Assembly: GCA_030656555.1 (NCBI GenBank)
Contig: JAUSPN010000049.1
Location: 1 to 64,000 of the forward strand
Length of the DNA stretch: 64,000 nt
Source of the DNA: Candidatus Desulfaltia sp.
GTDB taxonomy: Bacteria; Desulfobacterota; Desulfobacteria; Desulfobacterales; ETH-SRB1
Direction: 5' to 3'
Within the stretch, counting starts at the first letter, position 1, and every line of letters begins with the position of its first letter. Under the pieces are notes generated by a model. It was not told the origin of the DNA. It worked only from the letters and a program-made list of their open reading frames with translations, and ran no database searches. Below, in pieces: positions 1 through 64,000 of the stretch. A program made the translations under genes and the position numbers.

Positions 1-2
1 AA

Positions 3-128
3 TACTATCCTTGGAAACACGAGGCGAGAGATGAACAAAATTCAGCTTTTCACGTCGGAAATGGATACAAAGGGGCGGGCGGCTGGCAGGGGACTTGCGG
101 GACATTAGTTTATAAGTTGACGTGGTAA
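3..128 (+). CDS. C-terminal end of an unidentified protein (partial, enters from left edge)
   Basis: An open frame runs in from the window edge for 41 residues and stops with TAA at 126-128. It is rich in Gly, Trp and Tyr and ends in GTLVYKLTW. The last 12 codons (from about base 92) are repeated almost exactly near 2539-2575, where they again end in ALVYKLTW plus stop. That duplication is the reason to think this frame is the real coding frame rather than chance. I do not recognise the family. The rest of the gene lies outside the window. Confidence 0.4.
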   Translation, partial: YYPWKHEARDEQNSAFHVGNGYKGAGGWQGTCGTLVYKLTW

Positions 129-305
129 TTGAACTGAAGAAGGTAGTTGGCCCCGGTTAAATAAAAGCAAACATGATTTCACCCCAGTACCATCTGCCGG
201 AGCTACGGGGCACCGCACGGCGGCATCTTCGACAGGCAGTGCCCCGATAGCGGGATCTACGCTATGCTCCGACAGGCTATGTTGGATAATTGTAAGGAGA
301 AAGGG
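92..305 (+). repeat. Direct repeat, left copy (interrupted)
   Basis: Bases 92-149 and 277-305 together match 2539-2625 with few mismatches. The left copy is split by a 127-base insert at 150-276 that the right copy lacks. The repeat covers the last 12 codons of the partial gene at the window edge plus downstream sequence. The two copies bracket the HNH / HsdS-tail / ATPase block, as expected if that block arrived by insertion or duplication at a short homology. Confidence 0.7.
150..276. repeat. Small insert with nested inverted repeats
   Basis: This 127-base segment interrupts the left copy of the direct repeat. It contains nested inverted arms, GGGGCAC facing GTGCCCC and CCGGAGC facing GCTCCG, so it could fold into a hairpin. 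It is more GC-rich than the surroundings. No coding signal is seen here or on to base 408. It may be a small non-autonomous mobile or REP-like element. Confidence 0.4.
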
Positions 306-408
306 GAAAGTGCAGCATATGTGCAACGCCTGCACGCCCCACAGGCCCCAAACCACTATTTTTAAGACAGTATTGAAATGAGATTATATCTGTTAGGATA
401 GAAAAAAT

Positions 409-957
409 ATGCCTCCCAAGTATGTAAAAACAATTCAAGAAGAGCTTTTCTATGAGTATGCGAAACTCATATCTCGCTCTGCTTTCGAAGGGAAAATAAA
501 TTATAGATTTGTGTCTAACAGGTTTAAAGCTCTTCGTGACGGTGAAATTACAATGTCAGGCACCATCAGAGAATGGCAAAGAGAACAGGAGCTTCACAAA
601 GAATGCGTTTTTTGCGGGGTAGGAGAAAATCTGCACATGGATCATCTTATTCCACGCAGTAGAGGTGGGGAAGATTCCGCGGACAACATGGTATGGTCCT
701 GCCGGAATTGTAATATTTCTCGTGGAGACAAAGGTGTCTTTGTATGGCTGGGCCTCAAGAAAAAAGACAATTTGCATCGTTTGGTAGCAGGAAAATATTT
801 GAAGCAGCTTTTTGATTTACATGCCGAAAAAGGAACAATGAATATCCACAAAGACGATATTGAAGGCCTTTGCAATGAGTGCAAAAACAAATCTGTCTGC
901 ATTGAATGGGATAAGGAAAAAGAACTAACCTGCTTTTGTTTAGAAAGCGTCTTTTGA
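409..957 (+). CDS. HNH endonuclease family protein
   Basis: This 182-residue protein has an HNH nuclease fold. A first zinc pair C66/C69 is followed by the catalytic core HMDH (H76-H79) and IPRSRGG, then N93 and a second pair C98/C101 in CRNCN. HNH nucleases cut or nick DNA using one metal ion. A further Cys-rich tail (CNEC and C-x-C near residues 154-178) may bind another zinc. The N-terminal ~60 residues are helical and unassigned. It lies just upstream of an HsdS remnant and an AlbA_2-type ATPase, which suggests a restriction or other defence role rather than a homing enzyme. Upstream SD sequence is weak. Confidence 0.8.
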   Translation: MPPKYVKTIQEELFYEYAKLISRSAFEGKINYRFVSNRFKALRDGEITMSGTIREWQREQELHKECVFCGVGENLHMDHLIPRSRGGEDSADNMVWSCRNCNISRGDKGVFVWLGLKKKDNLHRLVAGKYLKQLFDLHAEKGTMNIHKDDIEGLCNECKNKSVCIEWDKEKELTCFCLESVF

Positions 958-1106
958 AAATGAATTTAATCGGTCAGAGGGATCGGGTCTACACTCTTGG
1001 CAAAAACGCTTCTTTCTGTAAAGCAAGGAGGACTTGCGGAACGTATTAAACTTATCAACTTATTTTTTCATCACACCGCGAAAGTTTAATGGTTTAATAA
1101 CGCGAC

Positions 1107-1211
1107 ATGGATGCGGACATAGCGGTATTGGAAAAGAAATTAGAAAAACACAAAATGGTAAAGCGGGGAATGATGCAAGATCTTTTAACTGGAAAGATGC
1201 GATTAATATGA
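1107..1211 (+). pseudogene. HsdS C-terminal remnant (type I restriction specificity subunit)
   Basis: An open frame of 34 codons, preceded by a TAA at 1098, reads like the final helix of type I specificity subunits: a Leu/Lys/Glu-rich coiled coil followed by MMQDLLTGKMRLI and stop. In intact HsdS this helix closes the last conserved region that contacts the methylase. The two target-recognition domains are gone. The TGA at 1209-1211 overlaps the next gene's ATG as ATGA, so the two were probably translationally coupled in an ancestral hsd operon. Assignment rests on the tail motif alone. Confidence 0.6.
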
Positions 1212-2524
1212 AAGAGTCTCAGAACATCGAATGGAAAGAATCATGGCGGGATGAGTATATCAAATGGATATGCGGTTTTGCTAATGCAAACGGAGGAACA
1301 CTATATATTGGTAAAGATAATAAAGGAAAAGTGACCGGTATTTCTGATGCCTGGAAGCTTCTTAAAGATATTCCGAATAAGGTTCGCGACATTCTGGGGA
1401 TTATGATTGATGTTAATCTGATCACTGAAAAGGGCAAGGATATTTTAGAGATCATTGCCGAGCCCTATCCCTATCCTGTTAGTTACAAGGGGCAATATCA
1501 TTACCGTAGCGGAAGCACTAAGCAGGAGCTTAAAGGTGCGGCCATGGATAAGTTTTTACTTCAGAAACAGGGCAAACGCTGGGACGCTGTTCCGGTGCCA
1601 AAGGTCACTGTGGTGGATTTTAAAAACGATTCATTTGAATTATTCAGAAAAAATGCGGCTAGAAGCGGTCGCATGGGTGAAGAAGTTCTTGCCGAAAGCA
1701 ATGAGATACTCATTGAAAATCTGCAACTGAAAGAGAACTCGTATCTCAAGCGTGCGGCGGTACTCTTGTTCCATCATGATCCCGAACAATATGTTACAGG
1801 CGCTTATGTTAAAATCGGATTCTTTGAAACGGATGCTGACCTTCTTTATCAGGATGAAGTCCATGGCAACCTTTTTGAGCAGGCTGACAAGACGCTCGAT
1901 CTGCTTTTGACCAAATATCTCAGGGCCTATATCAGCTACGAGGGAATAAGCCGCGTTGAAAAATATCCTTTCTCGAAAGAGGCCCTGCGTGAAGCTCTGT
2001 TAAATGCCATCGTTCACAAAGACTACAGCAGTGGCGTGCCGATTCAGATCAGTGTGTATGAAGACAAAATCATTTTCTGGAATACCGGACAATTGCCCGA
2101 GAACTGGACTGTCGGGCGACTGTTCGAGAAGCATGCATCAATGCCTTATAACCCCCTTATCGCGAATACCCTCTTCCGTGCCGGACTGATTGAAGCCTGG
2201 GGCCGTGGTATATACAAAATTATCAGTGAATGTGAGAAGTTTGGCGCTGTTCCGCCAAAATTCAACTGTGATTTTTCCGGCCTCATGGTCGAGCTCGGGG
2301 CAAAGAGCGAACAAGTGTCGGGGAAAACGTCGGGGAAAACGTCGGGGAAAATATTGGAACTGATGAAATCCAATAGAGGGATAACCATACCCGAATTGGC
2401 CTTAGAGATTGGTGTAACAGAGCGTTCCATAGAAAGGAACATTCAAAACCTGCGAAAAGAAGGCATAATCCAACGCATTGGTCCTGCCAAAGGCGGGCAT
2501 TGGGAAGTTATCATAAAAAAGTGA
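1208..2524 (+). CDS. AlbA_2 / HATPase_c_4 putative DNA-binding ATPase (AAA_4 family)
   Basis: The ATG at 1208 gives 438 residues. The same frame is open upstream to 1034, but that stretch is the HsdS remnant read out of frame. The start MKESQNIEWKESW and the FANANGGTLYIG segment are the AlbA_2 (Schlafen-type) domain. The middle has EALLNAIVHKDYS and FWNTGQLP, typical of the C-terminal GHKL-like ATPase region of this family. The end is a winged helix (TIPELALEIGVTERSIERNI). Such proteins are annotated as RecG-like helicases or regulators and often sit inside type I restriction loci. Function is inferred from family only. The linker holds three copies of a Ser-Gly-Lys-Thr repeat. Confidence 0.8.
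   Translation: MKESQNIEWKESWRDEYIKWICGFANANGGTLYIGKDNKGKVTGISDAWKLLKDIPNKVRDILGIMIDVNLITEKGKDILEIIAEPYPYPVSYKGQYHYRSGSTKQELKGAAMDKFLLQKQGKRWDAVPVPKVTVVDFKNDSFELFRKNAARSGRMGEEVLAESNEILIENLQLKENSYLKRAAVLLFHHDPEQYVTGAYVKIGFFETDADLLYQDEVHGNLFEQADKTLDLLLTKYLRAYISYEGISRVEKYPFSKEALREALLNAIVHKDYSSGVPIQISVYEDKIIFWNTGQLPENWTVGRLFEKHASMPYNPLIANTLFRAGLIEAWGRGIYKIISECEKFGAVPPKFNCDFSGLMVELGAKSEQVSGKTSGKTSGKILELMKSNRGITIPELALEIGVTERSIERNIQNLRKEGIIQRIGPAKGGHWEVIIKK
2317..2352 (+). repeat. 12-bp in-frame tandem repeat (3 units)
   Basis: Three consecutive units of gtcggggaaaac (the last ends in t) code for SGKTSGKTSGKI in the linker between the ATPase region and the winged helix. The unit length is a multiple of three, so copy-number change would alter linker length without a frameshift. 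Confidence 0.9.
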
Positions 2525-2538
2525 AATAAATATGTGCT

Positions 2539-2625
2539 GACTTGCGGGGCATTAGTTTATAAGTTGACGTGGTAATTGAACTGAAGAATGTAGTTGACTA
2601 TGTTGAATAATTGTAAGGATAAAGG
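2539..2625 (+). repeat. Direct repeat, right copy (uninterrupted)
   Basis: This copy pairs with 92-149 plus 277-305. It carries the same terminal codons (ALVYKLTW, stop) but detached from any gene body. It marks the right edge of the nuclease/ATPase block, just after the ATPase stop at 2524. Confidence 0.7.
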
Positions 2626-2676
2626 GCGTAAAGGTCGGCACTTTGGGCATGAGATTGTGCGTGTGCCTACAAATGC

Positions 2677-2717
2677 CTCCCATCACCCCTTTGACAAAGG
2701 TGGGAGTGAGGGGGGAT
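2677..2717. repeat. Hairpin-type interspersed repeat around CCCCTTTGACAAAGG
   Basis: An imperfect palindrome centred on CCCTTTGACAAAGG with C-rich and G-rich flanks. This kind of short hairpin unit is widespread between genes in many bacterial genomes. Here it abuts the truncated gene fragment that follows and may mark the breakpoint. Confidence 0.5.
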
Positions 2718-2917
2718 TTGAAGAAGTCTGGACGGGCAATTATGTTTTTGAAAACGAGTGGCAGTCCTTCCGCACAAAAAAAGACCGTTCTCTGGAACTG
2801 AAAAGCGTGTTCCGGCAATGCCCGCTTGGGCGGCGCAAGATTGCGGTAAAGGTGGTGGACATCTTTGGCAATGACACCATGAAGATAGTGGAAGTAACTA
2901 TAGGAGGGCGTAACTAA
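2717..2917 (+). pseudogene. C-terminal remnant, probably of a restriction-modification DNA methylase
   Basis: The last ~66 codons of a longer gene, with no proper start: the open frame upstream is made of repeat sequence. The fragment has well-conserved-looking sequence (ENEWQSFRTKK, then KIAVKVVDIFGNDTMKIVEV) resembling the C-terminal tail of DNA methylases or helicases tied to restriction systems, as I recall them. That family call is tentative. The stop TAA overlaps the ATG of the MNT gene as TAATG, so the antitoxin gene was downstream of it in an operon. Confidence 0.4.
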
Positions 2918-3207
2918 TGGAAAGAAATGAAATAATACTTACGCTGCGGGACTTTATGAAGATGAACAGGCATAGATACGAAATTATACGAATCGGTGTT
3001 TTTGGTTCAGCGGCCAGAGACAGCATGAATGAGCAGAGCGATATTGACGTTGTTGTTGAGCTTGGCAAACAGGACTTATTTAATATTATTGGCATCAAGC
3101 AAGACCTGGAAGAACAATTTGCCAAACCTGTAGATGTTATCAGTTACAGGGAAAAAATGAACCAATTTCTTAAGAAAAGAATAGATAAAGAGGCAGTCTA
3201 TGTATGA
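2917..3207 (+). CDS. MNT-type nucleotidyltransferase antitoxin (MntA-like)
   Basis: This 96-residue minimal nucleotidyltransferase carries the signature GVFGSAARDS followed by SDIDVVVE, with the metal-binding Asp pair in DID. In HEPN/MNT modules this protein neutralises the HEPN ribonuclease, in characterised cases by AMPylating it. The gene is full length. The usual partner follows immediately with an 8-base overlap (start at 3200) but is cut down to 28 codons. The antitoxin is therefore an orphan here. It follows a restriction-gene fragment, consistent with a decaying defence locus. Confidence 0.85.
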   Translation: MERNEIILTLRDFMKMNRHRYEIIRIGVFGSAARDSMNEQSDIDVVVELGKQDLFNIIGIKQDLEEQFAKPVDVISYREKMNQFLKKRIDKEAVYV

Positions 3208-3286
3208 CAAGGAACTCGCTATAGAAATTTTATCCCAGCTTTATAAGGCACTTCCCCAAATTCCCCCATGCAATCCTCGAGGGTAA
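3200..3286 (+). pseudogene. Truncated HEPN toxin (N-terminal remnant)
   Basis: The frame starts at ATG 3200, overlapping the MNT gene by 8 bases as is standard for this module, and begins MYDKELAIEILSQLYKAL, which fits the first helix of HEPN proteins. After about 18 codons the sequence departs into unrelated PPCNPRG and stops at 3284-3286. The RX4-6H catalytic motif of HEPN ribonucleases is absent, so this is a dead toxin. No continuation is seen in 3287-3378. Confidence 0.65.
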
Positions 3287-3378
3287 GGGAATCATGTTTG
3301 TAACAGGGGCTATGGTTTGAAGTTTGGTGCTGGAAAAAAGGTGTAATTAAACAATTAATCAAATTAATGGGGCTTTCT

Positions 3379-3864
3379 ATGCAGGAATTTACACATATTG
3401 ATAAACAGGGTAAAGTACGGATGGTGGATGTAACAGATAAGAAGGCAACTCTACGAACTGCCGTTGCCCAGGGGGTTGTTTCCATGAATCCGGCAACCTT
3501 TGAAATGATTTATAATCAAACAGTAAAAAAAGGCAATGTTCTTGAAACAGCCAGGATTGCCGGTGTTATGGCTGCCAAAAAAACCTCTGATCTGATTCCG
3601 ATGTGCCATCCGCTTAATATTACACATATATCGGTTGATTTTTTCCCGGAAAAAGAAACAAGTTCTATAAGAATCGAAACAACGGCTCGCCTTTTGGGAC
3701 AAACAGGGGTTGAAATGGAGGCCTTGACGGCAGCATCTGTTGCAGCGCTGACTATCTACGATATGTGCAAGTCATATGACAGGGAAATGGTTATTTCCGA
3801 TATATATCTTCTTGAAAAGTCCGGCGGGAAAAGCGGCACTTTTACAAGAAAGAAAATACAATAA
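3379..3864 (+). CDS. moaC: Cyclic pyranopterin monophosphate synthase MoaC
   Basis: MoaC converts the MoaA product 3',8-cyclo-dihydro-GTP to cyclic pyranopterin monophosphate in molybdenum cofactor synthesis. The family signatures LIPMCHPLNI and GQTGVEMEALTA are present, and the length of 161 residues is normal. The ATG at 3379 is preferred over 3367 because it aligns with the usual N-terminus (THIDKQG...MVDV) and has ggggct as a ribosome site. mltA follows after 12 bases. Molybdopterin enzymes are expected in such an anaerobe. Confidence 0.93.
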   Translation: MQEFTHIDKQGKVRMVDVTDKKATLRTAVAQGVVSMNPATFEMIYNQTVKKGNVLETARIAGVMAAKKTSDLIPMCHPLNITHISVDFFPEKETSSIRIETTARLLGQTGVEMEALTAASVAALTIYDMCKSYDREMVISDIYLLEKSGGKSGTFTRKKIQ

Positions 3865-3876
3865 AAAGCTCTAATT

Positions 3877-5097
3877 ATGACCATTCGCAATATAAGCTGT
3901 TTTATTATCATATTTGTTTTGTTTGCTGGAGGATGTGCCGCTCTTAAAAAAGAGCCGTCTGTTATTAAAAAAGCTGCTCTCACAAAAATTTCTCCATCAA
4001 AATATCCCGTGTTTGCAGATGATATGTCTTATGACAGTTTAGAATACAGCATCTGTAAGAGCATCTCATATCTTCAAAAGGTTCCTTCTGATAGAGCTTT
4101 CATGTTCGGCAAAGACAGCTTTACCGCTGATCATCTGATTAAATCTTTGCAGTATTTTTTAGCCTGTATTCAGACAAAACCATCGAAAAATGACTTGAAC
4201 AAAATTATAAAATCTAATTTTTGGATTTACAGGTCTATTGGAGATAATGAGTCTGGAAATGTCCTTTTTACAGGGTATTACGAACCAATATTAGAAGGCA
4301 GCCTGAAACAAAGCGATGAATTCAAATTTCCGCTTTACGCACGGCCTGATGATTTGGCTGTAATTGATCTTTCGTTGTTTTCTCCAGAGTTTTCGGGCAA
4401 AAAAATAATCGGGAGGTGCTTTGAAAATACGGTTGTGCCTTACTATGAACGCAGAGAAATTGAACTTCAAGGTTGTCTTGAAGGCAAGGCCGCGCCTGTT
4501 GCCTGGATAAAGGATCGGGTTGACCTCTTTTTTCTTCAGATTCAAGGTTCCGGTAAAATTTATCTAAATAACGGAGAAACAATTAATGTTCATTATCATA
4601 CCTCAAACGGCCGGCCGTATAAAAGCATAGGAAAATATCTGATTGAAAAGGATAAAATACCAAGATCAGAGATGTCCATGCAGAAAATTCGAGCCTATTT
4701 GCAAGACAATCCAAAAGAGCTTGACACGATTTTGCATTACAATCCCAGTTATGTGTTTTTCAAAATAGAAGATGACGGGCCACTGGGCTGTCTTAATGTC
4801 AAATTGACTCCCGGCAGATCCATAGCATTAGACAGAAGAATATTTCCAAGGGCCGCTCTGGCCTTTATTGAGACAAAAAAACCATTAATAGACGGAACCG
4901 GCGAGATTCATACATGGAAAGACTATAATCGATTTGTTTTAAACCAGGATACCGGCGGGGCAATTACCGGGCCGGGCCGGGCGGATATATTTTTTGGAAA
5001 CGGCATATATGCTGAAATAGCGGCAGGCCACATGCAGCATCCGGGAAAACTGTACTTTCTTGTTCTAAGGCCGGATGCTGTTGATAAAGCCCATTGA
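3877..5097 (+). CDS. mltA: Membrane-bound lytic murein transglycosylase A (lipoprotein)
   Basis: A 406-residue MltA-family enzyme that cleaves peptidoglycan with formation of 1,6-anhydromuropeptides. The N-terminus is a lipoprotein signal ending in LFAGGC (Cys near residue 22), so it should be anchored in the outer membrane. The MltA domain covers the middle, including YYEPILEGS and LFFLQIQGSG, and the C-terminal 3D domain has DTGGAITGPGRADIFFGNG with the catalytic Asp. Length is close to the family norm. It follows moaC closely and may share its transcript. Confidence 0.9.
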   Translation: MTIRNISCFIIIFVLFAGGCAALKKEPSVIKKAALTKISPSKYPVFADDMSYDSLEYSICKSISYLQKVPSDRAFMFGKDSFTADHLIKSLQYFLACIQTKPSKNDLNKIIKSNFWIYRSIGDNESGNVLFTGYYEPILEGSLKQSDEFKFPLYARPDDLAVIDLSLFSPEFSGKKIIGRCFENTVVPYYERREIELQGCLEGKAAPVAWIKDRVDLFFLQIQGSGKIYLNNGETINVHYHTSNGRPYKSIGKYLIEKDKIPRSEMSMQKIRAYLQDNPKELDTILHYNPSYVFFKIEDDGPLGCLNVKLTPGRSIALDRRIFPRAALAFIETKKPLIDGTGEIHTWKDYNRFVLNQDTGGAITGPGRADIFFGNGIYAEIAAGHMQHPGKLYFLVLRPDAVDKAH

Positions 5098-5197
5098 ACT
5101 GCGTTTAGCCCGGACATGTTTTGCAATATAGCTTGACACTTATGTGTAAAATCAGTACGAAACAACCCTGATAAATTTATAAAAAGGAGTTTTATTT

Positions 5198-5536
5198 ATG
5201 TTCGGCATCGGTATGCCTGAAATGATTTTAATACTGGCTATAGCCCTTATAGTTCTTGGCCCAAAAAAACTCCCGGATCTTGCAAAATCCCTGGGCCGTG
5301 CAATGCGCGAATTTAAGAAGGCTACAACCGAATTAAAAGAATCAATAGATGTAGATAATGAATTAACTGATGTAAAAAAAAGCTTTGATGAACTGAATGA
5401 TGATATCAAAAAAACTGTTAATCTAAATCTTGATTTTGACGATAAAGCTCAGGAGGACTCAACATCTTCAACAGATAAAAAAAGCAAAAAAGAACCTGAA
5501 AAGAAACAGGATAAAGGATCTTTAGAAGATGACTGA
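5198..5536 (+). CDS. Sec-independent translocase protein TatA/TatB
   Basis: A 112-residue Tat component with one N-terminal membrane helix, then the hinge [15 protein letters not shown] and an amphipathic helix, then a long charged tail rich in Lys, Glu and Asp. The GMPE start and the LGPKKLP hinge are shared with TatB-type proteins, so TatA versus TatB cannot be settled. A strong AAGGAG lies 8 bases before the ATG. It overlaps tatC by 8 bases. Tat export of folded cofactor proteins fits the redox lifestyle. Confidence 0.88.
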
Positions 5537-6287
5537 AAATGATGATGCTGAGAAAATCCCCTTTACCGGCCACCTGGAAGAGCTGAGAAAGCGTCTTGTC
5601 ACCTGTTTTATAGCTGTCGGCATAGGATTTGTTCTTTCATACGGGTTTAAGGAAAAATTGTTTGATGTTTTATCTTATCCGCTTATATCGGTAATGGGCG
5701 CAGGTGACAAACTGATTTTTACGGGTCTTCCCGAGGCTTTTTTTACCTATTTAAAGGTTGCTTTCCTGTCCGGCTTTATGCTGGCAGCGCCTGTTATTCT
5801 TTATCAATTCTGGATTTTTGTAGCTCCCGGCCTGTATCAAAAAGAAAGGCGCTTTCTTATCCCGATAGTTTTTTTATCCTCTTTTTTCTTTGTTGGTGGC
5901 GCGCTATTTGGGTATTTTATTGTTTTCCCGTTTGGTTTTAAGTTTTTTTTAGGGTTTGCGTCTGAAACAATTAAGCCTCTTCCATCCATGAAGGAATACT
6001 TAAGTTTTGCCTCCAAATTACTACTTGCCTTTGGACTTGTTTTTGAGCTTCCACTTATTATTACCTTTATGGCCAAGCTCGGTATGGTTTCGGTAGAATT
6101 TTTGAAAAAAAACAGAAAATATGCACTACTATTGTTTTTTGTGGTCGCTGCCATCTTAACTCCGCCTGATGTTGTAACACAGATAATGATGGCTCTTCCT
6201 TTAATGCTGCTATATGAAATAAGCATAATCGGCGCCAGAATCTTTGGAAAAAAAGCAAAGGAAAGCGATAAGGTTTCTTCAAAATAG
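5529..6287 (+). CDS. tatC: Sec-independent translocase protein TatC
   Basis: This 252-residue membrane protein begins with the TatC hallmark [12 protein letters not shown] and has six predicted membrane segments. The periplasmic loop holds [12 protein letters not shown], with the conserved Glu of the substrate-binding face. TatC recognises twin-arginine signals and recruits TatA. It is translationally coupled to the upstream tatA/B gene. The downstream gap before the cytochrome gene carries a promoter-like sequence, so the operon probably ends here. Confidence 0.95.
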
Positions 6288-6322
6288 CAAAAAGCCCTAA
6301 CATAACCGGATGTTGTTTGTTG

Positions 6323-6351
6323 TTGACAAAAATCCCTGTGCTTGATAAAGA
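6323..6351 (+). promoter_or_regulatory. Candidate sigma-70-type promoter for cytochrome c3
   Basis: TTGACA at 6323-6328 is separated by 17 bases from TAAAGA at 6346-6351. The -35 is perfect, the -10 weak. It lies about 100 bases before the cytochrome ATG. Confidence 0.35.
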
Positions 6352-6450
6352 TGTTGCGGTTGGTAAATATATTAGGTCGATATATTAAGTATAATTTTAG
6401 TTGTTATTGTTTTTTATAAACAGATATGTGGAAGGAGGGGAAGTATATTT

Positions 6451-6897
6451 ATGCGTAAAAAATCTTTAATGGTTATGGTTATTTTTGGCATTGCTGTTCT
6501 GTTTGCTGCTACCGTTATTTATGCCGGCACCACTGTTCCTGATGTTGTCAAGATGGAGAACAAGGCCTATGCACATAAAAAAGGTATAGTATCATTCACT
6601 CACAAGAAGCATACCACGGATTATAAAGCAGGCTGCGGAGACTGCCATCATGATGCAAGCAACAAACCTCTTGTCCTTAAAGCAGGAGATAATGTTCAGG
6701 GTTGCATCGAGTGCCATAAGCTACCCGGCGAAGCCCCAAAGGGAAAGGATGCGCCAAAGCTTGATAAAAAGCAAAAATTAGAATATCATGCCGAGGCTAT
6801 TCACAACAACTGCAAGGATTGCCACAAGGCATCCAACACGAAAACCGGCACAACAGCAGCGCCTACAACCTGCGCAAAGTGCCATCCAAAAAAGTAG
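6451..6897 (+). CDS. Periplasmic tetraheme cytochrome c3
   Basis: A 148-residue class III cytochrome c with a cleavable signal peptide ending near IYAGTT (about residue 26). It has four CXXCH heme sites at C62-H66, C85-H89, C121-H125 and C141-H145, plus extra His residues (HKKH at 51-54, CHH) that serve as sixth ligands. Cytochromes c3 accept electrons from periplasmic hydrogenases and formate dehydrogenases in sulfate reducers. A good GGAGG ribosome site precedes the ATG. The gene is monocistronic: it has its own candidate promoter and a strong terminator follows at 6927. Confidence 0.93.
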   Translation: MRKKSLMVMVIFGIAVLFAATVIYAGTTVPDVVKMENKAYAHKKGIVSFTHKKHTTDYKAGCGDCHHDASNKPLVLKAGDNVQGCIECHKLPGEAPKGKDAPKLDKKQKLEYHAEAIHNNCKDCHKASNTKTGTTAAPTTCAKCHPKK

Positions 6898-6926
6898 TAG
6901 TAAAAACCTGCGGATTTATAATACAA

Positions 6927-6967
6927 ACATGGCAAGCATAATAAACAATGCTTGCCATGTTTTTTTT
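6927..6967 (+). terminator. Rho-independent terminator after cytochrome c3
   Basis: A perfect 13-bp stem (6927-6939 with 6948-6960) and an 8-base loop are followed by seven T residues. Confidence 0.93.
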
Positions 6968-7126
6968 ATCTCCCACCCTTCCTCTTTATGCCTTCCATAA
7001 GAAAATGCGCTCACATGATCAAAAAGCTTTTGAGTTTTTTCGGGATGATATATATAATAGAAATCAACCCTGAACTTCTTTGTTTTATTGATCAAAACAA
7101 ATTGATGGTAACAAGGAGATTATTAT

Positions 7127-8089
7127 ATGATTAAGGAAATTACCGCTCGGGAGCTTAACAGCGAGCGCTTCATTAATGACAAGGTCAAAGAAATCCAGCA
7201 TGCTGTTGGAGACGGGATGGCGATTAATGCCCTTTCTGGAGGCGTCGATTCGTCTACGGTCACGATGCTCGGCCATCAGGCGCTGGGAAAACGCCTTAAA
7301 ACCGTTTTTATCGAAAACGGCCTTATGCGCGAGGGAGAAGCAGAACATGTTGTAGCTCTTTTTCAAAAATTCGGGGTTGCTGTCGAAGTAGTCGATGCGC
7401 ACAAAGAGTTTTTCTCTGCGCTCAAGGGAGTTGCCGACCCGGAAGAAAAGCGCGAGGCTATTACACAAACCTTTTACCGAAACGTATTTGGACGCATTGT
7501 CAAGGAAAGTGGAGCAAAGCACCTTCTCCAGGGAACTATCCTGACAGATGTCGATGAAACCGTCGCAGGAATAAAACGGCAGCACAATGTCTTCGAGCAG
7601 TTAGGGATCGATCCGCAGCAAGCTTTCGGATACAAAATCCTTGAGCCGCTCATTCAGCTTCGCAAGGATGGCGTTAGAAAGATCGGCAAGGCTCTCGGAC
7701 TTCCATCTGAAATATTCGAGCGTATTCCGTTCCCGGGACCGGCCCTCTCGGCACGCGTGATAGGCAAGGTAACCCCTGAGCGCATCGAGACTGTCCGAAA
7801 GGCAACCGTCGTTGTCGAGCAATTACTCAAGGATACGGGTGCTTTTCAGTATATGGCGATCCTTCATGAAGACCGCGTAACAGGGATGCGCGATGGCAAA
7901 CGCGATTTTGGTCAGCAGATTGAGGTGCGTTGCTGGGACAGTATCGACGCGCGAACCGCAACACCGACTAAACTCTCGTTCGACATCTTCGAGAAACTCG
8001 CCGGCGAGATTATCCGCGATGTGCCCGGCATCGTCAGCGTCACATACAACATAACATCGAAACCTCCTTCAACGATCGAAGCTGTTTAA
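7127..8089 (+). CDS. guaA: GMP synthase, ATP pyrophosphatase subunit without glutaminase domain
   Basis: This 320-residue protein holds only the synthetase half of GMP synthase. The PP-loop SGGVDSS is at residues 37-43, and the dimerisation domain ends in the typical NITSKPPSTIEAV. It adenylylates XMP and aminates it to GMP. Bacterial GuaA normally has a ~200-residue class I glutaminase domain in front; here the protein begins just before the PP-loop, as in archaeal split enzymes. No glutaminase subunit is encoded in the window. Codon use (frequent CGC, CTC, ATC) is more GC-rich than in the neighbours, a hint of transfer. SD AAGGAG is 10 bases upstream. argJ overlaps by one base. Confidence 0.92.
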   Translation: MIKEITARELNSERFINDKVKEIQHAVGDGMAINALSGGVDSSTVTMLGHQALGKRLKTVFIENGLMREGEAEHVVALFQKFGVAVEVVDAHKEFFSALKGVADPEEKREAITQTFYRNVFGRIVKESGAKHLLQGTILTDVDETVAGIKRQHNVFEQLGIDPQQAFGYKILEPLIQLRKDGVRKIGKALGLPSEIFERIPFPGPALSARVIGKVTPERIETVRKATVVVEQLLKDTGAFQYMAILHEDRVTGMRDGKRDFGQQIEVRCWDSIDARTATPTKLSFDIFEKLAGEIIRDVPGIVSVTYNITSKPPSTIEAV

Positions 8090-9282
8090 TGAATAATATG
8101 AAAAAAATATTATGCCCTGGCTTTAAGGCCGCAGGTATTGCATGCGGGCTTAAAAAAAACGGCAAAAAGGACCTGGGGCTGATCTTTTCAACGGTTCCGG
8201 CAAATGTAGCAGGGGTGTTTACAAAAAACAGGGTGCAGGGCGCACATATACTGCTTGACAGGGAGCGGATAAAGTCCGGCTTATGCAGGGCAGTTGTTGT
8301 TAACAGCGGCAATGCAAATTGCTGCACCGGCAAACAGGGAATTAACGATGCAAAAAACATGGCAATGGTTTGCGCATCTGAGCTTGGAATTTCCGAAGAG
8401 CTGGTACTTGTAGCTTCGACCGGGGTTATTGGTGAGCCCTTGCCGATAGAAAAGATTAAAAAAGCATCTCCAGGCCTTGTTAAAGCTCTTGCTGCCGAAG
8501 GATTTGACGATCTTGCGAAAGCTATAATGACAACAGATAAAGTGCCGAAAATAGTCTCGATCCAGGGAGATATTGAAGGTAAAACCTTTACAATAACCGG
8601 CATAGCCAAAGGCTCCGGCATGATATGCCCGAACATGGCCACAATGCTCTGTTTTATCTGCACAGACATTAAAGCTTCGCCCCAAATTCTCCACAAAGCC
8701 CTTAATGATGCAACTAAGCGATCCTTTAACAGAATAACCATTGACGGCGATATGAGCACTAATGACACAGTCATTATTATGGCAAACGGTGTGTCGGAAG
8801 CTGTTGTTCAAAGTTTAACAAAAAACAATTCATTTCAAAAAGCCCTTAATGAAGTCATGATCACCCTTGCAAAAAAGCTGATAAAAGACGGAGAGGGGGC
8901 AACAAAGCTGGTCGAAATTGTCGTAAAAGGAGCGCTGTCAGACACAGACGCCTATAAAATCGCCGACACTGTAGCAAATTCAAACCTTGTAAAGACCGCC
9001 TTTTTCGGAGAAGACGCAAATTGGGGAAGAATTGTCGCGGCAGCAGGCAGAGCCGATGTTTCTATTAACCCTGATAAGATTGATATCTTCTTTGATGATA
9101 TTATGATGGTTAAAAACGGTTTGGGATGCGGAAAAGTCGCTGAAGCTGAGTCAACAAAAGTACTTAAAAAATCTGAGTTTACCGTATTGATCGATCTTCA
9201 TCAGGGAAAGGGATTTTCTTCGGTTATTACCTGCGATTTTTCCATTGATTATGTTAAAATAAATGCTGATTACAGATCTTAG
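8089..9282 (+). CDS. argJ: Bifunctional glutamate N-acetyltransferase / amino-acid acetyltransferase ArgJ
   Basis: ArgJ recycles the acetyl group from N-acetylornithine to glutamate in arginine synthesis, and many ArgJ also use acetyl-CoA. The precursor self-cleaves before the Thr of the NMATML motif, here in KGSGMICPNMATMLCF, leaving Thr as nucleophile. The C-terminal NSNLVKTAFFGEDANWGRI is also typical. Length (397, or 394 from the ATG at 8098) is normal. The start overlaps the guaA stop as TAATG. No other arginine gene is nearby. Confidence 0.93.
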   Translation: MNNMKKILCPGFKAAGIACGLKKNGKKDLGLIFSTVPANVAGVFTKNRVQGAHILLDRERIKSGLCRAVVVNSGNANCCTGKQGINDAKNMAMVCASELGISEELVLVASTGVIGEPLPIEKIKKASPGLVKALAAEGFDDLAKAIMTTDKVPKIVSIQGDIEGKTFTITGIAKGSGMICPNMATMLCFICTDIKASPQILHKALNDATKRSFNRITIDGDMSTNDTVIIMANGVSEAVVQSLTKNNSFQKALNEVMITLAKKLIKDGEGATKLVEIVVKGALSDTDAYKIADTVANSNLVKTAFFGEDANWGRIVAAAGRADVSINPDKIDIFFDDIMMVKNGLGCGKVAEAESTKVLKKSEFTVLIDLHQGKGFSSVITCDFSIDYVKINADYRS

Positions 9283-9298
9283 AAAATAATATAAAAAC

Positions 9299-10006
9299 AT
9301 GACATTGATGCGATTGCAAAAATTTCTCTCGATGGCGGGATTCTGTTCCAGAAGACATGGAGAAAAACATATAACCGATGGAGATGTTAAGGTAAACGGC
9401 AAAGTTGTAACAGAGCTCGGCACAAAAATAGACCCGAAAAAGGATCGGATAGAGGTTAATGGTAAGCATATAGAGTTTAAGCAGGATATGGTTTATATAG
9501 CGCTAAATAAACCCAGGGGCTATGTCACAAGCTGCAAACAGCCGGGCGATAAGATTGTGCTCGACCTTCTGGATATTGCCGGACGCGTTTATCCTGTTGG
9601 ACGTCTTGACAAAGATTCAACAGGGCTTTTGCTTTTAACAAATGACGGGGGGCTGCATCACAGGCTTTCCCATCCTTCCTTTGATCACGAAAAAGAATAT
9701 GAAGTAACAGTTGAAACCCCCATAACCGACAGGGCTCTTCTGAACATGGAACAGGGTATGCCGATAAAGGGGACAAAAACCAGACCCGCGGAAACAAAAA
9801 GAATTTCCCCAAAACGGTTTCGGATTGTTCTGAAAGAGGGTAAAAACAGACAGATACGCCGCATGGCCGGAAAAACAGGAAACGATGTCACTCGCTTAAA
9901 AAGGATAAGGATCGCAAATATAAGGCTTGGAAGGCTTGCCACGGGAACCTGGCGCTATCTAACTGAAAAAGAAAAAGATGCTCTCTTAAAAACAACAGGC
10001 ATCTAA
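9299..10006 (+). CDS. RsuA/RluB/RluE/RluF-type rRNA pseudouridine synthase
   Basis: A 235-residue enzyme with an N-terminal S4 RNA-binding domain (MRLQKFLSMAGFCSRR, residues ~4-60), then the synthase core. The catalytic Asp is D104 in GRLDKDSTGLLLLTNDG, and the C-terminal EGKNRQIRRM motif is present. It isomerises a uridine in ribosomal RNA. The target (16S or 23S) cannot be read from sequence, though RluB-like is most likely. Start may be ATG 9299 or 9308; neither has a clear SD. It converges with the minus-strand GlmS-like gene. Confidence 0.9.
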   Translation: MTLMRLQKFLSMAGFCSRRHGEKHITDGDVKVNGKVVTELGTKIDPKKDRIEVNGKHIEFKQDMVYIALNKPRGYVTSCKQPGDKIVLDLLDIAGRVYPVGRLDKDSTGLLLLTNDGGLHHRLSHPSFDHEKEYEVTVETPITDRALLNMEQGMPIKGTKTRPAETKRISPKRFRIVLKEGKNRQIRRMAGKTGNDVTRLKRIRIANIRLGRLATGTWRYLTEKEKDALLKTTGI

Positions 10007-10032
10007 GATTAGCGGGTCATAAGCAGAACATG

Positions 10033-13000
10033 TTATGTTAGGCCAATTACCCTGGCAAGAATGATTTCACTTATTTTTTCGGCCGATATTCCAAAAAGGC
10101 TCGGCATATCAACCGTTTTGATATATTTATCATCCCAGACAACACTGCTCTCCTGCACAATATTCTTAATCCGTTCATATTTGCCGCCAAGAGCTCTTAT
10201 CTTTGTAGATGTGGAAACATTTTCCTTAAATGAGATGTGCAATAAAAGCAGATATTCGAGCATATTCGGAGTGGCATGAGAAGCTGAAATAACAGGTATA
10301 ATGATAATGCTGCGATCATCCCGCTTTCCTATACCTATATAGACATTTCCTTCCCGCACAATAATTCTTTTGGTTCCCTTAAGAATTATATCCTTTTCCA
10401 CACGAGACGGGATATCGTACAGCGTGCCTTGCTTATTCGTTATTTCTATTGTTGTCTCATCCGTGGGTTCGCCAAGAAGATTCAGGCCGCTAATCCTGTA
10501 AAGAATGGAGCCTTCAATGTTTGCAACAATTCCCTGCAGATTTTTCAGAACTACTATATTTTTATTGATCAGTTGTGATCTGTTTAAATGATGCGTTGTA
10601 AGAGCTTCAAACAATATTCCCTCTATTCTTTCGCTTATTCGGCTTGTCCCGACAGTAACCGTCTTGGCCTGGTGCTTGATCGCATCAATAGGCCGCGCCA
10701 TGCTGTTTGTCGAATCTCCAAGGCACCTGAAAAGCCTGTTTAACATGTTAAGAGGGGTTCCCTTTATGCCGAAATCGAGCTCAAAATCTGATACAGGCAG
10801 CCTTCCGGACAAATACTTAAGCAAAAGAATCAAATCAGATGCTGATTCAAAACCCATGGCATGTGGAAAACTGTTTTGCAGTTTTTTTCTAAAGTCAGTG
10901 TAAAACTGCGCAATTTTCTCTCTAAATGATTTTTCAAGTATTACTTCGTAAACATCCATCCCTTTTGACGTATGATTATTTATCAGGCTTTGTATCTCCA
11001 CATTAAAATTATACATGAATCTTGAGCCTTCATTGATGGCAAGAGCAGCATAATAACCCCATATATGCCCGACAAGGGTGTTTAAAATAGGTGCAAGATG
11101 ACTGCTTACCTTAGGAACATGGAAAACATCCTCAGCATAGCCATCAAATCGGTTTTCACCCTCATCCGCTATTACTATGGGAGTTGCCTTGTGCGACTGG
11201 AATATTGCTGAATCCTTCACTATATCGCCGAGCACGCCCCCCCGTGTCCCTGCTGCGCAAACAATAATCAGCGGTTCCGAGGAAAGATCGATGTGTTTTT
11301 TGTCCTCAATAAAATCAGATGAAATTGTCTTGTAACAAAGTTCGCTTAATTTTATCCTGATTTCATCAGCCGCTGCCTTGTTGGGTCCGCTGCCTACGGC
11401 TGCCCAGTGTGTTTTCTTCACGGCAAGCCTTTGTGCGGACCTGCCGATTTGCTCCCTCATGGTAAGAATCTTTCTCATATATGAAGGAAGCACTATTAAT
11501 TGTTTTATCTCTTTTGTGACAAACACTTCATCTCTGCGCCCTTTCAGGGAAGCAATATAAAGACCTAAAATGGCGCCGGCTATGATCTGTGAATAGAATG
11601 CCTTTGTTGAGGCAACAGACATCTCAATATCCCTGCCGGTGCTGGTGTACATCACTCCGTCCACCTTGAATGTTATATCCGAATCCCTGCGGTTCACAAT
11701 GGCAAGGGTGTAGGCACCGCGCTGTTTCACCATATCTATGGTGCAATTTGTGTCTGTTGTTGTTCCTGACTGGGTTATGGCAACAACAAGTGTGTCTTCC
11801 ATGCTCGCTGCATCATCATGATCATTAAGCTTAAACCCGCTTAGTTCAGATGCTTTCATGGCGCTGATTCGCAGAGACTGATCTTCCATGTAATAAGTCA
11901 GAATGTTGGCACACACCATAGCTGCCACCCCTGCAGTACCCTGGCCCACGAAAAAGATCTGCTTTATTTTATTGTTTGCCAAAGCCTTTTGTATTGATTG
12001 CGGCAACACGCTTTCCTCAAGCATTATTTCATGTTTTTTGCCTTCCTCGTCTTTTATCTTCCAGCGATTCTGAAGAGTTTTTTCTACAGAATCCGGCGAT
12101 TCCATAATTTCTTTTAAAAAATAATGAGGAAAATCCTGACGATCTATGTCTCTTGATGTAATATCGCTGTGTTTTATGTCCTTTTCTTCAAGCACAACCC
12201 TTGTGCCGTCATAAAACATCGCCTTTATACCGCCGAGACCACCGGTAGATGCCTGATCTAAGACAACGATTTGACCGTTTGTCTTGCCGTTTAAGCCATC
12301 TATCTCCTTTTCTCCGTTCATCTTAATATAATCAGAGGTTTCTTCAATAAACCCATACGCCTCTGATGTAGGCATGTAGAAATCGTTTGCCATGCCAATA
12401 AATATGGTCTGACCGCTTCCCTTCTGCGCAAGAAAAAGCTTGCCCGGAGCAAGATCTGTATGCATGCATATGGCATGAGAACCATTGAAATCACAGGCGG
12501 CAAGGCGGAACGATTCTTCCACTCCAAAGCCTTGCTGAATATACCTGTCTATCCAGAGGGGTATGATCTTGGTGTCGGTTGTAATATCTTTATTTATTAA
12601 ACCGGCCTCAGATTCATATTTGCTTTTCAATTCCATATAATTGTCTATATCGCCGTTAAGACAGACATGGATTATGCCCCTTTCTCCCGCAGCGTTGTTT
12701 AAGGTTTTATTATCTACCGGATGACAGTTGGACTCGCTGATAACTCCCATGGAAGCCCAGCGGGTATGCGACAAGACAGTATGATATAGGTGAGGAAAAG
12801 ATATCAGTTTCTGCAAAACCAGATCGTCGGCAATCTGTCGGCGCAAAAACTTAATATTATCTCCGAGATTGCCTATTACAGCGGCAATTTTATATGTAAA
12901 AGCGATTGCCGCCTTCTTGTTTCCGTCTGCAACAACACTCTTGTGTATGCTGATACTGTTGTTGATAAGAACATTATAATCAGATCGCTCTTTAAGCCGG

Positions 13001-13797
13001 TCAGATAGACCTGCTTTGACGATTTCTTCATTAAAGCGTTTAAATTCATCTCCCCCAAGAATAAACATCAAAGAAACACCTGCCGAGTCCCGTCCTCTCA
13101 CCTCAAGACGATCCATGCTGTTTAAAATGGCATTTATCTTTTTATAAATAATGAAAGAGGCAGCATCAGGAGGCTCGACGGCAACGGGAATTAACTCTTT
13201 TGTTTTTTGTATATTCCCTGTTATCTCCTTTGTAATACACCATTCAACGTCCCTGAGACTCTCGGTGCTACGGAACATAATGTTTACCGCGCCGGAATCA
13301 AGGTGTCCCATATTCTCTGCAAACGCTTTTGATTCCGAATCAATGACAGATGAAAGCCGAGCGGCAAGTTTGGAAAGGCTGTTTTGAATTGGTTTGTTTC
13401 TGGCTATATCATAAAACAGATTCTGTTCCTTTAACGCTTTAACAGATTTTACCAGGCAGGCAATATGTTTTTCACCACCAAGATAATCTGAAGCAAAAAC
13501 CTGTTTGTTTTTTATGCAATTATTATAACCGCAAGATTCAACCTTTTTGACCATATCATCCAGCAAGGCTGTGTCAACAAAACCGCCTGTCTGTTTGCTG
13601 CTTTTAAAGGAAACAAGCCCTGCCAAACCGCAAAAAAGGATGTTTTCACTCCACGGAAAAAAGATTACTGAATTGTCCGGAACGCTGGCGGGATTTTTCC
13701 CAAAATAGACTTCAGTCAGAAGAAAATAAAGAGTTCTGCTGTATACAGACCTGTAAAAACCGGATAATTTTTCTTTAAGTTTGGTTGCCTTTGGCAT
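10033..13797 (-). CDS. Giant GlmS-like protein: Ntn amidotransferase plus two SIS domains
   Basis: At 1254 residues this is about twice the length of GlmS (glutamine:fructose-6-phosphate aminotransferase). GlmS-like motifs appear in order: CGLAGLV with Cys at residue 56, VRGRDSAG (233-240), SHTRWASMGV (343-352), CLNGDIDNY (379-387), then SIS domain 1 with QSGTTTDT (676-683) and a VASTKAF motif, SIS domain 2 from about 796, and ~300 further C-terminal residues I cannot assign. In normal GlmS the catalytic Cys is residue 1 of the mature protein; here 55 residues precede it and ~170 are inserted before RGRDSAG. It starts 5 bases after kdnB. Amino-sugar synthesis or sensing is inferred. Confidence 0.75.
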   Translation of the reverse strand: MPKATKLKEKLSGFYRSVYSRTLYFLLTEVYFGKNPASVPDNSVIFFPWSENILFCGLAGLVSFKSSKQTGGFVDTALLDDMVKKVESCGYNNCIKNKQVFASDYLGGEKHIACLVKSVKALKEQNLFYDIARNKPIQNSLSKLAARLSSVIDSESKAFAENMGHLDSGAVNIMFRSTESLRDVEWCITKEITGNIQKTKELIPVAVEPPDAASFIIYKKINAILNSMDRLEVRGRDSAGVSLMFILGGDEFKRFNEEIVKAGLSDRLKERSDYNVLINNSISIHKSVVADGNKKAAIAFTYKIAAVIGNLGDNIKFLRRQIADDLVLQKLISFPHLYHTVLSHTRWASMGVISESNCHPVDNKTLNNAAGERGIIHVCLNGDIDNYMELKSKYESEAGLINKDITTDTKIIPLWIDRYIQQGFGVEESFRLAACDFNGSHAICMHTDLAPGKLFLAQKGSGQTIFIGMANDFYMPTSEAYGFIEETSDYIKMNGEKEIDGLNGKTNGQIVVLDQASTGGLGGIKAMFYDGTRVVLEEKDIKHSDITSRDIDRQDFPHYFLKEIMESPDSVEKTLQNRWKIKDEEGKKHEIMLEESVLPQSIQKALANNKIKQIFFVGQGTAGVAAMVCANILTYYMEDQSLRISAMKASELSGFKLNDHDDAASMEDTLVVAITQSGTTTDTNCTIDMVKQRGAYTLAIVNRRDSDITFKVDGVMYTSTGRDIEMSVASTKAFYSQIIAGAILGLYIASLKGRRDEVFVTKEIKQLIVLPSYMRKILTMREQIGRSAQRLAVKKTHWAAVGSGPNKAAADEIRIKLSELCYKTISSDFIEDKKHIDLSSEPLIIVCAAGTRGGVLGDIVKDSAIFQSHKATPIVIADEGENRFDGYAEDVFHVPKVSSHLAPILNTLVGHIWGYYAALAINEGSRFMYNFNVEIQSLINNHTSKGMDVYEVILEKSFREKIAQFYTDFRKKLQNSFPHAMGFESASDLILLLKYLSGRLPVSDFELDFGIKGTPLNMLNRLFRCLGDSTNSMARPIDAIKHQAKTVTVGTSRISERIEGILFEALTTHHLNRSQLINKNIVVLKNLQGIVANIEGSILYRISGLNLLGEPTDETTIEITNKQGTLYDIPSRVEKDIILKGTKRIIVREGNVYIGIGKRDDRSIIIIPVISASHATPNMLEYLLLLHISFKENVSTSTKIRALGGKYERIKNIVQESSVVWDDKYIKTVDMPSLFGISAEKISEIILARVIGLT

Positions 13798-13802
13798 CTG
13801 TT

Positions 13803-15102
<1,300 letters not shown>

Positions 15103-15116
15103 CTGTAACTTCTTTG

Positions 15117-18255
<3,139 letters not shown>

Positions 18256-18259
<4 letters not shown>

Positions 18260-19065
18260 TCTATCTCCTGTTTCTTTATAATATCATCTAGCGACAATTC
18301 TATTTCCTGACCATCATCCATAGATATTGTCAAGCGATCGCGTATTACGTTATGTCGTATCACCCTGCCCTGTCCCTTCGAGGTATCCACTGTTTTTCCG
18401 ATCTTTGGAAACTTTTTCTTCAGTTGTTTGTATGTTTTATATTCATATGTAAGACAACACATAAGCCTGCCGCACAAACCGGAAATCTTCGTTGGGTTTA
18501 ACGAGAGATTCTGGTCCTTTGCCATACGTATAGAAATCGGTTCAAACGTATTCATAAATAAGGAACAACAGATTGGTCGTCCGCATCTTCCGACACCACC
18601 GGTCATCTTGGCCTGATTGCGTATCCCGACCTGTTTCATCTCAATCCTGACACCAAACTGGTTGACCAGCATTTTAACGAGTTCACGAAAGTCAACACGA
18701 CCCTCGGCCGTAAAAAAAAAGGTCAGCTTGCTGCCATCAAAGGAGCTTTCAACAACAAACAGGTTCATTTTCAACTTAAGATTATTGATGCATTGAATGC
18801 AGAATTCTTGGGCCGATTTTTCTTTTTCAAGGTTTTTCTCTCGCTGTGTGAAATCTTTTTCATTGGCCAGACGAAATACCTTTTTAAGCGGCCTGTCCGA
18901 CAATCGTTCACCACATGCTTCCGGAGGCACCGCAACCGTTCCAAAACAAAGGCCCTGCTCTGTTTCCACAATTACACAATCTCCGCACTTAAGAACAAAT
19001 GCGCCGCTGTCAAAATCGTACACCTTGCCAAAAGAATTCAATTTTATTCCTACAATCTTTACCAT
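18256..19065 (-). CDS. ricT: PSP1 / RicT (YaaT) family regulatory iron-sulfur protein
   Basis: This 269-residue PSP1-domain protein shows two Cys clusters, GRCGRPICCS and LCGRLMCCL. In Bacillus RicT these help bind a [4Fe-4S] cluster in the RicAFT complex, which influences RNase Y processing and development. Its role in Gram-negative anaerobes is not established. The RicA and RicF partners are not in the window. Its place between holB and metG is a common arrangement of this family. Co-transcribed with metG (4-base overlap). Confidence 0.85.
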
Positions 19066-19172
19066 AAAAAACCTATCTCGCTTTGCTCACAATTAGTCTA
19101 CTAAAGTCACTGGAATTTTCAGCCGCAGGCGGATAGAAATTCCAAGCTGTTTTGTTTGCCTTAAGTTTGCGG

Positions 19173-20210
19173 TTAATGCGCAAGCTGCATTACCATCGCT
19201 TCTAAAGTCAACCTTAAATTAGCGCCGGTCTTAATTCCTTTCTGTGCTGTCCGCACAGCTTCAATTTTTTCTATTATTTGTTCTACCGTAAGTTTTTGTG
19301 CAACCTTTTGAATGTTGTCAACCAAATCCCTGTTTATAATTTTCTCGGGACAGGATTTATATACAACAATGTCTCTCAGCCAGAATTTAATTATCTCCAG
19401 AATGTCTTGCAGGATTTCTTTATTTTTTGATAGCTCTGCTGCAAAAGCCAAAAGTGAAACAACCGGTTTTGTGGACATTTGTTGCCCTGCCATATCAAGG
19501 CTTAAGATATTTATAAGCCAGCTGCGCCGGTTTACCCATTTTATACGGTTCTTAGACTCAACCATTGAAAGGGCTTTAGACAAACTCCCTCTTGCCAGAG
19601 TCGCGATTATTTTTGCATCATCATAATCAAGCCCTTTTTTGTCAACCAGAATATCTTCCAGGCTCTTGCGGGAAATTGGGTTAAATCTAATATGCTGGCA
19701 GCGTGAAACAATTGTTGGAAGGAGATCAGACGACTGTATGGCGGTTATTATCAAAACGGTTCGGCGGGGTGGTTCCTCAAGAACCTTGAGCAACGCATTG
19801 CCGGCAGAAGGGTTCATTGCCCGGGCATCTGTTATTATTACAACACGCATCCTTGCTTCGTAGGGTTTCATGGCAAGAACATCTTGCAAAGAACGTATTT
19901 GACCAATCTTGATATAGGCGCCTGACGGTTTAATATGTATGATGTCAGGATGATTTCCTGATCGGATTTTCACGCATGCTTTACAATAACAAATCCGGTC
20001 TTTTGTTGCTTGATTCGCGCTCTGAAAAAAGCTCCATGGATCTTTGTTTAGACAGTTACACGCCATGGCAAACATCATGGCTGTAGCGCATTTGCCGACC
20101 CCTTCCACGCCTGTAAAAAGAAGGGCATTAGGAATAGTGTTGTGTCGTAGAAGGGCTGTTAAAAGTTGTACCGGCTTTTTTTGGTCTATTATTACCGCAA
20201 GTTTGGACAC
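19173..20210 (-). CDS. holB: DNA polymerase III subunit delta'
   Basis: A 345-residue clamp-loader subunit. The degenerate P-loop GVEGVGKCA has Cys where a true Walker A has Ser/Thr, as expected for delta', which does not hydrolyse ATP. A zinc module has Cys residues in CNCLN and CYCKAC. LLKVLEEPP and VSRCQHIRF (the SRC motif) are conserved. It works with the gamma/tau and delta subunits to load the sliding clamp. It begins with GTG, 4 bases after the HU gene stop. Confidence 0.92.
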   Translation of the reverse strand: MSKLAVIIDQKKPVQLLTALLRHNTIPNALLFTGVEGVGKCATAMMFAMACNCLNKDPWSFFQSANQATKDRICYCKACVKIRSGNHPDIIHIKPSGAYIKIGQIRSLQDVLAMKPYEARMRVVIITDARAMNPSAGNALLKVLEEPPRRTVLIITAIQSSDLLPTIVSRCQHIRFNPISRKSLEDILVDKKGLDYDDAKIIATLARGSLSKALSMVESKNRIKWVNRRSWLINILSLDMAGQQMSTKPVVSLLAFAAELSKNKEILQDILEIIKFWLRDIVVYKSCPEKIINRDLVDNIQKVAQKLTVEQIIEKIEAVRTAQKGIKTGANLRLTLEAMVMQLAH

Positions 20211-20214
20211 AAAT

Positions 20215-20490
20215 TTAATTGTCTGCTCTGTTTTTCAATTCTTTTCCGGCCTTAAAAAACGGGAGCTTTTTGGGCTTTATTAGAACCTTTTCGCCTGTCT
20301 TTGGGTTTCTACCTGTATATGCTTTGTATTCTTTTACAAAAAAACTGCTCAGCCCACGAATTTCAACTCTTTTCCCCTGCACTAATGCCTTCTGTATAGA
20401 ATCAAAAAATACTTGAACTACCTTTGCAGCATCCGATTTTGAGATATCAGCCTCGGTTTTTAGGGCGGAAATAATCTCTAGTTTATTCAT
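20215..20490 (-). CDS. HU/IHF-family DNA-bending protein
   Basis: A 91-residue histone-like protein with the family core GRNPKTGEKVLIKPKKLPFFKAGKEL at its C-terminus, whose Pro residue normally intercalates in the minor groove. ATG 20490 has AAAGGAG 5 bases upstream; the open frame upstream of it is repeat-derived and excluded. IHF-alpha, IHF-beta and HU cannot be told apart confidently, but the RGLSSF element points to the IHF side. It lies directly before holB. Confidence 0.9.
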   Translation of the reverse strand: MNKLEIISALKTEADISKSDAAKVVQVFFDSIQKALVQGKRVEIRGLSSFFVKEYKAYTGRNPKTGEKVLIKPKKLPFFKAGKELKNRADN

Positions 20491-20539
20491 ATGTTCTCCT
20501 TTTTGCAATACCTCCCATTTAATGTAATGTAAAACTGAC

Positions 20540-20710
20540 GGTCTCGTAAAAAGTCTCTTTAGCCTGTCATTTCGAGTAAAACGAGAAATCTTTATTCCGC
20601 AACCTATTGGCGAGCGCATTCCCCGCTAATTACAGATGGGAGCTTCAAAAGATAAGATTTCTCCCTGCGGTCGAAACAACACATTCGATGAGTCCGACTT
20701 TTTATGGGTG
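20540..20710. repeat. MITE-like imperfect inverted repeat
   Basis: Two arms of ~55 bases mirror each other. TAAAAAGTC (20547-20555) pairs with GACTTTTTA (20696-20704), TTTCGA with TCGAAA, and GAGAAATCTT (20583-20592) with AAGATTTCTC (20654-20663). The pattern resembles dispersed non-coding repeats seen between genes in many Desulfobacterota. It fills most of the gap between the NusG-like and HU genes. Confidence 0.6.
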
Positions 20711-20751
20711 CTTCAAAAATATTAAACAGAACTCGTTTAGAAGTCAAGCGG

Positions 20752-21279
20752 TTATAACAATATTTTTGGGAGCCTTTCAACATCATCTTCGCTCACATCC
20801 ACCGCAGCAAACTGTCTAAGGGCTTCGATAGCAACAACAACCCTCCCCGTGCCCCTGTATTGGACAAAGGTTCCTGTCACCCCCGCAAACGGGCCGTAAA
20901 CTACCGTAACAGGATCTCCTTTTTTGAAACGGGCGCCGGTTAAAACTTTGTTGTCTCCCGCCACCATAATTTTAAGAGATTCAACAGTCTCTGCGGCAAC
21001 AGAGATAGGCCCTTCTTTGTTGCCAATTAAACGGACAGCCCCGACTGTCTTTACAATTTCAATATGTTTGGCAGGGTGCAAGTCTGTTTTTAAAAACAGA
21101 TACCCTGGGAAAAGAGGTGTTCTTATCATTAACCGTCTGTCACGGCGCTTGCTTTTTACCAGGATTTTTGGCAGAAAAACCTCAAACGATTTTTTGGCCA
21201 GGGCATCATTAACTACATTTTCGAATCTGCTTTTCGTATGCACAACATACCACAGATGATCTATATGTTTAATGTTCAT
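20752..21279 (-). CDS. NusG-family transcription antitermination paralogue (RfaH/LoaP-like)
   Basis: A 175-residue protein with the NGN domain (WYVVHTKSRFENVV) and a C-terminal KOW domain (KKGDPVTVVYGPFAGVTG). The housekeeping NusG normally lies between secE and rplK, which are absent here, so this is probably a specialised paralogue that rides on RNA polymerase over selected operons. The segment TPLFPGYLFLKTD is typical of RfaH/UpxY-type proteins. It is encoded 18 bases after lptD, suggesting a link to surface polysaccharide expression. The target is not determinable. Confidence 0.85.
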   Translation of the reverse strand: MNIKHIDHLWYVVHTKSRFENVVNDALAKKSFEVFLPKILVKSKRRDRRLMIRTPLFPGYLFLKTDLHPAKHIEIVKTVGAVRLIGNKEGPISVAAETVESLKIMVAGDNKVLTGARFKKGDPVTVVYGPFAGVTGTFVQYRGTGRVVVAIEALRQFAAVDVSEDDVERLPKILL

Positions 21280-21297
21280 TTAAAAACTCAAACTCCA

Positions 21298-23682
21298 TTA
21301 CAACGGTTCTTCCATCGTGCCTCCAGAAAGAGATCTACCGAACTCTCCAATTCCGTAAAGACCAATTATAAAGGTGTATTTCCTGTCATTATCTTCATGC
21401 GCATAGTTAAAATCTATAGACCAGCACTGAGCCTCGTATAAACACCCAACGCTTTTCTTGATATCCTGGGTGCCGTAAATGTTACGCTCATAATCAGCAT
21501 ATACTTTTAGCTGCTCCGATACTACCAGGCTTATATCGGTATAAATAGATTCGCTCAAGTCTTGGGCATACCTGTGTTCAACAAAGAGTCTGTCTCCACG
21601 TTCGTCGGTTAATGCTGCCGAAACATTATGTGTTTTAAAATTGCTTTCATATTGAGACCATGTGGCATCTGCCCGTGCAGAAACATACTTGACAGGAGCT
21701 ATCTCTAGTTCGCCATAAATTGTAGAAAAAGGCCTCTTTTCCTTTGGATTTGCCCAGTTGGAAGGGTTGTCCTCTTTTGCCTCGTTAATGTTATAGCTTT
21801 GCTCCAATTTTAACCGGCAAAACTGGTTATAGGTATAGTTAGCGCTTTCATCTTTGTTGCTTTCATCTTTGTTGTCCTTTTCTTTGCTCCGCGTCTGTGA
21901 TTTTGATGTAAAAATATTCGTCAAAGAATATGTTACAAGGTTGGTTCTCGCAATATTGTCAACAGCATCAAACTGGGGATATTTATTGCTCTGATCCTTT
22001 CCTGGTATATATTGATATATTACCTGCGGTGTTATTGCATGCTTTATCTTGTCAATCCAGCTTGTTTGTAAGCTGTATATTTTATAAATGTTTGAAGAAA
22101 GGTCTAATTTAACATCATACATTTCTCTGTACAGCGTTGCCTTATCAGAAGAATTATATTCCTCTTTGTCAAAATACCAGGCTGTTTCCCGAAATCCGAC
22201 AGATGGTTCAAAAGAAAGGTAGTGTTTTAATTGCAACGGCAAATACATTCTTGGGTACGCATCCATCCGGTGAGCACTTGGAGCAGCCGCTGAAGCATCC
22301 TCTCTGTAGAAATGTGTATATTCGGAATCAAGGTCAAAATAAAAGGGTGTGCCAAACACCTGCTGTTTGGATGCATTAAAATCAACGATCGGCAGCATCT
22401 GTATGGTTGTATCTGTTTCCTCCTGGCGACGGGTTATGACATTATCATACCAGCGGGTCTCGGCATTAAGACTGAATTGCGACCAGCTCTTGTTTATGCT
22501 CAGGCTGTTTACCCTTGTCGAATCATCATATTCGTCAAGGTCTCTGCCGAAGCTTTTGTTAAAAAAGTAGTCGGTTTTTTCAAAACCCGTATATCCATCC
22601 TTAAATTCGTGCAGATAATCCTGATCACTGACAATATCTATATCCAGTTTTGCACTAAAATCAAAAGGCAGGGACTGATCATGTTTCATCCTGAACCAGT
22701 ATCGGTCGGAATTGGGCCTGAGCCCACTGACATCCGTATATCCCCATTCTTCGCTCGATTCCAGCGTGCCGTTATCTGTCTTACTGTCCCGTAAAAAGTC
22801 ATACATCATGGTTCCTTTTGACTTTTCATCTAAAACATACCGGTATTCAAAACCTATTTTTTCTCCCCTGCGTCCAATGTGGTGGTAATATAGGGTTGCA
22901 TCCGAACTTTCGTTAATAGCCCAGTAAAAAGGCTGTATATATTCCTCCCATTTTCGTGTTGAATATATTATTTCTGGCGGCAACAAGCCGGACTGTCTCT
23001 TTGTCTTTGCAGGAAAAACCAAAAAGGGCGTGTACAACACAGGAACCTTTTTTACCCAAAGAGCCGCGTGATTAACAAAACCATATCCTTCCATGGTAAC
23101 CTTCAGGTTTCTCCCTGTTATTTTCCATGCCGGATGATCGCCATCACATGTTGTAAGGCTGCCTTTGGCGACAGCATAAGAGTTTTTTCCTGTCTTTTGT
23201 ATCTTGTCCCCGTTTATATAAAAATGGTTTTCTTTAATAAATATTGTTCCATTATATGCTGTTCCAATTTCAGCCTCAAGATCCATTTCCATCTTATCGC
23301 CGACAAGCACGTCTTCACCTACCGTCATTATCACATGGCCGACAGCCAGCACTTCCATGGTTTTATCATCAAAACGAACAAGATCGGCTGTAAGCCTTTT
23401 GTCTTGTTTTGTTATGACAACATTTCTTTTTGCGATATGCTGGTTGGTTTTTTTATCAAAGCTTATTTCATCAGCAGTAATATGCCAGGGCTCGGCAGGA
23501 TCATCATCAAACATTCTCTCAGGGCTCTGTGCAAAAGAAACCCTTGCGGTTGCAATTACAACAAGAAAGACAAGAAACAAGGGAGGAATAATATAACGAA
23601 AAGCGCTTGAAAACAGTCTGTATGTTCCAATCAGTCTACAAACACAGCTATAATCTTTACTTCGGGGTCTGTTGTGAGGCAT
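21298..23682 (-). CDS. lptD: LPS assembly protein LptD
   Basis: A ~794-residue outer-membrane protein that inserts LPS into the outer leaflet. A long hydrophobic signal segment ends near VSFAQS. The N-terminal OstA/LptA-like beta-jellyroll follows (WHITADEISFDKKTN...NVVITKQ), then the LptD barrel (LLPPEIIYSTRKWEEYIQPF onward). ATG 23682 is used; a GTG at 23715 would overlap purM by 10 bases and add 11 residues. Few Cys are present, so the disulfide pattern of E. coli LptD is not conserved. It sits between purM and the NusG paralogue. Confidence 0.92.
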   Translation of the reverse strand: MPHNRPRSKDYSCVCRLIGTYRLFSSAFRYIIPPLFLVFLVVIATARVSFAQSPERMFDDDPAEPWHITADEISFDKKTNQHIAKRNVVITKQDKRLTADLVRFDDKTMEVLAVGHVIMTVGEDVLVGDKMEMDLEAEIGTAYNGTIFIKENHFYINGDKIQKTGKNSYAVAKGSLTTCDGDHPAWKITGRNLKVTMEGYGFVNHAALWVKKVPVLYTPFLVFPAKTKRQSGLLPPEIIYSTRKWEEYIQPFYWAINESSDATLYYHHIGRRGEKIGFEYRYVLDEKSKGTMMYDFLRDSKTDNGTLESSEEWGYTDVSGLRPNSDRYWFRMKHDQSLPFDFSAKLDIDIVSDQDYLHEFKDGYTGFEKTDYFFNKSFGRDLDEYDDSTRVNSLSINKSWSQFSLNAETRWYDNVITRRQEETDTTIQMLPIVDFNASKQQVFGTPFYFDLDSEYTHFYREDASAAAPSAHRMDAYPRMYLPLQLKHYLSFEPSVGFRETAWYFDKEEYNSSDKATLYREMYDVKLDLSSNIYKIYSLQTSWIDKIKHAITPQVIYQYIPGKDQSNKYPQFDAVDNIARTNLVTYSLTNIFTSKSQTRSKEKDNKDESNKDESANYTYNQFCRLKLEQSYNINEAKEDNPSNWANPKEKRPFSTIYGELEIAPVKYVSARADATWSQYESNFKTHNVSAALTDERGDRLFVEHRYAQDLSESIYTDISLVVSEQLKVYADYERNIYGTQDIKKSVGCLYEAQCWSIDFNYAHEDNDRKYTFIIGLYGIGEFGRSLSGGTMEEPL

Positions 23683-23705
23683 CAAGTCCGATTTTTTCCT
23701 GTCCG

Positions 23706-24749
23706 CTAAACCCACTCGACGCGCTGGGCAGATTCTTTTCTTTCAACTATCTCCCCTATTATAAAACCTTTTTCTTTCATAGCGCTAAGCTGCTCCAGCA
23801 TCTCCTGTGCCGAACTTTCCAGCACAATTGCTATCATCCCGATTCCATTATTAAAAGTGCGTATCATCTCGTTGTCGGATATGTTGCCGGCCTTTTTCAA
23901 AAAAGGAAACACGGGGGGTACGTCCCAGCTTTCCTTGTGCATCACAATATTACATCCTTTTGGTATTATGCGCAGAATATTATCTTCAAGACCTCCGCCT
24001 GTAATATGGGCAAGCCCGCGTATTGGCAGCCCCTTGTGTATACGAGAAATAGCTGCCGAATATATTTTTGTCGGCGTAAGAAGCTCTTCACCCACTGTTT
24101 GACCAAGCTCAGGAACATAATCATCGATTTTTAGTTTTAAAACATCAAAACAGATCTTTCGAGCCAAAGAATATCCGTTGCTGTGAAGGCCGCTGGATGC
24201 TATTCCGATAACCTTATTGCCGACATGAATTTCAGACCCGTCAATAATCTTGCTGTTATCAACCAGACCCACAGCAAAACCTGCCAGGTCATATTCGTTT
24301 TCTTTATAAAAGCCCGGCATCTCCGCTGTTTCGCCACCTATTAGGGCGCACCCTGCCTGTCTGCAGCCCTCTGCGACTCCCTCGACAATTTCTGCAGCAA
24401 TTTTTGTATTCAACCTCCCCATTGACAGATAATCAAGAAAAAACAGCGGCTTGGCACCTTGCACAAGGATGTCATTTACAGACATAGCTACAAGGTCAAT
24501 CCCTACCGTGTCATGTTTGTCCATCATAAAGGCTATCTTAAGCTTTGTGCCGACTCCATCTGTTGAGCTTACAAGAACCGGACGGTCTATATCTGCAAGG
24601 CTGAGCGAATAAAGCCCTCCGAAGCCTCCTATGTCACCTATAACACCGGTTCTGGGCGTCTGTTTTACAATCTTTTTTATGGTCTCAACAAAGTTGTTGG
24701 CCTTGTCAATATCTACGCCAGCATCAGCATATGTTAAGGGCTTGTTCAT
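23706..24749 (-). CDS. purM: Phosphoribosylformylglycinamidine cyclo-ligase
   Basis: PurM closes the imidazole ring in purine synthesis (FGAM to AIR, using ATP). The 347-residue frame has TYADAGVDIDKAN, VSSTDGVGTKLKIA, LIGGETAEMPGFY and ITGGGLEDN, all typical. ATG 24749 with GGGAGAT upstream is the start. A TTG at 24785 would add residues encoded by a 21-base tandem duplication of the ribosome site and start region, and is rejected. It is divergent from alaC. Confidence 0.95.
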   Translation of the reverse strand: MNKPLTYADAGVDIDKANNFVETIKKIVKQTPRTGVIGDIGGFGGLYSLSLADIDRPVLVSSTDGVGTKLKIAFMMDKHDTVGIDLVAMSVNDILVQGAKPLFFLDYLSMGRLNTKIAAEIVEGVAEGCRQAGCALIGGETAEMPGFYKENEYDLAGFAVGLVDNSKIIDGSEIHVGNKVIGIASSGLHSNGYSLARKICFDVLKLKIDDYVPELGQTVGEELLTPTKIYSAAISRIHKGLPIRGLAHITGGGLEDNILRIIPKGCNIVMHKESWDVPPVFPFLKKAGNISDNEMIRTFNNGIGMIAIVLESSAQEMLEQLSAMKEKGFIIGEIVERKESAQRVEWV

Positions 24750-24781
24750 GTTTATCTCCCGCTTGTTCGTGTTTATCTCCC
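24740..24781 (-). repeat. 21-bp tandem duplication of the purM start region
   Basis: 24740-24760 and 24761-24781 are identical except for one base. Each unit holds the SD sequence GGGAGAT. The inner unit has the ATG start; the outer has ACG in its place. The duplication leaves purM with two tandem ribosome sites. Confidence 0.9.
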
Positions 24782-24853
24782 CCAAAAATCATCTTGCAAT
24801 AGACAACCGTTTAAAAATTAAACCGACTTAGACTGAAAGTCAAAACAATTTTT

Positions 24854-24882
24854 TTGACATAAAGTTCTTTGTGTTGTAATTT
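24854..24882 (+). promoter_or_regulatory. Candidate promoter for alaC-hom-thrH
   Basis: TTGACA at 24854-24859, a 17-base spacer, then TAATTT at 24877-24882, 40 bases before the alaC ATG. Confidence 0.4.
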
Positions 24883-24921
24883 AGCAAAAATTTAACTATT
24901 TGTTTTTACGAGGTTGTTTTT

Positions 24922-26088
24922 ATGGAAAAATTTGCAAGGATAGATCGTCTGCCACCTTATGTGTTTACAACTGTTAACAAAATAAAGATGGATGCAAGAC
25001 ATGCCGGCGAGGATATTGTAGACCTTGGAATGGGCAACCCTGATCTTCCCACCCCAAAGCATATCGTCGACAAGCTGTTGGAAGCAGCTCAAAAGCCCCA
25101 CAACCACAGATATTCTGCATCAAAGGGTATTACAAAGCTTAGGATGGCTATTGCAAGCTGGTACAAACAAAGATTTGACGTGGATATAAACCATGAAGAG
25201 GAAGCAATAGTCACAATCGGCGCCAAGGACGGCATATCCCATCTTGTCCTTGTTACAATCAGACCTGGAGATGTTGTGTTTACTCAAACGCCAACCTATC
25301 CGATTCATCCGTTCTCCGCAATTATTGCCGGAGGAGATGTGCGCGGAATACCTGTCGGACCGGATTCGGACTTCTTTGAAAATCTGGTCGAAGCCACAAG
25401 ACAGACATGGCCCAGGCCAAAATTGTTGATTATAAGCTACCCTCACAACCCAACAACCGAAGTTGTCAACCTGGATTTTTTTGAAAAAATCGTGGCTTAT
25501 GCAAAGGAATACAATATTATGGTAATCCATGATTTTGCTTATGCCGACCTTGTTTTTGACGGCTATAAAGCACCCAGTTTTTTACAGGTTAAAGGAGCCA
25601 AGGATGTGGGGGTGGAATTCTTTTCCCTTTCCAAAAGTTACAGCATGCCGGGCTGGAGGGTAGGCTTTTGTGTTGGAAACAGAGAAATAGTGGGCGCCCT
25701 GCGCAGAATAAAAAGCTATCTTGACTACGGAATTTTTCAGCCGATTCAGATAGCATCCATCATAGCCTTAAACGGCCCTCAGGATTGTGTTAAAGAGATA
25801 TGCAACACCTATCAAGAACGAAGAGATGCCCTGATATCCGGCCTGAATCGTATTGGATGGGACATAAAAAGTCCAAAAGGAACCATGTTTGTGTGGGGGA
25901 AAATTCCTGAACAATATCTAAAAATGGGGTCTGTGGAATTCTCCAAATTTCTGATTAAAGAGGCTCAGGTAGCAGTTTCTCCAGGGCTGGGTTTCGGCGA
26001 ATACGGAGATGAATACGTCCGTTTTGCGCTTATTGAAAACAATATGCGCATAAACCAGGCTGTAAGAGGAATCAAAAAAATATTATAG
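24922..26088 (+). CDS. alaC: Alanine transaminase AlaC-type aminotransferase
   Basis: A 388-residue class I PLP aminotransferase. The sequence closely follows E. coli AlaC as I recall it: [12 protein letters not shown] at the start, MGNPDLPTP, and the PLP lysine K238 in [16 protein letters not shown], ending with [20 protein letters not shown]. AlaC makes alanine from pyruvate and glutamate. Adjacency to hom and thrH suggests it belongs to an aspartate/alanine-family amino acid operon, and a homoserine-linked or LL-DAP aminotransferase role is the alternative. hom follows after 11 bases. Confidence 0.85.
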
Positions 26089-26099
26089 GCACAGATAAT

Positions 26100-27416
26100 A
26101 TGAAACAAATTAATATTGGTTTGCTTGGATGCGGCACCGTAGGTACAGGTGTTGCAAAGATTCTGCTTGAAAACAAAGAGCTTATTGCCGCCCGGGTCGG
26201 GGCATCACTGTCATTAAAACATGTCGCGGATATTGATATAAAAAGGGATCGGGAAATCAAGTTTGATGAAGGAGTCCTGGTAACCGATGCCCGCAAGGTG
26301 GTTGACGATCCGCAAATAGATATAATTGTCGAAATGATCGGTGGGGTGGGAATTGCAAAGGAGCTTATCTTAAGAGCAATAGATAATGGCAAACAGATCG
26401 TAACCGCAAACAAGGCCCTTCTTGCAGCCCAGGGCAACGTTCTTTTCAAAGCTGCCTGTGCAAAGGGGATCGATCTTGCTTTTGAGGCGAGTGTTGGCGG
26501 ATGTATGCCGGTTATAAAATCGATTAGAGAGTCTCTGGTTGGTGATCACATAAAATCAATGACCGGCATATTAAATGGTACCTGCAACTACATTCTGTCA
26601 AAAAGCACATATGATGGAATTACATTTGAGGCAGCACTGTCTGAGGCGCAAGCCAAAGGCTTTGCAGAGGCAGACCCATCGCTGGATGTGGAGGGAACAG
26701 ATACGGCACACAAGTTAGCCATATTAACATCTATTGCATACGGCATGGAGATTAATTTTAACGATATTTATATTGAAGGAATATCAAAAATTACCCCCAT
26801 GGATATCGATTTTGCCAATCAATTCGGATACAGGATAAAGCTTTTGGCTATAAGCAAAAACAGGGAACAAGAGGTTGAAGCAAGAGTGCATCCTGCAATG
26901 ATACCTTTTGACAATCCGTTGTCAAACGTAAACGGCTCTTTGAATGCAATTACAATTTCAGGTGATGCTGTCGGCGACATGATGCTTTATGGCCTTGGCG
27001 CGGGCATGATGCCAACAGCCAGCGTGGTTGTCGGAGACATAGTAGATCTGGCCCGCAACCTTTTGTCAGGCACAAGGGGAAGAATTCCATTGTTGTCTTA
27101 CCAGAGGGAAAATATAAGAAAAATTCCGATTATGCCGATTGACAATATCTTTACTAATTACTACTTCAGGTTCTCCGCGGCGGATCGTCCGGGGGTTTTA
27201 TCTAAAATATCGGGCATACTGGGTGATCGTGGCATAAGCATCAAATCCGTTCACCAAAAAGGACGCAAATCAACCGGCTCGGTTCCTATTGTCATCCTCA
27301 CACACCTTGCAAAGGAACATGATGTTAAAATGGCTCTATCCAAGATTGAAGCCCTTGATATTATCAGCGACAGGCCGGTTCTCATAAGGGTCGAAGAAAC
27401 CAATTACCATAGTTGA
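26100..27416 (+). CDS. hom: Homoserine dehydrogenase
   Basis: A 438-residue enzyme reducing aspartate semialdehyde to homoserine for threonine and methionine synthesis. The NAD(P) fold is at the start (GLLGCGTVGTGVAKIL), the catalytic core has GILNGTCNYILSK and GFAEADPSLDVEGTD, and a C-terminal ACT domain (SAADRPGVLSKISGILGDRG) probably gives threonine feedback. No aspartate kinase is fused. It sits in a tight operon with alaC and thrH. Confidence 0.95.
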   Translation: MKQINIGLLGCGTVGTGVAKILLENKELIAARVGASLSLKHVADIDIKRDREIKFDEGVLVTDARKVVDDPQIDIIVEMIGGVGIAKELILRAIDNGKQIVTANKALLAAQGNVLFKAACAKGIDLAFEASVGGCMPVIKSIRESLVGDHIKSMTGILNGTCNYILSKSTYDGITFEAALSEAQAKGFAEADPSLDVEGTDTAHKLAILTSIAYGMEINFNDIYIEGISKITPMDIDFANQFGYRIKLLAISKNREQEVEARVHPAMIPFDNPLSNVNGSLNAITISGDAVGDMMLYGLGAGMMPTASVVVGDIVDLARNLLSGTRGRIPLLSYQRENIRKIPIMPIDNIFTNYYFRFSAADRPGVLSKISGILGDRGISIKSVHQKGRKSTGSVPIVILTHLAKEHDVKMALSKIEALDIISDRPVLIRVEETNYHS

Positions 27417-27426
27417 TATAAGAGGT

Positions 27427-28038
27427 ATGATGTATATTGTCTGTTCAGATTTAGAAGGTGTCTTTGTTCCTGAAATATGGATACAGGTCGCCGAAAATAC
27501 CGGTATTAAAGAGCTAAGGCTGACTACACGTGATATATCCGATTATGATGTTTTGATGAAAAAACGGCTTGATATCCTTCGCGAGAACCGGCTCAAGCTT
27601 AAAGACATTACAAAGGTTATAGATTCAATAAATCCTCTTGACGGAGCGGTGGATTTTCTGGAATGGCTCAAAGCACAGACCCAGGTAATAATTGTTTCAG
27701 ATACTTTTGTTGAGTTTGCAGGACCTTTAATGAAAAAGCTGGGCTGGCCAACTCTTTTTTGCAACTCTCTATCGATAAACCCTGATGGATATATTGTTGG
27801 ATATAATCTTCGGCAAAATGACGGAAAGCGCAAGGTTGTGCTTTCCTTAAAAAGCCTCAATTATAAGATAATAGCCTTTGGCGACTCCTATAATGATATA
27901 ACCATGCTCAAAGAGGCCGACACAGGCATCCTGTTCCGGCCTCCCGACAATGTAAAAAAGGAATTCCCGGAGATTTTGGTTTCATATCGCTATGATGAGC
28001 TTAGAAAAATTATCCAAAAAACGCTGAAAACAGAATAA
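27427..28038 (+). CDS. thrH: Phosphoserine phosphatase / homoserine phosphotransferase ThrH
   Basis: A 203-residue HAD-family enzyme resembling Pseudomonas ThrH: DLEGVFVPEIWIQVAENTGI, TTRDISDYDVLMKKRLDIL and GDSYNDITMLKEA. ThrH can move phosphate from phosphoserine to homoserine, bypassing the ATP-dependent homoserine kinase ThrB. Placement right after hom fits this: it would supply O-phosphohomoserine for threonine synthase. The nucleophile in the first HAD motif is the first Asp of DLE. Both ATG 27427 and 27430 are possible starts. Confidence 0.9.
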   Translation: MMYIVCSDLEGVFVPEIWIQVAENTGIKELRLTTRDISDYDVLMKKRLDILRENRLKLKDITKVIDSINPLDGAVDFLEWLKAQTQVIIVSDTFVEFAGPLMKKLGWPTLFCNSLSINPDGYIVGYNLRQNDGKRKVVLSLKSLNYKIIAFGDSYNDITMLKEADTGILFRPPDNVKKEFPEILVSYRYDELRKIIQKTLKTE

Positions 28039-28054
28039 CATTGTTTTTTTATTG

Positions 28055-28456
28055 ATGATTACACACAAAACAACATACAGGGTTATTTACGGCGACACGG
28101 ACAAAATGGGTATAGCTTATCATGCAAACTACTTGCGCTGGTTTGAAATAGGCCGCTCTGAAATGTTCAGGTCTTTTGGTGTTACCTATAAGGCAATAGA
28201 AGCAAAAGGTGTTCTGCTTCCTGTATCCGAGGCTTACTGTAAGTTTTTATTCCCAGCGCAATATGATGATGTTTTGGTTATAAACACCTCTGTTGATAAT
28301 GACTTTAAGGGGGGTATAAAGTTTGTATATACAATTAACGGTGAAGACGGCCAAAAGATTTTAGCAAAAGGTTACACCAAACATGCATGCGTTGATAATA
28401 ACGGCAGGTTAATCCGTCCGCCAAAATTTTTAACAGAGCTTATTGAACTGCAATAG
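28055..28456 (+). CDS. Acyl-CoA thioesterase, YbgC/4HBT hotdog family
   Basis: A 133-residue hotdog-fold thioesterase. The family motif YGDTDKMGIAYHANYLRWFEIGRSE includes the Asp/His active-site region of 4-hydroxybenzoyl-CoA and YbgC-type thioesterases. ATG 28055 is used; an in-frame TTG lies one codon earlier. The last five codons and the stop (LIELQ-stop) lie within a dispersed palindromic repeat at 28441-28517, so the natural C-terminus may have been replaced. The physiological substrate is unknown. Confidence 0.88.
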   Translation: MITHKTTYRVIYGDTDKMGIAYHANYLRWFEIGRSEMFRSFGVTYKAIEAKGVLLPVSEAYCKFLFPAQYDDVLVINTSVDNDFKGGIKFVYTINGEDGQKILAKGYTKHACVDNNGRLIRPPKFLTELIELQ

Positions 28457-28517
28457 CGAGTGAATTTAAAAACGGATAACTTCCTTACTCTCGAAGATGC
28501 ACTGTAGCTTGCTACAG
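28441..28517 (-). repeat. Interspersed palindromic element, copy A
   Basis: About 77 bases, inverted relative to copies B and C. It contains CTGTAGCTTGCTACAG (perfect palindrome), CTTCCTTACTCTCGAAGAT and AATAGCGAGTGAAT. It supplies the stop codon of the thioesterase gene. Confidence 0.75.
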
Positions 28518-28563
28518 GGTTTTTCAAAACAGATAATAGTTTATCTACTAAAATAAAATAGTT

Positions 28564-30042
28564 ATGGGTTTTGATATTTCAAAATTTGAAAAATGTAACA
28601 TCCTCGTTGTCGGAGATTTAATGGTCGATGAATACTTGTGGGGCAATGTCGACCGGATATCTCCGGAAGCTCCGGTCCAGATTGTTTCGGTTAAAGAAGA
28701 AAATTCTACTCTGGGTGGCGCCGGAAACGTCGTAAATAACCTTATAGCGCTTGGAGCAAAGGTTTCACTGGCGGGTGTAATAGGTTCGGATAGATATGGA
28801 CATCTTTTGCTCGCAAAATTAAACGAACTTGGCGTTAATACCGACGGGGTTATCGAGGAACCGGAAAGGCCCACGACCAGAAAAACCAGAATTATTGCCA
28901 ATAACCAACAGGTACTTAGAATCGACAGGGAAACAAAAAAAGATATATCTCAACAAACTCTTGATATTATATTAAATTATATTGAGAGTGTAATGCCTGA
29001 GGTGGATCTGGTATTAATTTCCGATTACGGCAAGGGGTTAATTACGACCGCTTTGCTTAGCTCACTGACATCTGTTGTAAAAAAACACAAAAAGATATCT
29101 ATCGCCGATCCAAAAGGGCGTGATTTTTTAAAATATTCAGGTGTTTCTTTGCTTACCCCGAACAAAAAGGAGGCGGCCATCGCCTCTGGAATAGAGATAG
29201 TCGATGAATCAACCTTAATTAAAGCTGGAAATAGGCTTCTTAAAGCTGCAAAGATAAACAACCTTCTTATTACCTGCGGCAAGAACGGAATGGTTTTGTT
29301 TGAGCACAATAAAAAACCTTATTATATCTCTGCTCAGACAAGGCAGGTCTTCGACGTGTCTGGAGCTGGAGATACGGTAATCGCCGTCTTGGGGCTTGTA
29401 ATTGCTTCAGGAGCCTCGTTTGCAAAAGCTGCGTCCATTGCTAATACAGCAGCAGGGATTGTGGTAAGCAAAGTCGGAACATCAACTGTGTCAAAAAACG
29501 AACTTTTATCGGCGTTAACGCCTGCTTGTGATTACGCTTTAACCAAACATATGTCTTTTTCAGAACTTCCGGCTGTTATCCAGAAACTCAAAGCCGACAA
29601 TAAAAAAATTGTTTTAACAAACGGTTGTTTTGATCTTTTGCATTCAGGTCATATTATGCTTCTTTCCGCCTCAAAGAAGCTTGGAGATGTGCTTTTTGTT
29701 GCTATTGATGACGATAAGTCTGTCAGCAGCCTTAAAGGACACGGGAGACCGATAATCAGCGAAAAGGAACGTATAAGTATCTTGAGCGCGTTAGATTCCG
29801 TTGATTATGTTGTGGTGTTTTCTTCAAAACAACTTAATCAAATAATTGAAATTATTCGTCCGGATATACTCACGAAGGGCGGCAATTATATATTTGAAGA
29901 TGTTATAGGAAGAGAGCTTGTTGAAAGATGCGGCGGAAGGGTGGTGCTTGTTCCTGTTACAAAAAACATCTCGTCAAGCAGTATTATAAATAATATTAGA
30001 AATTGCTGTATTAAACCTCAAAAACAAACGCCAACCAGGTAA
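28564..30042 (+). CDS. hldE: Bifunctional heptose-7-phosphate kinase / heptose-1-phosphate adenylyltransferase HldE
   Basis: A 492-residue fusion for ADP-heptose synthesis used in the LPS inner core. The PfkB kinase domain covers residues ~1-320 (LGGAGNVVNNL; catalytic Asp in DVSGAGDTVIA). The nucleotidyltransferase domain follows (LTNGCFDLLHSGHI, residues ~351-364; KGGNYIFEDVIG near 450). Both active sites look intact. Together with lptD and kdnAB it shows an LPS-bearing outer membrane. A second use of ADP-heptose or its precursor as an innate immune ligand is known for other bacteria but not inferable here. It is framed by palindromic elements A and B. Confidence 0.94.
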   Translation: MGFDISKFEKCNILVVGDLMVDEYLWGNVDRISPEAPVQIVSVKEENSTLGGAGNVVNNLIALGAKVSLAGVIGSDRYGHLLLAKLNELGVNTDGVIEEPERPTTRKTRIIANNQQVLRIDRETKKDISQQTLDIILNYIESVMPEVDLVLISDYGKGLITTALLSSLTSVVKKHKKISIADPKGRDFLKYSGVSLLTPNKKEAAIASGIEIVDESTLIKAGNRLLKAAKINNLLITCGKNGMVLFEHNKKPYYISAQTRQVFDVSGAGDTVIAVLGLVIASGASFAKAASIANTAAGIVVSKVGTSTVSKNELLSALTPACDYALTKHMSFSELPAVIQKLKADNKKIVLTNGCFDLLHSGHIMLLSASKKLGDVLFVAIDDDKSVSSLKGHGRPIISEKERISILSALDSVDYVVVFSSKQLNQIIEIIRPDILTKGGNYIFEDVIGRELVERCGGRVVLVPVTKNISSSSIINNIRNCCIKPQKQTPTR

Positions 30043-30073
30043 CTCGCTAAAAAAACACATTTATTGAAGATTC

Positions 30074-30153
30074 CATGTGGCAAGCTACAGAGAATCTTCG
30101 ACCGTAAGGAAGTTAACCCTTTTTAGATTCACTCGCTATTTCGGTTCAATACA
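30074..30153 (+). repeat. Interspersed palindromic element, copy B
   Basis: About 80 bases with GGCAAGCTACAGAGAATCTT, CGACCGTAAGGAAGTTAA and CACTCGCTATTTCGGTTCAA. It ends directly at the ATG of the DUF167 gene. Confidence 0.75.
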
Positions 30154-30468
30154 ATGTTATTTATCAATAAAAATGCTAAAGGCCTCGTGTTTAAAGTGTT
30201 TGTTCAACCAAAATCTTCAAAAAACATGATAGTAGGTCTTTATGACGATGCAATTAAAATTAAACTCACAGCTCCTCCTGTAAATGGAGCTGCAAACAAA
30301 ATGTGTATAAAATATCTGGCAAATATTCTAAAAATTCCACAATCAAGGTTTGAAATAATATCAGGCCATACAAGTCGTACAAAACATCTTCTTGTTAAAT
30401 ATAAGGATAATAAATATTCGGAAGCAGAGTTTATATATTTAACAGGTTTAATTAAATTTTTATTATAA
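30154..30468 (+). CDS. DUF167 / YggU family protein
   Basis: A 104-residue member of the DUF167 (UPF0235) family with the usual core VQPKSSKNMIVGLYDDAIKI then LTAPPVNGAANKMCIKYLA. The biochemical function is unknown. The family is commonly encoded beside YggT or DivIVA genes, which are absent here. The start ATG directly follows repeat copy B and lacks a clear SD. The C-terminus is ~20 residues longer than needed for the domain. Confidence 0.88.
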   Translation: MLFINKNAKGLVFKVFVQPKSSKNMIVGLYDDAIKIKLTAPPVNGAANKMCIKYLANILKIPQSRFEIISGHTSRTKHLLVKYKDNKYSEAEFIYLTGLIKFLL

Positions 30469-30479
30469 TATAAAAAATC

Positions 30480-30508
30480 TTGACTTAATTTTTTGTTTTA
30501 TTTATTTT
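30480..30508 (+). promoter_or_regulatory. Candidate promoter for initiator tRNA
   Basis: TTGACT at 30480-30485, a 17-base spacer, and TATTTT at 30503-30508. The tRNA begins 15 bases later. Confidence 0.5.
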
Positions 30509-30522
30509 ATGTTTTTACATGA

Positions 30523-30599
<77 letters not shown>

Positions 30600-30871
30600 C
30601 CTTCTTTCTTTCTTTCTTTTTTACCCCTTTTTATAATCCCAAATATTATTATCTTTATATTTTTTGTATTGATATATTATCAATAATTCATTAGTTATAA
30701 ACAATATCTTTTTATATGTTTATAATATCAATTTTTTAAACATAACAATAGATGTTTTTTTATAATACTTTTTTGTTTTTTTATTTAGTAAAACAGACAG
30801 GTTAAAAAGTTGTTATAGTTATAAACATCCATTAAAGATAATCTTTTATAACTTAATATAGGAATAAAGAT
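30600..30871. promoter_or_regulatory. Very AT-rich region with three DnaA-box-like 9-mers before dnaN
   Basis: This 272-base gap is strongly AT-rich and holds TTATAAACA at 30695-30703 (+), 30717-30725 (-) and 30819-30827 (+). Each differs at one position from the DnaA-box consensus TTATNCACA. It contains no gene. A short CTTT run at 30601-30620 follows the tRNA. It could be an origin fragment or a DnaA-controlled promoter of dnaN; neither is proved by sequence. Confidence 0.45.
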
Positions 30872-34428
<3,557 letters not shown>

Positions 34429-34463
34429 AAAACAAAGCGGGTTTGTAGCTGAGTATAAAGAAT

Positions 34464-35255
34464 ATGCACATTCATCAAGTAGAAGCAAGAGACTTGCCTG
34501 ATCTATGGTTTCAGGCAATACACGATATATTTGATCATGGAAGAAGGTTTAAAATTGATCGTGGTTCATATGCCGGACAAACGCGTCTGGAATATGATTT
34601 TTTTATTGGTCATGTGAAGCATCCCGGCACACAACCCCTGTTGCCGGACATTCCTCCAGCGTGCGGGATACCAAATCCTGTTGAAGAAGCATATATTTAC
34701 GGAGGAGAAGGACATAACAGATCATACCTTGAATACCTTATGACCCCGGATAAAGAGATCGGCGAATCATACACTTATGGCGAGAGACTGACAGGCGCTC
34801 CGATTGCAGGGAACAAGCTTGCCTGGTGGAAAGAACGCGATGCAGAGATCATAGATGTTAGAGAGATTGACGGAAAAGCTGTTTTTGAAAAGCAAGGGAC
34901 TCTTTATATTAATCAGATTGAGTGGGTAATTCAGACATATAAAAAACACGGATACCGTAACAACCAGATGGTTCTTCAGGTTGCGCATCCTTCCGATATT
35001 ACCTTGCTTGATCCGCCATGTTTACGTTCTATAGATACCCGGATACAGGATGAAACCCTTCATTTTATTATTTATTTTCGTTCGTGGGATCTCTGGGGAG
35101 GGCTGCCTGCAAACCTGGCAGGAATTCAAAACCTGAAAGAGTATATGGCGGCTGAGATAGGGGTACAGGACGGTGAGATGATAGTCGAAAGCAAGGGGCT
35201 TCATCTTTACGGCTATGCGGAAGATCTTGCAAAGTTAAGATGTATGAAAGGATAA
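34464..35255 (+). CDS. Divergent thymidylate-synthase-like protein (ThyA fold)
   Basis: The C-terminal half of this 263-residue protein matches the ThyA catalytic region. It has C186 in LDPPCLR (nucleophile), FRSWD (R206, S207, D209; phosphate and folate contacts), GLPANLAG (N217; pyrimidine recognition) and GLHLYGYAED (H247, Y249). The first ~165 residues differ from canonical ThyA but resemble the archaeal-type enzymes in layout. It may make dTMP, or act as a dUMP/dCMP hydroxymethylase. It follows gyrB by 35 bases and converges with asnS. No ThyX or DHFR gene is in the window. Confidence 0.65.
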   Translation: MHIHQVEARDLPDLWFQAIHDIFDHGRRFKIDRGSYAGQTRLEYDFFIGHVKHPGTQPLLPDIPPACGIPNPVEEAYIYGGEGHNRSYLEYLMTPDKEIGESYTYGERLTGAPIAGNKLAWWKERDAEIIDVREIDGKAVFEKQGTLYINQIEWVIQTYKKHGYRNNQMVLQVAHPSDITLLDPPCLRSIDTRIQDETLHFIIYFRSWDLWGGLPANLAGIQNLKEYMAAEIGVQDGEMIVESKGLHLYGYAEDLAKLRCMKG

Positions 35256-35263
35256 AGACGGTT

Positions 35264-36646
35264 TTAAAAAGAAATAGAATTCGGAGTTCTTGGAAATGGT
35301 ATAACATCCCTGATGTTGGTTATACCTGTTAAAAACATCAGCAAGCGCTCAAACCCCAGGCCGAACCCACTATGATAAACAGAACCATATTCCCTGGATT
35401 CAACATACCACCAGTAATCCTTTTTTGACAATCCCATCTCGTTCATTCTTGCCTCAAGAATATTCAGTCGTTCTTCGCGCTGGCTTCCGCCGATTATTTC
35501 CCCTATATTTGGTACAAGAACATCCATTGCAGCAACGGTTTTGTTGTCGTCATTTATTCTCATATAAAACGGCTTTATGTTTTTGGGATAATTGTAGATA
35601 ATTACAGGGTGTTGAAAATAGCGTTCGGTAAGATACCTTTCATGCTCGGATTGGAGATCTTTGCCAAAGGCGACTTCAAACTCAAAATTTTGTCCGGATT
35701 TACTTAAAATCTCCACAGCCTCTTTGTATGAAAGTCTTGTAAAACCGGATGAGATTAAACCATTCAGGGTTGCCATAAGGTTTTTGTCCACATGTTTTGC
35801 AAAAAGTTCCAAATCAGCCCCGCACTCATCCATTACATGTCCTGTCAGATATTTCAAAAATTCTTCACTTAAATCCATGGCGTCGTTTAGATCGCTAAAG
35901 GCCATCTCAGGCTCAACCATCCAGAATTCAGCTACATGCCTGCTTGTATTTGAGTTTTCAGCCCTGAAAGTCGGACCGAACGTATAAACATCACCTAATG
36001 ACAGGGCAAACATTTCTGCTGAAAGCTGTCCGGATACCGTCAGATTTGTTGCAGCGCCGAAAAAATCGAGCGAAAAGTCAGTCTTTCGATCCTTTTTTGG
36101 AACATTATCTAAATCCAGCGTGGTTACCTTAAACAATTCCCCTGCGCCTTCGCAGTCAGAAGCAGTTAAAACCGGAGTGTGAATGTATTGAAAACCCCTG
36201 TCTTTGAAAAATTTGTGTATTGCAAAGGACAGCTCTGATCTTATACGAAAGACAGCTCCGTATTTATTGGTTCTGGGCCTTAAATGAGCGATAGTTCTTA
36301 AAAACTCATCGCCATGCCGTTTTTTCTGAAGAGGGAATGTATCAGGGGCAAGGCCAAGTATTTCCATACCTTCTGCTTTTAATTCCCATGTTTGCCCTTT
36401 TCCCTGCGATTCTATTAGTGAGCCGGTTACACTTACTGCCGATCCAGTCGAGCTTTTTGTTATTTCTTCATAATTGGCAAGAGAGCTGTCTGCAACCACC
36501 TGCAAGTTTTTAAGACACGATCCGTCGTTAATTTCCAAAAAAGAAAAACCCTTTGAATCACGCCGGGTTCTGATCCATCCCATTATAGTTACATTGTCTA
36601 TGGGTTTGTCTGACCGTAAAAGATTTAATATTCTAATGCGTTTCAT
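35264..36646 (-). CDS. asnS: Asparaginyl-tRNA synthetase
   Basis: A 460-residue class IIb synthetase. The N-terminal OB-fold (TIMGWIRTRRDSKGFSFLEI) binds the anticodon. Motif 2 is around FGPTFRAENSNTSRHVAEFW and motif 3 is GLGFERLLMFLTG, followed by RDVIPFPRTP. The AsnRS-type VEPEMAF is present. A dedicated AsnRS implies direct charging rather than only the GatCAB route. It converges with the ThyA-like gene. Confidence 0.96.
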   Translation of the reverse strand: MKRIRILNLLRSDKPIDNVTIMGWIRTRRDSKGFSFLEINDGSCLKNLQVVADSSLANYEEITKSSTGSAVSVTGSLIESQGKGQTWELKAEGMEILGLAPDTFPLQKKRHGDEFLRTIAHLRPRTNKYGAVFRIRSELSFAIHKFFKDRGFQYIHTPVLTASDCEGAGELFKVTTLDLDNVPKKDRKTDFSLDFFGAATNLTVSGQLSAEMFALSLGDVYTFGPTFRAENSNTSRHVAEFWMVEPEMAFSDLNDAMDLSEEFLKYLTGHVMDECGADLELFAKHVDKNLMATLNGLISSGFTRLSYKEAVEILSKSGQNFEFEVAFGKDLQSEHERYLTERYFQHPVIIYNYPKNIKPFYMRINDDNKTVAAMDVLVPNIGEIIGGSQREERLNILEARMNEMGLSKKDYWWYVESREYGSVYHSGFGLGFERLLMFLTGITNIRDVIPFPRTPNSISF

Positions 36647-36654
36647 CTTGTTGG

Positions 36655-36777
36655 CATCCTTCTTTTTCTCTTAGATAGCGCTTTTTGGTGAAAACATATC
36701 TGCGTTCATTTGTGTGAATCTGTGGCTGAATGATTGTTTTTTATATTCTTCGTGTGTTTCGTGGTGAATATTTATCA
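36655..36777. repeat. Short non-coding spacer with dispersed-repeat-like text
   Basis: The spacer between asnS and the protease has segments such as TCTGCGTTCATTTGTGTGAA and TTCGTGTGTTTCGTGGTGAA, which recur between genes in many genomes. A related run rich in cacgaaaacacgag lies at 46075-46165. No gene is seen. Confidence 0.3.
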
Positions 36778-38169
36778 TTATAATTTAACTGTTATATAAT
36801 AACTCTGATCGCCGCGCTGCAATAAAACAACCACCGAGTTTTTAAGGCGATATTTTACAACCGCTTTTTCAAAATCCTTTACGCTGCCAACAACCATTTC
36901 ATCAATTTGTTGTATTATATCACCTGATTTTACGCCGATACGCGCCAGATAGGATTGACGATTAATCGATGAAATTACCACGCCTGTTTTTGCGGATGTT
37001 TGACCTTGAAAACGTTTTATTAAAGACAGGTTTTCAACCTTTATCCCAAGAAGATTGAAGGCAAGTTCCCTGGCCAGCTCTTCAGGGAACACGGCCGCTG
37101 TTGTTGAAACAGTAAACACTTTGTTGTTTCGCCAGAGCTCTATTTTGATATCATCCCCTTTGGCATAATTTTTCATGGCTGTATGGTAATGCTCAATCGA
37201 AGGGGTACTCCTGGAGCCGACAGACAGAATAATATCACCGTCCAGGACACCTGCTTTGTGGCCGGGGCCTCCCTTTGAGATCTCTTTAACAACCACACCC
37301 TTGAGTTCAGAAGCTTTCATGTATTGAGCAAGTCTTTTATCAAGGTTTTGCACGGTTATACCAAGCCATATTTGAACAACCTCGCCGTATTGAATAAGGT
37401 CTGACACAATCCTTTTTGCTTTGTTAATGGGTATGGCAAATCCTATTCCCTGTGCTTTTGCATAAATTGCAGTATTAATGCCGATAAGTTCGCCGTTTAT
37501 GTTCAGAAGCGCTCCTCCGCTGTTGCCGGGATTAATTGAGGCGTCTAATTGTATAAAATCATGATAAACAGCGTTGTCTGTCCTGATGCTTCGGTTTATT
37601 GAGCTTATAACCCCTGTTGTTACTGTATTGGAAAATCCGAACGGATTACCTATAGCTATAATAGTTTCTCCTATCATAAGGTCGTCGGAGTCGCCCATTT
37701 CTATAGACGGAAGAGAGTTTTTTGACGATATTCGCAGCACAGCCAGATCAGAATCAGGATCAGCGCCTATAATCATGGCATCAAATTTACGCTCATCGTT
37801 TAGAATAACTGTTATTGTAGTGCTTTTTGCGAGTACATGCGCATTTGTGAGAATAAGGCCCCGTTTTCCATCAATAATAACTCCTGATCCAAGACTGGTC
37901 CTTTTGTAGCGCTGTTCAAAACCGGGATCAAAAAAGTCTTTAAAAAAGGAATCAAACAATGGCTCTATCCTGAATCCGGAGAAAGGATTGGCGCGTCTGC
38001 GAACCTCATATTCCGAATTTATGTTTACAACCGCGGGGCTGACCTTGCGCACAGCCCTGACAACAGGGTTTTCCCGTTCATATTCCGCTGCAGAGCATGG
38101 AAAAGAAATGGTTAGTATTGCAATAAAGGCTATAATTAAATGGATAAATTTCTTATATATGTGTATCAT
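36778..38169 (-). CDS. Deg/HtrA-type periplasmic serine protease
   Basis: A 463-residue trypsin-fold protease with a signal peptide ending near FPCSAAEY. The catalytic triad is H111 (LTNAHVLAKS), D141 (DSDLAVLRI) and S217 (NPGNSGGALL). Two PDZ domains follow, from about residues 265 and 375. Such proteases degrade or refold damaged envelope proteins. Length and domains fit DegP/DegQ, but specific assignment is not possible. It is divergent from the radical SAM gene. Confidence 0.92.
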   Translation of the reverse strand: MIHIYKKFIHLIIAFIAILTISFPCSAAEYERENPVVRAVRKVSPAVVNINSEYEVRRRANPFSGFRIEPLFDSFFKDFFDPGFEQRYKRTSLGSGVIIDGKRGLILTNAHVLAKSTTITVILNDERKFDAMIIGADPDSDLAVLRISSKNSLPSIEMGDSDDLMIGETIIAIGNPFGFSNTVTTGVISSINRSIRTDNAVYHDFIQLDASINPGNSGGALLNINGELIGINTAIYAKAQGIGFAIPINKAKRIVSDLIQYGEVVQIWLGITVQNLDKRLAQYMKASELKGVVVKEISKGGPGHKAGVLDGDIILSVGSRSTPSIEHYHTAMKNYAKGDDIKIELWRNNKVFTVSTTAAVFPEELARELAFNLLGIKVENLSLIKRFQGQTSAKTGVVISSINRQSYLARIGVKSGDIIQQIDEMVVGSVKDFEKAVVKYRLKNSVVVLLQRGDQSYYITVKL

Positions 38170-38263
38170 GGCCGAGACTCTTGCTTTTGTGTTTTGATTA
38201 ACTGCGAACGGTTACAAAAAAGGTTTGTACAAGATTGTAAAATGATTATTATAACATAATATC

Positions 38264-40789
38264 ATGAAAATTAAAACATTTCAAGACATCCTACCGATGG
38301 TAGAACGGCCAAGTCGATATCTGGGTACGGAGACAAACTCCATAAAAAAAGATCCGAACAAGGTCAGGCTAAAGGTCGCTCTTGCATTTCCGGATCTATA
38401 CGAAATAGGTACATCACATTTCGGACTTCAGATACTTTATCATATCCTCAACAAACACAAAGAGATAGCCGCTGAAAGGGTTTACGCTCCAGACGTTGAC
38501 ATGGAGTCTTATTTGAGGTCGTCACATATGCCCCTTGTGTCCATGGAATCACATAAACCGCTTAAAAGTTTTGATATTATCGGTTTCAGCCTGCTTTACG
38601 AGCTGAATTATACTAATGTTCTTACAATGCTCGATCTTTCGGGCATACCGTTTTTTTCTTCAGAAAGGGATGGTTTGTTTCCGCTGATTATAGCTGGTGG
38701 TCCCTGTACATGTAATCCAGAGCCTGTAGCCGATTTTTTTGACGTTATGGTTGTCGGAGACGGCGAAAAGGTGATAGTCGACATATCAAAGGCTTGGCTT
38801 ACATGGAAAGAGGATGGTAGTGAAGACAAAGGTGTCCTTTTAAAACAATTGTCTTTAATTAAAGGGGTTTATGTGCCGGCGTTTTTTGATTTGGCAGGCA
38901 GCAGTGCGGGAAGCAAAACATTTTTTCAGATCCCGCAACCCAGATTTTCAGACTATAAGGTTATTGCAAGAGAAATAATCGCGGATCTTGACACAGCTCC
39001 CTTTCCTGATGCTCCGATAATCCCGTTCGGCAAACCTGTACATGATCGTCTTCGTCTTGAGATCGCAAGGGGATGCACCAGGGGCTGCCGATTTTGTCAG
39101 GCAGGGATGATATATCGACCAGTGCGTGAACGGTCGGTAAAGAAACTGCTTAACCTGTTTGACACTTCATGTGACGCTACAGGTTATGAAGATCTTTCGT
39201 TGTTGTCGCTGAGTACCGCAGATTATAGTTCTATTATCTCCCTGATGAACCAGCTAATGTCTCGATGTGAACCCAGACATATTGCTGTTTCTTTACCTTC
39301 GTTACGTGCCGGCACGTTGACCCCCGAACTGATTAATATCATAAAAAAGGTCAGAAAAACAGGTTTTACTATTGCTCCTGAAGCCGGTAGTCAGAGGCTT
39401 AGGGATGTTATCAACAAGAATATTACAGAAGAGGAAATCGTTGAGACGGTACAGGATGTCTTTGATCTGGGTTGGCTGGTGATAAAATTATATTTTATGA
39501 TAGGTCTTCCATCAGAAACCGAAGAGGATCTTCTGGCTATTGTTGAGCTTGTTAAGAAGCTTCGTAAGATTAAAACCCGGTCAGGGCGCAAGGGCCAAAT
39601 AAATGTCAGCGTGGCGACATTTATTCCAAAACCGCATACACCTTTTCAATGGGCTCCTCAGATATCTCTGACTGAATCAAGGGAAAAGATAGAAAGGCTA
39701 CGGGCAAACTTAAAAATACCTGGAATTCGTTTTAAGTGGCAAAATCCCGAAGTGAGTATGCTCGAGGGCCTTTTTGCACGGGGAGACAGGAGGCTTAGCT
39801 GTTTGCTGGTGGATGCATACAAAAAAGGTTGTAAGTTTGACGGCTGGAGCGACAGGTTTCAATATGGATTATGGGAAAAAGCCTTTTTTGATCAGGGGCT
39901 TGATGTAGATCGTTATACAACCCGCGCAAGGGATGTTACAGACCGGTTGCCATGGGATCATATCGACACAGGGGTAACAAAAGAATTTTTAAAGCTTGAA
40001 TGGGAAAAGGCAGAGTGCGGCGAACATACGCCGGACTGTCGCAGGGGTGATTGCAACACCTGTGGAGTATGCGACTTTAAAACTATTGAGCCAAAAGTGC
40101 TTCAATCCGGCAAGGATATGGTTAATGAGCGTTTATACAAAAAAAGAGGCGCGTCAGATGAAGAAGCCGGAGCTTATACAATGATTAGGCTTTTTTATTC
40201 GAAACAGAGCCATGCAAAATATTTTGGGCACCTGGAACTTGTAAATATCTTTTTACGTGCCTTGAGGCGGGCAGGCATATCGGTAAAGTTTACGGAAGGT
40301 TTTCATCCCATGCCTAAGGTGTCTTTTGAGGATGCTCTTCCAATAGGTATGGAAAGCCTGAACGAATCATTGTCTGTGGTGGTTTGCGGCAGTGTCAAAC
40401 CAAACGCCGTGACAACCTCTTTAAACAAACATCTTCCGAAAGGTCTTTTAGTGAAAGATTGTCAAATATCTTCTTCAAAGCCGGACATTAAACGGCAAAA
40501 ATCCGCCACATATTTCGTGGAACTAAAAGAGGGTTGTTTTGACAAGCAAAAGTTAAACGATTTTATAAAAAGTCCCGATTTTGTAAAAACCCGTGTTAAT
40601 CGAAAAGGCAAGGTAAAAAAGATAGATTTTAAGGACATGGTTTTAAAGATTAATTTAACCGAACCTAGCAAAATGATGATAAGTCTCAGGTCTGAGCCCG
40701 GTAGAACAGCAAGGCCGTTTGAGATTATAAAGGAGATTTTTAACCTTTCCGAAGAGATAATGAAACAGGCAACAATAATAAAACAGTGA
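38264..40789 (+). CDS. B12-binding radical SAM protein fused to DUF2344 (TIGR03960/TIGR03936 type)
   Basis: At 841 residues this fuses two proteins often encoded separately. The first ~200 residues form the B12-binding-like N-terminus (ALAFPDLYEIGTSHFGLQIL). The radical SAM core has CTRGCRFCQAG with C271, C275 and C278 binding the [4Fe-4S] cluster. A second Cys-rich knot near residues 585-607 has CGEHTPDC and CNTCGVCD. The C-terminal DUF2344 part begins near YFGHLELVNIFLRALRRAG. In relatives it neighbours rng and rplU and is thought to touch RNA metabolism; the reaction is unknown. Those partners are absent here, where it lies beside rpmH. Confidence 0.85.
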   Translation: MKIKTFQDILPMVERPSRYLGTETNSIKKDPNKVRLKVALAFPDLYEIGTSHFGLQILYHILNKHKEIAAERVYAPDVDMESYLRSSHMPLVSMESHKPLKSFDIIGFSLLYELNYTNVLTMLDLSGIPFFSSERDGLFPLIIAGGPCTCNPEPVADFFDVMVVGDGEKVIVDISKAWLTWKEDGSEDKGVLLKQLSLIKGVYVPAFFDLAGSSAGSKTFFQIPQPRFSDYKVIAREIIADLDTAPFPDAPIIPFGKPVHDRLRLEIARGCTRGCRFCQAGMIYRPVRERSVKKLLNLFDTSCDATGYEDLSLLSLSTADYSSIISLMNQLMSRCEPRHIAVSLPSLRAGTLTPELINIIKKVRKTGFTIAPEAGSQRLRDVINKNITEEEIVETVQDVFDLGWLVIKLYFMIGLPSETEEDLLAIVELVKKLRKIKTRSGRKGQINVSVATFIPKPHTPFQWAPQISLTESREKIERLRANLKIPGIRFKWQNPEVSMLEGLFARGDRRLSCLLVDAYKKGCKFDGWSDRFQYGLWEKAFFDQGLDVDRYTTRARDVTDRLPWDHIDTGVTKEFLKLEWEKAECGEHTPDCRRGDCNTCGVCDFKTIEPKVLQSGKDMVNERLYKKRGASDEEAGAYTMIRLFYSKQSHAKYFGHLELVNIFLRALRRAGISVKFTEGFHPMPKVSFEDALPIGMESLNESLSVVVCGSVKPNAVTTSLNKHLPKGLLVKDCQISSSKPDIKRQKSATYFVELKEGCFDKQKLNDFIKSPDFVKTRVNRKGKVKKIDFKDMVLKINLTEPSKMMISLRSEPGRTARPFEIIKEIFNLSEEIMKQATIIKQ

Positions 40790-41172
40790 TCAAAAGTTGA
40801 ATTCGGCTCCTTTGCTGTCGCGACATTGATAGAAATCAAGGGCACGAAATTTGAGTTGGTGCTTTTGACAAGATTTCGTTATATTATAAATTGTTAACAA
40901 TGCTAAATTTTTGGCGCTTGACTTTATAATTGACTTATGATTATTTTATCAGTTTAAAAACAACTTATTGGGCGTTTTTGCTGCGAGATCCTTGAGAAAT
41001 GTTTACCGCTAAAAGCGGTATTAAGCTTGATAATGAATTAAAGAACTCTGTAGCAATCTACGGGGAATCTTCGACCGTAAGGATGTTAGCTGTTTTTAGA
41101 TTAGCTTGCTATTGCGGTTCAATACAACGCAAAAGATTTCTCAATAAACACATAATTTAGGGGATATGTAAT
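40790..41172. other. Intergenic region upstream of rpmH
   Basis: 383 bases without a gene. It contains a possible promoter (TTGACT at 40918-40923, then TATTTT at 40942-40947, spacer 18) and repeat copy C at 41048-41127. dnaA, which divergently flanks rpmH in many bacteria, is absent, and no DnaA box cluster is seen. Confidence 0.5.
41048..41127 (+). repeat. Interspersed palindromic element, copy C
   Basis: About 80 bases with CTGTAGCAATCTACGG, GAATCTTCGACCGTAAGGAT and TAGCTTGCTATTGCGGTTCA, collinear with copy B. Confidence 0.75.
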
Positions 41173-41307
41173 ATGAAAAGAACCTATCAGCCAAGCAGGA
41201 TAAAGCGTGCCAGAACGCACGGTTTTTTGAAAAGGATGTCAACAAAACAGGGTAGAAGGGTTATTAACAGGCGTAGAGCTAAAGGCAGAAACCGTTTGAG
41301 CGTTTAA
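41173..41307 (+). CDS. rpmH: Ribosomal protein bL34
   Basis: A 44-residue, Arg/Lys-rich protein, [20 protein letters not shown] at the start and [12 protein letters not shown] at the end, matching bL34 over its full length. It is a 50S subunit protein near the exit tunnel. It begins the conserved rpmH-rnpA-yidD-yidC-jag-mnmE order that usually lies near the origin. Confidence 0.97.
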
Positions 41308-41353
41308 ACACAATACATCATAAAATCGATTGGTTGCAAGGGTTTCAAGGTTG

Positions 41354-41722
41354 ATGTCTCGTGAGATTTTTTTTACCAAGGCGGATAGACTATTAAAGCG
41401 CCCAGATTTTCTAAGCTTGACGGCAAAAGGCAGGCGATGCAAAAACAACAATTTTATTGCAGTTTTTGCTTTGGATAAAACCGAAAGAACGCGCCTTGGT
41501 ATTACTGTTTCAAAAAAGGTTGGAAACGCTGTCGTTCGCAACAGGATTAAACGATTTACCCGTGAATATTTTCGACTCAACAGGCACAAAAATACAGGGA
41601 AAGTGGATATAAACATCATAGCAAAGAAGGAGGCTGTCAACCTGTCATCAGCCCAGGCTTTTTTGTCCCTGCAAAACATTTTTGACCAAATTACCAAGAT
41701 TACAAGGAGTCTTTATCATTAA
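41354..41722 (+). CDS. rnpA: Ribonuclease P protein component
   Basis: A 122-residue RnpA that helps the RNase P RNA trim 5' ends of pre-tRNAs. The RNR signature is seen in [22 protein letters not shown] 41354 is chosen over an in-frame TTG at 41330 because it aligns with the family start. It overlaps no gene; yidD begins 4 bases after the stop. Confidence 0.94.
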
Positions 41723-41726
41723 CAAA

Positions 41727-41939
41727 ATGTTTCAGATACTTGCTCTGTTTACTATAAGGGCATATCAATATGTTTTGTCTCCTGTTTTGAGTCCGTCGTG
41801 CCGTTTTTATCCAACCTGTTCCGAGTATGCCTATCAGGCTGTTTTACGTTATGGACCGCTAAAGGGATCGTTCCTTGCTTTAAAAAGAATTTTGCGATGC
41901 CACCCGTTTAATTCGGGAGGAGTCGATCCTGTCCCTTAA
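41727..41939 (+). CDS. yidD: Membrane protein insertion efficiency factor YidD
   Basis: A 70-residue YidD with the family core [23 protein letters not shown] and [18 protein letters not shown]. It assists membrane protein insertion by YidC. The ATG at 41727 lies 17 bases from AAGGAG (41704-41709), an unusually long spacing. In-frame ATC/ATT codons at 41715 and 41718 are better placed, so a non-standard start is conceivable. Confidence 0.93.
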
Positions 41940-42131
41940 CCGGATGGCCGTGAATGGGGTCAGGCAGGCCTGTGCTGTCAGGCTCATTGAAAAACAAATA
42001 ATATTAGAGATCCTTGTATCCCCTAATAGGCCACTCAAAGATTCTGCCAATGCAACCAATCTGTTTCAGCAGGTTTTAATGAACTTGAACCGACAATAAT
42101 TTTTACTAAGTATAAAATTTAGGAGTATATT

Positions 42132-43790
42132 ATGGATTTTCGTCGTTTAGCTATAGCTATTGTTCTTTGTTTGATTGTTTTTGTTTCGTGGGAAATGTTC
42201 TTTATGGACAAAAAAGTTATTCAATCCCCAAGCAAAAGCCTACAAACTGAACAGACGGCAAAAGAGACACTGTTTAATAAAGATCTTGAGAAGAGTATTA
42301 TTAACAAGAAGATGATACCTGAAAAGAGCAACGTGTTGAAACCTGTAAAAAAAGCCAGAACAATTACTGTCAATACCCCTTTATATTCGGTTAAAATTTC
42401 AGAAAAGGGAGCGGCCTTTAACAGTTTTGCTCTAAAGGATTACAAAACAACCAACGAGGACAATTCATCTTTATATGAAATGATACCCCCAGAGATACAG
42501 GATCAGGGAACCGTTCTGCTCGGGCTTGCCGACAACAGCCTGCCCGGCCTGAAACAAGCGGTTTTTAGTGTAAACAACGATGCCGATGCCATTAACGTTA
42601 GCAATCAACCGGAAAAAATTACATTTTCCTGGGTATCTGAAAACGGTGTAATTGTAGAGAAAAGCTTTGTTTTTTCTCCTGAAACATATCTGATTGGGCT
42701 CGATATCACAATTAAAAACGGTTCTAATCAAACAATAGAGGATAATCTAATACTGTCGTTAATGAAAATATATTCTAAAAAAAAGGAAACGTATGGGTTT
42801 GATGGCCCGAGCGCTTTGATTAATGATTCTCTTGAGCAGATCGAGGCCAAGAAAATAAAAGACAAAAACATATATGCAGGGACTCTGCAATGGGTTACGG
42901 TTCAGAATCGTTACTTTATGTCAAGCATTATTCCTACCAACCCTGTTGAAGCGACCATGCGTCTTTTCCTTCAGGACGACCTGTTGGAAGCTCAGTACAT
43001 GCACCCGAAAACCATAATAAGACAGGGGATGCAGCATGATTATGAATACAAACTGTTTTTTGGTCCTAAAAGAACAGATATCCTCAAGCAAATAAATTAT
43101 AACCTTGCCGATGCGATTAATTTTGGAATGTTTGATGTTATTGCCAAACCATGCCTCTGGTTTATGAATTTTCTATACAGAACTATCCCTAACTATGGTG
43201 TGGCCATTATTATTTTAACCATACTGACAAAAGTTGTTTTCTGGCCTCTTGGTACAAAGAGCTATAAAACAATGAACGAAATGAAAAAGATTCAACCGCT
43301 GTTAAAGGAGATAAGAGCAAAGCATAAAAACGATAAAAAGAAGATGCAGGAAGAAACTATGGCTTTACATAAAACGTACAAGATAAATCCTCTGGGCGGA
43401 TGTCTTCCCATGCTTGTGCAGATACCTGTGTTTTTCGCGCTTTATCGCATGTTGTATGAAGCTATAGAGCTCAGACACGCTCCTTTTTTTGGCTGGATCA
43501 CAGACCTGTCTGCTCCGGATCGCCTTTTTCATTTTGGTTTTTCTGTCCCGATGATGGAACCGCCTTACGGCATTCCTGTCTTAACTATTATTATGGGCGC
43601 CTCCATGTTTCTGCAGCAGCAAATGTCACCGCCCGTAGGTGATCCTGCCCAAGCCAAGATGATGAAGTTTCTGCCGATTGTTTTTACAGTGATATTTATA
43701 AACTTTTCTTCCGGACTTGTTTTGTACTGGTTGATAAACAATATCCTGTCTATTGCGCAACAATATTATATTATAAAAAAGAAAGCTTAA
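42132..43790 (+). CDS. yidC: Membrane protein insertase YidC
   Basis: A 552-residue Oxa1/Alb3/YidC insertase. One N-terminal membrane helix is followed by the large periplasmic beta domain found in Gram-negatives (~60-330). The C-terminal five-helix core follows (NYGVAIIILTILTKVVFWPL, cytoplasmic coiled loop MKKIQPLLKEIRAKHKNDKK, INPLGGCLPMLVQIPVFFAL). SD AGGAG precedes the ATG. jag follows after 15 bases. Confidence 0.96.
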   Translation: MDFRRLAIAIVLCLIVFVSWEMFFMDKKVIQSPSKSLQTEQTAKETLFNKDLEKSIINKKMIPEKSNVLKPVKKARTITVNTPLYSVKISEKGAAFNSFALKDYKTTNEDNSSLYEMIPPEIQDQGTVLLGLADNSLPGLKQAVFSVNNDADAINVSNQPEKITFSWVSENGVIVEKSFVFSPETYLIGLDITIKNGSNQTIEDNLILSLMKIYSKKKETYGFDGPSALINDSLEQIEAKKIKDKNIYAGTLQWVTVQNRYFMSSIIPTNPVEATMRLFLQDDLLEAQYMHPKTIIRQGMQHDYEYKLFFGPKRTDILKQINYNLADAINFGMFDVIAKPCLWFMNFLYRTIPNYGVAIIILTILTKVVFWPLGTKSYKTMNEMKKIQPLLKEIRAKHKNDKKKMQEETMALHKTYKINPLGGCLPMLVQIPVFFALYRMLYEAIELRHAPFFGWITDLSAPDRLFHFGFSVPMMEPPYGIPVLTIIMGASMFLQQQMSPPVGDPAQAKMMKFLPIVFTVIFINFSSGLVLYWLINNILSIAQQYYIIKKKA

Positions 43791-43805
43791 TAAAGGAGGT
43801 TATAT

Positions 43806-44597
43806 ATGTCGCCTTCTTTGGAATTTGAAGGTAAAGATATTGAGCAGGCGGTCAAGAATGCCTGCTCTGCACTTAATGTGCCCAAAGAAAAACTCAAACA
43901 CGATGTTATTTCTTATGGATCTACCGGTATTTTCGGGTTGGTCGGAGCCAAGAAAGCAAAGATACGGGTTAAGGAGCCCGGGTCTTTGCGCGAAATCAGA
44001 CCGGAGACGGTCGGTAAAGAGCAGCCGGAAAAGGTTAGCAAAGAGCAGCCGAACACTATTGATGATGACGATAAATCATTAAAAGAAGCACCTGTAACCA
44101 CGGCAACAGCTCCGGATGATTTTAAACCGGTCAATCTTGGAAGGGATGTTTTGCAGCATATAGTTGATTGCATTACTACTGATACAACAACATTGATTGA
44201 ACGGGACGAGGACAGAATATTGTTCAGGGTGAAGGGAGACAACCCTGCGCTTTTAATCGGTAAACACGGACAGACACTTGAGGCCATACAATATCTGGTT
44301 GAAAAAATCATCAATAAAAACAGCGAGCAAAGAATACGCATACAGGTAGATGTGGATGGTTATCTGGACAACAGACAGACAAGTTTGCAAAAACTTGTCG
44401 GACGGCTTGCTAAAAAAGCCAAGCAAACAGGTAAACCTGTGACAATAGGTCAAATGAATGCTTATGACAGAAGAATTGTGCATCTTTCCTTAAAGGATGA
44501 TAGCGAAATTAGAACCAAGAGTATCGGCAACGGCTATATCAAGAAGTTGATGATATTTCCCAGAAAAAATTCTATCAAAGAGAAAGCCTCTGGCTGA
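43806..44597 (+). CDS. jag: Jag / KhpB-type RNA-binding protein
   Basis: A 263-residue protein with a Jag-N domain at 1-57 (LEFEGKDIEQAVKNACSAL), a Glu/Pro/Lys-rich linker, a KH domain (NPALLIGKHGQTLEAIQYL near 150) and an R3H domain at the C-terminus (MNAYDRRIVHLSLKDD). In Gram-positives KhpB binds RNA and affects cell division; the role here is unstudied. Place between yidC and mnmE is standard. Confidence 0.93.
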   Translation: MSPSLEFEGKDIEQAVKNACSALNVPKEKLKHDVISYGSTGIFGLVGAKKAKIRVKEPGSLREIRPETVGKEQPEKVSKEQPNTIDDDDKSLKEAPVTTATAPDDFKPVNLGRDVLQHIVDCITTDTTTLIERDEDRILFRVKGDNPALLIGKHGQTLEAIQYLVEKIINKNSEQRIRIQVDVDGYLDNRQTSLQKLVGRLAKKAKQTGKPVTIGQMNAYDRRIVHLSLKDDSEIRTKSIGNGYIKKLMIFPRKNSIKEKASG

Positions 44598-44631
44598 ACC
44601 GGTTTCAGAAACATGTTCTCAAAGGTTTTAA

Positions 44632-46044
44632 ATGGACAATCACACCATTGCTGCTGTTGCGACGCCAATAGGTCAAGGTGGTATCGGTATTGTCAGGATT
44701 TCCGGTAAAAAGGCATTAAGAATAGCCACAACCATTTTTAGAAGATATTCTTTTTCCTCTGATCACACAGATACATGCGACTTTTCTTTTGCAAGATTTA
44801 AATCCCATCGGTTATACCATGGATATGTTGTTGATCCGGCAAACGGGCGGCGGCTCGACGAGGTGCTTTTGGCAATTATGAAGGCGCCACGTTCATATAC
44901 CCGTGAGGATGTCGTAGAGATACAGGCTCATTCGGGGCCTGTGGTATTAAGTTCTATTTTGGAACTGGTGTTAAAAAACGGCGCCAGACTTGCCGAGCCG
45001 GGCGAGTTTACAAAGAGAGCATATATAAACGGCCGCATTGATCTTACACAGGCTGAAGCGGTTGTTGACATTATCAATGCCAGGACAAACAAATCGCTAG
45101 AAATCGCTACGGCTCAGCTAAAAGGTGATATGCGAATGAGCATTGAAACAATAAAGGGTTCGCTGTTTGATGTTTTTGCTGAAATAAATGCAGCCATAGA
45201 TTTTCCGGATGATGTTACAGAGATTGTCGATGTTGATACACCAATCAAAACACTCCAGGACAAGATTGTCGCAAGGTTAAAAGAGCTGATAGAGCGATAT
45301 GAAAACGCCCATGTTTTGAGAGACGGTCTCAAGCTGGTTGTTGTGGGCCGTCCAAACGTCGGAAAATCAAGCCTTATGAATCGTCTGCTCCAAAAGGAGC
45401 GAGCTATTGTTGCTTCAATGCCAGGCACTACAAGAGACTTTATAGAAGAGCCGTTAGGCATCAGGGGCATTCCTGTGATTATTACAGACACCGCTGGTCT
45501 GCATGAAACAGATGACCCTGTTGAGGTTCTCGGCATAAAAAAGACTTATGAGCACACAGACCTGTCTGATCTGGTTTTGTTTGTGCTTAATGCAGACTGC
45601 CGGATAACAGAGGAAGACTATAAGATATATGAAAGGATCAGCAACAGGAAGCTTATAATAGTTATAAACAAATCGGATCTTGTAGATGATAAATACAAAC
45701 TTGAGATGCCGAATTCCTGGATTAATATTCCGCAAGTTAAAATATCGGCTCTTTATGGCCAGGGGCTTGACAGGCTTAAAGATTTGATAGCAAAAACAGT
45801 CCTTAGTGAACACTGTTTCGACACTGAACATACAGTTGTTCCAAATTTAAGGCACAAGATAGCTCTTGAGAGAAGTCTTCAGGCTGCATCATTAGCTGTT
45901 GAAGGAATGCAAAGGCGAACACCATTTGAGTTGATTTCCATCGATATTAAGGAGGCTATTGATTCGCTGGAAGAAATCACAGGCGTTATTGCCAACGAGG
46001 AGATGCTGGACAGGATTTTCAGCAGATTTTGTATAGGCAAATAA
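44632..46044 (+). CDS. mnmE: tRNA modification GTPase MnmE
   Basis: A 470-residue GTPase that with MnmG makes cmnm5U34 in tRNA. The N-terminal formyl-THF-binding domain, a helical domain and an inserted G domain are visible: GRPNVGKSS (G1), GTTRDFIEEP (G2), DTAGLHE (G3), NKSD (G4). The C-terminal CIGK motif with the catalytic Cys is intact. mnmG usually follows but is absent. A parS site begins on the base after the stop codon. Confidence 0.97.
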   Translation: MDNHTIAAVATPIGQGGIGIVRISGKKALRIATTIFRRYSFSSDHTDTCDFSFARFKSHRLYHGYVVDPANGRRLDEVLLAIMKAPRSYTREDVVEIQAHSGPVVLSSILELVLKNGARLAEPGEFTKRAYINGRIDLTQAEAVVDIINARTNKSLEIATAQLKGDMRMSIETIKGSLFDVFAEINAAIDFPDDVTEIVDVDTPIKTLQDKIVARLKELIERYENAHVLRDGLKLVVVGRPNVGKSSLMNRLLQKERAIVASMPGTTRDFIEEPLGIRGIPVIITDTAGLHETDDPVEVLGIKKTYEHTDLSDLVLFVLNADCRITEEDYKIYERISNRKLIIVINKSDLVDDKYKLEMPNSWINIPQVKISALYGQGLDRLKDLIAKTVLSEHCFDTEHTVVPNLRHKIALERSLQAASLAVEGMQRRTPFELISIDIKEAIDSLEEITGVIANEEMLDRIFSRFCIGK

Positions 46045-46060
46045 TGTTTCACGTGAAACA
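46045..46060. promoter_or_regulatory. parS centromere site
   Basis: TGTTTCACGTGAAACA, a perfect 16-base palindrome identical to the canonical chromosomal parS bound by ParB. It starts on the base after the mnmE stop. parS sites cluster around the replication origin. parA and parB are not in the window. Confidence 0.95.
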
Positions 46061-46248
46061 AGGCTAAAGGTTAAAAAAACAACCACGAAAACACGAGACA
46101 AGGAAATCACGACACAAAAAAAGAATGTAAGTTTTATTTTTTTGCTCCCATATAAATTTTCGTGTTTTTGTGATAAATAAGCTTTGTTTAGTTTCCCGAC
46201 AAATTGGGATTTTTACTTTGTTTAAACCGGCACGTCCGGGTTAGGAGC

Positions 46249-46959
46249 ATGATCGTGGAGATAGATTTTTCACCTTTTTTCAGGAAATATGAAGAGCTTG
46301 TGGCAATGTCGGATGCCGTTTTTGAACGCGTAAAAAAGGAACACCCAGAAGGTGTAACGTGTAAACAAGAGTGCTCCGACTGTTGTTATGCTCTTTTCGA
46401 TCTTAGTTTGATTGAAGGATTGTACATAAATTATCACTTCAACAAAAAATTTAAAGGAAAAGACAGAGACAGGCTTATTGACAAGTTAAACGAAGCAGAC
46501 AGAGAAGCGCACAGGATAAAGAAAAAAGCATATAGAGATTTTGAAGCAGGAAAAAAAGAAGCTGACATATTAATGGATATAGCAGAGAAAAGGGTTAGAT
46601 GCCCGCTGCTAAACGAGCAGAATCTTTGCGATATGTATGAATACAGGCCCATAACATGCCGATTGTACGGGATTCCAACCAGTATTGGCGGATCAGGTCA
46701 TACCTGTGGCAAATCCGGTTTTGTTGAGGGCAGGCAGTATCCTACGGTAAATCTGGATATACTCCAGAACAATCTTTACAAAATATCTGCTGAGCTTGTA
46801 AAAGAAATTAAATCCAGCTATGTGAAAATGGCAGACATGCTTGTGCCTTTATCCATGGCTCTTATTACCAATTATGATGAAGAATTTTTTGGATTAAAAA
46901 ACATCAAGAAAGACAGCTCTAAAGAAAAGCAGAAGGTCCAAAAGGAGCAGAAAAAATGA
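46249..46959 (+). CDS. YkgJ-type cysteine-cluster protein
   Basis: A 236-residue protein of the zinc/iron-chelating YkgJ class. Cys clusters are CKQECSDCC near the N-terminus, then RCPLLNEQNLCDMYEYRPITCR, followed by HTCGKSG. Such clusters are thought to bind iron-sulfur or zinc; function unknown. ATG 46249 with AGGAG just upstream is used, and GTG at 46255 has better spacing. The C-terminal tail is Lys/Glu-rich. It overlaps the next gene by 4 bases, and that gene overlaps the methyltransferase. Confidence 0.8.
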   Translation: MIVEIDFSPFFRKYEELVAMSDAVFERVKKEHPEGVTCKQECSDCCYALFDLSLIEGLYINYHFNKKFKGKDRDRLIDKLNEADREAHRIKKKAYRDFEAGKKEADILMDIAEKRVRCPLLNEQNLCDMYEYRPITCRLYGIPTSIGGSGHTCGKSGFVEGRQYPTVNLDILQNNLYKISAELVKEIKSSYVKMADMLVPLSMALITNYDEEFFGLKNIKKDSSKEKQKVQKEQKK

Positions 46960-47306
46960 CAAAAATGTCCCCTGAAGAGGAGGAAAGAAGAAAAAAAGCC
47001 ATACTTGACGGCATGTCTCCGCGCCGCCGGGAACATATCCTGAAAAAAGGTTATGACAAATGGGATCCTTTTATCAAGCCAAACGATCCGATAGATATCA
47101 GGAAAGATGTGACAAACCGCACAACACAGATGCTTATAAGGGAGTTTATGCAGGCCTGGAATCCTGAAGATTGGAGCAACGAATTCGGGGGGGGGGCCTT
47201 TGAGCTTTGCTATGGCATAATTAACAGGAATGAAAAGGTTAGAGGCATGTTTGAGTTTGCATGCTGGTATAAGGAGCTCTTGAAAAAGGAAGGACATATT
47301 GAGTGA
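46956..47306 (+). CDS. Conserved hypothetical protein with a G10 tract
   Basis: A 116-residue soluble protein I do not recognise. It is highly charged at the N-terminus (EEEERRKKAILDGMSPRRRE), with a Trp-rich C-terminal half (AWNPEDWSNEF, FEFACWYKELLKK). Coupling by 4-base overlaps to a YkgJ-type gene upstream and a PrmA-like gene downstream supports that it is real. A run of ten G residues (47187-47196) encodes GGG and G of Ala; slippage there would truncate the protein. Confidence 0.65.
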   Translation: MTKMSPEEEERRKKAILDGMSPRRREHILKKGYDKWDPFIKPNDPIDIRKDVTNRTTQMLIREFMQAWNPEDWSNEFGGGAFELCYGIINRNEKVRGMFEFACWYKELLKKEGHIE

Positions 47307-48130
47307 CCTCTGTAAGCAATTACAATTTACTGAAACAAAAAGTAGCCGAAACTGTATGTGAATCAGATAGATGCTTGACCGAATTGGACATAGAAAAGGA
47401 ATTAGCAAAGAGATCTCTTTATCCCAAAAAACAGATAAAACAGGCAATCAAGGCTTTGGTTGCAGAACAGACCCTTACATATACTTATAAATATGGTCAC
47501 ACCTTCCTGGAAAAATCCTTTAATAAACCGGTGCGAATATCAAAACGGGTTGTCATTAAGCCGCCGGGCATTACATACAGGCCTGAAACCGGCGATCTGG
47601 TAATCGAGTTGCTGCAGGGAGTGTCTTTTGGTAATGGAGAACATCCAACTACAAGGCTGGCAATTAGAGGTATCGAGTACGCATTATCTTCAGACAGATT
47701 TTTAAGAGAAGAGCAAAACACATTTGCCCTTGATATTGGAACAGGCTCAGGGGTTCTTGCAATTACGGCAGTCCTGTTTGGCATAAACCGGGCAATCGGA
47801 ATTGATATTGATCCTGTTGCAAGATCGGAAGCTAAAAAAAACATTTCACTTAACAAATTGTCCGGCAAAATTAGCATAAACAACCGGTCTCTGGATGATA
47901 TCAACCGGCAATTTTTACTTATAACTGCGAACCTGCGTTCTCCTTCCCTGAAAAAGTTATATTCCAGTCTAAACCATATTACAAAGCATAAGGCAGTCGT
48001 TATAATTTCAGGCCTTAAAATATCTGAAATGATAGATGTGCAAAAACTCTATACGCAGAAATTGTTTAAATTAGAAAGAAAAGAGGTAGAAAAAGGTTGG
48101 GGCGCAATGGTGTTTAAAAAAACAGATTAA
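47303..48130 (+). CDS. PrmA-like methyltransferase
   Basis: A 275-residue class I SAM methyltransferase. FGNGEHPTTRLA is the ribosomal protein L11 methyltransferase (PrmA) signature, and the SAM site is LDIGTGSGVLAI followed by IGIDIDP. The PrmA motif NILA is changed to ITANLRSPSL. The first ~85 residues are not PrmA-like and include a helical region that may be a winged-helix domain. L11 methylation is therefore uncertain. GTG start overlaps the previous stop. Confidence 0.75.
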   Translation: MTSVSNYNLLKQKVAETVCESDRCLTELDIEKELAKRSLYPKKQIKQAIKALVAEQTLTYTYKYGHTFLEKSFNKPVRISKRVVIKPPGITYRPETGDLVIELLQGVSFGNGEHPTTRLAIRGIEYALSSDRFLREEQNTFALDIGTGSGVLAITAVLFGINRAIGIDIDPVARSEAKKNISLNKLSGKISINNRSLDDINRQFLLITANLRSPSLKKLYSSLNHITKHKAVVIISGLKISEMIDVQKLYTQKLFKLERKEVEKGWGAMVFKKTD

Positions 48131-48153
48131 AGAGATCTATCAAACCTATATAG

Positions 48154-48189
48154 CGAGGCCCTTGAAAAGAATTCTTTTCAAGGGCCTCG
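48154..48189. terminator. 36-bp perfect palindrome between convergent genes
   Basis: CGAGGCCCTTGAAAAGAA is followed immediately by its own reverse complement, with AAGAATTCTT at the centre. It lies between the convergent methyltransferase and a small membrane-anchored protein gene. No T-run flanks it, so it may be a bidirectional terminator of low canonical quality or another kind of site. Confidence 0.55.
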
Positions 48190-48217
48190 AGATGATGTAT
48201 CGCTGTTTGCTTTTAAA

Positions 48218-48736
48218 TTATGAAAGATCGGGATTAGCAGGCAAAGTAAAAACCTTTCCACAAACCTTCCACGCTTTGTCTTCTTTTATAACCGGAATTG
48301 TTGCTTCAATCTTATGGGTTCCACCTAGCTGAAATATTTTTCCGACTGTTGCAAAGAGCGGGTTTATGCTTTTCCTTATTTCACAGGTTAACACGACTTC
48401 GGCTTTTCCATCTCCCAGGGGGATTGTATGGGTTTTAACATAGTACATCTTGTTTTTCATATATTTTAACTCGAAACCCATTTGCCTGGCTTCGTTGGCT
48501 GACCGCTGAATATATTCGTCTATAATATTAACTTCATCTATTGTTTTTTGTGCGTTGCAGAGACGTTCGTTCATTATTGCTTTATCAAGCAGAAAATATG
48601 CTTTGGAAAATTCAACAGCAGCTTTGTGCGGCGAATCTGTGTTGTCAGCATAAACAAAAAGCACCTGCAATATGAATCCTATTATTACAACTGCTGCTAC
48701 CATAGGTATTATTGAGCGATTGTTGTCTTGCGCCAT
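48218..48736 (-). CDS. Membrane-anchored hypothetical protein
   Basis: A 172-residue protein with one N-terminal hydrophobic helix (about residues 10-30, IIPMVAAVVIIGFILQVLFV), which would act as a signal anchor, and a periplasmic domain of mixed helix and strand. A strong AAAGGAGGAAG site lies before the ATG. I do not recognise the family; the fold may resemble small periplasmic domains with a strand-rich C-terminus. Divergent from the selenoprotein gene. Confidence 0.65.
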   Translation of the reverse strand: MAQDNNRSIIPMVAAVVIIGFILQVLFVYADNTDSPHKAAVEFSKAYFLLDKAIMNERLCNAQKTIDEVNIIDEYIQRSANEARQMGFELKYMKNKMYYVKTHTIPLGDGKAEVVLTCEIRKSINPLFATVGKIFQLGGTHKIEATIPVIKEDKAWKVCGKVFTLPANPDLS

Positions 48737-48895
48737 TTTATTCTTCCTCCTTTTAAAACGTCATCTAAAACCTGACAAACTTGTCCTGTAATGATCCAAA
48801 TTCATAAGTTAAGATCCATACCACCTTTTATGTTTTATTACAAGATATTTTCAGGTTCATTGTAGAATCACTTTTTTGTTTTTTCCAGTTCATCA

Positions 48896-48924
48896 TTGAC
48901 AAACATAATTGGGGTGACTAAATT
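48896..48924 (+). promoter_or_regulatory. Candidate promoter for the HesB-like selenoprotein
   Basis: TTGACA at 48896-48901, a 17-base spacer and TAAATT at 48919-48924. A perfect TATAAT overlaps at 48924-48929 but with a 22-base spacer. Confidence 0.4.
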
Positions 48925-48975
48925 ATAATTTAGTTCGTTAACAAATTTTGATATCATGTTATTAAGGAGGAAGTT

Positions 48976-49290
48976 ATGGTTGAAATTACAAACGCAGCAA
49001 CAACGCAGATTGCTGAATATTTTAAAGGCAGAGATGTATCGCCGATTCGGATTTTTTTAAACGAAGGAGGATGAGGCGGCCCTTCCCTCGCAATGGCTCT
49101 GGATGAGCTAAAAGACAATGATAGTATATATGAGGTTGACGGATTTAAATATATTGTCGATAAAGTGTTTATGGATAAATCAAAACCGATTAAAGTAGAT
49201 TTTAATCAGTTTGGGTTTAAAATAACATCGGGCATAGATTTAGGGGCTACTGGATGTTCCAGTTGTGGCACTACCGGTTCATGTTGCTGA
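48976..49290 (+). CDS. HesB/IscA-like selenoprotein (in-frame UGA = Sec)
   Basis: The ATG at 48976 has AAGGAGG 6 bases upstream. The frame runs 32 codons to TGA (49072-49074) and continues in frame to a stop at 49288-49290, giving 104 codons. The TGA sits in IFLNEGG-(U)-GGPSLAMALDEL, where non-Sec relatives have Cys. The C-terminus is Cys-rich (TGCSSCGTTGSCC), typical of this HesB-like group, which is a reported selenoprotein family in anaerobic bacteria. A candidate SECIS hairpin follows the UGA. The protein probably handles iron-sulfur or sulfur transfer; the exact role is unknown. A downstream ATG (49093) would yield only the C-terminal two-thirds. Confidence 0.88.
49094..49110 (+). promoter_or_regulatory. 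Candidate bacterial SECIS hairpin
   Basis: TGGCTC (49094-49099) pairs with GAGCTA (49105-49110) around the loop TGGAT. The loop has G in its second position and starts 25 bases after the UGA, inside the distance reported for bacterial SECIS elements. One pair is a G-T wobble. Confidence 0.6.
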
Positions 49291-49310
49291 TGATAAAAAA
49301 TATGTTTGAA

Positions 49311-49344
49311 AAAAGGGCATCACCACACGGTGATGCCCTTTTTT
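49311..49344 (+). terminator. Rho-independent terminator after the selenoprotein
   Basis: A 10-bp perfect stem GGGCATCACC / GGTGATGCCC (49315-49324, 49329-49338) with loop ACAC, followed by TTTTTT and preceded by AAAA. Confidence 0.95.
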
Positions 49345-49384
49345 ATTGTCCATTGAAAACTGATTATGATAAAAATTTGAAGTT

Positions 49385-50380
49385 ATGGATCCCATAACAC
49401 ACATAACCGCAGGTCTTTTAGGCTCCCAGGTTGTACACAAACCCCTTAACAAGCGCTTTACAATATTGTTTTGCATTATTGCGGCATGGCTGCCTGATAT
49501 AGACAATCTGGTTACATTTTTCGGACCGGAACTGTATCTGATCCATCATCGGGGGATAACCCATTCCTTTGCAGGCGGCCTTATCCTTTCGATCCTGCTG
49601 GTTGCCGTCTTCAGGCTCTTTATAAGATATTTTCCAATAATCAAAGGATTAATTATATCCTTATTCATGTTCCTGCTTCATATATATCTCGATCTTGTAA
49701 CATCATACGGCACCCAGATATTTTATCCTTTTAATAATACCAGATACTCCTTAGACGCAGTTTTTATCGTGGATCTGTTTTACACAGTTTCAATAGCAGG
49801 TATCTGCTTTTTTTCTTTTTGGAGCAAAAAACATAAACAAAGGATTATCATGCTGGGACTTGCCTGGCTATTTCTATATCCAGTTATATGCCTTGGCATA
49901 AAACAGGCGGCTTTATATCGTGTTGAAAACGAACTTCAAAGAAACAGGATTTCATTTGAAAAGGTGCATATTTCACCGGAGTTCTTTACACCTTTGTTCT
50001 GGAAGGTTATTGTTGAAAACAGGAAAACCTATAAGATAGCCGGCTTTAACATTTTCAATGCCAGCGGCACAAAAAGTTTTATTAAATTTGATAAAGCCGA
50101 ACCACACATGTTTAATAGGTTTGGGGAATGCGCATCTATTTTTAATACATACGCCTGGTTTGCAAGCTATCCTGTAATGAAAACCGCAAAGTCAGGTCAA
50201 AGCCAATTAATTACATTTGGTGATTTAAGGTTTTACAGCACTATAGGTTTTGTCAGGGAATTATTAAAAAACAATGAGCCACCCTTTTCATTGACCGCAA
50301 GGGTGAATGAAAGTCGCAAAGTGATGGAATATTATTACCATAAACCCGGTGGGACCAAAGTAATACAGCACCTGGAATAA
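49385..50380 (+). CDS. YdjM-type membrane-bound metal-dependent hydrolase
   Basis: A 331-residue membrane protein of the YdjM/LexA-binding family. The N-terminus DPITHITAGLLG and AAWLPDIDNL with HHRGITHSF carry the conserved His/Asp residues proposed to bind metal. About five hydrophobic helices span residues 25-190, followed by a soluble C-terminal half. The substrate is unknown; related proteins are described as putative phospholipase-like hydrolases. It has its own transcription unit after the terminator. Confidence 0.85.
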   Translation: MDPITHITAGLLGSQVVHKPLNKRFTILFCIIAAWLPDIDNLVTFFGPELYLIHHRGITHSFAGGLILSILLVAVFRLFIRYFPIIKGLIISLFMFLLHIYLDLVTSYGTQIFYPFNNTRYSLDAVFIVDLFYTVSIAGICFFSFWSKKHKQRIIMLGLAWLFLYPVICLGIKQAALYRVENELQRNRISFEKVHISPEFFTPLFWKVIVENRKTYKIAGFNIFNASGTKSFIKFDKAEPHMFNRFGECASIFNTYAWFASYPVMKTAKSGQSQLITFGDLRFYSTIGFVRELLKNNEPPFSLTARVNESRKVMEYYYHKPGGTKVIQHLE

Positions 50381-50536
50381 TAAACATAAAGCAGGTGCTG
50401 TTCCAAGTAAAATTAACCTTAATCATACTTGAAGCTTATTAGGTAAAAGTTATTTTTGGTTACAGCGTCTCGAAACGGCATAATTTAGATTTTTTCGAAT
50501 TCATCAAGTAGTAAGTTTGATTGTGGGGGGATTATT

Positions 50537-51079
50537 ATGACGGATCTTATGGAGGTCATAAAGGAAAGAAGAAGCATTCGCAAGTACGAGGAAAAAGATA
50601 TCTCTGAAGAGCTTGTAAACAGGGTTCTTGATGCTGTCAGGTGGACGCCGTCGTGGGTCAATACACAGAACTGGGAGATTGTCGTTGTAAAAGACAGGAC
50701 AATAAAGGAAAGGCTCCAGTCCACGCTTCCCAAGGGAAATCCTGCCGCAAAGTCCTTTGTGACGGCACCGGTGGTTCTTGCCGTTTGCGGCAGGCTTGGC
50801 AAGTCAGGATATTATAAAGACAAAGTTTCAACAAAATTCGGAGACTGGTATATGTTTGATCTTGGGCTTGCCACACAGAATCTTTGTCTTATGGCCCATC
50901 ATCTTGGCCTTGGAACAGTGATAGTCGGCCTGTTTGATCATGACAGGGCCAAAGAAATATTAAATGTACCGGCAGGCTATGAACTGGTTGTCCTTATACC
51001 GATGGGATATCCAGCCATAACGCCATTGGCTCCAAAACGAAAGGAGATAAAAGAGTTTACGCATTATAATATGTTTTGA
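50537..51079 (+). CDS. Nitroreductase family FMN protein
   Basis: A 180-residue nitroreductase-fold flavoprotein. The N-terminal VIKERRSIRKYEEKDI binds FMN phosphate through Arg residues, and WTPSWVNTQNWEIVVV and LGLGTVIVGLFDH are typical. It reduces nitro or quinone compounds with NAD(P)H, or serves a specialised role; the substrate is unknown. A GGGGGGATT ribosome site precedes the ATG. It converges with the FmdE-family gene. Confidence 0.88.
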   Translation: MTDLMEVIKERRSIRKYEEKDISEELVNRVLDAVRWTPSWVNTQNWEIVVVKDRTIKERLQSTLPKGNPAAKSFVTAPVVLAVCGRLGKSGYYKDKVSTKFGDWYMFDLGLATQNLCLMAHHLGLGTVIVGLFDHDRAKEILNVPAGYELVVLIPMGYPAITPLAPKRKEIKEFTHYNMF

Positions 51080-51083
51080 GTAT

Positions 51084-51734
51084 CTATTCAGCCGCCGATT
51101 TACGCTGATCAGTACTGATTTTTTTTGAGCACGGAATACATAGAAGATTACCGTTGTCAGCGCAGACCATTTTCGTTGACATCGTCATTTCTCCGCACGT
51201 GCTACAGGCTTCGGAACGCGCCAGGGGCGCATAGGGGGGCATTGAAAATTCCACTTTCTCCGTTGAGAAAACTTCGTCAAAGGGCCTTGAAAGAAGATCT
51301 TCCGACTTTAAATGTTTATGATGCCATCTTTCTCTAGTTGTTTCAGAGCCCTCGGAAATAGCGGCATCCAGTCTGGCAAACTCCTCTTTATCTTTGCCCT
51401 TGTATGTGTAATGTTGTTTTCGGGAAAAGCGATAAGCCGTCTTGCTTGCCCGGTTCAGAATCGTGTACGCGTTTTTACCGTAATCTTTTATAATAAGGTT
51501 GCCTTTGCCTGCTGTTGTGCCGAGGAGTACCTGGAACGGATCAACAGCACATGAATCGTTTTCGCAAACAGCTACCACCTCTTCATCTCTTGATCGTTTA
51601 AGGGTAAGAATTTTTATGGCTTGTCTGGCAACCAGATAACCGTAAACAAGGCCGGGACATTGGTGCCCGTGAAAGGCTATGCATTTTTTAAGATCTTCCG
51701 GTATAGTTGTTGAAATATTTTCTATTTTTTCCAT
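51084..51734 (-). CDS. FmdE-family protein with C-terminal zinc finger
   Basis: A 216-residue member of the formylmethanofuran dehydrogenase subunit E family (PF02663). The hallmark FHGHQCPGLVYGY and CENDSCAVDPFQVLLGTT are present. The C-terminus has a C-x2-C ... C-x2-C ribbon (ACSTCGE, LCIPCSKK), as in fused FmdE/TraR-like proteins. These proteins are common in sulfate reducers and methanogens. A role with molybdenum or tungsten enzymes is supposed, not proven. No fmd/fwd genes are nearby. Confidence 0.85.
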   Translation of the reverse strand: MEKIENISTTIPEDLKKCIAFHGHQCPGLVYGYLVARQAIKILTLKRSRDEEVVAVCENDSCAVDPFQVLLGTTAGKGNLIIKDYGKNAYTILNRASKTAYRFSRKQHYTYKGKDKEEFARLDAAISEGSETTRERWHHKHLKSEDLLSRPFDEVFSTEKVEFSMPPYAPLARSEACSTCGEMTMSTKMVCADNGNLLCIPCSKKISTDQRKSAAE

Positions 51735-51827
51735 TGTATGATTTTTCCTTAAAAATGTTTTACAGCGTGAATTACATTACCATATTAAAAAAACTGTCGA
51801 TATCAACGTCAGCAGGTATTATGTTTT

Positions 51828-52568
51828 ATGTTAAGTGAAGTTACAAACACTATTTCTTCGTTATGGGTGATTTTTTCTTTTTCCTTTCTTGTGGCATTGA
51901 CCGGAGCCATGGCCCCGGGTCCGCTGCTTACATATACTATCATCAAGTCTGTACAATCCGGCAGGCGAGGCTACCTGATGGGTTTATGGATTATAACAGG
52001 TCATGCCATACTTGAAATGGCAATTATTATATTTCTGCTTTTTGGCTTCTCCTTTGTCCTGCAAAACACTATCGTTGTCAGAACCATAGGGGTCGCTGGA
52101 GGAGCTTTACTTGTCTATTTCGGATTATCCATTATTCGAAATGTACACAGGGGCAATATCTCGACATCTTTTTTAAACCCAGTCAATAAAACAGATCACG
52201 AACCGCAAAAAAAAGCTTACTCCTCTGCAAAAGCCAACAAAGGTCTTGATAATCCAATAGTCGGCGGCCTGATAGTTTCCATGTCAAATCCCTACTGGTG
52301 GGTCTGGTGGGCCACCATAGGATTTGCCTTTATGATACAGTTTGACATTTCTTTCAGGCAGTGGCCAAAGCTGCTGGCATTTTTTGCGGGGCATGAAGCC
52401 GGAGATCTTATCTGCTACCTGTTTGTTTCGATTTTGTCCTGTTTCGGCCTGCGATATTTAAACAAAAAGATCTATTATGGAATTCTTGTATGCTGCGGAA
52501 TTTTTATGGTCCTGTTCGGCATATACATGGGTATTTCCCCATTTTACCATCCCCAGGTAAGATATTGA
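51828..52568 (+). CDS. LysE/RhtB-family amino acid exporter
   Basis: A 246-residue inner-membrane protein with six predicted helices. It has the LysE signature MAPGPLLTYTIIKSVQSGRRG in the first loop and SMSNPYWWVWWATIG later. A ~45-residue cytoplasmic insert lies near residues 104-148. The exported substrate is unknown; relatives export basic or neutral amino acids. The 3' end overlaps the convergent NfnB gene by 25 bases. Confidence 0.87.
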   Translation: MLSEVTNTISSLWVIFSFSFLVALTGAMAPGPLLTYTIIKSVQSGRRGYLMGLWIITGHAILEMAIIIFLLFGFSFVLQNTIVVRTIGVAGGALLVYFGLSIIRNVHRGNISTSFLNPVNKTDHEPQKKAYSSAKANKGLDNPIVGGLIVSMSNPYWWVWWATIGFAFMIQFDISFRQWPKLLAFFAGHEAGDLICYLFVSILSCFGLRYLNKKIYYGILVCCGIFMVLFGIYMGISPFYHPQVRY

Positions 52569-53950
52569 TGCATTGAATCAGCGGCTTTTCTGCCGGCGCC
52601 CATTGCTAAAATTACCGTTGCCTGTCCGGTTACAATATCACCTCCGGCCCAAACCCCTTTTTTGCTGGTTTTACCGGTTTCCGGATCAGCTACAATATAT
52701 CCCCACTTAGTTAACTTCAGCCCTTTGGTGGACTTTGTAAGCAGAGGATTGGCCCCTGAGCCCACAGCAATGACCGCCAGATCACAGTCCATTGTAACCT
52801 CGGAACCTTTTATGGGGACAGGTCTGCGCCGTCCTGAATCATCGGGTTCGCCTAATTCCATTTTGAGACATTCCATGCCGGTAAGATGTCCCTGCTCATT
52901 GCCTAAAAAACGCACAGGATTTGTAAGCAGAAGAAAATCAATACCTTCTTCCTCTGCATGGTGAGTTTCCGCCGCTCTTGCAGGCATCTCTGTTCTTGAT
53001 CGGCGATAGACAATGCGGACGGTTTCTGCTCCAAGACGCATTGCTGTGCGGGCGGAATCCATTGCAACATTTCCTGCGCCAAACACAGCCACATTTTTCC
53101 CCCTGACAATCGGCGTGTCATATTCCGGGAAAAGATAGGCTTTCATAAGATTGGATCGTGTAAGATACTCGTTTGCCGAATATACTCCGGAAAGATTCAT
53201 GCCCGGGATTTTGATAAATGTCGGCAGACCTGCTCCAACACCGATAAAAACAGCATTAAACCCGTCTTTTTCGAAGAGTTCGTCTATTGAGCGGATGTTG
53301 CCGATAACAGAATCAAGTTTGATCTCGACTCCCTGGTTTTTCAGGAAATCTATTTCCGCCTCAACGATGGCCTTTGGAAGACGAAATTCAGGAATTCCGT
53401 AAAAAAGAACGCCTCCCGGTTTGTGAAGAGCTTCAAATATGGTGACTTCATGTCCAAGCCTTATCAAATCCCCAGCAACGGTCAGGCCGGATGGTCCGCT
53501 GCCGATTACGGCAACTTTTTTGCCTGTAGGGGCGGGTTTTTCAGGTAGATCAACCAGATTATTAACACGCTCATAATCAGCACAAAATCGCTCCAGATTT
53601 CCTATTGCAACCGGTTCACCCTTTTTGGCTAAAATGCATTTACATTCGCACTGGATCTCCTGCGGACAAACACGACCCGTAACAGCAGGCAGGGCGTTTG
53701 TTTCTTTAACCATTCTGGCAGCCGCGGCAAATTCTTCCTTTGCAATAAGTGATATGAATCCCGGAATTTTCACCTGAACAGGACAACCCATCATACAGCC
53801 CGGTTTTTTGCAGTTAAGGCAGCGTTTTGCCTCTTTAACAGCCGTATCAGGAGAGTAACCATAAGGCACTTCTTCAAAATTTCTTGCTCTTAGTTCAGGC
53901 AGTTGCTCCGGCATGGGCTGGCGGGGACAGCTTTTTTTCTTTTTTTCCAT
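52544..53950 (-). CDS. NfnB / GltD-type NAD(P)-binding flavoprotein
   Basis: A 468-residue protein of the glutamate synthase small subunit family, annotated gltA/NfnB in anaerobes. N-terminal iron-sulfur Cys are in CLNCKKPGCMMGCPVQ and CECKCILAKKG. FAD-binding GSGPSGLTVAGDL and NAD(P)-binding FGAGNVAMDSARTAMRLG follow. In NfnAB this subunit holds the bifurcating FAD and binds NADPH. It is encoded directly downstream of an NfnA-like gene in a five-gene operon with NuoEF-like genes. Confidence 0.88.
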   Translation of the reverse strand: MEKKKKSCPRQPMPEQLPELRARNFEEVPYGYSPDTAVKEAKRCLNCKKPGCMMGCPVQVKIPGFISLIAKEEFAAAARMVKETNALPAVTGRVCPQEIQCECKCILAKKGEPVAIGNLERFCADYERVNNLVDLPEKPAPTGKKVAVIGSGPSGLTVAGDLIRLGHEVTIFEALHKPGGVLFYGIPEFRLPKAIVEAEIDFLKNQGVEIKLDSVIGNIRSIDELFEKDGFNAVFIGVGAGLPTFIKIPGMNLSGVYSANEYLTRSNLMKAYLFPEYDTPIVRGKNVAVFGAGNVAMDSARTAMRLGAETVRIVYRRSRTEMPARAAETHHAEEEGIDFLLLTNPVRFLGNEQGHLTGMECLKMELGEPDDSGRRRPVPIKGSEVTMDCDLAVIAVGSGANPLLTKSTKGLKLTKWGYIVADPETGKTSKKGVWAGGDIVTGQATVILAMGAGRKAADSMHQYLTWGW

Positions 53951-54001
53951 ATGGTTTCTCTTTTAATTTTTTCTTTAAATCAACAGCACTTCTGTTTTCT
54001 A

Positions 54002-54850
54002 TCAATTAGCAATGCAATTTAACCCTCTGGCCTGGTCGTAAAACTGATAAGCCATTGCTTCATTTTTCACATAAATCGACTTTCTTTTAAATATCTCTTC
54101 CCAGTCAACCTGATGTCCGTCAAATTCAGGGCCGTCAACACAGGCAAATCTGGTTTCTCCCCCAACCGTCACGCGGCAGCATCCACACATGCCTGTGCCA
54201 TCCACCATAATCGGATTTAAGGCAACAAGGGTTTTGATGTTATATTGTCTTGTAATATTAGAACAGTTCATCATCATGAAAGTGCAGCCCACAAAATAGC
54301 TTCTGTCGAATGTTTCACCATTTTGCAGCAGTTTTGTGAGAATATCCGGGACCATACCCTTTGATCCCCTGGAACCATCGGCGGTACCGACAAGCACTTT
54401 ATCAGAAACCTCTTTTAGTTGTTCTTCCAGATAGACGAGATAAGCGCTTCGAGCCTCTATGATTGTTGTAACTGTGTTGCCCGCTTTTTTCATAGCCCGT
54501 GCAATAGGATAGACAGCCCCGATACCATAGCATCCTCCCCCGCAGACAACGGAGCCGAATTTGTCAATAAGGGTCGGCTTGCCAAGGGGCCCTGCAACGC
54601 TGTACAAGGCGCCGCCGCTCTTAATGCGGGCCATCTTGGCGGTCGATATGCCCACTTCAAGGAAAAATATCGTTATTGTGCCTTTTTCAACATTCCAGTC
54701 CGATATGGTAAAAGGCACCCTTTCCCCTGTTTCATCCGGCATAATAAGGACGAACTGGCCCGGCCTTGCTTTTTCCGCAATAGCCGGCACCTCAATTTCT
54801 ATAATATGTACGTTAGGTGCTATCTCATCTCTACGGACTACCTTGTACAT
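54002..54850 (-). CDS. NfnA / SudB-type ferredoxin-NAD(P) reductase subunit
   Basis: A 282-residue FAD/NAD-binding oxidoreductase of the dihydroorotate dehydrogenase electron-transfer (PyrK-like) family. FAD contacts lie in GERVPFTISDW, NAD-binding in VVCGGGCYGIGAVYP, and the C-terminal [2Fe-2S] cluster in GMCGCCRVTVGGETRFACVD. The ATG at 54850 has GGAGGACAAG upstream and is preferred to 54892. It overlaps the NuoG/Fdh-like gene by 20 bases. It would bind NADH and pass electrons to NfnB. Confidence 0.88.
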   Translation of the reverse strand: MYKVVRRDEIAPNVHIIEIEVPAIAEKARPGQFVLIMPDETGERVPFTISDWNVEKGTITIFFLEVGISTAKMARIKSGGALYSVAGPLGKPTLIDKFGSVVCGGGCYGIGAVYPIARAMKKAGNTVTTIIEARSAYLVYLEEQLKEVSDKVLVGTADGSRGSKGMVPDILTKLLQNGETFDRSYFVGCTFMMMNCSNITRQYNIKTLVALNPIMVDGTGMCGCCRVTVGGETRFACVDGPEFDGHQVDWEEIFKRKSIYVKNEAMAYQFYDQARGLNCIAN

Positions 54851-57212
54851 CTTGTCCTCCAAAAATCTTGTCATGCAAAATCTTAAGGTCAAAGACCTTT
54901 TCGGTTAAATCAACGCCCCTGTAATGCCAAAGCGGTTTTTTCTGCAACATACTTCTCTTTGACGGAGATGTTTTCTCAACAGATGTCAGTGTAAACTTTT
55001 TCTTTAATTTTAAATCCCGGATGCCATGTCCGGAAATCAAAGGATTAACCCTGCATATTTCATCAAACACTTCCGAAGCACTTGAAAACTCAAAGCCTTT
55101 AACATTCATCTTTTCAGCTATCTTACAGATTATTTTCCAGTCAGGCATAGACATTCCAGCAGGGTTTGTTCCGGCTTGCAGGGTCTGGACTCTTTGTTCA
55201 AGAGAAGTAATGGTGCCGTCTTCTTCTGTAAAGGCAGCGGCAGGAAATACAATGTCGGCTGTTTCAAAAAGCGGCGAAGGATATATGTCATGAAGCACTA
55301 AAAAATCAAGCCGTTCAAGAGATATTTCCCGCGGAATTTCTCCGCCGGTAACATACAGAGCCTTTATAGAACCTTCGACAGCAGCATTAAGGATGGCAGG
55401 ATAATTTAATCCAGGTTTCTTCGGCAACTTGGCAGACCAGCTGTTTTCAAATGCGGACAAACTGCCTTTATCTGCAATATTCTGATAACCGGGAAGAAAA
55501 TCAGGCAAGGCTCCCATATCAGCGACCCCCTGGCTGTTTGCTCCATCCATAAGCGGAACAAAACCCGCAGGGCTGCCGGCAAGAAGAAGTATGTTAAAAA
55601 GCATGCCTATAATCTGCTTCGGGTCATCACATTCTAATGTTTTTGGTCCATACAGTATAGAACCCCTGCCTGATGAAAGTATAGTGGATGTCAGTTTTTC
55701 AATCAGATTCTGAGAAATGCCGCAAGTACCGGCAATTATTTGAAGGTCAATTTTTTTGAGAGAGCTTTCCAATTTGTCAAAATCATCGCATTGACCGGTT
55801 ACAAATTTGCTGTCAAAGCCTTCCTTTTCAACAATTGTTTTTAATATGCCGCAAAGCAGCGGGAAATAACCGGACGGCTCAACAGAAATACAGGAGTCAA
55901 ACAGTCTGGAGTTAATATTTTGTTCAGAACCTATTAATGAAACAAAAGCTCCACGCTTTTTTGCCTGGTTAATCTTAACCGTCAGTACCGGATGTGAGGC
56001 AGCAATATCGCCGCCCACGACAATTATCCATCCGGATTTTGCAATATCAATAATTGTTTCTGCGCCCATGTTTGAGTGCTTAATCCGGGATTGAATGACC
56101 GGGCCTGAAAAAAACGAAGATGTATCAATATTGTTTGTTCCAACACAGACACGGGCAAATTTCTGTAGAAGATAGGCTGCTTCATTTGTAAGGAAAGGGG
56201 ATGCTAAAAAGGCTGTTTCCTCTGGAATATATTTGCCGAGCTTTGCGGCCGCCAGTTCAGTTGCTTCATCCCATGTTGCAGGGACAAGCCTGCTGTTTCG
56301 TCTAATAAGGGGGTATTTCAGCCGGCTTGCCCCGTTAACAAGAGCGGGAATGGCAAATCGACCCCTGACACAAGCCTGTCCCTGATTGGCCGGCCCTTCT
56401 GCATCGGGACGGACAGCCATAATTTTGTCCCATTTTGTTTCCAGTTTTAAACTGCATCCAACAGAGCATAAGGCACATGTTGTAGTTGTCACTTTGTCAG
56501 GAATGCCATGCCATTTGCTTCCCCTGGCGGAAAGCGCGCCGGTTGGGCAGGCATCAACACAGGCTCCGCAGAACTGGCATCCGCCGTCAAGATGTGATTT
56601 GTTAAATGCCGTACCTACTTTTGTATCATGTCCCCGCTTTGTTAAGGAAATAGCCCCAACCCCTCTTATCTCCTGGCAAACCCTTACGCATCGTCCGCAA
56701 AGAATGCAAAGATTATAATCACGATCAAAAAAGGGATCTTCTCTTTCAAGGGGAAGGTTTTTGTATGTAAAAGGGAATCGAATTTCTTTGATTCCAAGAT
56801 ATTCCGTTGCCTGTTTGAGCTCACACCTGCCCTTGTTGGGACAAAAAGCACACCCTGTTACACGTCCACTTTTTGTGGGACATATATTATAATTGCCGCA
56901 CAGATCTTTTTGATCGCAGATAATACATGAATTCGGATGTTCTGAAAGGATGAGTTCCAACACGTTTTTTCGTAACTCATTAAGTTCAAGATCGTTTGTG
57001 GTGATTTTCATTCCTTTGGCAGCAGGAGTTGTGCAGGCAGGGGGAAATCCCCGCATATTTTCTATTTTAACGAGACACAGCCGGCAAGCTCCAAAGGGCA
57101 GCAGACCGGAATAGGTGCATAAAGTAGGTATATAGATCCCGTTAGCCGCCGCAACTTCAAGAACCGTGGCTCCTTCTTTGAAGTCAACCTCTTTTCCATC
57201 GATAGTTAACAT
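54831..57212 (-). CDS. NuoG / formate-dehydrogenase-like molybdopterin-fold iron-sulfur protein
   Basis: A 793-residue protein. Its order is: N-terminal [2Fe-2S] ferredoxin domain (CTYSGLLPFGACRLC), the NuoG-type HxxxCxxC cluster (HPNSCIICDQKDLC), two ferredoxin-type [4Fe-4S] sites (CILCGRCVRVC, CQFCGACVDACP), the oxidoreductase 4Fe-4S domain (CALCSVGC) and a molybdopterin-fold region. Where formate dehydrogenases have Sec or Cys after TNNID, this has DTSSFFSGP, so formate oxidation is unlikely. The C-terminal MoCo-binding domain is shortened or absent. It is probably a wiring subunit. ATG 57212 has better SD spacing than 57221. Confidence 0.8.
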   Translation of the reverse strand: MLTIDGKEVDFKEGATVLEVAAANGIYIPTLCTYSGLLPFGACRLCLVKIENMRGFPPACTTPAAKGMKITTNDLELNELRKNVLELILSEHPNSCIICDQKDLCGNYNICPTKSGRVTGCAFCPNKGRCELKQATEYLGIKEIRFPFTYKNLPLEREDPFFDRDYNLCILCGRCVRVCQEIRGVGAISLTKRGHDTKVGTAFNKSHLDGGCQFCGACVDACPTGALSARGSKWHGIPDKVTTTTCALCSVGCSLKLETKWDKIMAVRPDAEGPANQGQACVRGRFAIPALVNGASRLKYPLIRRNSRLVPATWDEATELAAAKLGKYIPEETAFLASPFLTNEAAYLLQKFARVCVGTNNIDTSSFFSGPVIQSRIKHSNMGAETIIDIAKSGWIIVVGGDIAASHPVLTVKINQAKKRGAFVSLIGSEQNINSRLFDSCISVEPSGYFPLLCGILKTIVEKEGFDSKFVTGQCDDFDKLESSLKKIDLQIIAGTCGISQNLIEKLTSTILSSGRGSILYGPKTLECDDPKQIIGMLFNILLLAGSPAGFVPLMDGANSQGVADMGALPDFLPGYQNIADKGSLSAFENSWSAKLPKKPGLNYPAILNAAVEGSIKALYVTGGEIPREISLERLDFLVLHDIYPSPLFETADIVFPAAAFTEEDGTITSLEQRVQTLQAGTNPAGMSMPDWKIICKIAEKMNVKGFEFSSASEVFDEICRVNPLISGHGIRDLKLKKKFTLTSVEKTSPSKRSMLQKKPLWHYRGVDLTEKVFDLKILHDKIFGGQDVQGSP

Positions 57213-57227
57213 CGATATCATCCTTTT

Positions 57228-59099
57228 TTATATTAAAAAACCGGTTGTTTTTTCAACCGCCCCATATTTAGAAGGGCACACCTGATAACAGATCCCGCAC
57301 TTAACACATATGGATTCGTTGATGATATGCAGATTTTTCTTTTTACCGGTTATCGCATCTGCGGGACATTTTTTTCGGCAGAGGCCGCAGCCCGCACATT
57401 TTTCTTCGGAAATAGCGTATTTTATCAAGTCTTTGCAAACCAGGGCAGGACAACTTTTATCAATTATGTGAGCTTCATATTCGCTGCGGAAGTAACGCAG
57501 CGTTGATAAAACAGAATTAGGCGCTGTCTGGCCCAGGCCGCATAAAGAAGCATTTTTAATTGTTTCAGCCAGACTGCTTAATTTATCTATGTCGGCTATT
57601 TCTCCTTTGCCGGATTTAATTCTTTTCAGGATGTCGAGCATTACCTTTGTGCCTATCCGGCACGGGGAGCATTTTCCGCATGATTCAGCCTGGATAAAAG
57701 AAAGAAAATAACTGGCAATATCAACCACGCAAGTCTCTTCATCCAGAACGATAATGCCGCCTGACCCCATAATGGAGCCTGCTGACATTAAAGATTCATA
57801 ATCAACTGGCAATGATGAGAGCTCGGCAGGAATACAGCCTCCGGAAGGTCCGCCGGTTTGAACAGCCTTGAATTTCTTGTCGTCTGCAATCCCTCCGCCT
57901 ATATCAAAGATGATTTTTTTAAGAGGGGTACCCAGAGGAACTTCAATTAATCCAGTTTGTTTTACCTTGCCCACCAGGGAGAATGTTTTGGTTCCTTTGG
58001 AAGATTCTGAACCAAAACCCGCAAACCACTCGCCGCCTTTGCGCATTATCGTAGCAAGAGTTCCAAGAGTTTCTACATTATTAATAATGGTCGGTTTTCC
58101 CCAAACGCCGGAAATGGCAGGAAAAGGCGGCCGCGGCATGGGCATGCCCCTTTTCCCCATGACGGAAGCGATAAGGGCTGTTTCCTCGCCACATACAAAA
58201 GCGCCTGCCCCTTGTTTTATCTTTATATCAAAACTGAAATCGCTTCCTAAAATGTTATTGCCAAGCAGGTTGTAAGATTTCATTTGAGAGAGTGCATGTT
58301 CCAGCCTTTTGATAGCCAGGGGATATTCAGCCCTGATGTATATATACCCGTGGTTGGCGCCGATTGCATAAGCTCCTATAAGAAGACCTTCCAGCACTGC
58401 ATGGGGGTCGCCCTCCAAGAGAGAGCGGTTCATAAAAGCCCCTGGATCACCCTCATCAGCATTGCAAATAAGGTACTTATCGTCGCTTTGAACATTATGG
58501 CAGATTTCCCATTTTTTCCATGTAGGAAACCCGGCGCCTCCACGGCCCCTGATGCCGGAAGCTTTTATCACAGCAATAACTTCTGAGGAACTCATCTCAA
58601 GAGCCTTTTTTACACCAAGATATCCATCCCTTGCGATATAGTGATCAATTTGATCCGGATCAATAATGCCGCAGTTTCTTAGTACAAGCCTTGTTTGATG
58701 TTTAAGCATGGGATATTCAAAAAGCCCAGGTATGCCGCTTACCCGGCCATTCCCTAATGTTCCCAAAGCCAGGTCGGGTCTTGGGTCGTTATTTATGAGA
58801 TAATCCTCCAGTAGTTTCTTGATTTTCCCTGGAGTAATTTTTCCGTAACACACAGGCGGAGATCCGTTTTTCTGGATATAGATAAGAGGTTCAAGAAAGC
58901 ATGGACCTATGCAGCCGACTTCCACCAGGCTGATATTCAGGTTAAGCTCCTTTGATGTTTGTCTGATTTCTTCTGCAACCGCTTCTATTCCTGCTGCACG
59001 GCCGCATGTTGCTGCGCCTAAATATATAACAGGAGTCTTGCTGGATTGCAGAGCTTCCCATTTGGCAACCGCTTTTTCCCTGATTTCAGCAAAATCCAT
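57228..59099 (-). CDS. NuoF-like NADH dehydrogenase flavoprotein (HndC/HydB type)
   Basis: A 623-residue protein with an N-terminal thioredoxin-like [2Fe-2S] domain (Cys in ATCGRAAG and GCIGPCFLEP). The FMN/NADH core has IRGRGGAGFPTWKKW, NADEGDPGAFMNRSLLEGDPH and VCGEETALIASVMG. The N3-type cluster is ESCGKCSPCRIG, and two C-terminal [4Fe-4S] ferredoxin sites follow (CAGCGLCRKKCP, CVKCGICYQVCP). This is the extended form seen in electron-bifurcating hydrogenases and related enzymes. It is the NADH-reactive subunit of the five-gene operon. Confidence 0.92.
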   Translation of the reverse strand: MDFAEIREKAVAKWEALQSSKTPVIYLGAATCGRAAGIEAVAEEIRQTSKELNLNISLVEVGCIGPCFLEPLIYIQKNGSPPVCYGKITPGKIKKLLEDYLINNDPRPDLALGTLGNGRVSGIPGLFEYPMLKHQTRLVLRNCGIIDPDQIDHYIARDGYLGVKKALEMSSSEVIAVIKASGIRGRGGAGFPTWKKWEICHNVQSDDKYLICNADEGDPGAFMNRSLLEGDPHAVLEGLLIGAYAIGANHGYIYIRAEYPLAIKRLEHALSQMKSYNLLGNNILGSDFSFDIKIKQGAGAFVCGEETALIASVMGKRGMPMPRPPFPAISGVWGKPTIINNVETLGTLATIMRKGGEWFAGFGSESSKGTKTFSLVGKVKQTGLIEVPLGTPLKKIIFDIGGGIADDKKFKAVQTGGPSGGCIPAELSSLPVDYESLMSAGSIMGSGGIIVLDEETCVVDIASYFLSFIQAESCGKCSPCRIGTKVMLDILKRIKSGKGEIADIDKLSSLAETIKNASLCGLGQTAPNSVLSTLRYFRSEYEAHIIDKSCPALVCKDLIKYAISEEKCAGCGLCRKKCPADAITGKKKNLHIINESICVKCGICYQVCPSKYGAVEKTTGFLI

Positions 59100-59101
59100 C
59101 T

Positions 59102-59569
59102 TTACTCCTTTTCATCAGACGAACTATATTTGGAGATAATTTTTTCAACCTTTGGACCCGCGACATTCGGATATATCTTATCATCCACAACAATAACCGG
59201 AGCAAGAGCGCAACACCCCATACAGGCGACGCGTTCGAGGCTGAAAGCAGAATCCAGAGTGGTTTGACCCGGCTTAATGTTCAGAATGTTTTCTGTCCTG
59301 TCCAACAGCTGCTCGCCGCCTCTGACATGACAGGCTGTTCCAAGACAGACCTTAACCATGTGATCACCCGGCTTTGTATATCGAAACTGTGTATAAAATG
59401 TGGCTACGCCGTATATTTCATGTTCGGACATGTTCATATTCAGGGCGATCGTTGATATTGCATCTTCGGATATGAATCCGGTTTTTTCCTGAACAGCCTG
59501 GAGAATAGGTATAAGACTTCCTTTTTCGCCCCGATACGGTTTGATGATATCCTTAATCGTGTTTTTCAT
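59102..59569 (-). CDS. NuoE-like [2Fe-2S] thioredoxin-fold subunit (HndA type)
   Basis: A 155-residue protein with the NuoE-like helical N-terminus (LIPILQAVQEKTGFI) and thioredoxin-like domain. The four Cys of the [2Fe-2S] cluster are in CLGTAC and CMGCC, and EIYGVATFYTQFR is typical. It pairs with NuoF, whose start is 2 bases downstream. SD GGAGAC precedes the ATG. First gene of the operon. Confidence 0.93.
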   Translation of the reverse strand: MKNTIKDIIKPYRGEKGSLIPILQAVQEKTGFISEDAISTIALNMNMSEHEIYGVATFYTQFRYTKPGDHMVKVCLGTACHVRGGEQLLDRTENILNIKPGQTTLDSAFSLERVACMGCCALAPVIVVDDKIYPNVAGPKVEKIISKYSSSDEKE

Positions 59570-59728
59570 AATGTCTCCAAAACAGCGCTAATACAGACAG
59601 CGTCATAAAAAAGTGCGAAACTTAAAATTGTTACCTATAATTGCCAAGAAACATTATAAAATCAACTCAAAATATTGATACTTTCAACTTTTACCTGTAT
59701 AAACTTTGCAAAAAATCTAAAAAAATGC

Positions 59729-59755
59729 CATTGCGAGCGAAGCAAAGCAATCTCA
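59729..59755. repeat. Remnant of a GCGAGCGAAGC-type dispersed repeat
   Basis: ATTGCGAGCGAAGCAAAGCA lies just before adenine deaminase. This short motif is a common intergenic repeat in bacteria and would encode a false N-terminal extension (CHCERSKAIS) if the frame were taken further upstream. Confidence 0.6.
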
Positions 59756-59773
59756 TGCAAGGAGCAAAACCAA

Positions 59774-61486
59774 ATGACTCTTGATGAAATTATAAAATCG
59801 GCGAAGGGAGAAAAAGATGTAGACATTTTACTCACCAACGCCAGAATTATCAATGTTTTTTCCGGCGAAATCGTTGTTGGCAGCATAGCTATAGCAGACG
59901 GTTATATTGTCGGGTTTGGTTCATATTCTGCAAAAAAAACAGTAGATATGAAGAAGCGGTTTGTCTGTCCTGGCTTTGTTGATTCTCATTTTCACATCGA
60001 AAGTTCAATGGCATGTATTACTGAGTTTGCACGGGCCGTAATTCCATTTGGCACAACAACGGTTATCGCAGACCCGCATGAAATAGCAAATGTGCTTGGG
60101 ACCGATGGAATAAATTATATGCTTGAATCAAGCAAAAACCAGCCCATGAATATATATTTTACTTTGCCTTCATGTGTTCCGGCAACTGATATGGAAACTT
60201 CCGGAGCCAGGCTTGGCGCAGATGATCTTTCCCATTTTATGGGCGATGACAGGATAGTTGCTCTGGCTGAAATGATGAACTATCCAGGCGTAATATATAG
60301 AGATCCTGAAGTATTAAAAAAAATCGAACTGGCAAAAGCACACAGAAAACCTGTTGACGGCCATGCGCCGGGGCTGACAGGAAAGGATCTTTATGCATAT
60401 ATTGCAGCGGGAATTTCAAGCGACCATGAATGCACGACAGCCCGGGAAGCCAAAGAAAAACTCGATGCAGGCATGCACATTATGATTCGTGAGGGAACAG
60501 CAGCCAAAAACCTGTTGTCCCTTATTCCCATTGTAAACGAAAGATCCTCGAGCCGTATTATGTGGTGTACGGATGACAGACATCCGCATGATATTCTTGA
60601 AGAAGGGCATATTGATTCAATGGTTCGAAGAGCTATACATGCAGGTATAGACCCTCTACTCGCCATTAAGATGGCAACAATAAATCCTGCCAATTATTTT
60701 GGCATAAGCGATGTGGGAGCAATCAGCCCGGGAAGACGCGCCGATTTAGTGGTTTTTTCCGATATTCACCGCCCTTGCATTGAAGAGGTGTATTATGGCG
60801 GTGTCCTGGTTGCTCAGGAAGGCAAAATATTACCGGGAATAAAAAAGCCGGCTCCCGCAGCATTTCAGCCATCCATAAATGTTGGCAACAAAGAAATTGA
60901 TTTTTCTGTCCCAGCGCAGGCAAAGCGTTTAAGGGTTATTGATATTGTTCCTGACCAGGTAATAACCAATCAGAGTATTGTGGAAGCTGTGGTGTCCGGC
61001 AACAAGGTTGTTTCCGACATTACCCGGGACATTTTAAAAATTGCCGTTGTAGAAAGACACACAGGTTCCGGCAATATCGGAAAAGGCTTTGTCAGGGGCT
61101 TTGGATTAAAGCGCGGAGCCCTGTCGTCGAGTGTTGCACACGACTCTCACAACATAATAGTAGTCGGGACAAATGACGAAGATATGAAAGCAGCGGTAGA
61201 AGCTGTAATTAAAATGGGTGGAGGCCTGGCAGCCTCATGCGACAATAAAACATGTGCCACACTTCCGCTTCCTATTGCAGGGCTGATGTCTCAGGAGCCT
61301 GTTTATGCTGTGAGAGAAAAACTGGACAAACTGCTTGAAGTTGCGCGAGGTTTCGGGACAAGCTTGAACGACCCATTTATGACATTATCCTTTTTAGCGC
61401 TTCCGGTTATTCCTGAGCTAAAGATCACTGATAAGGGGCTTGTGGATGTAAAGCGGTTTTGTATAGTGCCGCTTTTTATAGATTAA
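59774..61486 (+). CDS. ade: Adenine deaminase
   Basis: A 570-residue amidohydrolase that deaminates adenine to hypoxanthine. Metal-binding motifs are GFVDSHFHIESS and the His residues in ADPHEIANV and DGHAPGLTG; the Ade family C-terminal domain ends with LPLPIAGLMS and SLNDPFMTLSFLALPVIPELK. ATG 59774 with AAGGAGC upstream is the start; upstream in-frame codons come from a dispersed repeat. With guaA and purM it forms the purine genes in the window, but not one operon. Confidence 0.94.
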   Translation: MTLDEIIKSAKGEKDVDILLTNARIINVFSGEIVVGSIAIADGYIVGFGSYSAKKTVDMKKRFVCPGFVDSHFHIESSMACITEFARAVIPFGTTTVIADPHEIANVLGTDGINYMLESSKNQPMNIYFTLPSCVPATDMETSGARLGADDLSHFMGDDRIVALAEMMNYPGVIYRDPEVLKKIELAKAHRKPVDGHAPGLTGKDLYAYIAAGISSDHECTTAREAKEKLDAGMHIMIREGTAAKNLLSLIPIVNERSSSRIMWCTDDRHPHDILEEGHIDSMVRRAIHAGIDPLLAIKMATINPANYFGISDVGAISPGRRADLVVFSDIHRPCIEEVYYGGVLVAQEGKILPGIKKPAPAAFQPSINVGNKEIDFSVPAQAKRLRVIDIVPDQVITNQSIVEAVVSGNKVVSDITRDILKIAVVERHTGSGNIGKGFVRGFGLKRGALSSSVAHDSHNIIVVGTNDEDMKAAVEAVIKMGGGLAASCDNKTCATLPLPIAGLMSQEPVYAVREKLDKLLEVARGFGTSLNDPFMTLSFLALPVIPELKITDKGLVDVKRFCIVPLFID

Positions 61487-61488
61487 TA

Positions 61489-62062
61489 ATGAATTTTAAA
61501 GAAAAAGAAAAAAGATTGATAGAGCTTTAGGGTGAATTTGAAACACAAGCTCTGAAATATAAAGAAAAAGCTATTTGTAGGCTGCGCTTATTGCTGCATA
61601 CATTTTGGGTCAGTGGATATGATAACCCTTGAGGGGCTTATTATAAGGAAACGTATAAATGATTTTGCAGAGCCCTTGAAAAAAGAGGTTAAAAAAAAGA
61701 TTGCCAAAAACAGAAAGCTAAAGGAAAGACAGCAAATTGCTCAATGTTCCTTTTTAAAGAAAGATAAAACATGCCTGATATACGATGTAAGACCTTTCAG
61801 CTGCCGGCAACTTTATTCTTTGAGGGAATGTGATGGGCATGGGCCTACTGTGCATCGCAAGGCAGTTGATTTGGCTAAAAACACCGTTAAAAAACTTCAA
61901 CAATTAGATTGTACAGGATATTCCGGGCATATTAGCTTTATTTTATATCTTCTTGATAAACCGGATTTTAGAAAGCTTTACCTTGCAGAAGGGCTTGATC
62001 CAGGTAAGATTATGGATTTTGGGAAATCACACGGCATTATTATTAATTACAGCCAAACATAG
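61489..62062 (+). pseudogene. Broken YkgJ-type cysteine-cluster gene
   Basis: The natural frame starts MNFKEKEKRLIEL at 61489, hits TAG at 61528-61530, and continues GEFETQALKYKEKAIC. The reading then resumes in another frame as VGCAYCCIHFGS (from ~61577) and runs without stops to 62062. That half has KDKTCLIYDVRPFSCRQLYS, a normal YkgJ-type C-terminus. One nonsense codon plus one frameshift make a pseudogene unless sequence errors are present. A GTG at 61613 could start a 149-residue remnant lacking the first Cys cluster. It lies 3 bases after ade. Confidence 0.7.
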
Positions 62063-62210
62063 CCTTTGTTATTACCTGTTTATCAAACAGCATATGGGCA
62101 TCGCCGGCACAGATGCTGGTAAAGATGGTTGATGTGAGATATTCCTTTTTGGTTTAGTCATGAATATCTGTAAATGTTTAAGGAACAGTTCGGAAATTCC
62201 CCTTGAAGTT

Positions 62211-62627
62211 TTAATTCCCAATTATCTTTACAAGAGCTCTTTTACGTCTTCTACCGTCAAACTCTCCATAAAATATCTGTTCCCATGTCCCAAAATCCAG
62301 TTTGCCATCAGAGACAGCTACAACAACTTCGCGTCCCATTATCTGCCTCTTCATGTGAGCATCTGCATTATCCTCCCCAGCATTGTGCCTATAGTTTGAA
62401 ACCGGCTCATGGGGAGCAAGCTTTTCAAGCCAGACATCGTAGTCGTGATGAAGGCCGGCTTCATCATCATTTATAAAAACCGATGCTGTAATGTGCATTG
62501 CATTAACAAGAACAAGACCTTCTGTTATTCCACTTTCTCTCAGGCAATCCCTGACTTGGGGAGTTATATTTATAAATGCTCGTCTTGTTGGAACTTCAAA
62601 CCATAATTCTTTACGAAAACTTTTCAT
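62211..62627 (-). CDS. YjbQ / UPF0047 family protein
   Basis: A 138-residue member of the YjbQ family with [39 protein letters not shown] and [18 protein letters not shown], all conserved. E. coli YjbQ has a weak thiamine phosphate synthase activity; the physiological role is unclear. ATG 62627 has GGAGGTCAATC upstream and is preferred to 62666. It would share a transcript with the upstream Cys-rich gene. Confidence 0.9.
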
Positions 62628-62658
62628 ATGATTGACCTCCGAAAAAGCAATTTGGTTA

Positions 62659-63489
62659 TTAAACAATTACTTTATTAATTAATCCATCAATTAAATCTTC
62701 TGCAGCTTGAAGATCGTTGTATGAATCAAATTGTGACTCCAATTCTTGTAGTAGGTTATTATATCTTGATACGGTCTTCTCGCTTGACTCATAATTTATA
62801 TGGGGCCTGGAATAAAGCTGGTCTTTAAAAAAATAATTTGCCGGTCCTGAGGAGGATTTTCGCCTGAAAGGCCAATTAATCTTTAAATTTAAAAGCTTTC
62901 TTACAGCTTTAAGGCATCCATTGTTTTTTAATAAGCTGTTTGCTGTTAATGGCCGATTAAGACGATGTTCAATTTCTTCAAAAACTGTGTTTAACAATTT
63001 TGTTTCAGTAATTACAAGTCCATAACCATACCAATTAATTGCTGTTTCGCGAACGATCTCCTTGGAAACTGCTGAAAGACTATAGTATGTAGGGCAGAAG
63101 TAAACCCTGCATGCCATGCCTCCATAAAAACTTAGCCCCCTGAAATCTATACCTTTATTTTCGTCAAGCAGGGGGTGTAAGAGACAACCCACGCGTGAAC
63201 GCTCTTTCCCCGCCAGACCTATATAAGGGCAATGAGGAAACTCGGGAAAGGGTCTCGACTGTGGTTCTCTGTCTTCGACTTCTTCTTTAAAGTCGAGTAT
63301 GGCATCCATATTTCGATTAACACTTGAGAACCTATCTGTGCGCCATGTAAGCATTTTCATTATAGATTCGTACGATGAATCGGCAACATTGTATAAACCG
63401 CAGCATGCTCCACAGGAAATTTTTTCATTAACCTGACACAGGTAAATTCCACCAGGCACCTGATTGTCATTAGTTTGGACAATGGGCAT
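62659..63489 (-). CDS. Cysteine-rich hypothetical protein
   Basis: A 276-residue protein with Cys clusters in [17 protein letters not shown] (N-terminal), [17 protein letters not shown] and [12 protein letters not shown]. The CxxCC pattern recalls YkgJ-type metal-binding proteins, but the rest is not a clear match. The C-terminal half is helical with Leu/Glu-rich segments. I cannot assign a function. It is the third Cys-cluster gene in this part of the window. Confidence 0.65.
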
Positions 63490-63538
63490 TAATAGAGACC
63501 TTTTTGGTAGTTTTGTAAATGGACTTTTTACTTTACCG

Positions 63539-63988
63539 TCATGGTTTTTTGAGACTTATTAACCGCCATAGCTTACGGTAATAGTGTAAACTCGACATCA
63601 AAAGCGCTCCGCCTATAGTCGTATAGACGATTGCCAGGTAATGTTTGGGAATAGAAGAATGCCGCAAAATGATTCCAAGTGTGATCATGACGGCGATGAT
63701 TAGATAGCTTTTCCATGCCTGAAAAGCGAAAACACACCCTTTTTCAGGGAGCAGACAGATACGGTCAATATTTTTTTTAGCTATTCCTGAAAATCCAAAG
63801 CGATATACCGCCAAAGACAAAACAATTCCAAATAACCCCAAAGGTAAAGCAGTTAGCAAAGCAACCTCTTTAAGCCAGAAATAAGCCGTGCTGCAAAGCA
63901 TCACACCTACTGTGCTCCACATAAAACCAGCAATAGCAATAAGCAAATATTTGGAAACAGCCGGTTTTATCCTTTTATAAAACACCAC
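63539..63988 (-). CDS. Small integral membrane protein, unknown function
   Basis: A 149-residue protein with four hydrophobic helices at about residues 14-36, 41-61, 91-110 and 117-132. It carries basic residues at both ends and has a GTG start with AGGAG just upstream. I do not recognise the family. It ends 49 bases before the Cys-rich gene on the same strand and may be co-transcribed. Confidence 0.65.
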   Translation of the reverse strand: MVFYKRIKPAVSKYLLIAIAGFMWSTVGVMLCSTAYFWLKEVALLTALPLGLFGIVLSLAVYRFGFSGIAKKNIDRICLLPEKGCVFAFQAWKSYLIIAVMITLGIILRHSSIPKHYLAIVYTTIGGALLMSSLHYYRKLWRLISLKKP

Positions 63989-64000
63989 ACTCCTAATTAA

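Follow-up and report, generated by a model that had tools for sequence, protein, structure and literature searches.

A HesB-like selenoprotein gene with a conserved recoding hairpin in Candidatus Desulfaltia sp.

The stretch of DNA analysed here, referred to as the window (64,000 nucleotides from Candidatus Desulfaltia sp.), carries at positions 48976-49290 a reading frame interrupted by an in-frame TGA, which raises the question whether this codon terminates a gene or is read as selenocysteine (Sec), and what kind of protein would result. From ATG 48976 the frame proceeds through 32 codons to the TGA at 49072-49074, continues for another 71 codons and stops at the TGA at 49288-49290. A plain ORF call places the start at 49093 and returns a protein of 65 aa (49093-49290). 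A previous sequence-only reading of the locus had reported a strong Shine-Dalgarno sequence and ATG, the 32 and 71 codons on the two sides of the TGA and a Cys-rich end, and had predicted that gene callers would begin at 49093; all of these were found in the sequence. We identified a gene of a known family with a conserved recoding signal, in a genome equipped with the full Sec machinery, and we put at roughly 0.9 the probability that a complete A-type-carrier-like selenoprotein of 104 residues is encoded here. The plain gene call therefore shortens the gene, and the present reading corrects the annotation. The features of the locus are as follows.

48896-48924, plus strand: possible sigma-70-type promoter, TTGACA-17-TAAATT (10 of 12), from a consensus scan.
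48964-48970, plus strand: Shine-Dalgarno sequence AAGGAGG, 5 nt before ATG 48976, read from the sequence.
48976-49290, plus strand: hesB-like selenoprotein gene (NF038090 IscA_HesB_Se), 104 residues with Sec33, assigned by NCBIfam score and by 58 UGA and 13 Cys homologues.
49072-49074, plus strand: UGA for selenocysteine 33, within GG-U-GGPS (motif UxGP); in-frame UGA or TGC/TGT in relatives, in a genome with selA, selB, selC and selD.
49095-49109, plus strand: SECIS hairpin GGCUC-UGGAU-GAGCU, in which 49095-49099 pair with 49105-49109 around the loop UGGAU (49100-49104), whose positions 2 and 3 are G.
49255-49287, plus strand: Cys-rich C-terminal tail CSSCGTTGSCC (C94, C97, C103, C104), loosely aligned to the CGC region of A-type carriers through the match to AQ_1857 and 1nwb.
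49315-49344, plus strand: intrinsic terminator, a perfect 10-bp stem GGGCATCACC/GGTGATGCCC with loop ACAC and six T, read from the sequence.

The gene ends with TGA TGA TAA (49288-49296). The codon that specifies the last Ser in close relatives is UGA in the present gene, whose product is thus one residue shorter and ends in CC instead of CCS. The second UGA (49291) was considered as a further Sec codon and discarded, because the relatives end in CCS followed by a stop, and the first UGA was taken as the stop. Since the terminator lies downstream and the upstream gene is on the opposite strand, the hesB-like gene is probably transcribed alone as a single-gene unit. The terminator hairpin was absent from the list returned by a pattern scan, probably as the A/T runs were counted into the stem, and the consensus scan for promoters gave 4 sites of this type against 3.4 expected by chance, so that the support for the promoter is weak.

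The assignment to the HesB-like selenoproteins, already proposed from the sequence, was confirmed by profile searches and narrowed to the NCBIfam family NF038090 (IscA_HesB_Se), which matched with 116.3 bits against a cut-off of 85 over positions 1-101 of its 101, covering both sides of the UGA. The related model TIGR01911 (HesB_rel_seleno) gave 34.7 bits, below its cut-off of 66.35. The equivalog models of IscA, SufA and ErpA scored far below their cut-offs (TIGR02011, 30 versus 150.6; TIGR01997, 28.9 versus 136.2; NF010147, 24.2 versus 117), indicating that the protein is not IscA, SufA or ErpA, and the TIGR00049 score was also under its cut-off. A Pfam search of the protein returned no significant family and one sub-threshold match that looked like chance, and a PADLOC run detected nothing. 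The NF038090-type gene is present once in the genome and contains one TGA. Relatives were retrieved from 15 of the 17 family genomes and, in a class-wide search, from 270 of 298 genomes, with exactly one TGA in most of the matches listed; among the nearest named relatives are Candidatus Desulfaltia bathyphila, whose protein is identical to that of another genome of the same genus (G009), and Desulfobacteraceae bacterium Eth-SRB1. HesB-like selenoproteins were catalogued by 2005-2006 (PMC1088965, PMC1794560) and are listed with the motif UxGP in a 2026 review (PMC13188914). The gene is clearly a well-supported further member of this known family.

Because the profile match spans both sides of the UGA and the relatives keep the same frame on both sides, the in-frame UGA is far beyond what chance would produce. 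We compared 71 distinct homologues from related genomes, following the suggestion that relatives might carry Cys at the aligned site, and found UGA in 58 of them and a Cys codon (TGC/TGT) in 13. These counts refer to homologues in which the site was located by the motif G-[U/C]-x-G-P, which requires Sec or Cys and would skip proteins with another residue; one of twenty extra loci (L146) had no match to the motif and was left out of the Sec/Cys reading. The alignment of these sequences strongly favours Sec at codon 33, a reading that we regard as highly probable. It also bears on the simplest alternative, namely that translation truly ends at the UGA and that the locus is either a degraded pseudogene or a gene for a 65-aa protein starting at 49093. 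The mechanical ORF 49093-49290 does exist, but every relative, be it a UGA or a Cys gene, conserves the first 32 residues and is free of frameshifts at the site; moreover, the codons of the hairpin described below are frozen in the UGA genes only. The comparative data already refute termination at this codon, to which we assign a negligible probability.

Bacterial SECIS elements are expected to carry a G at position 2 of the loop. The hairpin pointed out in the sequence-only reading was found as described, its apical loop beginning 25 nt past the UGA with G at position 2. A hairpin just past the UGA whose loop has G as its first or second base, the hallmark used for membership of the HesB-like group, is conserved in 58 of 58 UGA genes. 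In their gap-free alignment the stem columns 24-28 and 34-38 are paired in 290 of 290 cells, while offsets of one to three columns between the two strands, used as a control, left just 4.5-50% paired. One stem pair occurs as G-C, G-U and A-U, the last being a compensatory change on both sides found in 4 sequences; three of the five pairs are invariant, so that covariation proper is slight.

The codons that build the stem are also constrained in the UGA genes. At codon +8, Ala is written GCT in 100% of the UGA genes having Ala, whereas the Cys genes mostly use GCC (64%); at codon +9, Leu is CTG in 100% of the UGA genes having Leu versus 83% in the Cys genes, and at codon +11, Glu is GAG in 100% of those having Glu versus 60%. 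All 58 UGA genes encode Pro, Leu or Ser at residue +12, as compared with 2 of 13 Cys genes (both Pro), in which Lys and Gln dominate; judging from these sequences, the choice of this residue appears to be dictated by the RNA hairpin, as would be expected of a stem requiring two pyrimidines there. A subset with a single gene per family, drawn from 18 families to lessen relatedness, kept CTG..GAG throughout, and the nominal value of 2e-14 for this test, which assumes independence, means only that the pattern is very unlikely by codon bias. The folding energy of the hairpin is unremarkable (z = -0.04) and no Rfam model matches the hairpin region; we accept it as a SECIS element because it is conserved and not because of its folding energy. 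These data add comparative support for the SECIS of the HesB-like selenoprotein family.

The sequence-only reading had named as refuting it a genome without selenocysteine machinery or relatives lacking Cys/Sec at the aligned site, and neither was observed. A search of the genome for the machinery, which that reading had proposed as a check, returned all of its components: selA on contig C38, selB (SelB1) on contig C95, a tRNA-Sec of 98 nt with UCA anticodon and G73 on contig C75, and selD, with an in-frame UGA of its own, on contig C31. G73 has been concluded to be essential for tRNA-Sec (PMC5330540); the tRNA on C75 is canonical. Short matches to the SelB N-terminus (contigs C2, C19 and C91) were rejected as extra SelB proteins and taken for EF-Tu fragments at contig ends, as 400-aa SelB matches were taken for full-length EF-Tu genes; these assignments were made by length, position and control genomes. 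Most weak tRNA-Sec matches were ordinary Ser, Leu, Trp and other tRNAs.

Another tRNA with a UCA anticodon, the second in the genome, is encoded at C31:4034-4125, directly before a second full selB gene (C31:4171-6069), here named selB*; the two form an intact pair (L122:4034-6081, where L122 is contig C31). This tRNA has a U73 discriminator, pairs A1 with U72 and has an irregular T stem. A selC* tRNA-Cys/selB* system has been reported in Desulfobacterales (PMC7609411) and proposed to insert Cys at Sec UGA codons under selenium scarcity (PMC9437257). The pair is present in 5 of the 17 family genomes (G000, G004, G008, G010, G015) and was not found in the remaining family genomes, several of which are more than 90% complete. 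The flanks of selB* on C31 contain no adjacent cysS*; downstream lie a double-cubane-cluster reductase, its activase, YedF, YedE and selD. The reductase and activase were located at L122:6205-10390, and G015 has them in the same order. Immediately before the second tRNA and selB, at L122:34-3000, a formate dehydrogenase alpha gene was observed that apparently has Cys (QARLCHS) at a position occupied by Sec in many such enzymes, as is also the case in G015. In the latter genome (L123:8021-12220) the selC*-selB* pair is duplicated, and one of the selB* copies, broken into frames of 451 and 175 aa, looks decayed or frameshifted. Contig C86 (L131:7250-9538) encodes a CysM-like cysteine synthase fused to a full-length CysRS, which occurs family-wide beside a separate normal CysRS; a role as synthetase for the second tRNA was weighed and rejected, since the fusion is present across the family with or without selB*.

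Such a pair makes it conceivable that UGA33 is decoded as Cys, always or under selenium scarcity, by the second tRNA and SelB*. The pair is intact, its U73, A1:U72, UCA and downstream selB match the published selC*/selB* system (PMC7609411), and the natural Cys homologues show that Cys is tolerated at the site. However, six genomes in which no second pair was found (G009, G014, G016, G001, G002, G006) keep the UGA and the same hairpin, which indicates that SelB1 and tRNA-Sec are enough; SelB* and SelB1 share just 16 of 63 residues in their C-terminal RNA-binding domains; no second CysRS lies beside selB* and the fusion on C86 is independent of its presence. Decoding as Cys is accordingly very unlikely, and since the relatives without the second pair keep the UGA, Sec remains the best reading of the codon. 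It is likewise improbable, though somewhat less so, that UGA33 is ambiguous by design, with Sec inserted in the presence of selenium and Cys, by way of the selC*-like tRNA and SelB*, in its absence. If this were true, one gene would give rise to two chemically different carriers. The present genome and a few relatives with the extra pair, set against close relatives lacking it, would offer a natural comparison for the published, unproven Sec/Cys switch, with this gene as a small and defined target.

Having Sec as the preferred reading of codon 33, we considered the fold and the possible role of the protein. The AlphaFold2 model showed a confident body, with a mean pLDDT of 83.5, and a disordered tail, with pLDDT below 50 for residues 92-104, so that the binding site cannot be drawn. 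Foldseek returned IscA and SufA as top matches (E values of 6e-6 to 2e-5, TM about 0.6-0.7), followed by AQ_1857 and, more weakly, DsrR. A profile search matched 1nwb, IscA and SufA and aligned Sec33 to a conserved Cys of the A-type carriers. With respect to the three ligand Cys residues of these carriers, the central ligand is Sec or Cys in the present family, while the tail CSSC...CC aligns loosely to CGC; among the homologues C94 is invariant and C97 and C103 are nearly so. A part for Sec33 in metal or sulfur chemistry, as suggested from the sequence, would be a reasonable expectation given the IscA fold and the placement of the Cys residues.

On this basis, the ribosome would start at ATG 48976 and, at UGA 49072, the downstream hairpin would recruit SelB with Sec-tRNA-Sec, allowing translation to run on to 49290. 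Sec33 would replace the first cluster- or metal-binding Cys of the A-type carriers, if the IscA fold is as predicted, and the Cys tail (C94, C97, C103, C104) would occupy the place of their CGC. Sec33 and the tail thiolates would then most likely bind a metal, an Fe-S cluster or sulfur/selenium species and pass the load on, in an anaerobic sulfate reducer. A carrier with a selenolate as central ligand is our best inference, and we lean slightly towards a carrier-type function over another role.

The protein might instead be a selenoprotein that is not a carrier, such as a thiol/selenol redox enzyme or a regulatory A-type-like protein of which DsrR, the weaker fold match, is an example. A gene that recurs in the neighbourhood may also point in this direction.

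50537-51079, plus strand: nitroreductase-family gene (Pfam PF00881), a recurrent neighbour.

Nitroreductase relatives with 60-88% identity over the aligned part lie on the same strand, 0.1-1.3 kb downstream of the hesB-like gene, in several families, and this may hint at a redox partner. In addition, mutagenesis and 75Se labelling identified the HesB-like selenoprotein of Methanococcus maripaludis, a protein without clear function whose loss by gene disruption left nitrogen fixation unimpaired (PMC11097638). Nevertheless, Sec33 and, more loosely, the tail Cys residues are placed like the three ligand Cys of A-type proteins, which binding and transfer would fit at least as well, and a non-carrier role is therefore possible but doubtful.

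When compared with known systems, the second tRNA/selB pair resembles the selC*/selB* of Desulfobacterales (Mukai 2017, through the reviews PMC7609411 and PMC9437257) in its U73 and UCA tRNA, the A1:U72 pair and the selB that follows, and differs from it in having no adjacent cysS*; it is located elsewhere in the genome and is not part of the hesB-like gene. The protein shares with IscA, SufA and ErpA the predicted fold, the position of the first-ligand Cys, here Sec, and a C-terminal thiol cluster, whereas its tail is CxxC...CC and not CGC, its gene is outside any isc or suf operon and its scores are under the cut-offs. With the HesB-like family of the literature (TIGR01911; PMC1794560, PMC13188914) it has in common the motif U-G-G-P and hosts that include sulfate reducers and syntrophs, while the TIGR01911 score places it in a neighbouring subfamily. 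It differs in nothing essential from NF038090 IscA_HesB_Se apart from the CC end, CCS in close relatives, and agrees with it in the full-length score above the cut-off, the Sec at the family site and the Cys-rich tail.
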